From an uncultured Desulfosoma sp. (GTDB lineage Bacteria; Desulfobacterota; Syntrophobacteria; Syntrophobacterales; DSM-9756): a DNA stretch of 55,679 nt. The notes below the pieces were generated by a model. The model was not told the DNA's origin and searched no databases. It saw only the letters and a list, made by a program, of their open reading frames with translations. Shown here in pieces: positions 1 to 55,679 of the stretch. The first letter of the stretch is position 1. Every line of letters starts with the position of its first letter. Made by a program: the position numbers and the translations under genes. The stretch is from NCBI GenBank assembly GCA_937960435.1, contig CALGPN010000033.1, forward strand, positions 1 through 55,679. Reading direction: 5' to 3'.

Positions 1-204
1 GTTCTCAATAGAGCTCTGAAGCCCGATAAACTCGAAATCATCGATGAATCGGGCATCCTGAAGGGGAAGAGTGCCCGAACATCGGGCAGGGAGGGTGTCG
101 GGCCGCACGGGCCGAGATGGGCGCCATGGTCGTGCGGCCGAAGACAAGTGGCGCAACCGACCTCCCGAGGGTTTCACCAAACTCAGCATAAGGGAGGAGA
201 ATGC
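1..204. other. Left edge and leader of the prepilin gene, with nested hairpins
   Basis: No gene can be named here. Three inverted repeats are visible: GCCCGAT (21-27) with ATCGGGC (48-54); GCCCGA (73-78) facing TCGGGC (82-87); and a perfect 9-bp stem GGCCGCACG (101-109) with CGTGCGGCC (131-139). The reading frame of the pilin is open from base 1, but its first 68 codons contain no recognisable domain. An upstream gene could end at the TGA at 17-19 in another frame. I looked for a GEMM cyclic-di-GMP riboswitch, which is common upstream of pilins in this group, and did not find its conserved core. Confidence 0.4.
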
Positions 205-801
205 ATGAAGGGAAAGGGTTCGGATCAAAGGGGTTTTACCTTGGTGGAATTGGCCATTGTGCTGGTCATCATCGGGATCATCCTGGGGGCCGTGCTCAAA
301 GGCCAGGAACTCATCAACAACGCGAAAATGAAGCGTGCCTACAACCAGTACCGTGAAGTTTTGGCGGCCATTTACACGTATTACGATCGTTACGGGAAAT
401 ACCCCGGGGACGACCCCAATGCGGCGACGCGCTGGTCCACAGCGAACCCCGTCCCGACGAACGGAAACAACAACGGGCTGATCGAGGGCTTCACTTTCGG
501 CTGCAGCAATCAAACGACGGAGACCTGTCAAGCGTGGTACCATATGCGCCTGACAAACCTTCTCGTGGGCACGGGGGCTCAGGCTCCGTCCAATGCTTAC
601 GGTGGGAGTATCGGAATTGGATACATCACCGTACAGGGTCTGACAACTCAATGGATCGGCTTCGACAACGTGCCCGGAGATGTGTGCCAGAGCTTGGATC
701 AACAGTACGACGACGGCGTCTACAATACAGGAAGCATCCGGGGCTCCGGAGACTACGTGGCAAACCCGAACGTCATTTACGATCTCTATTTCCGCTTGTA
801 A
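205..801 (+). CDS. Type IV prepilin-like / pseudopilin protein
   Basis: 198 aa. The N-terminus is a class III signal: a short basic leader (residues 1-10) ending in Gly, then FTLVELAIVLVIIGIILGAV. A prepilin peptidase would cut before Phe11 and leave Glu at mature position 5, followed by one hydrophobic helix to about residue 31. The remainder is a soluble head with the KYPGDDPNA motif seen in many PilE/PulG-like minor pilins or pseudopilins, plus paired cysteines. The ATG at 205 is chosen because AGGGAGGAG at 191-199 sits at correct spacing and because it places the leader correctly; upstream in-frame starts would make the leader too long. It probably belongs to a type IV pilus or type II secretion pseudopilus. 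The PilB/GspE-like ATPase at the other end of the window is a possible partner, but the two genes are 54 kb apart. Confidence 0.88.
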   Translation: MKGKGSDQRGFTLVELAIVLVIIGIILGAVLKGQELINNAKMKRAYNQYREVLAAIYTYYDRYGKYPGDDPNAATRWSTANPVPTNGNNNGLIEGFTFGCSNQTTETCQAWYHMRLTNLLVGTGAQAPSNAYGGSIGIGYITVQGLTTQWIGFDNVPGDVCQSLDQQYDDGVYNTGSIRGSGDYVANPNVIYDLYFRL

Positions 802-862
802 GGGTGAAAAGGGCAGGGGCCTCACACGGCTTGCCAGGGCATTTTCCCCTTAACCCATGCGG

Positions 863-925
863 CTGCAGACCGACGGTTCTCGAGAAAAAAATCCTGAGTG
901 AGGTCGTCGGTCTGCAGACCTTTTT
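863..925 (+). terminator. Rho-independent terminator after the prepilin gene
   Basis: A perfect 13-bp stem, CTGCAGACCGACG (863-875) with CGTCGGTCTGCAG (905-917), is followed within three bases by TTTTT (921-925). The loop is long, at 29 nt. The right arm extends into its own palindrome GGTCTGCAGACC (909-920). It lies between the convergent prepilin and M28 genes. Confidence 0.6.
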
Positions 926-1030
926 CGTACAATGTGCCCTCTGCTGGAGGAAGAAGGTCGATTGTCGCCCTATAAAAGACGTGGCGATAATAAGCTTCGA
1001 GAATCTGCCGATCTCAGGAAACCTAAAATC

Positions 1031-2026
1031 CTATCGCGACGCATTTTCGCACAAGAACCCCCCCAGGCTTTTCACGAGCTGGGCCATGAATGCGAAATCC
1101 AGGGTATCCAAGGTGTCGTGGACCGTGTGGTAGTAAGGGTTGCGATAAAAAGCGGAATCCGTGACCATGACGGCGGGAAACCCGGCATCCCAGAACGGGG
1201 CGTGATCGCTCAAACGCACGGAAGGAATGACCCAGCCGTTCAACGGCACGGTCAGCGTGACCACCGGAAGCTCGCGATTTTTCTTGAAGGCTCGTTCCAT
1301 GGCCCGAACCAGCCCTCGGGATCGGAAATTGCCCACAATGCCGATAAAGTCGCCCGTCGACGGATAATCCATGAAATTCAAAGGAAACGGGTAGCTCTGA
1401 CAGCCGGGCTTTCGGCACGTGTAGCCCACCATTTCCAAACAGATCATCCCGTCGATCCGTTCCCGCGCCTTTTTAGCGTTGCGAGCGCGTACGCGACTGC
1501 CCATGAAGCGGGTCCCGTAAGCCGGAGGTTCTTCCAAGGCGAAGGCGATAAATTGAACGGCCGCCCGCGACGCCGCGCCGCACCCGGCGACATGGACAAG
1601 ACGGGCGGTTTCCAGAAGAACCGCCACGGCACTGGCGTTGTCGTCCGCTCCTACCGTTCCGGCCAAGGAATCGTAGTGGGCCCCGACGAGATAACGGCGC
1701 GTTGAGGCCGCCGAGCCTGTTTCCGCCACGATGTTGGATACGGTCGTGCTTCCGTAGGCATAGGGCTCTTCCCAGACGTGCAGCCCTGCCGATCGGAACG
1801 TTTCCGCAAGGTAGCGGGCCGCGCGCTCATGGCGCGCAAGGTCCGCGACGCTGCGCTCGCCGATTTCCACCGTGAGCACCTGCACATGACGGCGAAGAGC
1901 GGCCGCCAGAGCCGCCATGTCCTTGGGGAATTCATGCCGGGTGTTCATGGCCTTTTCCTCCATCGCGCCACACAACCCCACCGTGGTCCCAACCCAGACG
2001 GCCACGAGGCCGGCTATGGCGCGCAT
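1031..2026 (-). CDS. M28-family zinc aminopeptidase, exported
   Basis: 331 aa from the chosen start. A hydrophobic N-terminus (about residues 1-21, ending LCGA) looks like a signal peptide, so the enzyme probably acts in the periplasm. The M28 metal-binding landmarks appear in order: HYDS (His117), GADDNAS (Asp128), the EE pair (165-166), LEMVGY (Glu198) and YHTVHDTLD (300-308). These fit a co-catalytic two-zinc aminopeptidase that removes N-terminal residues from peptides; the substrate cannot be told. The frame stays open upstream to 2143, but that extension lacks signal-peptide character and would overlap the start of the divergent small gene at 2127. The downstream ATG is therefore preferred. 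Confidence 0.85.
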   Translation of the reverse strand: MRAIAGLVAVWVGTTVGLCGAMEEKAMNTRHEFPKDMAALAAALRRHVQVLTVEIGERSVADLARHERAARYLAETFRSAGLHVWEEPYAYGSTTVSNIVAETGSAASTRRYLVGAHYDSLAGTVGADDNASAVAVLLETARLVHVAGCGAASRAAVQFIAFALEEPPAYGTRFMGSRVRARNAKKARERIDGMICLEMVGYTCRKPGCQSYPFPLNFMDYPSTGDFIGIVGNFRSRGLVRAMERAFKKNRELPVVTLTVPLNGWVIPSVRLSDHAPFWDAGFPAVMVTDSAFYRNPYYHTVHDTLDTLDFAFMAQLVKSLGGFLCENASR

Positions 2027-2126
2027 TCTTCCCCGACGCGGCCGTCCGGAACCTGGAAATCTGCCGTCATTGGCACGATATCTGCTCTTGCGAAAGACAA
2101 AATCGCCGGCCGGGAAAGGGCGTGCC

Positions 2127-2339
2127 ATGAAGGTCATTTCCATGCAAGATTATCGCGAAAGGCGCCATCAGGCTCGGGAAAGAGCGCTTTACCGAGCCAT
2201 TGAGCAGGAACAAAAAAATTTTAACGCAGCGTGGGAGAATCTGCAAAAGCTTCCGCCCAACCGGGTCGTCCAGATCTTTCAAAAAAGCCTCAAACATGGT
2301 CTTTTGAACCTGCAGGACATGCACAAAAGATTTGACTGA
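2127..2339 (+). CDS. Small charged protein of unknown function
   Basis: 70 aa. The sequence is rich in Arg, Glu, Gln and Lys (MQDYRERRHQARERALYRAI), is predicted helical throughout, and has no membrane segment or cysteine. A purine-rich GGGAAAGGG stretch lies just upstream of the ATG. It is divergent from the M28 peptidase and about 200 bp ahead of fumC on the same strand. I do not recognise a family. The codon use is similar to the neighbours and the C-terminal half (LPPNRVVQIFQKSLKHGLL) looks like a folded amphipathic helix, so I think it is real rather than chance. Confidence 0.6.
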   Translation: MKVISMQDYRERRHQARERALYRAIEQEQKNFNAAWENLQKLPPNRVVQIFQKSLKHGLLNLQDMHKRFD

Positions 2340-2537
2340 TCCAAAAGCCGCCGATTCCTCGTGAGGGAGATCCCCGTTGGGACTGCGGGGGCTCACGCCT
2401 TCCTTCAGGGCAAGGCGGCGTGATGGGCAACGATGGCCGCCCGCTTCTCATTTTTAAAAGAGGGAAATCCTGCCCCAAGCGTTCAGAAGAGGCATCTTTA
2501 TTTCCGCACAGGTGGTGCAAGGGAACGGGGGAAGACC

Positions 2538-3938
2538 ATGGTCCATGAAAATCGAAGAATCGAAAGGGACTCCTTGGGGGAAGTTCTTGTGCCGCAAGCG
2601 GCCTACTACGGGGCGCAGACCCAAAGGGCCGTGGAAAATTTTCCCATCAGCGGGCGAACCATGCCCAAGCCTTTTCTCGAGGCCTTGGCGCTGATTAAAG
2701 AGAAAGCCGCCGAAGTCCACGCGGCCCATGGAAGGCTGGATCCTTCTTTGGCCGAGGCCATCTGTCAGGCGGCTCGGGAAGTCCGCGCCGGAAAACATTG
2801 GGATCAATTCCCCGTGGACGTATTCCAGACGGGCTCCGGGACGTCCACGAACATGAACATGAACGAGGTGCTGGCCGGTCGGGCCAACGAGATCCTTACG
2901 GGCCGCCGGGGGGGAAAGCACCCCGTGCATCCCAACGACCATGTGAACTTGGCCCAATCCAGCAACGACGTTATCCCTACGGCGTTGCACGTGGCCGCAT
3001 GGTGCGCCATCCGGGACAAAACCCTTCCCGCCTTGGAACGCCTGGAGGAGAGTCTGCGCCGCAAAGCCATGGAGTTTGCCGATGTCGTGAAAATCGGCCG
3101 GACTCATTTGCAAGACGCCTTGCCCGTGACGCTGGGCCAAGAATTTTCGGGCTACGCCCGGCAGATCGCCCTGGCCCGGGAACGCTTGCAATCGGTGGAA
3201 TCCCGGTTGTGCGAAGTGGCCTTGGGGGGAACGGCCGTGGGAACGGGTGTGGGGGTGCCTCCGGGTTTTGTTCGGGAAGTCTTGGACCGGATCAACGTGG
3301 AAACCGGCGCCACATTTCGGGAAGCCGAAAACCATTTCGAGGCTCAGAGCGCCCAGGACGCCGTGGTGGAAACCGGAGGCGCCCTGAAAACGGTCGCGGT
3401 GAGCCTTTTCAAAATCGCCAACGATCTTCGATGGCTCGCTTCGGGACCGCGCTGCGGGATCGGTGAAATCCAGCTGCCGGCGGTCCAGCCTGGATCATCC
3501 ATGATGCCGGGAAAAATCAACCCTGTCATCCTGGAAGCGGTGATCCAAGCCGCCACACGGGTCATGGGAAACGACGCGACTTTGACCTTGGCCGGACAAG
3601 GCGGCGTTTTCGAACTCCAGTTGATGCTGCCGCTTCTCGCATACACCGTTCTGGAATCCATTGAACTGATCGGCAACAGTGCATCGGTCCTGGCCGAAAA
3701 GTGCGTTGACGGCATTCAAGCCCATCGGCAACGCTGCGCCGCCTTCGTGGAACAGAGCCTGGCTTTGGCGACCTTTCTGGTCCCTTTGGTGGGATACGAC
3801 AAGGCGGCGGAAGTGGCGAAAAAAGCCCATGAGGACGGAGTCACGGTGCGAGAGGCGGCTCGAGCCCTGGGGATCGCCGAGCCGCAAAAGATCGATGCCG
3901 CCTTGGCCGACGTGCTCCCACGCTCTGTCTCATCGTGA
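2538..3938 (+). CDS. fumC: Fumarate hydratase class II
   Basis: 466 aa, the usual length for the oxygen-stable, iron-free class II fumarase, which interconverts fumarate and L-malate in the cytoplasm. The superfamily signature GSSMMPGKINP is at residues 319-329, and GSGTSTNMNMNEV and GRTHLQDALPVTLGQ supply the other two conserved active-site regions. These separate it from aspartase and argininosuccinate lyase, although aspartase is the nearest alternative. The ATG at 2538 starts the conserved N-terminus (RIERDSLGEVLVP); the frame is open upstream but not conserved in character. In sulfate reducers and syntrophs fumarase serves the TCA cycle or the methylmalonyl-CoA route of propionate oxidation. 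No other gene of that pathway is adjacent, so the role here is inferred. Confidence 0.95.
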   Translation: MVHENRRIERDSLGEVLVPQAAYYGAQTQRAVENFPISGRTMPKPFLEALALIKEKAAEVHAAHGRLDPSLAEAICQAAREVRAGKHWDQFPVDVFQTGSGTSTNMNMNEVLAGRANEILTGRRGGKHPVHPNDHVNLAQSSNDVIPTALHVAAWCAIRDKTLPALERLEESLRRKAMEFADVVKIGRTHLQDALPVTLGQEFSGYARQIALARERLQSVESRLCEVALGGTAVGTGVGVPPGFVREVLDRINVETGATFREAENHFEAQSAQDAVVETGGALKTVAVSLFKIANDLRWLASGPRCGIGEIQLPAVQPGSSMMPGKINPVILEAVIQAATRVMGNDATLTLAGQGGVFELQLMLPLLAYTVLESIELIGNSASVLAEKCVDGIQAHRQRCAAFVEQSLALATFLVPLVGYDKAAEVAKKAHEDGVTVREAARALGIAEPQKIDAALADVLPRSVSS

Positions 3939-4325
3939 TGGCTTGTCCGTCGCGACACGTCAAAAGTCTGACGATGTGGGAAAGGAGGCTTTCCGTTCGG
4001 GGTAACGAGGGTGATTGCGCTCGGTAGGGCGTCGGCCCGCGAGAGGGCGGCCTGACGTTTCCAGGGCGGAGGGGATTTCAGGGTTTGGCACAAGAAGCCG
4101 CAGGCCTTGAGAACCATTCACGGTTTTTCATTACCCGGACGGTGCAGCGGGCGAGGATCAGCCCAACAGAAAGACTCAGGGCGTTTTGATTGATAACGGT
4201 GCGGGCGGGAAAGCCATCCCAGGCACGTATCTTGCTCCAGCAAAGGATGCGCGGGGGGGAAGACGCGCGTTGGGCGGTTCTCCCGCGGGTCGAGGGAAAA
4301 ATGTGCCGTACAGGAGGAACGTCCT
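3939..4325. other. Intergenic region between fumC and the lysozyme-like gene
   Basis: 387 bases without a convincing gene. It ends in a strong ribosome-binding site (AGGAGG, 4311-4316) for the next gene. A TGGCAC element at 4086-4091 resembles half of a sigma54 promoter, but the GC partner is one base out of register. No terminator with a U tract is seen behind fumC. Confidence 0.4.
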
Positions 4326-5402
4326 GTGAGTGTGCCCGTCATTCGTAAAACGATTCCAAGCCCGACGTCCGGTGCGGTCGGCCCGGGAAGCCATGCCCCC
4401 ACGATCGTGCGCTCCATGGGGCAGCGACTGTTCGAAAAGGTGCTCCAAGGGGAAGGTGAGGGATCCCTGGGGGGAAGTCGGGTGCCGGAGGAAATGGCCC
4501 TTTTGACCGGCGCTTCTCAGGAGGTGAACGGCGTTCGGGAGCGATCCGCCGTCCGCAACGCCGACCCGGCGGCGCTTCAGGCCATGATCTCGGCGGCGTA
4601 CATCAAAGCGTCCGCCTTGGGTTCCGGGGCGTCGCCATGGAAAGGATCGAGTGTGTTGGGGGCTTCCCTGCGCAGTGGAATGGTCGCGGCGCCGGCAGGA
4701 GCTTCCGCATTGGATGCGGTTTCCTCGGAAGGTTCCGGGTTCGGGGCGGCGGCCGTTTCCCCTGAGGACGGTTTGGGGCGGCTGGCGGCCCGATTCGAAT
4801 CGGGAGCCGCCGGGGTGGAAGCCATAGGCTACGATCCCGCCGGTGGCACGTCTTACGGGATGTATCAGATAGCGTCTCGAACGGGTACCATGGCTCGCTT
4901 CCTGGATTTTTTGGAGCTGCATGAGCCTCGCTGGGCGGCGCGTCTGAGAGCGGCGGGTCCTGCGAATACGGGGAGCACCGGAGGGGCCATGCCGAAGGTG
5001 TGGCGCAGCCTGGCCAAGGAAGACCCGGAACGTTTCGCCGCCTTGCAGCAGGCCTTCGTCCGCATGACTCACTATGAACCCGCGCGGCAGGCGGTGCAAG
5101 AGGCGACGGGCGTGGACGTGGACCGCACGTCTCGGGCGCTACAAGAAGTGCTGTGGAGCGCGGCGGTGCAGCACGGGCCGGGTCGAGCGGCGGAGATGTT
5201 TATTCGGGCGGTGAAAGAACAGGGCCGGGTCGGCGGGGCTCTGAACGAAGCGGCTCTCATTCGAAGCATTTACAAAAATCGCAGTCGATCCACCCAAGGG
5301 CTTGAAGGCCCTCTGCGGGAGGCTCTTTTGCGTCGTTTCTGGGAAGAACAGGGGATGGCGCTGGCCATGCTGCAAGAAGTCGGGAAAGATCCCGTGGCGT
5401 AG
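4326..5402 (+). CDS. Putative peptidoglycan hydrolase with a lysozyme/chitosanase-like domain
   Basis: 358 aa, starting at GTG behind AGGAGG. Residues 1-150 are low-complexity, rich in Gly, Ala and Ser, and look like a linker. From about 150 the protein resembles the lysozyme-like C-terminal part of VgrG-related and phage-tail-associated proteins: RFESGAAGVEAIGYD, then GGTSYGMYQIASRTGTM, a conserved Asn-Thr-Gly segment, and HYEPARQAV. Glu158 is the likely catalytic acid and Asp170 a second candidate, by analogy with soluble lytic enzymes. There is no signal peptide, so export would need a dedicated route such as flagellar export, a type VI spike or a phage-like device. No gene for any of these lies nearby. 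The fold assignment is from memory of related sequences; the cellular role is unknown. Confidence 0.6.
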   Translation: MSVPVIRKTIPSPTSGAVGPGSHAPTIVRSMGQRLFEKVLQGEGEGSLGGSRVPEEMALLTGASQEVNGVRERSAVRNADPAALQAMISAAYIKASALGSGASPWKGSSVLGASLRSGMVAAPAGASALDAVSSEGSGFGAAAVSPEDGLGRLAARFESGAAGVEAIGYDPAGGTSYGMYQIASRTGTMARFLDFLELHEPRWAARLRAAGPANTGSTGGAMPKVWRSLAKEDPERFAALQQAFVRMTHYEPARQAVQEATGVDVDRTSRALQEVLWSAAVQHGPGRAAEMFIRAVKEQGRVGGALNEAALIRSIYKNRSRSTQGLEGPLREALLRRFWEEQGMALAMLQEVGKDPVA

Positions 5403-5538
5403 CCGAAACGGTGAACCTTTCCATGGAGGCTGCCGCTTTCCCCTAGGGAAGCTCAAGGGGTGGCCCGTTCATGGGTGGAGGGCCCCGACGGGCTACGGGG
5501 TGGCCGCTCACCCGGTGCCGCTCATGAATGCCGTTGCT

Positions 5539-5560
5539 GGCCCGGGGGGTGCCCCGGGCC
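5539..5560. terminator. Strong GC hairpin between convergent genes
   Basis: GGCCCGGGG (5539-5547) pairs perfectly with CCCCGGGCC (5552-5560) across a GGTG loop. There is no T tract on either side, so it may stop transcription weakly or act as an RNA 3' end. It lies between the converging lysozyme-like gene and acetoacetyl-CoA synthetase. Confidence 0.45.
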
Positions 5561-5582
5561 GAAACGTTTAGGGGTTTCGTCC

Positions 5583-7535
<1,953 letters not shown>

Positions 7536-7750
7536 GAAAGCCTCCGTTTTCCATGAATTTCGTCAATCCCCAGATGCCCCCACGTCCTTCCATCCGCATG
7601 CCATCGGCTGAGAAGGCCGAGCGTCCGTAGAGACTGAGGCAACGATCACGAGAAGACGGGATGCGACGGCCACGAATAGAAGAGTGCGATCATGTTAGCA
7701 GGTTTTGGATGTGAACAAAAGTTTAAAATATGCAAACTTCTCTGGAAGCT

Positions 7751-8101
7751 TCACAGTTCCGGGGCTCCCGCCGGGATGAGGCACACAATCCGCAAAGGCT
7801 CGTCGGAGGTGTTCCGGAATTGGTGTTCTTCATTGGGGGGGATGAACACGGCGTCTCCCTGGGCGATGGGGACCCATCGGCCGTCCGTGAAGGCGGCGCC
7901 GCGCCCTTCGTGGACGAAGATCTCGTGTTCCCAATCGTGGGCATGGCGGGGGGTGTGGCCGCCGGGGTTGATTTCGAAGAGTCGCATACAGAACCGATGG
8001 GCGCCGTCTTTGGCGCCGATCAGAACGCGGCCCGTGACGCCTCGAGCGGCGTCGTTATCGAAGAAGGTGCCGGGAATGTCCTTGTAGGATTGGATTTTCA
8101 T
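7751..8101 (-). CDS. Single-domain cupin protein
   Basis: 116 aa, a small conserved beta-barrel. Cupin motif 1 is GGHTPRHAHDWEHEIFVHEG, with two His and a Glu as the expected metal ligands, and motif 2 is FIPPNEEHQFRN, with the third His. All metal ligands are present, so a metal-dependent function such as an isomerase, a dioxygenase or a ligand sensor is possible; the substrate cannot be inferred. The gene precedes acetoacetyl-CoA synthetase on the same strand, which may hint at a link but is not proof. Upstream it faces the repeat array at 8129-8370. Confidence 0.82.
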   Translation of the reverse strand: MKIQSYKDIPGTFFDNDAARGVTGRVLIGAKDGAHRFCMRLFEINPGGHTPRHAHDWEHEIFVHEGRGAAFTDGRWVPIAQGDAVFIPPNEEHQFRNTSDEPLRIVCLIPAGAPEL

Positions 8102-8128
8102 GATTAAGACTCCCTGGAATGGTTGAAG

Positions 8129-8370
8129 GTTGACGCCTTCAGGTCATCGACCCTGTAGGAGCCGGCTTGCCGGCGATTTCACCTCCTTGCGTTGGGTGAG
8201 GGTTGTCTCTTTCAACTCATCGACCCTGTAGGAGCCGGCTTGCCGGCGATCTTTCCTCTTTGCAGCGGGTGAGGGTTGTCTCTTTCAACTCATCGACCCG
8301 TCGCAGGAGGAGCCGGCTTGCCGGCGATCTTGCGTCCTTGCAACGGGTGAACGTTGACGCTTCAGGTCGG
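8129..8370. repeat. 73-bp tandem repeat array containing three REP-type palindromes
   Basis: Three copies of a GTTG(A/T)CxC...TTCA..TCATCGACCC... unit begin at 8129, 8202 and 8275, and a truncated fourth begins at 8353. The spacings are 73, 73 and 78 bp. Each full unit carries the palindrome GAGCCGGCTTGCCGGCGAT (ends at 8177, 8250 and 8328), preceded by GTAG in the first two copies. The flanking parts of each unit are conserved too (CCTTGC..GGGTGA), so this is a tandem duplication of a REP-bearing segment and not a CRISPR array. It lies between the divergent cupin and TIM-barrel genes. Confidence 0.9.
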
Positions 8371-8425
8371 CACACGTGCCTTACATAAGACGATCGGCCA
8401 CCCTGAGGCAAGGGAGACGAAGTCC

Positions 8426-9250
8426 ATGAGCCGGTTTTTCGGTGCTCGGGTGCCGCGGGCGGCCCGCCTTGTTCATGTGAACATGCCGTGGGTCATGCTT
8501 CCCAAGTACCTGCCGATCATCCAAGAGGAGAGATTTCATTTGGAATTGGGCTTCACGGGGGACGATCTGGACCGTCTGGACTGGAAAGCCTTGGAGAGCA
8601 CGACGGCGCTTCTCCGCTCCTGGGGATGTGCGCTGACCCTTCACGGGCCTTTCTGGGAGTTGTGTGGCGGAAGTTGCGACGCTTTGATCCGCCAGATGAC
8701 CCTTTTGCGCTGGCACCAGATCTTCGATGTGGCCGCTCAGGTGGAACCCAAACACGTGGTGTGCCACACGGGCTTTGACCCTCGGCATCATCGAGAGCAA
8801 AAGGGCCAATGGATTCGAAGGGCATTGACGCTTCTGGAGCCCCTGGTGGATCGGGCGGAACGTCTCCAGGTCGGCCTATGCCTGGAAAACGTGTGGGAGG
8901 AGGATCCCTCGCTTCACGAGGAAATCTTTTCCCGGCTGCAATCGCCTTTTCTGGGGTTTTGCCTTGATGTGGGCCACCAACATGCCTTTTCTCGAACGCC
9001 CTTGACGGAATGGGTGGAAGCTTTGAGCGGGCGGCTTTTGGAAATTCACGTGCACGATAACGACGGAAGGGGTGACGACCACTTGCCGGTGGGTATGGGC
9101 ACCATCGATTTTGAGCTTCTTTTTCAAACGCTGGTGCGCAAAGGGCGAAAACCCGTTGTTACCGTCGAGCCCCACACGAAAGAGCATTTGCTGAAGACCT
9201 TGGTCAATCTGGATAAGGTGCTTCCTCCGGAGTGGCTGGACCGAGGGTGA
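8426..9250 (+). CDS. Sugar phosphate isomerase/epimerase-like TIM-barrel protein
   Basis: 274 aa, of the AP-endonuclease-2/xylose-isomerase-like TIM-barrel superfamily. Strand-end motifs that carry metal ligands in this fold are visible in order: LTLHGPFW, VVCHTGF, LCLENVWEE, FCLDVGHQHAF, EIHVHDNDGRGDDHLPVGMG and VTVEPH. These fit one or more divalent metals bound by Glu, Asp and His. Its members include isomerases, epimerases and endonuclease IV; the substrate is not predictable here. The ATG at 8426 has GGGAGACG upstream, and the frame extension to 8354 reads through repeat DNA. It starts a plus-strand group with the UPF0045, KH and Lon genes at short spacing, so co-transcription is likely. 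Confidence 0.8.
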   Translation: MSRFFGARVPRAARLVHVNMPWVMLPKYLPIIQEERFHLELGFTGDDLDRLDWKALESTTALLRSWGCALTLHGPFWELCGGSCDALIRQMTLLRWHQIFDVAAQVEPKHVVCHTGFDPRHHREQKGQWIRRALTLLEPLVDRAERLQVGLCLENVWEEDPSLHEEIFSRLQSPFLGFCLDVGHQHAFSRTPLTEWVEALSGRLLEIHVHDNDGRGDDHLPVGMGTIDFELLFQTLVRKGRKPVVTVEPHTKEHLLKTLVNLDKVLPPEWLDRG

Positions 9251-9290
9251 CACGGTCAGGTGTCAACATCGTCTAAGAAGGGAGGCCATC

Positions 9291-9599
9291 ATGGCTATCG
9301 TGGAAGTCAGTGTCGTGCCTTTGGGCACGGCGGACACCAGCCTGAGCCCCTATGTGGCGGGGGCTGTGGACGTTTTGCAAGCAAGCGGTCTTTCTTACGA
9401 ATTGACAGCCATGGGAACCATCATCTATGGAGATTTGGACAGGATTCTGGAAACCGTTCGAGCCATGCATGAGAGTTGTTTCCGAGGGGGCGTGCAACGG
9501 GTCCTGACTCAGATCAAGATCGACGATCGTCGGGATCGGGCGAGCACGCCGCAGGACAAGGTGCGTTCTGTTTTGGAGAAAACGAAACGTTCGCCTTAG
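9291..9599 (+). CDS. UPF0045 / MTH1187-family thiamine-binding-like protein
   Basis: 102 aa, the normal size for the MTH1187/YqgV family. The N-terminal strand AIVEVSVVPLGT, the LSPYVAGAVDVLQASGL segment and YELTAMGTIIYGDLDRIL match the ferredoxin-like fold of this family, known from structures to form tetramers. Some members bind thiamine-like ligands, so a vitamin-sensing or carrier role is plausible but unproven here. GGGAGG stands just before the ATG. The gene lies 40 bp after the TIM-barrel gene and 28 bp before the KH gene. Confidence 0.88.
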   Translation: MAIVEVSVVPLGTADTSLSPYVAGAVDVLQASGLSYELTAMGTIIYGDLDRILETVRAMHESCFRGGVQRVLTQIKIDDRRDRASTPQDKVRSVLEKTKRSP

Positions 9600-9627
9600 G
9601 GGCGAGCCGAGGTTGTGTGAGGAAGAC

Positions 9628-9858
9628 ATGCGGGACTTGGTACATTACCTTGTGAAAGCCTTGGTGGACCAACCGGACAAGGTGGTTTTGGAAGAAAAAG
9701 GAAGCGGCGACACGGTGCTCTTTGAACTGTCCGTGGCCCCGGAAGACATGGGGAAAGTGATCGGCAGGAACGGAAAGACCATCGAGGCCTTGAGGACCGT
9801 GGTACAGCTCGCGGCGACCAGTTCAGGAAAGAAATGCCGTTTGGAGGTTTTGGGCTGA
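9628..9858 (+). CDS. khpA: KH-domain RNA-binding protein (KhpA/YlqC family)
   Basis: 76 aa, a single type II KH domain. The GxxG loop is VIGRNGKTIEALR, the RNA-contact signature, and the C-terminal KKCRLEVLG closes the domain. KhpA proteins bind RNA, often as a dimer with KhpB/EloR, and in many bacteria sit next to rpsP; here the neighbour is a Lon-family protease instead. The ATG at 9628 gives the typical KhpA length. An upstream in-frame TTG at 9613 would add five residues without support. GAGGAAG precedes the ATG closely. Confidence 0.9.
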   Translation: MRDLVHYLVKALVDQPDKVVLEEKGSGDTVLFELSVAPEDMGKVIGRNGKTIEALRTVVQLAATSSGKKCRLEVLG

Positions 9859-9913
9859 GAGGGCTCCAAGGGGCAAAGAGACGAACCTTTTGCGAGGACG
9901 CGGAGGAAAAGGA

Positions 9914-12379
9914 ATGACCACACACTTTAGGGAACTCGCGGTGGAAGAGCTCCGAGCGGCCGTAGACCCGAACGCACTTCCCTTTGATCACACCGGGGTA
10001 CTGCCCCCCTTGGAGGAAGGTGTGGTCGGCCAGGAAAGGGCCATCGACGCCATCAAGTTCGGCATGGGGATGAAGGAAAAGGGCTACAATATCTTCATCG
10101 CCGGCCCCGCCAAAGCCGGGCTCACCTATATCGCCCGGACCTTCCTGGAAGAGCAGGCCAAGAAGGAACCGACACCGCCCGACTGGTGTTACGTCTACAA
10201 TTTCAAACAACCGGACGAACCCAAAAGCCTTCGACTGTCCCCCGGGCGCGGCAAGGAACTGAAGAAGGACATGGAATCCTTCATTCAAACGCTTCAGGCC
10301 AAGATCCCGGAAGTCTTCGACAGCGACGATTATCGAGCCAAAGAAGCGGAGGTGCACCAAGGGTTCGAGCGGCGCCGCCGGCAGATCATCGACGAGCTGT
10401 CCGAAATGGCCCGCGAGGAAGGCTTTATCCTGCAGTTTTCCCAAGTGGGGATGGTGATCATCCCGGCCAACAAAGAGGGTCAGCCCATGAGCCAGGAGGA
10501 GCTGAGCGAGCTGACCGACGAAGAAAAGAAGGCCCTTCGGGAAAAGAGCGATGAGCTGCAGGAGAAAATGAAGGCGGCCATCAAGCGCATTCGCCAAGCG
10601 GAGGCGGAATTTAAAGAGAAGCACGCCAAGCTCGACAACGAAATCGCCATGTTCGTCGTCGGGCAGCTCATGGAACCCTATATCGAAAAGTACGAAGACG
10701 AACCGGGGGTGCTGGAGTACTTCAAAGCCGTTCAGGAAGACATCCTGGAAAACATCGATGAATTCAAGAAGAAACCCGAAGGCCAACAGCAGATGGGACC
10801 GTTTCCCATGCCGCCGCGGGAAGCGGCCATGCGCAAATATGATGTGAACGTGCTCATCGACAATTCGGAAACCCAAGGCGCCCCGGTGGTCATCGAATCC
10901 AACCCGGCTTACCCCAACCTCTTCGGCAGTATCGAAAGGCAGGCGTGGTTCGGGGCCTTGTTCACCGATTTTACCATGATCAAGCCCGGGGCCTTGCATC
11001 GCGCCAACGGTGGCTACTTGGTCATGAAGGCGCTGGATCTGTTGAAATGGTACCTGTCCTGGGAAGCCATCAAGAGGGCGTTGCGCGACGGGGTCATCAA
11101 GATCGAGGACCTGGGCGAGCTTTACGGGATTTTCAGCACGCGCACCATCCGGCCCGAACCTATCCCCATGGACGTGAAGATCGTCCTCACGGGCGATCCT
11201 TACCTGTATTACCTGCTGTATATCTACGACGATCGGTTCCAAAAACTTTTCAAGGTCAAAGCGCACCTGGACGACCAAATGGAACGGCAGGAAGACACCG
11301 TCCTCCAATGCGCCCGCATGATCAGTCGGTTCTGCCAGGAGAACAAAATCCGCCACCTGGATCGCACCGGGGTGGCCCGGGTGCTGGAATACAGCATGGA
11401 AGTGACGGGTGATCGAGAAAAACTCAGCCTGGAACTGGGCGACATCAGCGATCTGCTCCGGGAGGCGAACTATTTCGCCGCCTTGGACAATGCGGAGTTT
11501 ATCCGGCGGGAGCACGTGCACCAGGCGGTCCAAAAGCGTATCTACCGGGCCAACCTCGTGGAGGAACGGGTCAAGGAGCTTGTCAAGAAAGACATCTTCT
11601 GGGTGGAAACCGCCGGCGCCAAAGTGGGCCAGGTGAACGGGTTGTCGGTCCTCATGACGGGCGACCACGAATTCGGCAAGCCCAACCGGATCACGGCCAC
11701 GGTGTCCGTGGGGCGCGAGGGCGTGGTGGCCATCGAACGGGAATCCAAACTGAGCGGCAACATCCACACCAAGGGGGTGATGATCCTCACGAGCTTCCTC
11801 AAGGAACGCTTCGCCCACAACAAGCCCATCTCGCTCACGGCGACGCTGTGCTTCGAGCAGAGTTACGGGATGGTAGAGGGGGACAGCGCCTCCAGCACGG
11901 AACTTTACGCCATTCTGAGCGCCCTGGCCGGGGTACCCATCAAGCAGGGGATCGCCGTGACGGGGTCGGTGAGCCAGAAAGGGGAAATCCAGCCCGTGGG
12001 CGGTGTGACGCAAAAGATCGAAGCTTTCTTCGATATTTGCGCTCACAAAGGCCTCACGGGCGACCAGGGTGTGATCATCCCTGAAAAGAACGTGCGGAAC
12101 CTCATGCTGAAGCAGGCCGTATTGGATGCGGTCAAGGAAGGCAAGTTCCACATCTGGCCCGTGAGCCGCATTGAAGAGGGGATTGAGATCCTGACGGGGG
12201 TCCCGGCCGGGGAATTGCAACCCGACGGCACCTATCCCGAAGGGACCATTTTCCGCAAGGCCGACGATCGGCTGAAGGAGATCGCCGAAATCGTCAAGAA
12301 ATTCGGGAAAGACGAAGACGGCGGGGGCCGTTCGTCGGAAGATAGCGGCGGGGGCGGATGCCCCAGCTGCGACCGCTAA
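9914..12379 (+). CDS. Lon-family ATP-dependent protease-like protein with degenerate Walker A
   Basis: 821 aa, of the LonB-like/AAA_32 type with no N-terminal Lon substrate domain. The C-terminal Lon protease domain is intact: the catalytic Ser658 is in EGDSASSTEL and Lys701 in PVGGVTQKIEAF, 43 residues apart as in E. coli Lon. The N-terminal nucleotide-binding region reads IFIAGPAKAGLTYIARTF at residues 60-77, where a functional Walker A would be GxxGxGK[ST]. The lysine and glycine spacing is lost. A long charged coiled segment (about residues 140-260) splits the ATPase module. ANGGYLVMKALDLL stands at the Walker B/arginine-finger end. A Gly/Ser-rich tail ends in CPSCDR. GGAGG supports the ATG at 9914. 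The enzyme would degrade cytoplasmic proteins, but its ATP dependence is in doubt. Confidence 0.88.
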   Translation: MTTHFRELAVEELRAAVDPNALPFDHTGVLPPLEEGVVGQERAIDAIKFGMGMKEKGYNIFIAGPAKAGLTYIARTFLEEQAKKEPTPPDWCYVYNFKQPDEPKSLRLSPGRGKELKKDMESFIQTLQAKIPEVFDSDDYRAKEAEVHQGFERRRRQIIDELSEMAREEGFILQFSQVGMVIIPANKEGQPMSQEELSELTDEEKKALREKSDELQEKMKAAIKRIRQAEAEFKEKHAKLDNEIAMFVVGQLMEPYIEKYEDEPGVLEYFKAVQEDILENIDEFKKKPEGQQQMGPFPMPPREAAMRKYDVNVLIDNSETQGAPVVIESNPAYPNLFGSIERQAWFGALFTDFTMIKPGALHRANGGYLVMKALDLLKWYLSWEAIKRALRDGVIKIEDLGELYGIFSTRTIRPEPIPMDVKIVLTGDPYLYYLLYIYDDRFQKLFKVKAHLDDQMERQEDTVLQCARMISRFCQENKIRHLDRTGVARVLEYSMEVTGDREKLSLELGDISDLLREANYFAALDNAEFIRREHVHQAVQKRIYRANLVEERVKELVKKDIFWVETAGAKVGQVNGLSVLMTGDHEFGKPNRITATVSVGREGVVAIERESKLSGNIHTKGVMILTSFLKERFAHNKPISLTATLCFEQSYGMVEGDSASSTELYAILSALAGVPIKQGIAVTGSVSQKGEIQPVGGVTQKIEAFFDICAHKGLTGDQGVIIPEKNVRNLMLKQAVLDAVKEGKFHIWPVSRIEEGIEILTGVPAGELQPDGTYPEGTIFRKADDRLKEIAEIVKKFGKDEDGGGRSSEDSGGGGCPSCDR

Positions 12380-12410
12380 CAGCGTCCAGGAGAAGGCAAC
12401 GTCGATTTTT

Positions 12411-12472
12411 TCCCGGGAGCGCAAGGCGTTTATCCGCCCATGAAGGGGTCCGGAACGCGGTCGCTCCCGGGA
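12411..12472. repeat. Perfect 11-bp inverted repeat
   Basis: TCCCGGGAGCG (12411-12421) and CGCTCCCGGGA (12462-12472) are exact inverse complements 40 bp apart, between the Lon-family gene and the alkaline phosphatase. It can form a large stem-loop in the 3' part of the Lon-family transcript. There is no T tract after it, but a U-tailed hairpin follows at 12491-12511. Confidence 0.6.
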
Positions 12473-12490
12473 AGGTGCCCGTAAGAGGTC

Positions 12491-12511
12491 GGACCGGTTC
12501 CGGCCTTTTTT
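12491..12511 (+). terminator. Terminator behind the Lon-family gene
   Basis: GGACCGG (12491-12497) and CCGGCC (12500-12505) form a short GC hairpin with a one-base bulge, followed by TTTTTT (12506-12511). It lies about 20 bp before the alkaline phosphatase start and so would separate the two genes. Confidence 0.55.
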
Positions 12512-12531
12512 CGTCGAAGGGGATGGGGGAG

Positions 12532-14175
12532 ATGAGCCCAAGAAATTCTTTCCGAGGATTCCTTTGGGGGCGACTTTTCGGGATGGCCGTGATCTGGATG
12601 GCCTGGATCGCCGTCTCGGTCGCTCGGGCGGATGGAAAGAACCTCATCGTCCTTGTGGCCGACGGAGCGGGGGTGACCCATACCACCATCGCCCGCTGGG
12701 TGTCGCCATCGGGGGCTCTGCCTGTGGATTCCATGAAGGTTTCTCTCGTGCGCACTTACGGGGCCGAATCCCTGGTCACGGATTCGGCCCCGGCGGCCAC
12801 GGCCTTTGCCACGGGGCACAAAACCAGCGACAAGTTCATCGGCGTGTTGCCGGGGCCTGTGACCCTGCCCGGGGTTCCGGCCGTGCCCACCGAACGGCAA
12901 CAAAAACCTGTGGCGACGGTGCTGGAAGGAGCCAAGCTCACGGGCAAAGCCACAGGGCTCGTGGCGACCTCCGAAGTCCAACACGCCACCCCGGCCGCCT
13001 ATTCGGCCCATTGGCCCGATCGGAACGATGAAAACGAAATCGCCGAGCAGCAAGTTTATCAGGATATCGATGTGGTTTTCGGGGGCGGCAAGAAATACCT
13101 GCTTCCCGTGTCCCAAGGGGGTGCGCGGACCGATGGGGAGGATCTCCTCAGGGTTCTCAGGGATCGGGGCTATACCCTGGTGGAAACTCGAGAGCAGATG
13201 CGGCAGACTCAAGCGGCGAAGGTCTGGGGCCTCTTTGCCGCGGAGGCCATGGAACGGGACCTGGATCGGGCGGTCTTCGCGCCGGATGAACCTTCCTTGG
13301 CGGAAATGACGGCCAAGGCCATCGAAATCTTGTCCCGTCATCCCAGCGGCTTCTTTCTGTTCGTGGAGGGAAGCCAGGTGGACTGGGCTTCCCACGGCAA
13401 CGATCCGGTGGGGGTTGTGAGCGAACTTTTGGCTTTTCATCAAGCGGTGGGGGTGGCTCTGGATTTTGCCCGAAGCCGCGACGACACGGCCGTCCTAGTC
13501 TTTTCCGACCACGGAAACGGCGGCATGAGCCTGGGAAACATGAACACGGACGGCACGTACTCCCGCATGCCTTACGAAGCCCTGGTCTATCCCATCCGGA
13601 AAGCCGGCCTCACGGCGGAGGGGATCGCCAGGAAAATCGGCGATAACCGCACGGAGTCCCACATCAGAGAAATTCTTCAGAGATATTGGGGGATCGAAGA
13701 TGTGAGCGCCGAGGAGCTTGCCCGGATTCAAAACTACCAGGGGCGGCATCTGAGCAATGCCGTCGCCCCGATCCTCAGCGTTCGCGCCAACATTGGATGG
13801 ACCACCCATGGACATACGGGCGAGGATGTGATCCTGTACACCTATGGCCTGGAGATGCCTGGGGGAACCGTGGACAACACCGAGATCGCCCACGCCTGCG
13901 CCCGGTGGATGGGGTTTCGGCTCGATGATGTGGACGCCCGATTGTTTCGGCCTGCTGAAGAGGTGGCGGCGCAGCTCGGCGGCCATGTGTCCATCGACAG
14001 GACGGATCCGGCCAATCCCGTCTTGGTCATCGGCGGCAGAAAGGACGGGGCGGTGCGTTTCCCCTTTTCCAAGGACCTCATGATAATGGAGGGTAAGGTT
14101 TTTCGGCTGATGGCCCCCACGGTCTATGCTCCCCATACGGGCAAGGTTTACGTCACACTGGAAAAAGAAAACTGA
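12532..14175 (+). CDS. Alkaline phosphatase, PhoA family, periplasmic
   Basis: 547 aa. The N-terminal hydrophobic stretch (about 10-33, ending SVARA) is a signal peptide, so the enzyme is exported. The catalytic nucleophile is Ser85 in VTDSAPAATAFATGHK, the family VTDSA motif, and the first metal-binding Asp is in VLVADGAG (Asp44). Further metal ligands lie in FVEGSQVDWASHGND and VFSDHGNGG. TTHGHTGEDV supplies the last conserved His. The protein is longer than E. coli PhoA (about 470 aa), mainly through a C-terminal extension of around 80 residues after TTHGH. It hydrolyses phosphomonoesters; the context does not reveal the substrate. Of the two nearby ATGs, 12532 is better placed behind GAAGGGG than 12523. 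Confidence 0.87.
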   Translation: MSPRNSFRGFLWGRLFGMAVIWMAWIAVSVARADGKNLIVLVADGAGVTHTTIARWVSPSGALPVDSMKVSLVRTYGAESLVTDSAPAATAFATGHKTSDKFIGVLPGPVTLPGVPAVPTERQQKPVATVLEGAKLTGKATGLVATSEVQHATPAAYSAHWPDRNDENEIAEQQVYQDIDVVFGGGKKYLLPVSQGGARTDGEDLLRVLRDRGYTLVETREQMRQTQAAKVWGLFAAEAMERDLDRAVFAPDEPSLAEMTAKAIEILSRHPSGFFLFVEGSQVDWASHGNDPVGVVSELLAFHQAVGVALDFARSRDDTAVLVFSDHGNGGMSLGNMNTDGTYSRMPYEALVYPIRKAGLTAEGIARKIGDNRTESHIREILQRYWGIEDVSAEELARIQNYQGRHLSNAVAPILSVRANIGWTTHGHTGEDVILYTYGLEMPGGTVDNTEIAHACARWMGFRLDDVDARLFRPAEEVAAQLGGHVSIDRTDPANPVLVIGGRKDGAVRFPFSKDLMIMEGKVFRLMAPTVYAPHTGKVYVTLEKEN

Positions 14176-14246
14176 ACGGGGGCCTGAGCGGCCCACGGCG
14201 GCCCCGTGGGCCATCCCGAGCCGGTTCCGTTCGCAGCGTACCCCAA

Positions 14247-14348
14247 CACCCCCGCGGGGGGGGTGACGGGGAAGGGGATCGCCGGCAAGCCGGCTCCTAC
14301 AGAGCGGGCGCAAGGCCGTAGGTTGGGGTGAGCGAAGCGAACCCCAAC
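14247..14348. repeat. REP-type palindromes at a convergent gene junction
   Basis: Three elements lie in the 298-bp gap between the alkaline phosphatase and the kinase fusion, which converge here. A CACCCCC/GGGGGTG hairpin stands at about 14247-14265. One REP1 palindrome (minus orientation; core GCCGGCAAGCCGGC) is at 14278-14300. One REP2 element is at 14318-14348: GTAG, then GTTGGGGT (14322-14329) and ACCCCAAC (14341-14348) around GAGCGAAGCGA. No gene is seen between them. Confidence 0.85.
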
Positions 14349-14473
14349 ACCCCTTCCAACCACCACCGGCACTGCGACGAACACCGCTCCCCTTTTGCCA
14401 GCCCCGCCCTGCCCGCCGTGTTCCGCTCGACACGGGCGTTCGCCACCCTTCGTCTTTCAGAGCCGCGATGCCG

Positions 14474-16132
14474 TTAGAACCTCGCTACTCTGTTCTGTTG
14501 GAGGCTCTGTCTCACCTGATCACAATGCATGGCGTAGAGGCGGGCCAAAAGCCGGAAGAACACGTCTTGCGGGTCCCCTTCCGTATGGCACACCACATGG
14601 CTTGCGGCCGGGAAGGGTTCATCCAAGGGCTCGAAGTCGGCTAAAAAGTGCTCCAGATGATCCAGACGCGCATCCGACAGGGAAGGGCGTTCCGCCCGGG
14701 CGGCGAGGCGCTTTTGGAGAGTTTCTCGTGAGCAGCGGCATTCCACGATGATGAGGGAAGCGTCCTGGTCGTGAGCCAACCGGACGGCTTCTGCTCGCCA
14801 TTTTTTTTCGGCGAAGGTGGCGTCCAGCACCACAGAGCGCCTTGCTTTGAGGAGGTCATGGGCTTGGTTCAAAAGCCTACCGTAGACCAGGCGGCGCTTT
14901 TCCTTGCGGTATAAGCCATCCCCATAGGCCGTCTTTGCCGAGCCCATGGCGAAAGATGCGGCAAAAAGCTCGCGGCGCACGGCGTCGGACTGGACAAGGG
15001 CTATGCGGAACGCTTCCGCAAGACGCTCGGCATGGTGAGATTTCCCGGAAGCCGGCAAGCCGCAGAACACGTACAGGGTAGGGCGCGTCATGGTCGCCGC
15101 GTAGGTGTAGGCGAGATCGAGGTATCGAGCCGCCTGCGTTCGATGACGCTGAGATTCCTCGCCGTTTAGTGCGTCGCCTTCCGTTTCCATCAATTCCTGA
15201 AGGCGCAGGCAGGAGACTTTCACCCGCACCATGGCGCGATAACAGGCATAGAAATCGATCATTCGGTAAAGTGACGGATCCCTGGCGCTGTGCACATAGG
15301 CATCGAGGATGCTCAGGCTTTGGGCAAAGGCGCCCTGAGCATCCAGATCCATATGGAGAAACGCCAGGTCGGCGGCCGCGTCCCCGAACCGGAACCGGTC
15401 GTTGAATTCGATGGCGTCGATGATGTGGATACCGTCGTCGAGAAAATACACGTGGTCCGTTCGCAGATCCCCGTGGCCGTCGCAGATGCGGTCATCCGTG
15501 AGCCGTCCTTCAAACAGGGCCTTGTGGCCTTCCAGGAAAGCTTCGTTGACGTTACGGACAAGATGCCATTTTTCGCGATCCAACACGAATCCCAGAAAAG
15601 GCTCGGTCTGTGCGAAATTTTCCATGACATTTCGACCGATGACGCTCAGGGTGCCGAAGTGCCGGATTTCTTCGTTCCTTTCGGCCTGATTGTAAAAAGC
15701 CGCCAAGCGTTCTCCCAAAGCCCTGCACCCGGCCTCATCCAAGGTGCCCGAGGCCACAAGCGCCTGAAGGCTTCGTGCCGAAGGAAGTTGCTTCATAAGC
15801 ACGGCGCATTCCACCACATCCCCGGGACCGTCCAGCGACAGGACTCCCGAACGGTCCCGGCGGACGGTCACGACTTTTTCGTAGATGCCTTGAGTGAATC
15901 GGCGGTTGAGGAGCACTTCACGGCGGCAGAAAAAACAACGGGATTGAAGCTCGGTGAAGTCGAGGAACCCGAAATTCACAGGTTTCTTGAGCTTATAGAC
16001 CCATTGGCCGGTGAGGAAGACGGCGGAAATGTGGGTGTCGATTCTCTCGATGCCGCCGACGACATGGGGATAAAAACGGGGATCGGTAAAGGCGCGGCAG
16101 ACCGTCTCGAAAGCGGTCACAGTTTCGTCCAT
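14474..16132 (-). CDS. Fusion of aminoglycoside-phosphotransferase-like kinase and P-loop kinase domain
   Basis: 552 aa. Residues 1-345 resemble the choline/aminoglycoside kinase fold (COG2187): the catalytic loop is DGHGDLRTDHVYF (218-230) and the metal-binding segment IDAIEFND (239-246). Residues 350-552 are a P-loop kinase (COG0645) with Walker A GLPASGKSHH at 358-367. This two-domain fusion is widespread in proteobacteria; its substrate is not established, and antibiotic resistance should not be assumed. The frame stays open upstream through folE2, but that part is folE2 read in another phase; the ATG at 16132 is the start of homologous sequence. It is the last gene of cooC-folE2-kinase, 32 bp after folE2. 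Confidence 0.85.
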   Translation of the reverse strand: MDETVTAFETVCRAFTDPRFYPHVVGGIERIDTHISAVFLTGQWVYKLKKPVNFGFLDFTELQSRCFFCRREVLLNRRFTQGIYEKVVTVRRDRSGVLSLDGPGDVVECAVLMKQLPSARSLQALVASGTLDEAGCRALGERLAAFYNQAERNEEIRHFGTLSVIGRNVMENFAQTEPFLGFVLDREKWHLVRNVNEAFLEGHKALFEGRLTDDRICDGHGDLRTDHVYFLDDGIHIIDAIEFNDRFRFGDAAADLAFLHMDLDAQGAFAQSLSILDAYVHSARDPSLYRMIDFYACYRAMVRVKVSCLRLQELMETEGDALNGEESQRHRTQAARYLDLAYTYAATMTRPTLYVFCGLPASGKSHHAERLAEAFRIALVQSDAVRRELFAASFAMGSAKTAYGDGLYRKEKRRLVYGRLLNQAHDLLKARRSVVLDATFAEKKWRAEAVRLAHDQDASLIIVECRCSRETLQKRLAARAERPSLSDARLDHLEHFLADFEPLDEPFPAASHVVCHTEGDPQDVFFRLLARLYAMHCDQVRQSLQQNRVARF

Positions 16133-16164
16133 GGCGCAGCGATCCTCATGGACCGGGCGGCGCC

Positions 16165-16938
16165 TCACAGGGTGCGTTCGATGAACGCATAGGCGCTGTG
16201 GTTGTGGATGGATTCGAAGTTTTCCACGTCCACTTGAAACCAGCGGATGTGGGGGTTCTTTTTCAGGCGATCGGCCACATCCCGCACCACGTCTTCCACG
16301 AATTTGGGGTTTTCGTAGCCCTTTTCGGTGACGAATTTCTCGTCGGGTCTCTTGAGCAGGGAATAGACTTCGCAGGAGGCCGCCTCTTCCACGAGGCGGA
16401 TAAGATCTTCTATCCAGATGAACTTCTTGAACCGCACGGCCAGCCGAGCCATCCCCCGCTGATTGTGGGCGCCGTGTTTCGAAATTTCCCGTGAGCAGGG
16501 GCACACCGTGGTAATGGGCACGTTGACTTCCACGACGAGATCGAAGCCGTCCTGGCCGCTCAAGGACCCGCTGACCCGGCACATGTATTCCATGAGGCCC
16601 GAGGTGCCGGTCACGGGGGAGAGCTTTTCGATGAAGTAGGGGAAGGTGATTTCCAGGTGGGCGGACTGGGCGTTGAGCCGGGACTGCATGGCTTCCAAAA
16701 TCTTGGAGAACTCCCGGATATCCAAGTGGCCGTAAAATTCGTTCAGAATCTCGACAAAGCGGCTCATGTGGGTGCCTTTGAATTCCCGAGGCAGATTGAC
16801 ATACATGTTGATACTGGCCACGGTATGTTGCACCCCGTTTTTCCTGTCCATGACGGTGAGGGGGTAGCGGATGTTTTTCACCCCCACCTTGTCCACGTGG
16901 ATGTTTCGATGATCCAGAAGACTTTGCACGTCGATCAT
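16165..16938 (-). CDS. folE2: GTP cyclohydrolase FolE2 (type IB)
   Basis: 257 aa from ATG (an in-frame TTG two codons upstream is possible). FolE2 makes 7,8-dihydroneopterin triphosphate from GTP, the first step to folate, preQ0 or pterin cofactors, and can use metals other than zinc. The active-site motif VPITTVCPCSREISKHGAHN is complete, including the metal-binding Cys. The C-terminal QVDVENFESIHNHSAYAFIE is typical of this family and absent from FolE1. The start lies 12 bp after the cooC stop. Having FolE2 beside a nickel/CODH accessory ATPase is unusual; both concern metal-sensitive enzymes, but a functional link is only a guess. Confidence 0.95.
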   Translation of the reverse strand: MIDVQSLLDHRNIHVDKVGVKNIRYPLTVMDRKNGVQHTVASINMYVNLPREFKGTHMSRFVEILNEFYGHLDIREFSKILEAMQSRLNAQSAHLEITFPYFIEKLSPVTGTSGLMEYMCRVSGSLSGQDGFDLVVEVNVPITTVCPCSREISKHGAHNQRGMARLAVRFKKFIWIEDLIRLVEEAASCEVYSLLKRPDEKFVTEKGYENPKFVEDVVRDVADRLKKNPHIRWFQVDVENFESIHNHSAYAFIERTL

Positions 16939-16950
16939 GGCCAAACCGTT

Positions 16951-17733
16951 TCATCCGCTGAGTTGGTGGCGTCGGCTGAGGTCTTCGGCGATCGCCTCCA
17001 AAGCCTTTCGGGTATTTTCCCCGATGCGGTCCGCGAAAACGCCGGCGCAGTCCGCTTCGATGAGACTTTCGTCGTAGGGGATGAATCCCAGAAAGGCGAA
17101 GCCGTCCAGGTTTTGCCTGAGGAAGGTTTTGTCCCTGTCGTTACGGATCTTGTTGCCCACCACGTACACGCTGCCGATGCCGATGTCGGCGGCGAGGTCT
17201 TTGACCTTGAGTGCCGTTTCAATGCTGCGCCGCCCCGGTTCCACCACGATGATCAAGGCATTGACCGCCTTGGAAGTGCCTCGGCCCAAGTGTTCGATCC
17301 CGGCTTCCATGTCCATGATGACGACTTCGTCTCGACGCAGGATCAGATGGTGGACCAAATTCTTGAGGAGCACGCTTTCCGGGCAGACGCACCCGGTCCC
17401 CCCCTTCTTGACGCCGCCCATGACCATCAGGCGCACACCCGGGCCGCAGGGCACGGCGATTTTTTCCGGCAAGTCGTCCACCTTGGGGTTCATTTTGAAA
17501 AAGCCCCCGAAACTGCCGGGGACGGATTCGGTGCGTTCGGCGATGAGTTGTTTCATTTGGGATATGGGGGTGATGGAGCCTGCGTCGGCCATTCCCAAAG
17601 CGTGGCCGAGATTGGCGTCCGGGTCGGCATCGATGGCCAGAACCGATTTTCCATGGTCGGCAAACCAGCGCGCCAAGAAAGCGGAAAGAGTCGTCTTGCC
17701 CACCCCGCCTTTGCCGCTCACTGCAATTTTCAC
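16951..17733 (-). CDS. cooC: CooC-type nickel-insertion ATPase (CO dehydrogenase maturation)
   Basis: 260 aa, a MinD/ParA-superfamily ATPase. The deviant Walker A is AVSGKGGVGKTT (4-15), switch I includes IDADPDANLGHALG, and GTGCVCPES at 113-120 holds the Cys115-x-Cys117 pair that binds nickel at the dimer interface in CooC. DMEAGIEHLGRGT is the expected switch II. CooC loads nickel into CO dehydrogenase/acetyl-CoA synthase in the cytoplasm. The GTG at 17733 is preceded by GGGAGGA (17741-17747 on the plus strand). The long open frame upstream reads through the divergent gene and is not coding. No CODH gene is in the window; folE2 follows immediately. Confidence 0.93.
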   Translation of the reverse strand: MKIAVSGKGGVGKTTLSAFLARWFADHGKSVLAIDADPDANLGHALGMADAGSITPISQMKQLIAERTESVPGSFGGFFKMNPKVDDLPEKIAVPCGPGVRLMVMGGVKKGGTGCVCPESVLLKNLVHHLILRRDEVVIMDMEAGIEHLGRGTSKAVNALIIVVEPGRRSIETALKVKDLAADIGIGSVYVVGNKIRNDRDKTFLRQNLDGFAFLGFIPYDESLIEADCAGVFADRIGENTRKALEAIAEDLSRRHQLSG

Positions 17734-17923
17734 GGATCGTTCCTCCCTGAAGGAAAAAGTTGTACAGCGTCCGAAGCCGCACAGCCCTTTTAATACGTCC
17801 CACAAGGCCTGACAACCTTTAATGCCTTGGGAGACCGCGGATGCAGGGGACGCTCCGGCATGATCCATGACCACCCGCAGTTGGGCGCGGCTTGATGAGG
17901 TGAAACTCCGAGGAGGAACACCG

Positions 17924-17952
17924 TTGACCCCATATGTCAGATTTGTTACAAA
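17924..17952 (+). promoter_or_regulatory. Sigma70-like promoter for the hybrid PAS kinase
   Basis: TTGACC (17924-17929), a 17-bp spacer and TACAAA (17947-17952). The predicted transcription start is about 25 bp before the ATG at 17983, which leaves a short leader with no obvious Shine-Dalgarno sequence. Confidence 0.5.
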
Positions 17953-17982
17953 GCAATCCAACTGATCTTCAGCCACCCCGTC

Positions 17983-19896
17983 ATGGCCCCACAGCGCAAA
18001 AGTCTGGACGATCCCATGGTGCACGAGCTGATCCAGGCCCTGGACCACATCAATGAATTGATGGTTTTTTACGAGACGGATTTTCGTGTGGTCTGGCTCA
18101 ATCAAGCGGCCGCGCGCTGGGCGGGAAGGCCGCCGGACGAAATCCTGGGAAGGCGCTGTTTCGAGGCTTTTTATGATCGTACGGCGCCGTGTGCGGGCTG
18201 TGTTGTCCAAAGGGTTTTCGCGAAGAAAGAGGCCGTGGAGTCGGAACACCGGGGGGCCGATGGAAGGTTTTGGAAGGTCCGAGCCTATCCCGTGTGGTCC
18301 GAAACCGGGGTTTTGAAGGGGGTCATGGAAATTTCTCTTGACCTCAGTGCCATCAAGGCGACCCAAGCGGCCCTGAGAGATCGGGAAGTGCGCTACCGCG
18401 CCCTGCTCCAAAACACACTGGACGGCATCTGCGTGGTCTCGGCCGACACCTTGAAAATCGAGGACATCAACCCCGCTTTCGCCACCATGCTGGGATGCCC
18501 GCAAAACCCTCCCGTCGGCGTGCCGCTTTTGGATTTCGTCGCGGGTGACAAAGAGTCCACGGCACGACATTTTGGGGAAGTTTTGCGCCGCAGGAAAGGT
18601 AAGGTTCTCGAAACCTGCCTGTCGACTCGGGACGGGGGCGTGCTCGACGTGGAGCTCAGCCTCAATCCCTTGGCCCTCGAAGGGAAAGATGCGGTCATCG
18701 TGGTGTGCCGGGACGTTCGAGAGCGCAACGTCGCCATCGCCCACCGACTGCGTACCCAGAAGTTGGAATCCCTTGCCGTCATGGCCGGAGGGATGGCCCA
18801 TGATTTTAACAATATCTTGGCCGGCGTCGTCGGGAACCTGTCCTTGGCCAAAATCGACGCCGATCCCCGAAGCCGGCTTTACGAACGTCTCTGCGCCGCC
18901 GAGAAGGCGTGCGCCCGGGTTGAAGACATCACCCGTCGGCTCCTGACGTTTGCCGATGGAGGCGATCCCACGCGACGCTCGGTCGAAGCCCATGCGTTTC
19001 TTTCCCAGGACGTCCTTCCAGCCCTCGAAGCTTTACCGGTAAAAGTTTTCGCGGAATTTGCCGCCGATCTTCCGTCCTTGTGTGTCGATGCGGAACTCTT
19101 CACACGGGCTTTGGTGGATCTTGCCACGGACGTTTTCGTCCAAAAGGGTGCGGCGGCGCTTCATGTGGAGGGGCGGTGCGATTCCGGGGAGGTCCCAAGA
19201 GAAGCCGAAGGAGCGTGGGCCGGCCCGTGGATCCGCATCACTTTGAGCGCTTCGGATGTCCATTGGTCCCCCCAGGAATTGGATCGCGTTTTCGATCCGT
19301 ATTCCCGAAAAAATCATGCCGTGGGACAGGGGCTGGGGGTCTGCGCCGCGTACGCGATCGTGCGCCGCCATGGCGGGCAACTCTACGCGCGGTCCGAACA
19401 GGGCGCGGGCACCCAGCTCACGGTCGTGCTTCCCGCCGACGGAGATTCCCGCACTACAGCCCGAGGGGCAACCGCAGCGCCCAGCGTCTCTTCATGGCAC
19501 AAGGGCAGGCTGCTAATCATGGATGATGAACGCATCGTGCGGGAAACCTTGAGCGAGATCTTTCGGCTCAAAGGATTTGAAGTGGCCGTTGCCGCCCACG
19601 GGCGTGAGGCCGTGGATCTTTATACGTCCAACCTGAGAGACGGGAATCCCTTCGATGTGGTGATTCTGGACCTGACCGTGCGAGGCGGCCCCGGAGCTTT
19701 GGAAGTTTTGGAAGAGCTGCGGCGGGTGGATCCCAACGTCCGAGCTTTTGTCTCCAGTGGATATAACCTGGAGCCGGTGATGGTCGACCCCCTTCGGTAC
19801 GGATTCTGTGGGGCTGCCCCCAAACCCTTTCAATATGACGCGCTGGCCCTTCACATTCAGCGCATCATCGATGGGCTCAAAAAAAGCCGGCCCTAA
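17983..19896 (+). CDS. Soluble hybrid PAS sensor kinase with C-terminal receiver and eroded ATP-binding motifs
   Basis: 637 aa, no membrane segment. Domains: PAS-1 (about 14-120) with CAGC at 70-73, a cysteine motif common in sulfate-reducer PAS domains; PAS-2 (about 136-250); HisKA with the H box MAGGMAHDFNNILAGVVGN and His273; an HATPase-like region (about 340-485); and a receiver (508-632) with acidic pocket Asp514/515, phospho-acceptor Asp563, Ser591 and Lys614, all intact. In the HATPase region the N box reads FTRALVDLATDVFV, with both expected Asn replaced, and the G1 region is LSASDVHW with no DxGxG. Only the G2-like GQGLGV remains. Autophosphorylation may therefore be weak or absent, while the receiver looks functional. 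It is divergent from cooC. No Shine-Dalgarno is clear at this start; Met12 is an alternative. Confidence 0.87.
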   Translation: MAPQRKSLDDPMVHELIQALDHINELMVFYETDFRVVWLNQAAARWAGRPPDEILGRRCFEAFYDRTAPCAGCVVQRVFAKKEAVESEHRGADGRFWKVRAYPVWSETGVLKGVMEISLDLSAIKATQAALRDREVRYRALLQNTLDGICVVSADTLKIEDINPAFATMLGCPQNPPVGVPLLDFVAGDKESTARHFGEVLRRRKGKVLETCLSTRDGGVLDVELSLNPLALEGKDAVIVVCRDVRERNVAIAHRLRTQKLESLAVMAGGMAHDFNNILAGVVGNLSLAKIDADPRSRLYERLCAAEKACARVEDITRRLLTFADGGDPTRRSVEAHAFLSQDVLPALEALPVKVFAEFAADLPSLCVDAELFTRALVDLATDVFVQKGAAALHVEGRCDSGEVPREAEGAWAGPWIRITLSASDVHWSPQELDRVFDPYSRKNHAVGQGLGVCAAYAIVRRHGGQLYARSEQGAGTQLTVVLPADGDSRTTARGATAAPSVSSWHKGRLLIMDDERIVRETLSEIFRLKGFEVAVAAHGREAVDLYTSNLRDGNPFDVVILDLTVRGGPGALEVLEELRRVDPNVRAFVSSGYNLEPVMVDPLRYGFCGAAPKPFQYDALALHIQRIIDGLKKSRP

Positions 19897-20385
19897 TCTT
19901 CGCTGAGCCGGTCCCGTCTCCGATGGTTTTGAGGCATTGAAGACATCCTCACAAGCTTATCGCCTCCCGTAACCCCCGTAGGTTGGGGTGAGCGAAGCGA
20001 ACCCCAACACCCAAAGGTCCTGACCGTCTAACCCGAAGCGCTCGCAACAGATCCCGACATCCCCCGCCGATCGATGCTTTGGCGTGGGGCTTACGGAATT
20101 CCCCCCGGACCGTTCAGACATTCCGACATCCCTAACCGGTTTGGCAGGGGGGCGGACACGCGGCCCCGCCCCTGCGACTTCGGCGCTCCAACGTTTTTGG
20201 CCCAAGGACTGATGGCCCGGATCTTTTGCCCACCCCAATCACCGTCCCCCGTGCGACCGAAGATGGGAGGGCCCGCCTGGCGGAGCGCCATACCTGTCTT
20301 CGCCTCCAAGTCTTGATGGGATTTTTGAAGACTAGGCCTTGGGGGAGGGCGGCTTGAAATTGAATCGTCGGCTGGTGTATGCGAC
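19897..20385. other. Intergenic region between the hybrid kinase and nusB, with one REP2 element
   Basis: 489 bases with no supported gene; open frames here lack family resemblance and start signals. It holds one REP2 palindrome at 19978-20008: GTTGGGGT (19982-19989) and ACCCCAAC (20001-20008). It forms the convergent 3' ends of the kinase gene and the long rib/nusB operon. No clear U-tailed terminator was found. Confidence 0.6.
19978..20008 (+). repeat. REP2 palindromic repeat
   Basis: Same sequence and orientation as the copy at 14318-14348: GTAG, GTTGGGGT, an 11-nt GAGCGAAGCGA centre, ACCCCAAC. It lies at a convergent gene junction. Confidence 0.85.
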
Positions 20386-20829
20386 CTAGAGTTTTCCCGC
20401 CTCGGTTTCGTTTTGAGCCGAGAAGGCGGGATTGTCATGGTAAATTTTGTCCAAAACGCCGTTGATAAACGCCCCGGAATCCTGGGATCCGAACCGCTTG
20501 GCCAGTTCAATAGCTTCGTTGATGGAGACTCGCGGGGGGATATCATCCCGGTAGAGCATTTCGTATAGGGCGATGCGCAGGATGTTTCGATCCACCGGGG
20601 ACATGCGATCGAGGCGCCAATGTTGGGATGCGGCCGCCAAATGCCGGTCGATGTCCTTTTGGTGGGCCCAGACGCCGTCCACGAGAATTTTGGCAAAAGT
20701 TCGAGGCTCTGTGGGCAGTTCGAAACACTCACATGCCAGCTCGAAGGCGCGATCCGGAGCCATGCGGTTGAGGTCCATCTGGTAGAGAACCTGAAGGGCC
20801 ATTTCTCGGGCTTGTCGACGCGTTCCCAT
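20386..20829 (-). CDS. nusB: Transcription antitermination protein NusB
   Basis: 147 aa, the normal length. It starts [19 protein letters not shown], the conserved arginine-rich helix that binds boxA RNA, and continues with the all-helical NusB core through [14 protein letters not shown] and [15 protein letters not shown]. NusB with NusE (S10) promotes antitermination on rRNA operons. It follows ribH after 7 bp, the standard ribH-nusB arrangement, and is the last gene of the long minus-strand operon. Confidence 0.96.
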
Positions 20830-20836
20830 AAAACCT

Positions 20837-21298
20837 TTACATGCTTTTCAGGAGATTGGCCATCTCCACCGCCGCCATGGCGGCGTCGAAACCCTTGTTG
20901 CCCGCTTTGGATCCCGCCCGTTCGATGGCCTGTTCCAGCGTGTCCGTCGTGAGCACCCCGAAGGTGACGGGCACCGAACTTTCCAAGCTGACCGTCGCAA
21001 TCCCTTTGGCCACCTCATTGGCCACGTAATCGAAATGGGGCGTAGCCCCGCGAATGACGGCCCCCAAACAAATGACGGCGTCATAGCGGCCGGTTTCGGC
21101 AAGTTTTTTAGCGGCCAGGGGAATCTCGTAGGCTCCGGGCACACGAAACACGTGGATCCGATCTTCCTCGGCGCCTGTCCTTTTCAAGGCGTCCAAAGCG
21201 CCTCCCAAGAGCCGCTCGCAGATGAAGTCGTTGAATCGGCTGACCACGATGCCGAACGTGAGACCCTCGGAACGCAGATGGCCTTCGTACACTTTCAT
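20837..21298 (-). CDS. ribH: 6,7-dimethyl-8-ribityllumazine synthase
   Basis: 153 aa. It joins 5-amino-6-ribitylaminouracil with 3,4-dihydroxy-2-butanone 4-phosphate, the penultimate riboflavin step, and usually forms icosahedral shells. Diagnostic segments are [31 protein letters not shown] and [17 protein letters not shown], the latter with the catalytic His; the GNKGFDAA motif is near the C-terminus. Its ATG overlaps the ribBA stop by four bases (ATGA), so the two are translationally coupled. The longer open frame upstream is inside ribBA. Confidence 0.97.
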
Positions 21299-22524
21299 GC
21301 TGGACTCCCTTCCGACGCGAAGCACTGGAGAACGTGACCCATTTTTCGGCATTTCGTTTTCAGGTAATGGACATTGCATTCGTTGGGCTCGACCTCGATG
21401 GGCACTCTTTCCGTCACGGTGATGCCGTAGCCTTGAAGGCCGACGATCTTCTTGGGGTTATTGGTCATGAGGCGCATTTTGCGAACCCCTAGGTCCACAA
21501 GGATTTGGGCCCCGATCCCGTAATCTCGAAGGTCCGCCTTAAAACCCAAAGCCTCGTTGGCTTCCACGGTATCATAGCCCTGTTCCTGAAGGGCATAGGC
21601 TTTGATTTTGTTGACAAGCCCGATACCGCGCCCTTCGTGGTTCCTCATGTAGAGGAGCACCCCCCGCCCTTCGCGATCGATTTGGCGCATGGCCGCCCGC
21701 AGCTGATCGCCGCAGTCGCACCGAAGAGAACCAAAGACGTCTCCCGTCAGACATTCGGAATGCACCCGCACCAAGACCTCGTCGTTGGGGCCGAAGGAAC
21801 CCTTGACCAAGGCCAAGTGCGTGAACTCATCGATGGCGTTCCGGTAGGCGATGACCCGAAAATCTTGACCGTATTTGCTGGGAAGTTGGGCTTCTGCCAC
21901 GCGCTGGACGAAACTTTCGGTCCGCATGCGGTATTCGATAAGATCCGCAATGGTCACAATCTTGAGGTTGTGTTCGGCGGCGAATTTTTCCAAGTCCGGC
22001 ATGCGGGCCATGGTCCCGTCATCTTTCATGATTTCGCAGATGACCCCTGCGGGTTTCAATCCGGCGAGCCGGGCCAGGTCCACGGAACCTTCTGTCTGCC
22101 CCGTGCGGACCAAAACGCCGCCCTTTTTCGCCCGAAGCGGAAAAACATGGCCCGGGCTTACCAAATCTTCAGGTTTGGCGTCATCGGCGACGGCGGTGAG
22201 GATCGTGTGGGCTCGGTCGGCCGCGCTGATCCCCGTGGTCACGCCCGTTCGGGCCTCGATGGAAACGGTGAAAGCGGTCCCGAAGGATGATTTGTTGTGT
22301 TGGACCATCATGGGCAGTTGCAGGCGGTCGACCCATTCGGGGGTCAGAGCCAAGCAGATCAGGCCCCGACCGTATTTGGCCATGAAATTGATGGCTTCCG
22401 GAGTCACCTTTTCGGCGGCGATACAGAGATCCCCCTCGTTTTCGCGGTCCTCGTCATCGACCAGAATCACCATTTTGCCCTGACGGATGTCTTCCAAAGC
22501 CTCAGGAATGGTTGCCAACGGCAT
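21295..22524 (-). CDS. ribBA: Bifunctional DHBP synthase / GTP cyclohydrolase II
   Basis: 409 aa. Residues 1-200 are RibB (makes 3,4-dihydroxy-2-butanone 4-phosphate), with the acidic loop [10 protein letters not shown] and the [12 protein letters not shown] motif. Residues 205-409 are RibA (GTP cyclohydrolase II), with zinc ligands Cys258, Cys269 and Cys271 in [20 protein letters not shown] and the conserved [11 protein letters not shown]. All catalytic residues appear present in both halves. GGGAG lies upstream of the ATG at 22524. ribE is 169 bp upstream; I see no riboswitch in that gap. Confidence 0.97.
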
Positions 22525-22693
22525 GTGAAAAACTCCCTTCGTCGGTTCCGGGGCGACCGTGCCGGTCCGTCCCCTCACCAGGATAAGCGATCGGGAAGAC
22601 GGTTCCTTCCCTGACGTGCAGCCCTGCACGGACAAGGCCTCACGACGCGTGACCTATATCATGGAGGCTGTGGAGACTCAAGGCGGCAGTGGT

Positions 22694-23362
22694 TCAAAGA
22701 AAGCCGTGGCGAAGAAGAAACGCTGTGTCGATGCCGCGAGATTTCTCCATGGGATCGCCCGACGAAGGTTTTGTCCAGGCTCGGAGTATGTTTTCCACAT
22801 ACTTGGCGATGATGTCCGTTTCAATGTTGACGCGCTCCCCTACCGTGAGCAGGCTGAGGGTGGTGACGTCCGCCGTATGGGGGATGACGTTCACGTCGAA
22901 ACGGCCCGGAGCGCACCCGTTGACCGTGAGGCTCACGCCGTTGACGGCGATGGATCCCTTGGCGACGATGAAAGGCGAAAGCTCTTCCGGCACGGTGAAA
23001 TAAAAGCGCCACGAACGCCCTTCCATCTTCTTTTGGACAAGGGTGCCCACGCCGTCTACGTGGCCTTGCATGAGGTGGCCTCCAAGGCGATCGCCCAGAC
23101 GCAAGGCCCGTTCCAAATTGACGAGGGATCCCGGGTTCTTGGATCCCAGGGTGGTTTTTGTGAGTGTTTCTGCCGAGACATCCACGGAAAAAACGGGACC
23201 GTCGAAGGCCACCACGGTGAGGCAGGCCCCATCGACGGCGACGCTTTCCCCAAGAGTCATGTCGGCGAAGGGCCGCTCCGATCGGAGGGTCATCCGTGCG
23301 TCGACGCCGTGGCGCTCCGTGCGAAGCACGGTTCCTCGGCATTCCACAAGTCCGGTGAACAT
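22694..23362 (-). CDS. ribE: Riboflavin synthase alpha chain
   Basis: 222 aa, made of two similar halves of about 95 residues, as is normal. It starts with the hallmark MFTGLVECRGTV; the repeat of the fold begins at GHLMQGHVDGVGTL. SVAVDGACLTVV and SIAVNGVSLTVN are the paired motifs of the two halves. It dismutates two molecules of dimethylribityllumazine to riboflavin. GAGG precedes the ATG. It is separated from ribD upstream by a 551-bp segment full of repeats, in contrast to the tight packing of the rest of the operon. Confidence 0.97.
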   Translation of the reverse strand: MFTGLVECRGTVLRTERHGVDARMTLRSERPFADMTLGESVAVDGACLTVVAFDGPVFSVDVSAETLTKTTLGSKNPGSLVNLERALRLGDRLGGHLMQGHVDGVGTLVQKKMEGRSWRFYFTVPEELSPFIVAKGSIAVNGVSLTVNGCAPGRFDVNVIPHTADVTTLSLLTVGERVNIETDIIAKYVENILRAWTKPSSGDPMEKSRGIDTAFLLRHGFL

Positions 23363-23520
23363 CGGCAAACCTCCGTGTGTGCCCCGCCGCACCCTCGAAT
23401 TAGGGGCGGAGTGATGTGTTGGCCCCAAAACAACGACCCGTCGGCAGGGGAACCGCGTCCGCCCGGAAGCCGCCCGACGGGGTCGGGTGGGAGCGCAATG
23501 GCAGGAACCCAGAGCAAGGT

Positions 23521-23864
23521 GTTGGGGTTCGCTGCGCTCACCCCAACCTACGGCCTACGGCCTTGCACGCGCCTTGTAGGAGCCGGCTTGCCGGCGATTT
23601 CACCCATCACCCACCCGTAGGAGCCGGCTTGCCGGCGATCATCCTCCCCGGGCCTCCCCGCGAGGGGTTGGCGGGGGCGTAGCGGCAGGAAGCCGGGTCA
23701 AAGCGTTGGGGTTCGCTGCGCTCACCCCAACCTACGGCCGACGGCCTTGCACGCGCCTTGTAGGAGCCGGCTTGCCGGCGATTTCACCCGCCATCCACCG
23801 GTAGGAGCCGGCTTGCCGGCGATTTCACCCGCCATCCACCCGTAGGAGCCGGCTTGCCGGCGAT
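23521..23864. repeat. Duplicated REP2-REP1 composite block inside the rib operon
   Basis: Seven palindromes lie in 345 bp between ribD and ribE. REP2 (minus orientation; GTTGGGGT...ACCCCAACCTAC) is at 23521-23551 and 23705-23735. REP1 (GAGCCGGCTTGCCGGCGAT preceded by GTAG) is at 23576-23598, 23617-23639, 23760-23782, 23801-23823 and 23842-23864. The order REP2, 24-bp linker (ACGGCCTTGCACGCGCCTT), REP1, REP1 occurs twice, so a whole composite unit has been duplicated; the second unit has one extra REP1. All REP1 copies point the same way. Confidence 0.92.
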
Positions 23865-23913
23865 CATCCTCAGGGACGTGCGTGGCGATTCCGGGAGGCG
23901 GGTGCCGTCCCAT

Positions 23914-25050
23914 TCAATAGAGATCCCGGCGGAAGCGACCGGAAATCAAAAAATCTTCGCCAAACCGCCGTATCTCACAATCAAACACAGGCACCGCATC
24001 ACCCATGGAGAACCTCGGGACTCCCTGAAACATGGGCACCCCAAGGGAATCCCCTAGAATCTTCGGCGCGTAGAAGAAAAGGAAATCGTCGGCCAAGGCC
24101 TCATCGAGAAACGCGCCGTGGATGCGCGCCCCGCCTTCCACGAGGACGCTGGTGATGGATCTTCGGCCCAGTTCGTCGAGAAGCCCCCTTAAATCGAGGC
24201 CGTGTTCCTTCGCCATCCCCAAGGGGAGCATGTCCACCCCATGGGACGCGAACCGTTCACGGACTTCTTTAGAAACAGCTTCGGCGCAGGCCAGAAGGAC
24301 AGGGGTTTGCCGGGCCGTCTTGACCAACTGCGACGCCAAAGGCAGCCGTCCATGGGTATCGAGGACAATACGAAGGGGCTGGGGAGTCTTCTTCCGGTCC
24401 AACCGGGCGGTCAACAAGGGGTCGTCGGCCAAAGCGGTGCCGATACCTACAAGGACGGCATCCACGGCGGCCCGCAGCTCATGGACGAGGCGGCGCGATC
24501 TTTCGTTGGTGACCCATCGGGATTCGCCCGTGCGAGCGCCCATGCGGCCGTCCAAGGTGGCGGCGCACTTGAGCGTCACGTAGGGTCGGCCCTGAGTGAC
24601 CCATTTGATAAACGGTTGATTCAGGATTCGGCATTCCCTTTCCAGGACGCCGACAGTGACGGCAATGCCCGCCTGGCGCAGCCGATCCGCCCCGCCTCCC
24701 GTTACTTTTGGGTTGGGGTCGGCCATACCGATGACAACGCGGCTGATCCCTGCTTGGATAACAGCTTCCGTGCATGGCGGCGTTCGGCCGTGATGATTGC
24801 AAGGTTCCAAGGAGACGTACAATGTGGCCCCGCGGGCCGATTCCCCGGCTCGGCGCAGGGCGTGCACTTCGGCATGAGGTCCGCCGACGCGCTCATGAAA
24901 ACCTTCCCCCACCACGCGACCGTCCCGGACAACCACTGCGCCCACCATGGGATTCGGGCTTGTTCGGCCGGCGCCCCGTTTGGCCAAACGAAGGGCCCGC
25001 CTCATGAACTGTTCGTCTTCGGGTGTCCACGCGGTCATGGGATCTTTCAA
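23914..25050 (-). CDS. ribD: Bifunctional riboflavin biosynthesis deaminase/reductase
   Basis: 378 aa. The N-terminal deaminase domain (about 12-150) has its zinc site in GPHAEVHAL (His59, Glu61) and LEPCNHHGRTPPC (Cys84, Cys93). The C-terminal reductase (about 155-378) has VTLKCAATLDGRMG and the VEGGARIHGAFL motif for NADPH and substrate. It performs the second and third steps from GTP to riboflavin. The TTG at 25050 has GAGGA at good spacing; the ATG at 25038 is an alternative with poorer spacing. It follows glyA after 123 bp. Confidence 0.96.
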   Translation of the reverse strand: MKDPMTAWTPEDEQFMRRALRLAKRGAGRTSPNPMVGAVVVRDGRVVGEGFHERVGGPHAEVHALRRAGESARGATLYVSLEPCNHHGRTPPCTEAVIQAGISRVVIGMADPNPKVTGGGADRLRQAGIAVTVGVLERECRILNQPFIKWVTQGRPYVTLKCAATLDGRMGARTGESRWVTNERSRRLVHELRAAVDAVLVGIGTALADDPLLTARLDRKKTPQPLRIVLDTHGRLPLASQLVKTARQTPVLLACAEAVSKEVRERFASHGVDMLPLGMAKEHGLDLRGLLDELGRRSITSVLVEGGARIHGAFLDEALADDFLFFYAPKILGDSLGVPMFQGVPRFSMGDAVPVFDCEIRRFGEDFLISGRFRRDLY

Positions 25051-25173
25051 CCCTTTCCTCAGCGGGCTCTTCCCCCTCCGCGTCCCCGTTCTCCGGGGAA
25101 TGCCGTCGGCATGCCCTCATGCCTCCCAGGTCCCGGGGCGTGTCAGGAGCGTCTCATCCGGCGCGGCGTTACA

Positions 25174-26478
25174 TCAGCCAGCCGAAGTCGACGACACGGC
25201 TTCGACGGTCCATGGAATCGCGTGGTCTTCGGCCCACGCATGGAGCGGGAACTGCTGGCAGAACGCCGCCACCTCCCTTTTGATGGCCGTCAGGCGGTTT
25301 TCGTCGCCTACAGCGTTCAAGGCCTGGTGGATCCATCGGGCGATGAGCGCCATGTGCGCGGGATCCATGCCGCGCGTGGTGACGGCGGCGGTCCCGATGC
25401 GGATCCCGCTGGAAATGTTGGGCTTTTGAGGATCGAACGGAATGGAGTTCTTATTGACGGTGATGCCCGCGTGGTCCAAGGTTTCTTCGGCCGTTTTCCC
25501 CGTAAGGCCTCTGTTTCTCAAGTCCACGAGCATGAGGTGGTTGTCGGTGCCGCCGGAAACCAGGCGATAGCCGAGGTTCATCAATTCGGCCGCCAGAGCC
25601 TTACTGTTGGCGACGATGCGCCGCTGATATTCCTTGAAAGCCGGCTGGAGGGCTTCGAGAAACGCCACGGCCTTGGCGGCGATCACGTGCATGAGCGGCC
25701 CGCCTTGGATGCCCGGGAAGATCTGACTGTCCAACTTCTTACCCAAATTCAGGTCGTTGGAAAGGATCAAGCCGCCTCGAGGTCCACGCAAGGTCTTGTG
25801 GGTGGTGGAAGTCACGGCATGGGCATAGGGGACCGGATTCGGATGCAGCCCCGCAGCCACCAGGCCCGCGATGTGAGCCATATCCACCATGAGATAGGCT
25901 CCGACCTCGTCGCACACCTCCCGAAATCGGGCAAAGTCGATGATGCGGGGATAGGCGCTGGCGCCGGCCACGATAAGTTTTGGACGATGTTCCCGGGCCA
26001 GTCGAAGCATCTGATCGAAATCGATGGTCTCCGTTTCCGGATGGACCCCGTAAGAGACGACCCGGAACAATCGGCCGGAAAAGCTCACGGGACTGCCGTG
26101 GGTCAGGTGCCCGCCTTGACGCAAGTCCATGCCCATGATGGTGTCGCCGGGTTCCAGGAGCGCGAAATAGACGGCCATGTTGGCTTGGGATCCGGAATGG
26201 GGCTGCACGTTGGCGTAGCGGCAGTCAAACAGCGCCTTGACGCGCTCCTGCGCCAGAGACTCGGCCACATCCACATGTTCGCACCCTCCGTAGTAGCGCC
26301 GTCCGGGATAGCCTTCGGCGTATTTGTTGGTGAGCACCGATCCCTGGGCGACCCGCACGGCGTCGCTCACGAAGTTTTCCGAAGCGATAAGTTCCAGCTT
26401 GGTGCGCTGCCGCATCTCTTCGTCGCGAAGGACCTTGGCCATTTCCGGGTCCGTTTGTTCCAATGACCGCACATTCAT
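25174..26478 (-). CDS. glyA: Serine hydroxymethyltransferase
   Basis: 434 aa, slightly longer than most bacterial SHMTs (410-420). It interconverts serine and glycine while loading tetrahydrofolate with a one-carbon unit. The PLP lysine is Lys228 in [40 protein letters not shown] and HSGSQAN are further landmarks. Its ATG overlaps the rpiB stop by four bases (ATGA at 26475-26478), which fixes the start. The rpiB-glyA pair is a common order in Deltaproteobacteria. Confidence 0.97.
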
Positions 26479-26927
26479 GGGTTGTTTCTCCACGAGGAAG
26501 GATTGTCCAGAAGATCCAGACGACGACAGTGGCGGCCGCCTTCGAAGTTTTCGGCCAGCCACACGTCCACGATTTCCAAGGCCAGATCGGGGCCGATGAA
26601 ACGCCCGCCGAGGCACAAGACATTGCTGTCGTTGTGGCGACGGCTCATTTTGGCGGCATAGGGTTCCGAAGCGAGCACGGCCCGCACCCCGGGGACGCGA
26701 TTGGCCGCCATGGACATGCCGATCCCGCTGCCGCACACGAGGATGCCTCGATCGGCGGCGCCATGAGCCACCGCCCGAGCCACCGTGAAGGCGTAATCGG
26801 GATAATCCACCGAATCCTTGCTGTGGGTGCCGATGTCTTGGACATCGTGGCCCCGATTCCGCAGATGGGCGGCGACGGTTTCCTTGAGTTCAAAGCCGGC
26901 GTGGTCGGCGCCGATCATGATTTTCAT
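26475..26927 (-). CDS. rpiB: Ribose-5-phosphate isomerase B
   Basis: 150 aa, normal length. It starts [16 protein letters not shown], the signature of RpiB/LacAB isomerases, and has DYPDYA and [17 protein letters not shown] with the active-site Cys. It interconverts ribose 5-phosphate and ribulose 5-phosphate for the pentose phosphate pathway. This supplies ribulose 5-phosphate, the RibB substrate, which suits its place upstream of the rib genes. It is translationally coupled to glyA. Confidence 0.96.
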
Positions 26928-26969
26928 GACTGCACACTCACATCCTGAGCGAACAAAAGCGGCAGGGAC

Positions 26970-28223
26970 CTAAGCGGTCCATTTTCGGAAAACCACCGTG
27001 CCGTTGGTGCCACCGAACCCGAAAGAATTGGACAGGGCGATGCGGACCGAAGCCTTTCGGGCGACATTGGGCACATAGTCCAAATCACAGTCGGGATCGG
27101 GCGTTTCGTAGTTGATGGTCGGCGGAATGATGTCGTGATAGACGGCGAGCACCGTGTAGGCCCCTTCGACGCCGCCGGCGGCGCCCAACAAGTGGCCGGT
27201 CATGGACTTGGTGGAACTGACCGCGAGCTTTTTGGCATGATCCCCGAAAACGGTCTTGATGGCTAAGGTTTCCAACCGGTCGTTGAGGTCGGTGGAGGTG
27301 CCGTGGGCGTTGATGTAGTCCACCTCATGCGGGGCGATGCCCGCATCCTCCAAAGCCATTCGCATGCAAATGGCGGCCCCTTCACCGTCCGGCGCTGGCG
27401 CCGTCATGTGGTAGGCGTCACCCGAGGCGCCGAAGCCGATAATTTCCGCATAGACGCGAGCCCCGCGCTTCTTCGCCCGCTCGGCTTCTTCCAAGATGAG
27501 CACCGCACTGCCTTCGCCGAGAACGAAGCCGTCCCGGTCTTTGTCGAAGGGTCGGGAGGCCTTTTCCGGCGCGTCGTTTCGCGTGGACAGGGCGCGCATG
27601 GCGTTGAAGCCCGCCACGCACAGCGGGGTGATGGTGGATTCTACGCCGCCGGTGATCATGATGTCCGCGGCCCCGTCTCGAATCAGGTGAAAGGCGTGCC
27701 CGATGGCGTGGGTGCCGGCCGCACAGGCCGTTTGAATGGAAAGGTTGGGTCCCTTGGCGCCGTGCTGGATGGAAATGAGCCCCGGGGCCATATTGCCGAT
27801 GAGCATGGGGATGAAGAAGGGGCTGATCTTGCGCGGTCCGGACTGCAGCAAGGTTTTGTGGCAGTCTTCGATTGTGGTCAGCCCTCCAAGGCCGCAGCCC
27901 ATCACCACGCCGGCTCGAGGACTTTCCGCAGGATCGATGGTCAGGGAGGCGTCTTGCACGGCCAACTGGGCCGCCGCGATGGCGTAGGTCAGGAAGACGT
28001 CCATCTTGCGCAGATCTTTTTTGGGGATGAACTCCTCCGGCTGAAATCCTTTGACCTCGCCGGCGATGCGCGTGGCAAACCCTTCCGTGTTGAATCGTGT
28101 AATGGGCCCGATGCCCGAGACTCCGTTGACCACGTTGGTCCAGTTTTGTTCCACCCCGACCCCCAAGGGTGTGACCATCCCCAACCCCGTCACCACCACC
28201 CGTCGGCTTTCCCGTGTCACCAT
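26970..28223 (-). CDS. fabF: 3-oxoacyl-ACP synthase II (FabF)
   Basis: 417 aa, a typical condensing enzyme. The catalytic triad is complete: Cys167 in [14 protein letters not shown], His307 in [11 protein letters not shown] and His344 in [12 protein letters not shown], with Lys339 just before it. [15 protein letters not shown] closes the fold. It elongates acyl-ACP with malonyl-ACP in type II fatty acid synthesis. In the usual order fabG-acpP-fabF an acyl carrier protein gene would stand immediately upstream; here only 69 bp separate fabG from fabF and acpP is missing. Confidence 0.96.
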
Positions 28224-28292
28224 AGTGTCCTCGTCGTCCCTTCGCCCTGAACTGAGAGTTTTCGTTGAGATCCTACCCCGAGATCGTCATCG

Positions 28293-29036
28293 CTAGCCCA
28301 TGTACATGCCGCCGTTGACATGCAGCACTTGGCCCGTAATGTATCCTGCCTCATCAGAAGCGAGAAACCGCACCGCGGCAGCCACTTCCTCCGGTGTGCC
28401 CGTGCGGCCCGCGGGAATCTGTTCCAGAAGGGCACGGCGGGCGTCTTCCGAGAGGGCTTGGGTCATCTCCGTTTCAATGTAGCCGGGAGCCACGGCGTTG
28501 ACGGTGATATTTCGGGAAATGACCTCTCGAGCAAGCGAGCGCGTCAAGCCCACGATTCCGGCCTTCGCCGCGGCATAATTGCACTGGCCGGCGTTTCCTG
28601 TAAAGCCCACAACGGAGGTGATGGTGACGATGCGGCCGAAGCGCTGTTTGAGCATGGGGCGCATGGCGGCCTGACAGCACAAAAAAACGCCTTTGAGGTT
28701 CACGGCCAGGACTTCGTCCCAATCGGATTCTTTGAGCCGAGGGAAAATGTTGTCCCGGGTGATGCCGGCGTTGTTCACCAAGACATCAAGGCGGCCGAAG
28801 GCGTCGGTAATGTCTTTGAAGGCCGCTTTGACGGCTTCGGGTTGGGCCACGTCGAAGGGGCTGAGCACGGCCTGGGCGCCCCGCCGTCGGACGGCCTCGG
28901 CGGTTTCTTCCGCTGCTTCGCGCCCGGATCGGTAGTTGACGATCACCGTGGAGCCGGGTTCGGCGAACGCCAAAGCGATCGCTCGCCCGATCCCGCGGCT
29001 CGCCCCTGTGATCAAGATCACCTTGTTGTGTGCCAT
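28293..29036 (-). CDS. fabG: 3-oxoacyl-ACP reductase (FabG)
   Basis: 247 aa, an NADPH-dependent short-chain dehydrogenase. The nucleotide motif is TGASRGIGRAIA, NNAG follows, and the active site is ITSVVGFTGNAGQCNYAAAKAG, with Ser, Tyr and Lys (YxxxK) all present. The C-terminal GYITGQVLHVNGGMYMG is typical of FabG. GAGGAG precedes the ATG at 29036; the long frame upstream is etfA in another phase. It reduces 3-oxoacyl-ACP in fatty acid synthesis. It is immediately downstream of etfA. Confidence 0.95.
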   Translation of the reverse strand: MAHNKVILITGASRGIGRAIALAFAEPGSTVIVNYRSGREAAEETAEAVRRRGAQAVLSPFDVAQPEAVKAAFKDITDAFGRLDVLVNNAGITRDNIFPRLKESDWDEVLAVNLKGVFLCCQAAMRPMLKQRFGRIVTITSVVGFTGNAGQCNYAAAKAGIVGLTRSLAREVISRNITVNAVAPGYIETEMTQALSEDARRALLEQIPAGRTGTPEEVAAAVRFLASDEAGYITGQVLHVNGGMYMG

Positions 29037-29085
29037 AAGCGTCTCCTCGCCAAAACGTCGGAAGCCGGACCGCCCGCCCCCTTTT

Positions 29086-30264
29086 CTAGCCTCGCTTAAT
29101 GCGTTCGATAAAAGCGGGGACGAATTCGAAAAGGTCGGCCACCACCCCGCACGTGGCCACATCGAAGATGGGTGCCTCCGGGTCTTTGTTGACGGCCACG
29201 ATGATCTTGGACCCTTGCATTCCCACGATGTGCTGGATCGCCCCCGAAATGCCGATGGCCATGTAAAGGGTGGGGGAAACCGTCTGGCCCGTCTGCCCCA
29301 CCTGGTGGGAGACCGGGGCCCAGCCTTCTTCCACGGCACTGCGGGAAGCGCCCACAGCGCCTGTCAAAAGACGCGCCAACTCCTCCACCATGCGAAAGTT
29401 TTCCGCCTTTTGCAAGCCCCGCCCTCCGGAGACGATCACTTCGGCTTCCGTCAGCTTGGCCGTCGTGTCTTCCTCGGCAATGACCTCCAAGACCTGCACC
29501 CGGGTCCGGAAAACATCTTCGGGCAGGGAAACCCGCTCCACGCGACCGTTGCGGGGCTGGATTTCCGCGCGCATGACCCGAGGGCGCACGGTGGCCATCT
29601 GAGGGCGGCCGTGGGGGCAGACGATGGTGGCCATGACGTTGCCGCCGAAAGCCGGGCGCGTTTGCAACAGCAATCCCTCGTCGTTGATGTCCAGTTCCGT
29701 GCAGTCGGCCGTCAGGCCCGTTTGGAGCATGGCGGCGACGCGGGGGATGAAGGATCGGCCCATGGAGGTGGCGCCTGCCAGAAGGATTTCCGGCTTTTTG
29801 TCCCGAACCAATTCCACCAGGCACCGGCTGTAGGCTTCGTCCGTAAAATGCCTGAGAGCGGGGTGGTCCACCACGTAGACCACGTCGGCCCCGTAGCGCA
29901 GCAGGTCCTCGGCGGCTTCCCCCAGATTCTCCCCAAGAAGGACGGCGGCGCATTCCACGCCTTTCTTGTCCGCAAGGCGCCGTGCGGCACTCAAAAGTTC
30001 GTAGCTCACCCGATGAACGGACCCCCGCCGCCATTCCGCAAAAGCCCAGACGCCGCGATACGCCGCTGCGTCGGTGACGGCTCCGGTGCCCACTTCCGGC
30101 AGGCGGATCGCCTGAAATTCACACGTGTCCACGCACATGCCGCACAGCGTGCAATCGTCCGAAACCACCGCATGGGTTTCGGGCACCGAGATGGCCCCGA
30201 CGGGGCACACATCCTGGCAGACGCCGCAGGCCGTGCACTTGTCCAAATCGATCAGGGCTTTCAT
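29086..30264 (-). CDS. etfA: Electron-transfer flavoprotein alpha subunit with N-terminal 2x[4Fe-4S] ferredoxin domain
   Basis: 392 aa, longer than a plain EtfA (about 320) because residues 1-60 form a bacterial ferredoxin domain. Its cluster ligands are Cys10/13/16/20 ([12 protein letters not shown]) and Cys38/41/44/48 ([11 protein letters not shown]). The EtfA part follows from about 67, with the FAD-binding C-terminal domain [34 protein letters not shown] and GISGAIQH. The iron-sulfur domain lets the protein exchange electrons with ferredoxins or iron-sulfur oxidoreductases. It overlaps etfB by four bases and follows an acyl-CoA dehydrogenase, the expected partner. Confidence 0.95.
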
Positions 30265-31052
30265 AGGCCGGGAACCTTGGCTTCCTTCAAAAATTGAAAC
30301 AGTTTCTCCACTTGCTCAGACACGGGGCCTTCCAGCATTCGGCGATCCGCGCGTTTCGGCGGGCTGAAAACGCGCACCACCTGGGTAAAGGATCCTTTGA
30401 GCCCCACGCGGTCTTCCGAGAGCCCTACGTCGGCCAGGCCCCACACAGGCACGGCCGCTTTTTTCGCCCGCATTTTGTGTTTGATGGAAGGCACCCGCGG
30501 GTCTCCCACATCGCGCAGGACGGTGACCAGGGCGGGCAGGGGCAGGCGCCACACTTCCATGCCCTCATCGGTCTTTCGAACGACCTTGAGACGGCCTTCG
30601 TCTCCCAGCTCCACCTGCTTGACGAAGGTGGCGTAGGGAATGTCCAAGAGGGTGGCCAATTCGGGGCCGACTTGAGCCGTGTCGCCGTCGACGGCCTGCT
30701 TGCCGCAAAAGATCAAAGAGACGTCGCCCAGTTTTCGGACGGCCGCGGCCAAGGCCGTGGCCGTCGCCCAGGTGTCGGCGCCGGCAAAGGCACGGTCGCT
30801 CAAGAGCACGGCGTCGTCCACCCCTCGGGAAAGCACGTCCCGCAGGGCTTCTTCGGCCTGAGGCGGACCCATGGTGAGTGCCGTGACGTGGGCGCCGTGG
30901 CGGTCCTTGAGGCGAAGGGCCGCTTCCACGGCGAACAAATCGAAGGGGTTGATGATGGATTCCACACCCTGCCGCACCAAGGTGTGGGTGTGAGGGTCGA
31001 TGCGCACATTTTTGGCATCGGGCACCTGCTTGATACAGACGACGATTTTCAT
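30261..31052 (-). CDS. etfB: Electron-transfer flavoprotein beta subunit
   Basis: 263 aa. KIVVCIKQVPDAKNVRID, NPFDLFAVEAALRLKD and FCGKQAVDGDTAQVGPELA mark EtfB. The GDTAQVGP segment is the form found in ETFs that pair with butyryl-CoA-dehydrogenase-like enzymes, including known electron-bifurcating ones, and differs from the second EtfB in this window (DYDLAQRGP). The gene lies 25 bp after acd, and its stop overlaps the etfA start (ATGA). Function: carries electrons between acyl-CoA dehydrogenase and other redox partners. Confidence 0.95.
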   Translation of the reverse strand: MKIVVCIKQVPDAKNVRIDPHTHTLVRQGVESIINPFDLFAVEAALRLKDRHGAHVTALTMGPPQAEEALRDVLSRGVDDAVLLSDRAFAGADTWATATALAAAVRKLGDVSLIFCGKQAVDGDTAQVGPELATLLDIPYATFVKQVELGDEGRLKVVRKTDEGMEVWRLPLPALVTVLRDVGDPRVPSIKHKMRAKKAAVPVWGLADVGLSEDRVGLKGSFTQVVRVFSPPKRADRRMLEGPVSEQVEKLFQFLKEAKVPGL

Positions 31053-31077
31053 CCCACCATCCGTAAGCTCTAACGGG

Positions 31078-32247
31078 TTAAAAGAAGGTTTCTTTCATCC
31101 GGCCGTATTCCTTGTTGAGTTCCTGGCCGATGATGTTGCGCTGGATTTCGTTGGTCCCTTCGTAAATCTGAAGGATCTTGGCGTCCCGGAACATTTTTTC
31201 CACCGGATAGTCTCGCATGTATCCGTAGCCGCCCAGCACCTGGACCGCTTCCGTAGTGACTTCCATGGCCGTATCGCTGGCGAAGACCTTGCACATGGCC
31301 GCCACCTTGCCTGCATCGGGCGGGTCCGTGTCCAAATGACGGGCGGCGGCGTAAATCAACGCTCGCGCCGCTTCCGTCTTGATGGCCATGTCCGCCAGTT
31401 TGTGCTGGATGGCCTGAAAGGTGATGATGGGCTTGCCGAATTGAATCCGTTTGCGGGCGTATTCCACGGCGATATCCAGGGCGCCTTGGGCCAGTCCCAC
31501 GCCGAGGGCTCCGATGCCGGGTCGGGATTTGTCGAAGGTTTTCATGGCGATGATAAAGCCCATGCCCTCCCGAGCAATCAACCGCTCCTTGGGGATGCGG
31601 CAGTCCTGAAAGACCAGTTCTCGGGTTGCCGAAGCGCGGATGCCCAGTTTCTTTTCTTTTTTGCCGAACGTGAAGCCGGGGTCGCCTTTTTCCACAATAA
31701 AGAAGCTGGCGCCTCGAGGCCCTTTGGTTTTGTCCGTGACGGCAAGGACGCTGTAGATATCCGCTTCGCCGCCGTTGGTGATCCATTGCTTGGTGCCGTT
31801 CAACACATAGCTGTCCCCGTCTTTGACGGCCGTTGTCCGGATGGCCGTGACATCACTGCCGGCTCCGGATTCCGTCACCGCAAAGGCCGCCAAGCGCTTT
31901 CCCGCGGCGATGTCCGGAAGATAGGCCGCCTTTTGCGCTTCCGAGCCGTAGAGCAGGATGGGGTAGGCGCCCAGCCCGCTGGCGGCGTAGGACGTGGCGA
32001 CGCCGATGCAGGCTCGGGCCAACTGCTCCACGGCCAGGCAATTTTCCAAAATGCCGCCGCCCAAACCGCCGTATTCCTCGGGAATGCAGACGCCGAACAA
32101 GTCGGATTGGGCCAAAACCTTGAGAATCTCCGTCGGGAACTCTTCGGCTTCGTCCAACTGAGCCCGCACCGGGCGGATTTTTTCCCGAGCGATCTGCTCG
32201 GCCAGTTCCTGGATCATCTTTTGTTCATCGGTCAGAAAGTAATTCAA
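31078..32247 (-). CDS. acd: Acyl-CoA dehydrogenase
   Basis: 389 aa, the usual 380-390. FAD-binding and substrate motifs are [20 protein letters not shown] and RQIQFGKP-like [10 protein letters not shown]; the catalytic base is Glu363 in [16 protein letters not shown], its place in short-chain enzymes of the butyryl-CoA type. It oxidises acyl-CoA to enoyl-CoA or, with suitable electron donors, may run in reverse. Its start overlaps the plsX stop by four bases and etfB follows 25 bp later, so plsX, acd and etfBA are co-translated or closely coupled. Chain-length preference cannot be read from the sequence. Confidence 0.95.
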
Positions 32248-33347
32248 GGCTCACCTCCCTTATCGGTTTCCGCCTTTTTCGCGCCAAAACGCCACCGGTT
32301 CTTGAGCCCCGTGAGCATCCAATGGGTGTAGCGGCCTCGCAACGCCGCGAGGTGCTCCAGAAGCTGGGAATCCTGCCCCATGCGTTCAAAGAGCCCCTCG
32401 CGCGCGAATTTTTCGGCCTCCAGAATTGCATTGGCGACTTCCCGGGCCGTGGAACGGCCGTGGGCGATGAGGACCGTCTTGCGCACGCCGAGCAAAGGAG
32501 CAGCCCCCAGTTCCCGGCGCATCAGTCGGTGGAGCCACCGTTGGGGCTCCGGCGTTGCGGCGTTCTCTTCCGGGGTGCATGCATCGGGCACACCCGGCGG
32601 AAAACAGCGTCGTAAGGCGCCCACCACCCCTTCCAGGAGCTTGAGCATGGTGTTTCCCACAAAGCCGTCACAGACCACGCCGTCCACGGCGCCGTCGAAC
32701 AGCGTGTGCGCTTCCACATAGCGAACCGGCAAGGCGGCGGTTTCGGTCAGAAGCTTCATGGCGCCCTGCACGGCGCGAGGCCCCTTGGTCGACTCATGCC
32801 CGATATTGAGGATGCCGATGGTGGGGTCGGGGCGCCCACAAGAGTGCTTCAGAAACGAAGCCGCCAAAAAAACCGCCTGGGCCAAATGGATGCCGCCCGA
32901 TTCGCTGTGGGCGCCGGCATCGGTCAGGAGCACGTCGGATTCAAAGGAGGGCAGGAGCACCCCCAGCGCCGGCCGTTTCAGCCCCGGAATCAGCCCCAAT
33001 TGGTGCGTGGCGGTGGCGACGATGGCCGCGCTGTTGCCTGCGCTCACAACGGCGTCGGCGCGGCCGCGATGCAGTTGATCGATGGCCACAGACAGCGAGG
33101 AGAGCTTTTTTCTTCGGAGGGCCAATGGGCCGGCGTCCCCCATGTCCACCGTTTCAGGGGCATGGAGGACGTCGATGGCCGGCGAGTGCGGCTCGGAAGC
33201 CAAACATCGATGAAGGCGCTTCTCGTCGCCGACGAGAAGGATGCGCGCGGAAGTGAGGGTCGCCGCTCGGAACGCACCCTGCACAATGACGTCGGGGGCC
33301 GCATCCCCCCCCATGGCATCGACGGCGATGACCATCGGTCCAGCCAT
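32244..33347 (-). CDS. plsX: Phosphate acyltransferase PlsX
   Basis: 367 aa; bacterial PlsX is 330-350. It makes acyl-phosphate from acyl-ACP, the donor for phosphatidic acid synthesis by Pls[13 protein letters not shown] at the N-terminus, SAGNSAA, and NIGHESTKG are hallmark segments. A proline/glutamate-rich insertion near residues 258-275 accounts for the extra length. An internal ATG ([10 protein letters not shown]) four codons on could also start it. It follows rpmF by 22 bp, the classic rpmF-plsX order. Confidence 0.95.
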
Positions 33348-33369
33348 TCAAAGGTCAACGCCCCCCGGA

Positions 33370-33552
33370 TTACACCTCTTCCGTGACCAAAACCTGCTTG
33401 CCCCTGTAGTACCCGCAAGACGGGCACACCCGGTGGGGAAGGCAGACTTCACGGCACTGGGGGCATGTGGAAAAGGAAGGAGCCGTGAGATGGAGATGGC
33501 TCCGGCGTTTGTCTCTTCGCGATTTGGATGTTCTTCTCTTGGGTACGGCCAT
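33370..33552 (-). CDS. rpmF: Ribosomal protein L32
   Basis: 60 aa. It starts [19 protein letters not shown], almost invariant in L32, and carries the zinc-ribbon cysteines CPQC and CPSC. AAGGAGAA stands before the ATG at 33552. It lies between yceD and plsX, the normal order in Gram-negative bacteria. Confidence 0.97.
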
Positions 33553-33577
33553 GACAGGTTCTCCTTCGTGCGCAGCT

Positions 33578-34117
33578 TCAGGCATTTCCAGGCTTGAATT
33601 TTCTCAGGACCTCGAAGGCCGAGGAAACCTTTCGGGTTGGGCATAGGCACGGTTCCCTGTTGAGATTGGCGCCGCAGCCCGGGCACAGGCCCCGACACTG
33701 TTCCGAACACAAGCGACGAATGGGCAGTTCCAGAAAGATCTCTTCGGCGATCATGCGGTCCACTTCGAGGATCTCGCCATCGAAGAACTCGTAATCCAAC
33801 TCATCGGGCTCCAATTCCACTTCTTCTTCCTTGGGGCCGAGACTTTCCCGAAACAGGAGCACCCTCACCGTACGCCACAGATCCGACGGGTATTCGTCAA
33901 GGCATCGGTCACACGTGAGGGTCAGTTTTCCTGCAATGGTTCCCGTGACTTCCAGGTGGTCCGGCTTCTTGTGGATTTCCAGATCCACGTTGAGAGGGCG
34001 CGCCAGGCAAAACCCCTTGGGGTCGTTCGGCGGCAGCAAGCGTTCCAAACGCTCTTGCGTCCAGTGGACATGAAGAACCCGGCCGGAATCCGGGATTTCG
34101 TCAACGCGTATTTTCAT
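33578..34117 (-). CDS. yceD: YceD/DUF177 family protein
   Basis: 179 aa. A beta-rich N-terminal half includes [12 protein letters not shown], the first cysteine pair, and the C-terminus has [21 protein letters not shown], a cysteine-rich motif typical of DUF177 and likely to bind zinc. YceD genes almost always precede rpmF. Family members have been linked to 23S rRNA accumulation; the mechanism is not settled. It is the first gene of the long minus operon, with its promoter at 34150-34177. Confidence 0.92.
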
Positions 34118-34149
34118 CAGAGCCTCTCACGGTCACGAGTAAAGGGTTG

Positions 34150-34177
34150 AGTATAGGCATCGGCCTTGGTGTGTCAA
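34150..34177 (-). promoter_or_regulatory. Near-consensus sigma70 promoter of the yceD-to-nusB operon
   Basis: On the minus strand: TTGACA (34172-34177), a 16-bp spacer and TATACT (34150-34155). The -35 box is perfect and the -10 differs in one base. The predicted start of transcription is near 34143, giving a leader of about 25 nt before the yceD ATG. It is the best promoter match seen in the window. Confidence 0.8.
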
Positions 34178-34213
34178 GCACTTTACTTGCCTTTTGGCAT
34201 GGTTGGGAAAGCC

Positions 34214-34825
34214 TTATCGGACGAGGCACACTTCCTCGAAGGCGCGGCGCATGCCCCGAGGCCGCAGCACGGCGTCGGGGCGTTTTTTCCCGATGGCGAT
34301 GAGCATGACCGGGAGATACTTGGGGTCCAAGCCGAAGAGTCGGCGCACCCCGTCCACGTCGAAGCCGTCCATGGGGTGCGTGTCCCAGCCTTGGTCCAAG
34401 GCGGCCAGCATGAAATTCATGGCAAAGAGGCCCACGTTTCGCGAGACGAACCCTACGGCGCGATCGCCGCTGTAAAGTTTTTCGGCCGCTGCCATGGTCT
34501 TCGGCACCGCCTCCGCAGGCATGTAGCCTTTGGAAACCCGATCGTCAAAAACGTCGCGGCTTTCTTCATATTGTCGAGTGTTCCCGAAGAGAACCAGCAC
34601 GGCCGACGCTTCCGTGACTTTGGGCTGGTTCATGGCCACGGCGCGGAGCTTCTCCTTCTCTTCCTGGGAAAGGACGATGACGATTTTCCACGGCTGGAGG
34701 TTAAACGACGAAGGGGCCAGTTTGGCGGCCTCGTAAATGCGACGGATATCCGCTACGGTAATCGAAACGTCGGGGTCGAAAAAATTCACCGAGCGTCGCT
34801 TTTCGTTCAGGATGCTCCATTCCAT
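34214..34825 (-). CDS. Nitroreductase-family flavoprotein
   Basis: 203 aa. It has the FMN-binding nitroreductase fold: RRSVNFFDPDVSI at the N-terminus, AKLAPSSFNLQPWKIVIV, and YLPVMLIAIGKKRPD near the C-terminus. Members reduce nitro compounds, quinones or enones with NAD(P)H, or act in cofactor metabolism; the substrate is unknown. GGAGGA supports the ATG at 34825; a start at 34840 (MEDKT) would place the Shine-Dalgarno inside the gene. It stands just upstream of yceD but is probably a separate unit because the operon promoter lies between them. Confidence 0.88.
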   Translation of the reverse strand: MEWSILNEKRRSVNFFDPDVSITVADIRRIYEAAKLAPSSFNLQPWKIVIVLSQEEKEKLRAVAMNQPKVTEASAVLVLFGNTRQYEESRDVFDDRVSKGYMPAEAVPKTMAAAEKLYSGDRAVGFVSRNVGLFAMNFMLAALDQGWDTHPMDGFDVDGVRRLFGLDPKYLPVMLIAIGKKRPDAVLRPRGMRRAFEEVCLVR

Positions 34826-34994
34826 CGTCTTGTCCTCCATGGCGCTCCGTTTGCGTTGTCTTCCACGGCACTTCTTGAGATCCGTACACCTTTGTGTTAA
34901 GCGATAACCTGTTTCGACGGTGTGCGGCGAGCACGTCGCGAAAAAAAGGGCGTTCATCTTTCCGCGAAAAAACGGTCGAGGAGATTCGCTGTTG

Positions 34995-36413
34995 ATGGAA
35001 CCCATCATCACCCGATTCGCCCCAAGTCCCACCGGATACCTCCATATCGGAGGCGCCCGGACGGCTCTGTTCAATTGGCTTTTCGCCCGCCATCATCGCG
35101 GCGTGTTCATCCTGAGGATTGAAGACACGGACTTGGAAAGATCCACGGAAGAGTCCATCAAGGCCATTCTGGACGCCATGGAATGGCTCGGAATGGATTG
35201 GGATCAAGGGCCTTATTACCAGACCGCCCGCCTGGAGCTCTATCGGGAATACGTGCAGAGGCTTTTGGGGTCCGGCCATGCCTACTGGTGCGAATGTTCC
35301 CCCGAAGAGGTGGAACGGCGCAGGCAGGAGGCTCTGAAAGCGGGCCGTAAGCCCAAATATGACGGCCGATGTCGGGACAAGGGGCTGGGGCCGGGCCCGG
35401 GCCGCGTCGTGCGGTTTCGCTGCCCGCAGGCGGGAACCACGGTGCTCAACGATCTCATCAAAGGCCCCATCGAGTTCGACAACGCCGAGCTGGACGACTT
35501 GGTGCTTCTGCGAAGCGACGGCATGCCCACGTACAATTTCGCCGTGGTCGTCGACGACGTCTCCATGGGCATCACCCATGTCATCCGCGGAGACGACCAC
35601 GTCAACAACACGCCGCGGCAGATCCTCCTGTATCACGCCCTGGGCGCGCCCCTGCCGCGATTCGCCCACGTGCCCATGATCCTGGGGCAGGACCGCACTC
35701 GGCTTTCCAAGCGCCACGGCGCCACATCGGTCATGGCTTACAAAGACATGGGTTTTCTTCCCGAAGCGCTGGTCAACTACCTGGTGCGATTGGGCTGGTC
35801 TTACGGCGACCAAGAAATCTTCAGCCGAGACGAGTTGATCGAAAAATTCGATCTCAGCCGCGTCGGCTCCTCCGCCGCTGTGTTCGACATGGAAAAACTT
35901 CTGTGGTTGAACGCCCACTACATCCGGGAAAAACCGGCCGCCGAACTAAGGGATTTGGTCAAGCCGTTTGTGCGGGCGTTGAACCTTCCCGAAAAAGATG
36001 ACGTTTTTTTGGAGCGGGCCGTGGCTACCCTTCAACCTCGATCGCGCACGCTCAAGGAAATGGCCGAGGCCCTGAGGTTTTACGTGGCCGATGAAGTGGC
36101 TTATGACGAACAGGCCGCCCGAAAGTTCCTCACCCCGGAGATGCTCCGGCCCTTCCAGATGTTGATCCAACGCCTGGAAACTTTGGACGGTTTTTCCGAA
36201 GAGGCGTTAGAGAAAATTTTTCGGGATTTGGCTGAAGAACTCGGGGTGAAACTGGGAAAGATCGCCCAGCCCGTGCGCGTGGCCCTGACGGGCGTCACCG
36301 CCAGCCCGGGCCTTTTCGAAATCATCGACATCTTGGGCAAAAAGGTCGTGATTCACCGGTTGCACAAGGCGTGTGCCTTTATCCAAAAGCGCATGACATC
36401 GGACCCAAAGTAA
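34995..36413 (+). CDS. gltX: Glutamyl-tRNA synthetase
   Basis: 472 aa. It attaches glutamate to tRNA(Glu), and possibly to tRNA(Gln) if amidotransferase is used. The class I HIGH motif is PTGYLHIGGA, at residues 12-21, and the KMSKS equivalent is DRTRLSKRHG. LRIEDTDLERS and the GWSYGDQE segment are typical of bacterial GltX. The ATG at 34995 starts the conserved domain directly; upstream in-frame codons are not conserved in character. It is divergent from the nitroreductase gene. Confidence 0.97.
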   Translation: MEPIITRFAPSPTGYLHIGGARTALFNWLFARHHRGVFILRIEDTDLERSTEESIKAILDAMEWLGMDWDQGPYYQTARLELYREYVQRLLGSGHAYWCECSPEEVERRRQEALKAGRKPKYDGRCRDKGLGPGPGRVVRFRCPQAGTTVLNDLIKGPIEFDNAELDDLVLLRSDGMPTYNFAVVVDDVSMGITHVIRGDDHVNNTPRQILLYHALGAPLPRFAHVPMILGQDRTRLSKRHGATSVMAYKDMGFLPEALVNYLVRLGWSYGDQEIFSRDELIEKFDLSRVGSSAAVFDMEKLLWLNAHYIREKPAAELRDLVKPFVRALNLPEKDDVFLERAVATLQPRSRTLKEMAEALRFYVADEVAYDEQAARKFLTPEMLRPFQMLIQRLETLDGFSEEALEKIFRDLAEELGVKLGKIAQPVRVALTGVTASPGLFEIIDILGKKVVIHRLHKACAFIQKRMTSDPK

Positions 36414-36613
36414 GCTGGGACACGGATGTGGGTGGGGTAAGGCCGGTGAACGCCGACAAACACCGCCGACATCCTTGAACGGACACGAATGAACGTCAGG
36501 GCGCGCCGCGCCGCCGAGTTTGCACCCGACGCCTCCGGGGCTTTAGGACGAGCCCGACAGGCCACTTTTCTCGTTCCAATTTTCCCGGACGCGCGCAAGA
36601 AGGATGGCGAGCC

Positions 36614-38815
36614 TTGAAGTATCTGAGAACACTTCCGTTACGGTATCGGCTCATCGTGCCGTTTATCGTCCTCGCTTTCTTCGGGACGTGTTCTCTCGTT
36701 TGGCTCGCCATTCTCGGCCAGAACACCCTCATCCGGCGTCAAGAGCAGCAAAGGCTCGAAAGCTTTTACAAAACCTTCCTCCACACTCTCGAACTTCGGG
36801 GCCAGTGGGCTGTGTCCTTGGCCTCGGGCTTTGCGCGGAACCCGGAAATCGCCAAGGCCCTGGCCGACAGAGACCGGCTGCGTCTGCTTCAGTTGTGTTA
36901 TCCCGCCTATGATTTCATGAAACGTCACTACGGAATCCAGCAGTTTCATTTCGAGATCCCGCCGGGGCGCTCGTTCTTGCGCTTGCACCGGCTTTACCAA
37001 TACGGCGATGAGCTGTGGACGTATCGGAAGCAGATCCAAGATGTTCTGAGAGAAAACCGGGAAGTCTACGGGCTGGAAAAGGGAGCCACCGGATACGGCA
37101 TTCGCGGGGCGGTGCCCGTGTATTGGCAAGGGGAAGTGGTGGGGATTTTGGAGGTGGGCTTTTCACTGAGTGAAAAAATCCTCGAGCCCATGCGCCTCCA
37201 TGGGGATGTGGACGTGAGCATTATCGCGCCTCGAGAAGGCGAGCCCGGCCAGTTCGAAGTGGTGGCTACCACGCTCACGGAGCGTTTCGATCGCCGTCAC
37301 CCGGTCTATGGGGAGGTGTTTCGCCGCGGCGCTCAATCGTTCGTCAACTTGAAAGTGGGCGCTCGTCCCTACGCCCTACTCCTCAGCCCCATAGCGAACT
37401 ATCAAGGAGAGACGGCGGCCTTGGTGGAACTGGGGGTGGACCGTTCCGACACGCTCGCCCTCACCGTCCGTTACCGACGCTGGATGCTGGGTCTCGGGCT
37501 CGTGGGAATGATTCTTTCCGTAGGGGCCATTTACATCATTGCCCTTGTTTTCACGCGACCCATCGATCGCATGATCGCCTTCGCCCGGGAAATCGCCATG
37601 GGCCGGGCCGTAAGACCTCTGGAACTGCGCCCTTCCGGCGAATTGGGCACCCTGGCCGACGCCCTGGACGAGATGCTTGGGTCCCTGGAAATGTCCCGGG
37701 AACAGATCAAGCTCTACGCGGCGACTCTGGAAGAAAAGGTCCAGGCCCGAACCCGGGAACTGCGCGAGTCCGAAGAGAAATACCGCACCCTGGTGGAGCG
37801 TGTCCCTCTGGTCGTTTACCGACTGGACAAAAGCGGAACCATGGTTTTCGTCAACCGCTTCATCGAGGATCTTCTGGGCATGACCCAGCAGGAGGTCCTG
37901 GAGCAGCCGAGGTTTTGGAAGGAAAAGGTCTGGTTTGAAGACCGGGACCGGATCTGGCCGCTCATGGACCAGTGTCTTCGTGAAGGTCGGGAGTTTCGGC
38001 AAGAGTACCGCGTGCGTCATCGAAACGGCCGAGCCATTTACGTTTTGGACCACGCCCTTCCCGCTCTGGATGGGGAAGGAAAAGTCCAAATGGTGGACGG
38101 GTTTCTCGTGGACGTCACCGAACGGCACGAGCTGCAGCAGCAGATCATTCAAACGGAGGAATTGAGAACGCTCAGCGAGATTTCGGCGCGCCTCGCCCAC
38201 GAAATCCGAAACCCCATTGCCGTTGCAGGTGGTTTTGCGCGCCGGCTCCTGACCCGGCTTCCGGAAGACGACCCCAACCGGCAGAAGGTGCACATCATCC
38301 TCAAAGAAATGGCCCGTTTGGAGAGCATCCTGGAAAAGATCCAAGCCTATCTCAAACCGGTGGTCATTGTGCCCCAAAAAAGCGATTTCAACGCCATCGT
38401 CACCCGCGTCATCAGGGACCTCACGCCCAAATTCCAAGGCCATGGTGTGCGGTGGATCGTCCAGTTGCAGCCGGATGTGCCCCAGCTCATGCTGGATTCG
38501 GAGCTGATCCGAAAGTCTTTGGAAGTGCTTTTCGAAGCTTTGTTGAGCTATTGTTCCGCCGACGGCGGCACCCTCACCATCACGACCTCGGCAGGGCCCA
38601 ACGCCGTTGTCTTCGAAGTGACGGCATGCGGCCTCCATGTCTCCGACGACGATATCGAGCACTTCTTTTACCCCTTCACCAGCCGCATGGACGAATCCCG
38701 TCTGCTCGATCTGCCTCTGGCCAAAATGATCCTCCATAGGCATCGAAGCCTGGTGCGGCTCCAGCGCAAGGGCGAAAAGGAGCTCCTGCTTTCCGTCACT
38801 CTTCCCGTCTGCTGA
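36614..38815 (+). CDS. Membrane Cache-HAMP-PAS sensor kinase with eroded ATP-binding motifs
   Basis: 733 aa, starting at TTG behind AAGGA. Two membrane helices (about 12-34 and 291-313) bracket a periplasmic sensor of the double-Cache type (35-290). HAMP follows (about 314-365), then a coiled coil, PAS (386-505), HisKA with His529 in SARLAHEIRNPIAVAGG, and a C-terminal HATPase-like region. There the N box reads RKSLEVLFEALLSYC with no Asn, the G1 region is VTACGLHVSDDD instead of DxGxGI, and the G2 region is SRLLDLPLAKM instead of GxGLGL. The F box FFYPFTS is kept. The phospho-accepting His is intact, but nucleotide binding in the usual way is doubtful. No response regulator is adjacent. Confidence 0.88.
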   Translation: MKYLRTLPLRYRLIVPFIVLAFFGTCSLVWLAILGQNTLIRRQEQQRLESFYKTFLHTLELRGQWAVSLASGFARNPEIAKALADRDRLRLLQLCYPAYDFMKRHYGIQQFHFEIPPGRSFLRLHRLYQYGDELWTYRKQIQDVLRENREVYGLEKGATGYGIRGAVPVYWQGEVVGILEVGFSLSEKILEPMRLHGDVDVSIIAPREGEPGQFEVVATTLTERFDRRHPVYGEVFRRGAQSFVNLKVGARPYALLLSPIANYQGETAALVELGVDRSDTLALTVRYRRWMLGLGLVGMILSVGAIYIIALVFTRPIDRMIAFAREIAMGRAVRPLELRPSGELGTLADALDEMLGSLEMSREQIKLYAATLEEKVQARTRELRESEEKYRTLVERVPLVVYRLDKSGTMVFVNRFIEDLLGMTQQEVLEQPRFWKEKVWFEDRDRIWPLMDQCLREGREFRQEYRVRHRNGRAIYVLDHALPALDGEGKVQMVDGFLVDVTERHELQQQIIQTEELRTLSEISARLAHEIRNPIAVAGGFARRLLTRLPEDDPNRQKVHIILKEMARLESILEKIQAYLKPVVIVPQKSDFNAIVTRVIRDLTPKFQGHGVRWIVQLQPDVPQLMLDSELIRKSLEVLFEALLSYCSADGGTLTITTSAGPNAVVFEVTACGLHVSDDDIEHFFYPFTSRMDESRLLDLPLAKMILHRHRSLVRLQRKGEKELLLSVTLPVC

Positions 38816-38828
38816 GCGGTCGACCGCT
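38815..38828. repeat. Perfect 14-bp palindrome at a convergent junction
   Basis: AGCGGTCGACCGCT covers the last base of the sensor-kinase stop codon and lies in the 55-bp gap before the 3' end of the radical SAM gene. It may form a short hairpin that separates the convergent transcripts; only TTT follows. Confidence 0.5.
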
Positions 38829-38870
38829 TTCCCGCCCCTTCCCATCACGCCCACGCTTTCCGAGAAGGGC

Positions 38871-39797
38871 TCATGAAAGGGGGAAGAACTTTCCCTGAAA
38901 CAGCCCTTCCTTGGCCATGAAGGTCAGAAGAGCGGCGATGTTTTGTTGTTTTTCCAGTGTCCAGAGCGGGGCGACAAGCTCCTCGGGATGGGGGTCTCCC
39001 GTGACGCGCTGCACGATGACATGCGGCGGAAGGTGAGCCAGAAAAGCGGCGCACGCCCGCACGTATTCCTCCCGGGAAAGACAACGATACTGCCCCTGCC
39101 GATACCAGGACTCCAGAAGGGTGCCCCGCACCACGTACAGGACGTGAATCTTGACCCCTTGAATGTCCATACGGCCGAGAAACGCGGCCGTGGCCGTCAT
39201 GTGCTCCAGGCTCTCGCCGGGAAGGCCCAAAATGACATGGGCGCAGACAGGTAACCCACGGGCTCGCGTTCTTTTCACCGCATCGACGAAGCAGGCCACG
39301 TCATGACCGCGGCGAATTTTTCTGAGCGTCCCGTCGTGAGCTGATTGCAAGCCGTATTCCAGCCACACGAGGTGTGTGCGGGAAAGATCCTGGAGGTGGT
39401 CGAGGACGGGGTCGGGGACGCAGTCCGGCCGCGTCCCGATGCTCAGCCCCACCACATCGGGATCGTTCAGGGCTTCGGCATAAAGGGCGCGAAGGGTTTC
39501 CAAAGGGGCGTAGGTGTTGGTGAAGGATTGGAAATAGGCCAAAAATTTCTTGGCCTTATAGCGACCGGCAAGATAAGATTTCGCCGCCCGGATCTGTTCC
39601 GTAATGGTGAGGCCCTTGCGGGAGGCTCCGGTGCCGGACCCTCTGGGATTGCAGTAAGCGCAGCCCGCAGTCCCCAAAGTGCCGTCGCGGTTGGGGCAGG
39701 TGAGTCCCGCATCCAGGCTGATTTTGTGGACTCGGCATCCGAAAAGGTCGCGCAGATAGCTGCTGAAATCGCGATAGGGTTTGGCATCGGGGGCCAT
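38871..39797 (-). CDS. Radical SAM protein, TIGR01212/YhcC family
   Basis: 308 aa, the size of E. coli YhcC. The radical SAM cluster cysteines have the unusual spacing of this family: Cys34, Cys46 and Cys49 in CPNRDGTLGTAGCAYC. QSFTNTYAP and GLSIGTRPDCV are further marks of the Elp3-like subgroup. The reaction is not established for this family. AAGGAG lies upstream of the ATG. It is divergent from mnmG, which is a tRNA modification gene, but a functional link is only suggested by proximity. Confidence 0.9.
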   Translation of the reverse strand: MAPDAKPYRDFSSYLRDLFGCRVHKISLDAGLTCPNRDGTLGTAGCAYCNPRGSGTGASRKGLTITEQIRAAKSYLAGRYKAKKFLAYFQSFTNTYAPLETLRALYAEALNDPDVVGLSIGTRPDCVPDPVLDHLQDLSRTHLVWLEYGLQSAHDGTLRKIRRGHDVACFVDAVKRTRARGLPVCAHVILGLPGESLEHMTATAAFLGRMDIQGVKIHVLYVVRGTLLESWYRQGQYRCLSREEYVRACAAFLAHLPPHVIVQRVTGDPHPEELVAPLWTLEKQQNIAALLTFMAKEGLFQGKFFPLS

Positions 39798-39869
39798 GAT
39801 GATCGAGGCTCCTTCAAAACCACGTCGGCATCACGGGCACTATAAAGGAATTTGGAAGGAAAGACGACG

Positions 39870-41747
39870 GTGAGTTCCCCCTATGACGTGATTGTCGTCG
39901 GCGCCGGTCACGCCGGATGCGAAGCCGCGTCGGCCGCCGCCCGCATGGGCTGCCGAACGCTCCTCCTCAGCCTTTACCTGGACACGGTGGCCCACATGCC
40001 CTGTTCCCCGTCCGTCGGCGGCATCGGCAAAGGGCATCTCGTCAAAGAAGTGGATGCCCTCGGAGGTTTGATCGCCAGGGTGACCGATCGGACCGCCATC
40101 CAGTTTCGACGGCTCAACACCAAAAAAGGCCCCGCCGTTCGCGGCACACGCACCCAAAACGACAAGGTGCGCTACCGCACCCTCATGAAACACGTGCTGG
40201 AAAAGACCCCCAACTTGGAATTGAAACAGTCTCTGGTGGAATCCCTCGTGCTGGAAGGCCGACGCCTCGTCGGGGTGATCGACCAATTGGGGGTTTTCCA
40301 TGGCGCCCGCGCCGTCGTCCTGGCTACGGGGACGTTTCTCCACGGCCTCATTCACATCGGCACCGCCCACATTCCCGCCGGACGCGCCTGGGAACTGCCC
40401 TCCATCGCCTTGGCGGATCAGCTCACCCGGCTGGGGTTCGAACTGGGCCGGATGAAAACCGGCACGCCGGCCCGCCTTCACAGGCGTTCCATCGACTTCA
40501 CTCAATTCAAGGAACAAGGCGGCGATCCCGATCCCCGGCCTTTTTCTCTGTTCACGGACCGCATCGAACTGCCCCAGGTTTGCTGTCACATGGGCCACAC
40601 GCACCGGCGCACCCATGAGATCGTCCGAAACCACATCCACTTGTCGCCCCTTTACAACGGCACCATCAAGGGCGTGTCGGCCCGTTACTGCCCGTCTCTT
40701 GAAGACAAGATCATGAAATTTCCCCATAAAGAAGAACACCAGATCATACTGGAACCTGAAGGCCTGGACACGGAAGAAATCTATGCCAGCGGCACGGGCA
40801 ACTCCTTGCCTTACGAAATCCAACTGCGCTTGATCCGGAGCATTCCCGGGTTGGAAGAGGCCGAGGTCATGCGGCCGGCTTATGCCATCGAATACGATTT
40901 CGTCCAGCCGACGCAACTCAAGCGCACCCTGGAAACCAAACGGGTGGAAGGGCTGTTCATGGCCGGTCAGATCAACGGCACCTCTGGCTACGAAGAGGCG
41001 GCGGCGCAGGGCCTGTGGGCGGGAATCAACGCCGCGCTCAAAGTGCAAGGCCGTCCCCCGTTCCTTCTGGACCGCTCCCAAGCCTACATGGGAGTCATGG
41101 TCGACGACCTGGTGACGCGGGGAACCAACGAACCATACCGGATCTTCACGTCCCGGGCCGAGTATCGCCTGTGGCTGCGGGAAGACAACGCGGATCTGCG
41201 CCTCTTGGAACTGGGCTACCAACTGGGTTTGCATTCGCGAGAGACCTTTAAGGAATTGGTGGAAAGGCGCCGTGCCTTGGGCGGAGAGCTGGAGCGGCTG
41301 CGCACGCAGAGGATTTTCCCGTCGGCGGAGGTGAACGCCTATCTTGCGTCCAAGGGGTCGGCCCCTTTGGAAGAGCCCGTGAGTTTGGACCGGCTGCTGA
41401 AGAGGCCGGAGCTGACCTACGAGGATGTGGAACATCTGGCTCCGGCGCCCAAGCCCCTGCCGGAAAGGGTGCGGGAACAGGTGGAAATCGAGTGTAAATA
41501 TGAAGGGTATCTCCAGCGGCAGCAAAGAGAGATGCAGAAGTTTCGAAACTTGGAGCGGGTGCGCATTCCCGAGGATTTTTCTTATGACGACGTTCCTGGG
41601 CTTTCCAACGAGTTGCGGCAAAAACTGAGCGCCGTGCGGCCCGACAACTTGGGGCAAGCGTCGCGGATTCCCGGGATGACGCCTGCCGCGTTGTCTGTGC
41701 TCATGGTTTATGTGAAACGGCATGAGGAGGGCGAGGGCGGCCCATGA
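39870..41747 (+). CDS. mnmG: tRNA uridine 5-carboxymethylaminomethyl modification enzyme MnmG (GidA)
   Basis: 625 aa, full length. With MnmE it installs the cmnm5 group on U34 of several tRNAs, using FAD, NADH and methylene-THF or glycine. The FAD motif [12 protein letters not shown] is at the N-terminus, [14 protein letters not shown] and [15 protein letters not shown] are family hallmarks. The GTG at 39870 follows GGAAGGAAAG; an in-frame TTG at 39852 would place this inside the gene. The stop codon lies inside a terminator hairpin. MnmE is not in the window. Confidence 0.96.
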
Positions 41748-41769
41748 ATGAATTCTCATTCATTTTTTT
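41744..41769 (+). terminator. Rho-independent terminator overlapping the mnmG stop codon
   Basis: ATGAATGA (41744-41751) pairs perfectly with TCATTCAT (41756-41763) around ATTC, followed by TTTTTT (41764-41769). The mnmG TGA (41745-41747) is in the left arm. Confidence 0.8.
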
Positions 41770-41770
41770 C

Positions 41771-41798
41771 TTGGCTTTTGTCGACCGGTTCGTGTAAG
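41771..41798 (+). promoter_or_regulatory. Possible promoter of the second etfBA operon
   Basis: TTGGCT (41771-41776), a 16-bp spacer and TGTAAG (41793-41798), placed between the mnmG terminator and etfB. Both boxes match in four of six positions, so this is a weak candidate. Confidence 0.3.
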
Positions 41799-41926
41799 GT
41801 ACCCGACGGCCCTCCCGCGGGACGGGGACGTAACGGCCCGCCGCAGCGGGCATCGCCGTCTTCGGGAACTCGGGCGACGTCGTGAAGGGTGAAGCGGGTT
41901 GTGACACAGGAAAAGGAGGACAGGTC

Positions 41927-42724
41927 GTGAACATTGTGGTGCTACTCAAGCAAACGCCGGACACGGAATCGGTTATTCGCATTGCTCCGGACGGCCAATC
42001 CATTGTGACGCAGGATCTCAAGTGGATCATCAATCCCTATGACGAATTTGCCGTGGAAGCGGCGCTTCGCCTGAAGGAAAAGCACGGCGGAACGGTGACC
42101 ATCGTCAGTTGGGGGCCGCAGCGCGTGGTGGAATCCATCCGCACGGCCTTGGCCATGGGCGCCGACAAAGGTGTTCTTCTGGATGACGACACCTTGGACG
42201 GCGGCGACAGCTTGGGGGTGGCCCGGGCTTTGGCCGCGGTGGTGCAGGCCTTGCAGCCGGACATCGTCCTGTGTGGGTCTCGGGCCGTGGACTACGATTT
42301 GGCGCAACGCGGCCCCATGGTCGCCGAATTGTTGGGCTGGCCCCACCTGGGCCTGGCGGTCTCGCTGGACTCCGACGGCTCGTCGGTGACCATCGAGCGG
42401 CCCATCGAAGGGGGCAAGGTGACCATGCACGCGTCTCTTCCGGCCTTGGTCACCATGGGCGGGTCTCATGCCGTGTGGAATCCCCGCTATGCGTCTCTTC
42501 CCGGCATCATGAAGGCCAAAAAGAAGCCCTTGGAGATGAAAAAGCTGGGCGACTACGGGCTGAGCGCCGAGGAATGCGGAGCGCCGGCGGCCAAGATCCG
42601 CATGGTCTCCCTGGAAATGCCTCCGGAACGCAAGCCCGGGCGGATCATCGACGACGGGTTGGATACGGAAGGTAAGGCGGCGGCTTTGGTCAAGGCTCTC
42701 CATGAGGAAGCCAAGGTCATTTAG
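41927..42724 (+). CDS. etfB: Electron-transfer flavoprotein beta subunit, second set
   Basis: 265 aa, GTG start behind AGGAGG. NIVVLLKQTPDTESVIRI, NPYDEFAVEAALRLKEK and VLCGSRAVDYDLAQRGPMVAE identify EtfB. It differs from the first EtfB in the AMP-site region (DYDLAQRGP rather than GDTAQVGP), which suggests another subgroup and different redox partners. It is followed by etfA after 55 bp and by a fatty-acyl-CoA ligase, so a role in fatty-acid beta-oxidation is likely. Confidence 0.95.
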   Translation: MNIVVLLKQTPDTESVIRIAPDGQSIVTQDLKWIINPYDEFAVEAALRLKEKHGGTVTIVSWGPQRVVESIRTALAMGADKGVLLDDDTLDGGDSLGVARALAAVVQALQPDIVLCGSRAVDYDLAQRGPMVAELLGWPHLGLAVSLDSDGSSVTIERPIEGGKVTMHASLPALVTMGGSHAVWNPRYASLPGIMKAKKKPLEMKKLGDYGLSAEECGAPAAKIRMVSLEMPPERKPGRIIDDGLDTEGKAAALVKALHEEAKVI

Positions 42725-42779
42725 GATGGGGGGATCCCCGTATCGAGAGGAACGCTTGGGCAGCGTAAGGAGATAGGAA

Positions 42780-43766
42780 ATGGCCGACTGTGTGGTATCC
42801 GTTGCTGAATTTCGTGCGGGAAATTTCCGTCGGGTCTCGTTTGAGGTGGCCAGCGAAGCGCGCAAGGTGGCCGATGCCCTGAACGTGCCCCTGTACGGCA
42901 TCGCCGTGGGCGCGGGAGTGGGCGACAAAGCCAAGGAATTGGGCTGGTACGGCGTCGATAAAGTTTTTGTGGCCGATGACCCGGCCTTGGAACATTACGT
43001 GCCGGAACTCTACGTCCCGGTTATCGCTTCCATAATCGAACGGTGGAACCCGGCGGCCGTGCTTTTGCCGGCGTCGGTGGACGGCAAGGATCTCAGCGCC
43101 CGGCTGGCCGCGAGGTTGCAAACGGGCCTGGCCCAGGACTGCATTCAGGTGGTGTGCGACGGCGGGGCCGTCAAAGCCAAAAGACCCATTTTTGCGGGAA
43201 AATGCTTGGCTTGGTGCGAATGGGCCCAAGGGGCTCTGCCGATGATTTCCTGCCGTCCCAACGTGATGGATTGCAAGGATGCCGATGCGACCCGGCAGGC
43301 GGATGTGGAAAAGGTCGCCGTGGACCTCCCCGAAGCGCGCTCGAAAGTGTTGGGTGTGGAGCTGGACACCACAGGGAAGGTGGAACTGACGGAGGCGGAA
43401 ATCATCGTCTCGGGCGGTCGCGGCATGAAGGCTGCCGAAAACTTCGTCATTCTGGAGCAGCTGGCCAAAGAACTGGGAGCAGCCGTCGGGGCTTCTCGGG
43501 CGGCGGTGGATGCGGGTTGGCGTCCCCATTCGGACCAGGTGGGGCAGACGGGCAAGGTGGTCAACCCGAATCTGTATATCGCCGTGGGGATTTCCGGTGC
43601 GATCCAGCATTTGGCGGGCATGGGTTCTTCCAAGTACATCGTGGCCGTGAACAAGGATCCGGAAGCGCCCATTTTCACCAAAGCCGATTACGGCATCGTG
43701 GAAGACCTGTTCAAATTCATCCCGGCTTTTACGGAAGAAGTGCGCAAACTGAAAAGCACGTGCTGA
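42780..43766 (+). CDS. etfA: Electron-transfer flavoprotein alpha subunit, second set
   Basis: 328 aa, a plain EtfA with no ferredoxin domain, unlike the copy at 29086. The FAD-binding domain has [46 protein letters not shown] and [21 protein letters not shown] precedes the ATG. It forms the ETF dimer with the gene upstream and would pass electrons from acyl-CoA dehydrogenases to the membrane quinone pool or another acceptor. No acyl-CoA dehydrogenase is adjacent here. Confidence 0.95.
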   Translation: MADCVVSVAEFRAGNFRRVSFEVASEARKVADALNVPLYGIAVGAGVGDKAKELGWYGVDKVFVADDPALEHYVPELYVPVIASIIERWNPAAVLLPASVDGKDLSARLAARLQTGLAQDCIQVVCDGGAVKAKRPIFAGKCLAWCEWAQGALPMISCRPNVMDCKDADATRQADVEKVAVDLPEARSKVLGVELDTTGKVELTEAEIIVSGGRGMKAAENFVILEQLAKELGAAVGASRAAVDAGWRPHSDQVGQTGKVVNPNLYIAVGISGAIQHLAGMGSSKYIVAVNKDPEAPIFTKADYGIVEDLFKFIPAFTEEVRKLKSTC

Positions 43767-43978
43767 AACGCGGCGACGCGTCTCGGCCGTGCTGCGGGCT
43801 CTTGAAGCGATCGATGATCAGGAGGGGTTCGGTGGGAGACGGCGGGAGGCCGTTTCCCGTGGACTTTTCGGCCGGGAACGCAGGCTCTTTCGCCGCGTTC
43901 CCGGCATATCGTCGCCCCGCGGAGAGTTTGATGCGGCTTCATGGAGAGCGCTGAAGGGGTGTTTGGAGGAGGGAGTGC

Positions 43979-45676
43979 ATGGATCGCCCGTGGTATCGTC
44001 ATTACAATGGAAGAGTTCCTCACGAAATTCAGTTTCCCAACCAGCCGCTGCCGGTCCTGGTGGCACGGACGGCGGAGAAATATCCCGATAATACGGCGAC
44101 GGAATTTTTCGGCGCCAAACTCAGCTACAAGCAGCTCTGGGATCAGGTGCTGCGCATGGCCTCCGCGCTCAAGGCCATGGGCGTGGGCAAGGGCACCCGG
44201 GTGGCCATCATGCTCCCCAACTGCCCCCAGACCATCATTGCCTATTATGCCACGTTGTCCATCGGTGGGGTGGCCGTCATGACCAACCCCCTGTATGTGG
44301 AACGGGAAATGGAGCACCAGTGGAACGATTCGGGTTCCGAGGTGCTTTTCGTTTTGGACCATCTCTTTCCCAAAGTGGAAAAGGTCCTGCCTTCCACAAA
44401 AATCCGCAACGTGGTGGCCACCAGCCTGAGGGAATACTTGCCGTTCGTTTTCAAGCACTTGTATCCGATTAAAGCCAAAAAGCAGAATCTCTTCATGGCG
44501 GTGCCCTATGACGGCCGGCGCATCGTGAACTTTTCCGAGATTCTCGCCAAAACGTCGCCTGTGAAGGATCCATGTGAAGTGACCCTGGACGATCTCGCGT
44601 TGCTCCAATACACCGGAGGGACGACGGGTGTTTCCAAGGGGGTCATGTTGAGCCACCGAAACATCTTGGCCAATGTGCTGCAAGTGGCCGCATGGTTCCC
44701 CGATTTTCGGTGGGGCAGAGAAAGGCTTGTGGCCATTTTGCCTTTCTTTCATGTGTTCGGCATGACCGTCTGCATGAACTTTTCCCTTTACGGCGGCTGC
44801 GCCACCATTGTGGTTCCGCGATTCGACGCCGACGAATTTCTGAAACTCCTTCACAAGAGCAAGCCCACCTTGTTCCCGGGTGTGCCGACCATTTACGTCG
44901 CCCTGCTCAATCACCCGAAGGTGAAGGATTACGATTTGTCTTCCATCCGCTTTTGCATCACGGGATCGGCGCCCATGCCGGTGGAAGTGCTCACCAAGTT
45001 CGAACAGATGACTGGTTGCATCATTGTGGAAGGCTACGGCCTTTCGGAGGCTAGCCCGGTGACGCATGTAAACCCCATCAGCGGGTTGAGAAAGGCGGGG
45101 TCCATCGGGATTCCCGTGTCGAGCACCGATGCGCGGATTGTGAGCCTGGAAGACGGGGTGAGCGACGTTGGGCCGGGGCAGCCTGGGGAATTGGTTGTCA
45201 AGGGGCCGCAGGTCATGATGGGCTACTGGAACATGCCGGAAGAGACGGCGGCCACGCTGCGCGACGGCTGGTTGTACACCGGCGATATCGCCACCGTAGA
45301 CGAGGACGGCTACTTTTTCATCGTGGACCGCAAAAAAGACATGATCATCGCCGGAGGCTACAACATTTATCCGAGAGAAATCGATGAAGTGCTGTATGCC
45401 CACCCCAAGGTGCTCGATGCGGTCACGGTGGGGGTCCCCGACCCGTATCGCGGGGAGACGGTGAAGGCTTTCGTCGTCCCAAAACCGGGCGAGACGGTGA
45501 CGGAAGAAGAAATCATCCAGTTCTGTAAATCCAAGCTGGCGGCTTACAAGGTGCCCAAGGCGGTGGAATTTCGCGAATCGCTTCCCAAGACCATGGTGGG
45601 GAAGATCCTTCGCAAGGAACTGCGGGCGGAAGAACTGCGCAAGATGGAGGAAAAGAAATCCTCCACCAATGAATAG
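43979..45676 (+). CDS. fadD: Long-chain fatty-acyl-CoA ligase
   Basis: 565 aa, of the FadD type in the ANL superfamily. The ATP-binding loop is LLQYTGGTTGVSKGVMLSH (208-226). EGYGLSEASPV, GWLYTGDIATVDEDGYF, DRKKDMIIAGGYNIYPREID and the C-terminal KTMVGKILRKELR, with the catalytic Lys, follow in order. It activates fatty acids with ATP and CoA at the membrane face for beta-oxidation or lipid synthesis. GGAGGAGGG precedes the ATG. Its position after etfBA supports a catabolic role. A 212-bp gap separates it from etfA. Confidence 0.93.
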   Translation: MDRPWYRHYNGRVPHEIQFPNQPLPVLVARTAEKYPDNTATEFFGAKLSYKQLWDQVLRMASALKAMGVGKGTRVAIMLPNCPQTIIAYYATLSIGGVAVMTNPLYVEREMEHQWNDSGSEVLFVLDHLFPKVEKVLPSTKIRNVVATSLREYLPFVFKHLYPIKAKKQNLFMAVPYDGRRIVNFSEILAKTSPVKDPCEVTLDDLALLQYTGGTTGVSKGVMLSHRNILANVLQVAAWFPDFRWGRERLVAILPFFHVFGMTVCMNFSLYGGCATIVVPRFDADEFLKLLHKSKPTLFPGVPTIYVALLNHPKVKDYDLSSIRFCITGSAPMPVEVLTKFEQMTGCIIVEGYGLSEASPVTHVNPISGLRKAGSIGIPVSSTDARIVSLEDGVSDVGPGQPGELVVKGPQVMMGYWNMPEETAATLRDGWLYTGDIATVDEDGYFFIVDRKKDMIIAGGYNIYPREIDEVLYAHPKVLDAVTVGVPDPYRGETVKAFVVPKPGETVTEEEIIQFCKSKLAAYKVPKAVEFRESLPKTMVGKILRKELRAEELRKMEEKKSSTNE

Positions 45677-45701
45677 CCCAATCCACGGGCTCGATGGGGC
45701 G

Positions 45702-45738
45702 TTTCCGGGAATGGGGAAGAATTTCCCCTTCCCGGAAA
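45702..45738 (+). terminator. Long hairpin behind fadD
   Basis: The left arm (45702-45718) and right arm (45723-45738) pair over 16 bp with a single bulged T: TTTCCGGGAA with TTCCCGGAAA, and GGGGAA with TTCCCC, around GAAT. It is followed by ACGAATCCTTTT, an imperfect U tract. Confidence 0.6.
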
Positions 45739-45832
45739 ACGAATCCTTTTCAGAGAAGCTCTCCTGACCGACCATTTCCTTTCGTCCAGGGCGAAGATTT
45801 TTCTCCTTGCCCGGCGATTGGGGGTTGGTGGT

Positions 45833-45863
45833 GTTGGGGTTCGCTGCGCTCACCCCAACCTAC
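45833..45863 (-). repeat. REP2 palindromic repeat
   Basis: GTTGGGGT (45833-45840) and ACCCCAAC (45852-45859) followed by CTAC. Identical to the copies inside the rib operon and in the same (minus) orientation. Confidence 0.85.
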
Positions 45864-46075
45864 GGGTGATGAGGGGGGTTGTTGGGGCACCCCTTGGGGG
45901 TGCCCGTATCCCTTTTCTCCTTGACGAATCTCCCCCAAGGCCAATGTCCTGAGGTGTCCTCGATAGACGCGTGCAAGGCATACGGTCAGACGGGACCGGA
46001 ACCCCGCGATGTCCATCGATCGGAACTGCTGTAAAGATCTCTCGCGTTCGTTCTTCGCTGCGGCTTTCCTTTTTT

Positions 46076-46084
46076 TGCTATAAT
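46076..46084 (+). promoter_or_regulatory. Extended -10 promoter of the dnaJ-like operon
   Basis: TGCTATAAT: a perfect TATAAT (46079-46084) with the TGn extension. No good -35 box is found 16-18 bp upstream, where the sequence is T-rich, consistent with an extended -10 class promoter. The predicted start is near 46091, about 40 bp before the ATG. Confidence 0.6.
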
Positions 46085-46131
46085 GAGGTGCTCTGAAAAA
46101 CATCCGCGGTTTGGGTGGAGGGCATCTTCGC

Positions 46132-46794
46132 ATGGCTCGGAAGGACTATTACCGCATTCTCGGGGTTTCCAAGGGGGCGTCCCCGGACGAAATCCGAAAA
46201 GCCTATAGGAGACTCGCCCGTCGGCTCCATCCCGATCGAAATGAAGGGAACCCGGAGTGCGAAGAGCGTCTAAAAGAAATCAACGAAGCCTATTCGGTTC
46301 TGGGGGATCCGGAAAAGAAGAAAACCTACGATGCCGATTTTCCCCTTTCGCGCCAAAATTCACCGGCGTCGGCAAGGGATTGGGGCGGGTCTGTGAAGGA
46401 CAGCCGTCGCTTCATGAGAAAAGGCCCGTGGGAAAACCTTTTGGCGCAGCTTTTTCACGAGGCTTTCGCAGATGAGCCTTTCTTCGGCTCGAGGTTTCAT
46501 TATGGGCGTATGGAACCCCTGGAGCAGCGTTCCTATGGCGGGAAACGCAGCGCCGGAACCAAAGGGCCTTCCGTGGAAGTGCATATCGAGCTGGCCGAAT
46601 CACGCCGACTTCAAGGCGAGGAACGGTGGATTTCTTATCGTGTGGGGGGCCGAGTGGAAACGGTCCTGGTGCGGATTCCCCCGGGTGCCGACGACGGCAC
46701 GCGTCTAAGGATGGCCGGTCGCGGGGCGGAGTCTCCGGGAGGCGGTCCCCCAGGGGACCTTTATGTCGTGGTGCACGTGGTGCCCGATCCATGA
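46132..46794 (+). CDS. Short DnaJ-like co-chaperone (J domain plus one C-terminal domain)
   Basis: 220 aa, against about 370 for DnaJ and 300 for CbpA. The J domain (1-70) is complete: [20 protein letters not shown] and the HPD motif at 33-35, which stimulates DnaK. There is no zinc-finger domain. A linker (70-145) leads to one beta-sandwich domain (about 148-220) with [17 protein letters not shown] and [19 protein letters not shown], ending at VVHVVPDP, where normal proteins continue into a second such domain and a dimerisation region. It probably recruits DnaK to a specific client. Its stop overlaps the next start (ATGA at 46791-46794). Confidence 0.87.
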
Positions 46795-47528
46795 TGCCCA
46801 GAAAGTGCGCCGGAGTCGGGAGAGCGGCGGATAATCACGAGGAGCGCACCGTCACGATTTACCGGGCCGCAAGGGATTTTTTCCTGTTTCAAAACCTGGC
46901 TTATCCTCGCTCGGCCGCTTTGGAATGGGTGGGCAACCGTTTCAACCTCGATCGCGCGGACCGGGACATTCTGCGGCGAGGCGTCTTTTCCGAAAAAATC
47001 GCGGTGCGTCGGCTTGCCAAGCGGGTGTGCGGCACACGCTGGCGCCACCAACCCCTCTGGGTGGACGGCCACAACGTGCACATCACCGTGGAAAGTGTGG
47101 CGCTTGGGCGGCCGATGGTTCTGGCCAATGATGGGGCGCTGCGGGATGTGGCGGCCCTTTCCCGGAATTACAAACCGACGGCCGCTACGGAGATGACGGT
47201 GATGGCGGTGGCGCGCTTTCTCGAGGCTTTTCCGCCGCGTGAGGTCCACTTTCTTTTCGATGCTCCCATGAGCCGAAGCGGCGAGCTGGCGGCCCGCTAC
47301 CGTGAGGCGCTCCGGCGTTTGAACCTTTCGGGCGAAGCGCGGGCGGTCCCCGTCCCGGAACGGCACTTCCCCCGCTCGGGGGCCATCGTCGCCTCGGGGG
47401 ACCAAGCCGTGGTGGACGCCTGCGCCCAGTGGCTCGACCTGGCTCGATGGGTCGCGGATTTCCACGGGCTGCCCTTTTCCGGCTACGATTTTCGCTCCTT
47501 TCTTGCCTCCGAGGCGGTCGTGTGGTAG
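46791..47528 (+). CDS. DUF434-family protein
   Basis: 245 aa. The N-terminal half ([39 protein letters not shown]) matches my memory of the DUF434 family, and the second half ([48 protein letters not shown]) that of the associated DUF5616-type domain. The conserved acidic residues and glycines suggest a nucleic-acid or nucleotide enzyme, but no activity is known to me. Such proteins occur in archaea and sulfate reducers. It is translationally coupled to the short DnaJ, which might be its chaperone. Confidence 0.75.
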
Positions 47529-47614
47529 GGAGGGCGCTGTTCCGGCGCACCGAACCGATGGGCGGGCCCATGGCCGGGCCCTTCGGACATCTTCCAACGA
47601 AAGGTTGACGATTC

Positions 47615-48967
47615 ATGGCTGTGGTGGCTCCTTTTCGCGCGCTCCGTTACAACCCCGATCACATCGATGATCTCGGCCGTGTGATCACGCCCCCCTACGA
47701 CATCATCAGCCCGGCCGAACAAGACGCCTTTTACGCCCTGCACCCCTACAACATGATCCGCCTGGAGCTGGGCAAGACGGCACCGGATGACACCGAGGAC
47801 AATAACGCACACACACGGGCGGCCCGCTATCTCGTGCAATGGCGCCGCGACGGGGTTTTCATGCGGGAGCCGCAACCGGCCTTTTTCCCCTACGAACTCC
47901 ATTATCCTCTCGGCGACGGGCGAAAAACGCGCAAGGGCTTTTTCGGCCTTTTGCGCCTGGAAGAATTCGGTACGGGGTGTGTGCGGCCTCACGAACGCAC
48001 CTTCGAAAAGGTCAAAAGCGAGCGATTGGCGCTCATGGAGCGATGCCGGGCCCATCTCAGCCCCATATTCGTGCTTTTCAGCGATCCGGAAGGGCGGGTG
48101 CGCGAGGTGCTTTTCGAGTCCGGCGTCTCGGAGGAGGCGGCCCGGTGCGCCGATTCCCAAGGAAGCGAACACCGCCTTTTTCGATTGTCGGATCCCAAAC
48201 GCGTCCGCCGTGTCCATGAACTCATGGCGGACAAGGACATTTTTATCGCCGACGGCCACCATCGTTACGAGACGGCTCTCAACTACCGCCGTCTCATGAT
48301 GAAGGCGCACCCCGACGCTCCCGCGGAAGCCCCTTTTCATTACGTGCTCACCTACTTTTGTCCCATGGAAGACGACGGGCTTGTGGTGCTCCCCACCCAT
48401 CGGCTCCTGCCCCGGGTGGATGTCCCTTCGGCGAACGAGTTTCTAGAAAAAGGGCGGCCGTTTTTCCATGTTCTGTCCTTTCCCAGGACCGATGCGGGGC
48501 GAAAGGACTGGCACGAGAGCCTGGAAACATTCCGGGCCCGTAGGGAGACGGCCATCGGCTTTATTCATAAGGGAGATGATGCCTTCCGGGTGCTGAAAAT
48601 GGATCCTTCCGCGACCCGCGCCTTTCTCACGGAAAAAGGCTTCCCCCAAGTTCTCCAGGATTTGGACGTGGTCGTGGTGGATCACCTGTTGCTTCGCGGC
48701 CTTTTGGGCCTGGACGACGCCTATCTTTCTGACGCGGAAAACATTCGGTTCTGCCATGATCGAGATGAGGCATTAGAGACGGTGTTGTCCGGGGAGGCCG
48801 TCATGGGCTTTTTCGTCAATCCCACACGGGTGGATCAAGTGCGGGACGTGGCGCGTGCGGGCTTGATCATGCCGCACAAGGCGACGTATTTTTACCCCAA
48901 GGTTTACAGCGGCCTTGTCATGCATGCCATGGACCCGGAAGACGTCGTCGAGTTGCCGACCGCCTGA
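47615..48967 (+). CDS. DUF1015-family protein
   Basis: 450 aa, the normal size for DUF1015 (410-450). Hallmarks are VVAPFRALRYNPDH at the N-terminus, VITPPYDIISPAEQDAFYA, FVRPHERT-like CVRPHERTFEKVK, and the strongly conserved IADGHHRYETALNYR. FVNPTRVDQVRDVARAG and MPHKATYFYPKV close it. The family is widespread and probably enzymatic, judging by the conserved Asp-Gly-His-His-Arg, but its reaction is not settled. No membrane segment or signal peptide is seen. It starts 86 bp after the DUF434 gene and is likely co-transcribed. Confidence 0.9.
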   Translation: MAVVAPFRALRYNPDHIDDLGRVITPPYDIISPAEQDAFYALHPYNMIRLELGKTAPDDTEDNNAHTRAARYLVQWRRDGVFMREPQPAFFPYELHYPLGDGRKTRKGFFGLLRLEEFGTGCVRPHERTFEKVKSERLALMERCRAHLSPIFVLFSDPEGRVREVLFESGVSEEAARCADSQGSEHRLFRLSDPKRVRRVHELMADKDIFIADGHHRYETALNYRRLMMKAHPDAPAEAPFHYVLTYFCPMEDDGLVVLPTHRLLPRVDVPSANEFLEKGRPFFHVLSFPRTDAGRKDWHESLETFRARRETAIGFIHKGDDAFRVLKMDPSATRAFLTEKGFPQVLQDLDVVVVDHLLLRGLLGLDDAYLSDAENIRFCHDRDEALETVLSGEAVMGFFVNPTRVDQVRDVARAGLIMPHKATYFYPKVYSGLVMHAMDPEDVVELPTA

Positions 48968-49066
48968 AGCGAATCCACTTCCTGTCTCGTGCTCCTCTCG
49001 TCTCCGATGATCCGCCGTGGTTGCGAGATTGGTCACTCACGGACCCCTTGGAGGAGGGAAGGTGCC

Positions 49067-49891
49067 GTGGAGGAGAACGGGGGCGTCGCCCATGCCGAAG
49101 GGACGGCGACGACGGATCGTTTGTTCGGCGATTCTTTGGTGCTGAGTCAGGACCGCCGAGGGTACCGGTTTTCCGTGGACGCCGTCCTTTTAGCCGGGCT
49201 GACCCGCGTAAAGGCCAAGGACCGGGTGATGGAACTGGGCACCGGCTGTGGGGTGGTGATCCTCGCCTTTGCGGCACGAAACCTGGGGGCTCATTGGGAG
49301 GGGGTGGAGATCCAGCCGCGCTTGGCCGAGTTGGCCCGAAAGAACGTCGAAGCCAATGGCCTGGCCGGTCGAGTCTTTATCCATGCCATGGACTGGAAAG
49401 AGGTGCGCGAAGTTTTCGCACCCCAAGCGTTTGACCTGGTGGTGTCCAATCCTCCCTATCGCCGGGCCCTTTCGGGTAGGATCAACCCCGATGCCCAAAA
49501 GGCGACGGCGAGACATGAGATCACCGGCACCGTGCAGGACATGTTCGCCGCGGCAGCCTATCTGCTTAAGCACGGGGGCCGCTGTGCGGTCATTTATCCG
49601 GCGTCCCGATTGGATGATCTGATGGTGGCCGCCGTGGAAGCCGGCTTGCGTCCGAAACGGCTGATCCTCATCCATTCCCATGTGGAGGCGCCGGCAACGC
49701 TTGCCCACGTCGAATGCGTCAAGGGCGCCGGTCAGGAACTCCGTGTGGCGCCGCCTTTTTTTATCTACGAAAGACCCGGACGATACACCGCCGCAATGCA
49801 GCGGCTGCATCAGGGGCTTGTCGAAAACGGTGCGGAAGAGGAAACGGAAACCGAAAGGGGGTTGAGGCATGGATCTGGGTTTGAAAGGTAA
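49067..49891 (+). CDS. TrmN6-like tRNA adenine N6-methyltransferase
   Basis: 274 aa from a GTG behind GGAGGGAAG. It is a class I SAM methylase: motif I is VMELGTGCGVVILAFA (54-69), the acidic post-strand-2 residue is in GVEIQP, and the catalytic NPPY is at 128-131 (VVSNPPYRR). YRFSVDAVLLAGL before motif I is typical of TrmN6/YfiC, which methylates A37 of tRNA1(Val). Other N6-adenine or protein-Gln methylases share NPPY, so the substrate is probable rather than certain. Its 3' end overlaps the next gene by 23 bases. Confidence 0.85.
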   Translation: MEENGGVAHAEGTATTDRLFGDSLVLSQDRRGYRFSVDAVLLAGLTRVKAKDRVMELGTGCGVVILAFAARNLGAHWEGVEIQPRLAELARKNVEANGLAGRVFIHAMDWKEVREVFAPQAFDLVVSNPPYRRALSGRINPDAQKATARHEITGTVQDMFAAAAYLLKHGGRCAVIYPASRLDDLMVAAVEAGLRPKRLILIHSHVEAPATLAHVECVKGAGQELRVAPPFFIYERPGRYTAAMQRLHQGLVENGAEEETETERGLRHGSGFER

Positions 49892-50660
49892 GGTGGCTTT
49901 TGTGGCCGGAGCCAGTCAGGGTTTGGGGAAAGCCGTGGCCATGGAGTTGTGTCGGGAAGGAGCTAGGGTGGCCATCTGCGGGTTGGATGATCCGGAACTG
50001 CCCAAGGCCGTGGAAGACATCGCGGCGGCGACGGGCGGCGAGGTCATCGGCGTTCCGGCGGACGTGACCGTTTCAGAACAGGCAAAAAACTTTATCCGCA
50101 AGGGTTTGGATCATTTCGGGACTGTGGACATTTTGGTCAACAATGCAGGAGGTCCGCCAGCCAAGACGTTTCTCGAAATCGACGATGATCTCTGGCATTT
50201 CGGGTTTCGCTTGAACCTCATGAGCACCATCGTCATGACGCGCGAAGCCGTTCCGGTCATGATGGAGAAGCGATGGGGCCGGATCATCAACATGACGTCC
50301 GTTTCCGTCAAGCAGCCCATCGACGGGTTGATCCTTTCCAACACCATCCGATCCGGCGTCGTGGGGTTGGCCAAGACGCTTTCCAATGAATTGGCCCCAT
50401 ACAACATCACGGTCAACAATGTCTGTCCCGGCTATACCCTGACCGAGCGCGTGCGCAGCCTGGCCGTGGTCACAGCCCAAAAAGAAGGGAAAACGCCCGA
50501 AGAGATCATCGATCGATGGCGGGCGACCATCCCCATGGGGCGGTTGGGCACTCCCGAGGAATTTGCCGCGCTGGTAACGTTTCTGGCCTCGGACAGGGCC
50601 GGTTACATCACGGGAGCGTCCATCCACATCGACGGCGGGTATTACAAAGGGGTGATGTGA
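49869..50660 (+). CDS. Short-chain dehydrogenase-like protein lacking the catalytic Tyr and Lys
   Basis: 263 aa, resembling FabG overall. The cofactor motif GASQGLGKAVA, LVNNAGGPP and the C-terminal GYITGASIHIDGGYYKG are typical. At the active site, however, the sequence is SVSVKQPIDGLILSNTIR: Ser157 stands where Tyr is expected and Arg161 where Lys is expected, while Ser144 is kept. A known SDR subgroup shares this substitution. It may bind cofactor without classical reductase activity or use another mechanism. It overlaps the methylase gene and is 11 bp before a FabH-like gene, suggesting a shared acyl pathway. Confidence 0.85.
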   Translation: MDLGLKGKVAFVAGASQGLGKAVAMELCREGARVAICGLDDPELPKAVEDIAAATGGEVIGVPADVTVSEQAKNFIRKGLDHFGTVDILVNNAGGPPAKTFLEIDDDLWHFGFRLNLMSTIVMTREAVPVMMEKRWGRIINMTSVSVKQPIDGLILSNTIRSGVVGLAKTLSNELAPYNITVNNVCPGYTLTERVRSLAVVTAQKEGKTPEEIIDRWRATIPMGRLGTPEEFAALVTFLASDRAGYITGASIHIDGGYYKGVM

Positions 50661-50671
50661 AAGGATCGACC

Positions 50672-51670
50672 ATGAAGAGCACACGGCGGGTTCGGATTCG
50701 TTCGGTGGGGCGATATCTTCCCGAACGGAGGCTGACCAATGAAGACCTGGAAAAGATGGTGGACACCACCAACGAATGGATCGTCACGCGCACGGGCATC
50801 CGCGAACGGCGCATCTTGGACCTTGGCCTGGGCTGCTCCTATATGGCCTCCCGGGCCGCCCAGGAATGCCTGGAAAGGGCCGGCGTGGCCGCCTCCGAAG
50901 TGGATGCCATCATTGTGGGAACCGTGACGCCGGACATGTTTTTCCCATCCACAGCCTGCCTGGTCCAGAGGGCCATCGGCGCCGAAAAGGCGTGGGGTTT
51001 TGATGTGTCCGCGGGATGCTCCGGGTTTGTGTTTTCCATGACCACAGGGGTCCAGATGATCGAGTCGGGCCGATACGATAAGGTTTTGGCCATCGGCGCC
51101 GATGTGATGAGCAGCATCATCGATTACACGGACCGCAACACCTGCGTCCTTTTCGGCGATGCCGCCGGGGCGGTGCTTTTGGAGCCCTGCGAAGAGGAAG
51201 ATTACGGGGTCTTGGACTTCATCCAAAGGATCGACGGAGCCGGGGAGCCGTACCTGCATATGAAAGCGGGGGGCAGCCGCCGCCCCGCCAGCATGGAAAC
51301 CGTGCAGGCCCGGGAGCACTACGTCTATCAAGAGGGGAAAAAGGTCTTCAAGTTCGCCGTGACGGAAATGGCCGATGTGTCGGTCAAAATCTTGGAGCGC
51401 AACGGCCTGACGGGAAAAGATGTCAAGGTGTTCATCCCGCACCAGGCCAATTTGAGGATCATCGAGGCGTGCGCCAATCGCATGGGTCTGGACATGGACC
51501 GGGTGATCATCAACATCGACCGGTACGCCAACACCACCGGCGCCACCATCCCCCTATGCCTCTATGAAGCCACGGTGGAAAAGAATCTCCTGGAAAAGGG
51601 CGACTACCTGGTGATGTCGGCCTTCGGCGCGGGCTTTACCTGGGGAAGCATCCTCGTGCGCTGGATCTGA
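50672..51670 (+). CDS. fabH: 3-oxoacyl-ACP synthase III (FabH-like)
   Basis: 332 aa. The condensing-enzyme triad is complete: Cys116 in FDVSAGCSGFVF, His257 in VFIPHQANLRII and Asn287 in RYANTTGATIP. SVGRYLPERRLTNEDLE and TTNEWIVTRTGIRERRI form the expected N-terminus. It would start fatty acid chains from acetyl-CoA (or other acyl-CoA) and malonyl-ACP. Since no fabH lies in the plsX-fabF operon at 26.9-34.1 kb, this could be the housekeeping initiator, or a paralogue for a special product. The longer open frame upstream is the SDR gene in another phase. Confidence 0.93.
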   Translation: MKSTRRVRIRSVGRYLPERRLTNEDLEKMVDTTNEWIVTRTGIRERRILDLGLGCSYMASRAAQECLERAGVAASEVDAIIVGTVTPDMFFPSTACLVQRAIGAEKAWGFDVSAGCSGFVFSMTTGVQMIESGRYDKVLAIGADVMSSIIDYTDRNTCVLFGDAAGAVLLEPCEEEDYGVLDFIQRIDGAGEPYLHMKAGGSRRPASMETVQAREHYVYQEGKKVFKFAVTEMADVSVKILERNGLTGKDVKVFIPHQANLRIIEACANRMGLDMDRVIINIDRYANTTGATIPLCLYEATVEKNLLEKGDYLVMSAFGAGFTWGSILVRWI

Positions 51671-51675
51671 AAAAC

Positions 51676-51691
51676 GGGGGCGGGCGCCCCC
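51676..51691. terminator. Hairpin between convergent fabH and porB
   Basis: GGGGGC (51676-51681) and GCCCCC (51686-51691) around GGGC, within the 55-bp gap, only five bases after the fabH stop. No clean U tract follows on either strand. Confidence 0.45.
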
Positions 51692-51725
51692 ACATCTTTG
51701 CGGGAAGATGACAAGGCCGGGAGCC

Positions 51726-52625
51726 TTAAAGCCCGGCGCGGTTGAGGAAGCCCTCCCACCGTTCGTCAATGGCCTTTTGATAGGCCTCGATCTGTTCGGG
51801 CGTCATCTTCCTGAAGCGCGCCTGGGTCTTCAAGTAATCTTCGACGGGGCGTTTTCGGCGGGTCTTGGCCAGGTTGAGGCTTTTTCCCGTGAGGCGGAAA
51901 ACCCCGTTTTCCAGCTCGTAGAGCACCACCACTCCCGTTTCCACGGCCAAGCGCCCGATCTTGACGGTGTCCTTGGTGGGGTAGCCCCATCCGGCAGGGC
52001 AGGGAATGGCCAAATGGATGAAGCGCGTCCCGGAAATCCCGCGAGCCTTGGAAAACTTGTCATAGAGGTCCAGTGGGTAGGAAGAGCAAGTGGTGGCCAG
52101 ATACGCCGGGTGGTGGGCCTCCATGATTTGGATAAAATCCTTCTTGGGCTGTTCCTTCGGGTGCACGGGGGTGGTGGTGGTGATGGCTCCGGCGGGCGTG
52201 GCGCTGGAACGCTGGACCCCCGTGTTCATGTAAGCTTCGTTGTCGTAGCAGACGTAAATGAAATTCGTTTGCCTTTCCGCGGCACCGCTCAGAGCCTGGA
52301 TGCCCATGTCGAACGTGCCCCCGTCCCCGGCCATGGCCAGGACGGTGTAATCGTCTTTTCCCAGGGCCTTTAGACCCGCGACGAGCCCCGAGGCGGAAGC
52401 GGCGGTGCCGCCGAAGACATTGTTGACGGCGTTCACCAGGACCGGTGTTTTCGGGTACATGCCGTGCAAAATGGTCAGGCAGCAGGCCGGCAGGGTGACG
52501 ATGGTCTTGGGGCCCAAGGCTTTAAGCATGTGGCGGTAGGCGATGGGAAGGCCGCATCCCGCGCAGGTTCGGGTGCCGGGAAGGATGTATTCCTTTTCGG
52601 GAAGATCCAGAAGTGCTGTGGCCAT
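51726..52625 (-). CDS. porB: 2-oxoacid:ferredoxin oxidoreductase beta subunit
   Basis: 299 aa, normal for PorB. It binds thiamine diphosphate: AGDGGTFDMGIQALSGAAER is the GDG...N motif, continued by YVCYDNEAYMNTGVQ. RTCAGCGLPIAYR (Cys21, Cys24) and further cysteines would hold a [4Fe-4S] cluster. Together with PorA it converts pyruvate (or a related 2-oxoacid), CoA and ferredoxin to acyl-CoA, CO2 and reduced ferredoxin in the cytoplasm. It lies 14 bp after porA. Pyruvate is the likely substrate; aromatic 2-oxoacids are possible. Confidence 0.93.
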   Translation of the reverse strand: MATALLDLPEKEYILPGTRTCAGCGLPIAYRHMLKALGPKTIVTLPACCLTILHGMYPKTPVLVNAVNNVFGGTAASASGLVAGLKALGKDDYTVLAMAGDGGTFDMGIQALSGAAERQTNFIYVCYDNEAYMNTGVQRSSATPAGAITTTTPVHPKEQPKKDFIQIMEAHHPAYLATTCSSYPLDLYDKFSKARGISGTRFIHLAIPCPAGWGYPTKDTVKIGRLAVETGVVVLYELENGVFRLTGKSLNLAKTRRKRPVEDYLKTQARFRKMTPEQIEAYQKAIDERWEGFLNRAGL

Positions 52626-52639
52626 GGCGTGTCCTTGTC

Positions 52640-53845
52640 TCAGATTTCGTTGGAGAGCCAAACGGGGTGAAGAGGGGCGTTCCCATGGCTTTCGACGCTC
52701 AGGGTCCGGCGCGCCGCTTCACACAGATCGACGGGTTTGACGTCCTTTCCCCCGAGGCCCACGATGAAATTGACGGCAATGGGCCGAGCGCCGTTCAGCC
52801 CGTAAAGGGCGGCTTTGACTTCGGTGGCCAAGGCCCCTTCCAGGCCGTAACTGATGGCTTTTTCCACCACGGCCATTCGCGGCACACGGCTCAAAGCCTC
52901 GGCCACGGCTTTGACAGGAAAAGGCCGGAAGAGGCGCAGCCCCACGACCCCGGCGCGTACCCCCTGTTCCCTCAGGAGATCGCACGCCTCGGAGGCTTCG
53001 CTGCCCAAGGAACCCATGGTCACGAAGAGAATCTCGGCATCCTCCGTGCGGTACCGATAAAGAGGGTCTTCGTAGCTTCGACCGAATCGGGCGCCGAAAG
53101 TACGGCCTTCTTCCGCGATCACGTCCAAAGCGGATTCCAGGGTTTCCTGAAGGCGCCGCCGAATGCCCATGTATCCGGGCCAGAGGCGCCCGTCCACGCC
53201 GGGGATCGGGTCGGTCATGACCACGGGGTTGATGTTGACGGGACGTTCCGGATCCAGTTCGTAGGCCGGCCGAAAGGGGGGGAGATACTCGTCCACGGCC
53301 TCTTGGTCTGGGACGTCCACGGGCATCATGGTATGGGAGAGGCGAAAGCCGTCAAAGCACACCATCACCGGCACCAGCAGCCTTTCGGCCACCTTGTAGC
53401 CCAGGATGACCTGGTCGAGGATTTCCTGGTTGTTGAGGCAATAGAACTGCATCCAACCGGTGTCCCTCTGGGCGATGCTGTCTTGCATGTCGTTGAGGAT
53501 CGTCCACGGAGCCCCCAGGCCTCGGTTGGTCACCGGCATGACGATGGGCACGCGGGCTCCCGCCGCCCAGTGGAGCTGTTCGTGCATGTAGGCCAACCCG
53601 TTGGCGGCCGTCGCCGTAAAGGCCCGAGCGCCCACAAGCGAGGCGGAAATACAGACCCCCATGGCCGAATGCTCGCTTTCCACCCGGACGAATTCGGCAT
53701 GAAGTTCGCCGCTTTCCACGTATTCGGAAAGCACTTCGGGAATCTTGGACTGGGGTGTGATGGGGTAAGCGGCGATGACCTGGACCCGGCACAGTTTGGC
53801 CGCCAAAGCCGCCGTTTGATTTCCCGTAAGAATTTTTGCTCCCAC
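52640..53845 (-). CDS. porA: 2-oxoacid:ferredoxin oxidoreductase alpha subunit
   Basis: 401 aa, the length of a stand-alone PorA. AAYPITPQSKIPEVLSEY, VRVESEHSAMGVCISAS, TATAANGLAYMHEQLHWAAG, NDMQDSIAQRDTGWMQFY and VCFDGFRLSHTMMPVDVPD are the alpha-subunit landmarks, and MGSLGSEASEACDLLREQG begins the C-terminal domain. It starts at GTG. The gamma and delta (ferredoxin) subunits, which normally stand directly upstream in the order gamma-delta-alpha-beta, are absent from this locus. Confidence 0.93.
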   Translation of the reverse strand: MGAKILTGNQTAALAAKLCRVQVIAAYPITPQSKIPEVLSEYVESGELHAEFVRVESEHSAMGVCISASLVGARAFTATAANGLAYMHEQLHWAAGARVPIVMPVTNRGLGAPWTILNDMQDSIAQRDTGWMQFYCLNNQEILDQVILGYKVAERLLVPVMVCFDGFRLSHTMMPVDVPDQEAVDEYLPPFRPAYELDPERPVNINPVVMTDPIPGVDGRLWPGYMGIRRRLQETLESALDVIAEEGRTFGARFGRSYEDPLYRYRTEDAEILFVTMGSLGSEASEACDLLREQGVRAGVVGLRLFRPFPVKAVAEALSRVPRMAVVEKAISYGLEGALATEVKAALYGLNGARPIAVNFIVGLGGKDVKPVDLCEAARRTLSVESHGNAPLHPVWLSNEI

Positions 53846-53973
53846 GACTCTTCGAACCTTTCGTTATTCCTTGCGGAATTCGTCATGCGGACCTAAGCGG
53901 TCGAAAGTGAGACCATCACATATCCACGCTGGAAGCCCAAGTCAATGGGAATCCTTCCTCATGTCCCCTTTTC

Positions 53974-54073
53974 GGGCGGGCACAAGGCCCGCCCCTACGG
54001 GACTTGCGGCAATGCGGCATGGGATCAGCGGATATCCCCGGAACTTCCGGGCGGGCACAAGGCCCGCCCCTAC
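53974..54073. repeat. REP3: two direct copies of a GC-rich palindrome
   Basis: GGGCGGGCACAAGGCCCGCC followed by CCTAC occurs at 53974-53998 and 54049-54073, 75 bp apart and identical. Each forms a GGGCGGGC/GCCCGCCC-like hairpin. A degenerate third copy may follow at about 54077-54096. Related repeats are widespread in Gram-negative and environmental genomes, by recollection. Confidence 0.85.
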
Positions 54074-54205
54074 AGGCGCGGGCTTCGGGCGCGGACACAC
54101 AGGTCCCCCCTTTCCGGAGCGGGCAGGGCGCGAGGGAATCATCGTGCCCATGAAGTCCTTTTTCATCCTAAGGGAGGGCGAGGCGAAAAACGGAAGGAAA
54201 AAGGC

Positions 54206-54257
54206 AAAAAAAAAGAGAGCAGCCACTCACGGGGCATAAACCACACGAGCCGCTCTC
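54206..54257 (-). terminator. Rho-independent terminator of the PxxKW gene
   Basis: On the minus strand GAGAGC (complement of 54252-54257) pairs with GCTCTC (complement of 54215-54220), with further pairing inside, and runs into nine U residues (A tract 54206-54214 on the plus strand). It lies 26 bp after the stop codon. Confidence 0.8.
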
Positions 54258-54283
54258 CTTGTCATCCCGGAGGATGGTGCGAT

Positions 54284-54568
54284 TTACTTGGCTTTGGATG
54301 CCCGCTTGGATGCTTTGAGCGGGTTGATCTTCACCTGCTGCGTGGTCACAGGCGCTTTCACGTGAGTCGCGAAATTGCAATGACCCGTTTTCCACTTGAT
54401 GCCGGGATTGGGATAGCTGGCGCAAAAACGCCCCGCCGGGACCTCGACGACCCGCTGGCATCCTTCGCACTGTTCCACCACCTGATGGCAAGTGCCCCCG
54501 TTGTACCCACAGCCCGCTTTGGTCATGAAGGCGCAGTCCGTACCCGCCTTCACCGTTTGACAAATCAT
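54284..54568 (-). CDS. PxxKW-family cysteine-rich small protein
   Basis: 94 aa with nine cysteines. The segment ending CASYPNPGIKWKTGHCNFATH holds the PxxKW motif that names this family, which by recollection is largely limited to sulfate-reducing and related deltaproteobacteria. CAFMTKAGCGYNGGTCHQVVEQCEGC could bind a metal or iron-sulfur cluster. The C-terminus is lysine-rich. The function is unknown. A strong GGAGGTGAT ribosome-binding site, a TTGACA promoter and a clean terminator frame the gene, so it is an independent, probably well-expressed unit. Confidence 0.9.
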   Translation of the reverse strand: MICQTVKAGTDCAFMTKAGCGYNGGTCHQVVEQCEGCQRVVEVPAGRFCASYPNPGIKWKTGHCNFATHVKAPVTTQQVKINPLKASKRASKAK

Positions 54569-54617
54569 GGCGATCACCTCCGTTTTCGTCTTGTGATGTT
54601 CCCTGAAAATCGGCGAC

Positions 54618-54645
54618 ATAGTACTCACGAAAATTTCACTGTCAA
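54618..54645 (-). promoter_or_regulatory. Sigma70 promoter of the PxxKW gene
   Basis: On the minus strand: TTGACA (54640-54645), a 16-bp spacer and TACTAT (54618-54623). The -35 box is perfect; the -10 matches four of six. It lies about 50 bp before the ATG. Confidence 0.7.
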
Positions 54646-54859
54646 GCGTCATTCCCAAGAATTTTTTGAGACGGAGAAACTTTTTCGCAAAACCGAAAAA
54701 TCCGGCTAACCCGTTGAGCCCTATAGTTATTTCTGAAATCCTGCCTCGACACGTGAACCCGCTGCGGAAAACATGTTAAAGTTTTTTTTAAAAAGGGCGA
54801 TCTCTTCAGAGAGACCTGTGCACGATGGCGAACGCAGGGGGGCGCACAAACGCGCTGTG

Positions 54860-55679
54860 ATGATGAACTCCATGGATCCACAAGACAAAGCAGCCGATCG
54901 GCCTTCGCTCAAACGGAACAAGATCGGGCAACTGCTTCTCGAAGCGGGGCTGATCGCGCCCAACGATCTCGAGCGCGCGTTGCAAGAACAGAGCCGCAAC
55001 GGGGATCGTCTGGGAACGATACTCATTCGACAGGGCGTCCTTGAAGAGGCGACGCTCACCGAATTCTTGGCCAAACAATACCGAGTGCCTGTGGTCAACC
55101 CCGTGCGGCTCTCCGTGTCCAAGGACGTCTTGAAGATCGTCTCCCCGCAGGTCATGATCAAATATCAGGTGTTCCCTCTGGGGTTGACGGGGACGACCCT
55201 GCACCTGGCCATTTCCGATCCCGGGAATCTCTTCGCCATCGATGACATTCGTTTCATCACCCAAAAGAACATCCGCGTCCACATCGCCCCGGAAAGCCTC
55301 ATCAAGAAGGCCATCGAAAACGTCCATACCGCGGGCTCCGAAGAGAGTCTCGAAGCCGTCATGGGCATGATCCGCGAAGAAGCGGATGTGGACGTCGTGG
55401 AAGGGTCCCAGGAAATCGACCTGGTCCACTTGGAAAGCGCGGCGGGCGAAGCCCCCGTGGTGAAGCTCGTCAACCTCATCCTGCTGGATGCCATCCGCAA
55501 GAAGGCCAGCGACATTCACGTGGAATGCTATGAAAAAGTCATGAGGGTGCGCTACCGCATCGACGGCCTTCTTTACGAAGTCATGCGCCCGCCTTATCAG
55601 CTCCGAAACGCCATCATCTCCAGGCTCAAGATCATGAGCCGCCTGGACATCGCGGAACGCCGACTTCCCCAGGACGGCC
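54860..55679 (+). CDS. PilB/GspE-type secretion ATPase, N-terminal part (runs off the window)
   Basis: At least 273 codons, cut by the right edge. The N-terminal domain (about 18-80; KIGQLLLEAGLIAPNDLERA, LGTILIRQGVLEEATLTEFL) is the MshEN/T2SSE N1 fold, which in some relatives binds cyclic di-GMP. A second part (about 190-273) has VVKLVNLILLDAIRKKASDI, HVE and RVRYRIDGLLYEV, the N2 domain just before the ATPase core. The Walker A lies beyond the edge. It would power assembly of a type IV pilus or type II secretion pseudopilus at the inner membrane. ATG at 54860 or 54863 is likely; no strong Shine-Dalgarno is visible. Confidence 0.9.
   Translation, partial: MMNSMDPQDKAADRPSLKRNKIGQLLLEAGLIAPNDLERALQEQSRNGDRLGTILIRQGVLEEATLTEFLAKQYRVPVVNPVRLSVSKDVLKIVSPQVMIKYQVFPLGLTGTTLHLAISDPGNLFAIDDIRFITQKNIRVHIAPESLIKKAIENVHTAGSEESLEAVMGMIREEADVDVVEGSQEIDLVHLESAAGEAPVVKLVNLILLDAIRKKASDIHVECYEKVMRVRYRIDGLLYEVMRPPYQLRNAIISRLKIMSRLDIAERRLPQDG

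Follow-up and report, generated by a model that had tools for sequence, protein, structure and literature searches.

In this study, we report that the spacer between the vitamin B2 (riboflavin) genes ribD and ribE of a sulfate-reducer-like, Desulfacinum-family bacterium carries a block of seven palindromes which, judged from its sequence, is a cluster of GTAG-tagged REPs, ordinary dispersed repeats of a known kind. The explanation that we favour, and hold to be probable, is that a dispersed hybrid REP cluster landed in this spacer in one lineage and was duplicated there in tandem, with at most a modest effect on the RNA of ribD and ribE. Coordinates refer to the window, i.e. the whole 55.7 kb stretch of DNA that was analysed, and those of the main features are collected in Table 1.

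Architecture and identity of the repeat block

The block occupies 344 bp (23521-23864) between the stop codon of ribD (23914-23916) and the start of ribE (23361). It consists of two REP2 and five REP1 copies, each of which is an exact match to its consensus, and no REP match was obtained in 20 Markov-shuffled windows. These results agree with a preliminary description of this DNA, which had placed seven palindromes of two families at this position and had taken them for REPs that separate ribD from ribE. The order across the block on the plus strand is REP2, REP1, REP1, REP2, REP1, REP1, REP1. REP2 and the adjoining REP1 stand tail-to-tail with their GTAG ends inward, and tandem head-to-tail REP1 copies follow. 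The two tandem units begin 184 bp apart, and the REP2-linker-REP1 cores of both are identical at 77 of 78 positions, while only 39 of the preceding 63 bp agree. The composite order and its linker are therefore duplicated, as had been described, but not as a 3+3 arrangement, since unit 2 contains a third REP1, an extra step of 41 bp that gives 3+4 elements.

Table 1 Coordinates of the repeats, the putative promoter and the riboflavin genes in the window
Feature	Position	Strand	Remarks
nusB	20386-20829		after ribH
ribH	20837-21298		after ribBA
ribBA	21295-22525	-	first gene after the putative internal promoter
Putative extended -10 promoter, ribE-ribBA spacer	22653-22681	-	TTGAGT - 17 nt - TATAGG, with TGA just before TATAGG; conserved
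ribE (riboflavin synthase alpha chain)	22694-23361	-	downstream neighbour; own GGAGG ribosome-binding site
Tandem unit 1	23458-23641	none	flank, REP2, linker, REP1, REP1
REP2 copy 1	23521-23552	-	exact; GTAG tag on minus strand; CGTAGGTTGGGGTGAGCGCAGCGAACCCCAAC
REP1 copy 1	23576-23598	+	exact; tail-to-tail with REP2 copy 1; GTAGGAGCCGGCTTGCCGGCGAT
REP1 copy 2	23617-23639	+	exact
Tandem unit 2	23642-23871	none	order of unit 1 plus one 41-bp REP1 step
REP2 copy 2	23705-23736	-	exact
REP1 copy 3	23760-23782	+	exact; tail-to-tail with REP2 copy 2
REP1 copy 4	23801-23823	+	exact
REP1 copy 5	23842-23864	+	extra copy of unit 2; of all hairpins the closest to ribD, whose stop codon is 49 nt away
ribD (deaminase/reductase)	23914-25050 (start approximate)	-	upstream neighbour; 65% identical to Desulfacinum RibD

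Read from its GTAG end, REP1 is GTAG-GA-GCCGGC-TT-GCCGGC-GAT, and all five copies in the block begin with GTAG. GTAG-1 REPs, the Pseudomonas type of Di Nocera et al. (2013; PMC3733652), are defined by a terminal GTAG, two extra unpaired bases, a stem of 5-13 bp, a short loop and a 3-bp tail. REP1 has the unpaired GTAG, two unpaired bases (GA), a 6-bp GC stem, a short loop of 2 nt and the 3-bp tail GAT, and also shares with GTAG-1 REPs the many copies and the clusters; it differs from them in its host, a Desulfacinum-family bacterium in whose assembly a REP transposase was not found. REP2, which reads GTAG-GTTGGGGT-GA-GC-GCA-GC-GA-ACCCCAAC from its GTAG end, has a layout like that of GTAG-3 REPs, the E. 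coli/Coxiella type (PMC3733652), with GTAG, an 8-bp stem, GA/GA non-complementary dinucleotides and a short loop flanked by GC; its stem sequence is, however, its own, and it is assigned by layout only. GTAG REPs have been described as forming hybrid dimers, and also tandem clusters that include stretches of adjoining DNA (PMC3733652). As in the hybrid REP dimers and BIME-like clusters of Stenotrophomonas and E. coli, two REP types here form a recurrent composite arranged in tandem with flanking DNA, but the composite differs in its order, a tail-to-tail REP2-REP1 pair and then REP1 copies repeated head-to-tail in 41-bp steps.

Distribution of the repeats in the genome and in relatives

When up to 3 mismatches were allowed, 52 REP1 and 126 REP2 copies were counted in the 3.0 Mb assembly, and a reversed-pattern control gave none; both families are dispersed, multicopy and mostly intergenic, as is typical of GTAG-tagged REPs. 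The REP2-linker-REP1(-REP1) composite is found again at four further sites, namely on contig C9 (REP2-REP1-REP1), twice on contig C32, and at 14278-14348 of the window (a REP2-REP1 pair), each with a similar linker and unrelated flanks.

Gene contexts were determined by applying a codon-model gene caller to the window and to 60 stretches surrounding REP matches; this home-made caller may err in individual cases but gives clear overall proportions. Of 75 REP clusters, 11 lie at contig edges, and the 64 classifiable ones are found in co-directional (36), convergent (17) and divergent (11) spacers. Of the other REP sites in the window, the one at 8155-8328 is divergent, those at 14278-14348 and 19977-20008 are convergent, and the one at 45833-45864 is co-directional. 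The earlier view that these repeats elsewhere sit at convergent ends, and that the ribD-ribE position is exceptional, did not hold on either point, since the REPs of this genome are found most often in co-directional spacers. Such spacers are likewise a usual site in REP-rich genomes, where co-directional and convergent spacers are preferred (PMC3733652).

Some repeats deserve separate mention. A REP2 pair at L152:7112-7218 lies within a long called ORF (4962-8336) and may be either an intragenic REP or a gene-call error. At L147:2084-3471 (G000:C21), dense arrays of seven alternating REP1 copies flank one short gene. A third GTAG-tagged palindrome family, of the GTAGGGGCGGGCNTTANGCCCGCC type, is represented in the window at 53975-53998 and 54050-54073 (one mismatch per copy) and has 62 copies in the own genome, 287 in G004 and 150 in G007.

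The search for a REP transposase of the Y1 tyrosine type (PF01797) gave no match in the own assembly, which is 95% complete. In G004, G005 and G007, 15 Y1 loci were examined, none of which had REP1 beside the gene; the L185 locus has two degenerate REP1 copies more than 1 kb away. A REPIN/RAYT system, in which the transposase is flanked by these REPs, was thus seen neither in the own assembly nor at the examined Y1 loci. Numerous REP2 clusters were located at the ends of G000 contigs (e.g. C2:146607-146639, C57:5-29 and C10:93534-93558), and the assembly appears to be broken at REP clusters; since these are so often at contig ends, a REP transposase may be missing from it.

The nearest named relatives are Desulfacinum hydrothermale and D. 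infernum. The same-genus genomes G001 and G002, with ribD-ribE gaps of 206 bp and 55 bp respectively, contain no REP1 or REP2 copy, and the block is therefore specific to its own lineage. REP1 also occurs in G004 and G007, and is abundant, with 175 copies, in G005. In G005, the 73-bp ribD-ribE spacer is made up mostly of two REP1 variants, and only a few nt separate the ribD stop codon from the first hairpin; the corresponding spacer of G004 (D. infernum) contains a GTAG-flanked palindrome of which this genome has 104 copies, and the spacer of G007 a TGGGAGCGCGGGCGTCCCGCCC hairpin with 40 copies there. The ribD-ribE spacer thus bears dispersed palindromes of different families or subtypes in four of the seven family genomes and lacks the searched families in the other three, a count which is biased, as some families were first recognised in this very spacer, and from which no probability of recurrence is claimed. 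A precise empty site was not recognisable by aligning the relatives' spacers, which are too diverged. A further dispersed repeat family is present between glyA and ribD in both G004 and G007, and the G007 spacer also contains the G004-type GTAG-flanked palindrome. From these sequences, both the glyA-ribD and the ribD-ribE gap look permissive for repeats, and the idea of ribD-ribE as a unique hotspot is weakened by this further family in glyA-ribD of G004 and G007.

The riboflavin operon and a conserved sequence behind ribE

The block interrupts an operon of the order (gene at 29086-30264)-fabG-fabF-rpiB-glyA-ribD-ribE-ribBA-ribH-nusB, which is conserved in the family. This operon had been called otherwise tightly packed, which is only partly true, given gaps of 123 bp between glyA and ribD and of 169 bp between ribE and ribBA. 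No above-threshold Rfam match to an FMN riboswitch or another cis-element was found in the window, and a permissive Rfam scan yielded only one chance-level match, outside the ribD-ribE spacer.

In all seven family genomes, the ribE-ribBA spacer (129-169 bp in most, 313 bp in G002) contains a TTG hexamer, 17 nt ending in TGN, and then TATAGG. The pattern TTGNNN-N14-16-TGNTATANN has a single match in the window, which is the one on the minus strand in this spacer; it has one match in each of the regions of six relatives that cover the spacer, and three order-level relatives likewise have it behind ribE, in the equivalent position. None of the searched repeat families was present in the ribE-ribBA spacer of any of the seven family genomes. 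The conserved sequence is probably an extended -10 promoter for ribBA-ribH-nusB. With such a promoter, transcription of these three genes would probably restart downstream, so that any effect of the block would fall mainly on ribD and ribE, and only the supply of ribE could depend strongly on read-through. The proposal that the block uncouples ribD from ribE had overlooked this element, which would confine any uncoupling mainly to ribE.

In G004 and G007 (L286 and L282), the leader right behind the putative ribE-ribBA promoter has the sequence CCCGACCCGCCGACCGGGTCGGGATGCGTTTTTT, in which a T-run comes after a hairpin; this is possibly an attenuator in the rib leader. The own window gave no Rfam riboswitch match at this place.

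Effect on RNA, origin and significance

Since seven GC-rich hairpins follow ribD directly, one might suspect an array of intrinsic terminators that ends the ribD transcript, and termination was one of the effects considered in the preliminary description. The predicted folding energies are -9 kcal/mol per REP1 hairpin and -15 per REP2; the whole block, however, folds no better than shuffles (z -1.0), no terminator-like match was found within it on the transcribed strand, and on that strand no hairpin is followed by a U-tract, the sole TTTT in the ribD-ribE spacer lying ~70 nt beyond the last hairpin. Because a hairpin with an immediate U-tract, as in a Rho-independent terminator, does not occur here, the hairpins on their own are unlikely to terminate transcription, and a dedicated terminator array is hardly credible.

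Effects of another kind are suggested by E. coli. REPs of the malE-malF type, which lie between co-transcribed genes, can reportedly protect upstream RNA, as Newbury et al. are said to have found in 1987. The block is likewise situated between co-transcribed genes, with the difference that here a conserved promoter stands one gene further downstream; a protective effect of the block would follow by analogy only. E. coli REPs have also been proposed to stall ribosomes at the stop codon within a limited distance, and by this comparison the 49 nt from the ribD stop codon to the nearest hairpin are probably too far. Protective and attenuating roles and altered RNA decay have been described for E. 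coli REPs (PMC12306157), as have Rho-dependent polarity and a shielding of upstream 3' ends from exonucleases (PMC12306157, PMC2817692). By the same reasoning, the block may protect the 3' end of ribD, or may cause Rho-dependent polarity on ribE, the ribD-ribE spacer giving an untranslated stretch of ~550 nt.

The composite is found in many unrelated spacers, ribE has its own ribosome-binding site, and same-genus relatives manage without the block, all of which would suit an insertion of the origin proposed above that has no measurable effect on the RNA of ribD or ribE. Yet E. coli REPs in the equivalent position alter RNA decay (PMC12306157), and so long an untranslated stretch invites Rho; we regard complete neutrality as quite possible, while leaning against it. 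Alternatively, the hairpins may be a selected regulatory device, acquired repeatedly, which splits ribD from the ribE part and sets the stoichiometry, with the promoter restarting ribBA-ribH-nusB. The different palindromes in the ribD-ribE spacers of the family, the closeness of the first G005 hairpin to the stop codon and the conservation of the downstream promoter beyond the family are consistent with this. On the other hand, glyA-ribD collects repeats too, and the absence of the searched families from ribD-ribE in three genomes and the bias of the count also argue against such a device, which we consider unlikely. When ~80 other repeat sites of G004 and G005, a small sample, were compared with those of the own genome, only one other spacer was common on both flanks. 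To the wider idea that different dispersed hairpin families have been recruited repeatedly to ribD-ribE, with the promoter behind ribE, and that mobile repeats serve as interchangeable regulators of stoichiometry, we give little credence.

In the favoured explanation, lineage-specific landing and tandem duplication, a non-autonomous hybrid unit (one REP2 and two REP1, tail-to-tail) would have been inserted into the ribD-ribE spacer after the split from the same-genus relatives and would then have been duplicated in tandem, with one further 41-bp step of REP1; the copies, their recurrence and their absence in relatives were observed, and from them we infer this order of events. The insertion would have been tolerated because the spacer carries nothing conserved. 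The block would be co-transcribed with ribD and is predicted to form GC-rich hairpins, which at most may shield the 3' end of the glyA/ribD RNA from exonucleases, and ribE may be moderately lowered, perhaps via Rho acting on the untranslated stretch. The genes ribBA-ribH-nusB would probably be buffered by the conserved sequence behind ribE, if it is active as a promoter. Points against this explanation are the lack of a PF01797 match in the own assembly, which leaves mobility without a visible agent (although, with 11 clusters at contig edges, one could have fallen into assembly gaps), and the divergence of the relatives' spacers, in which no precise empty site is recognisable.

The useful additions of this analysis are the recurrent hybrid composite, the comparison of spacers among relatives and the conserved, putative internal promoter. 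REPs of the GTAG type are documented in a Desulfacinum-family genome, together with a recurrent hybrid of REP2 and REP1, and the riboflavin operon offers a natural comparison, in which the ribD-side spacers of one conserved operon gather different repeats in different species and the promoter-bearing spacer gathers none of them. On this basis, the use or mere tolerance of REPs within operons can be tested directly across species.
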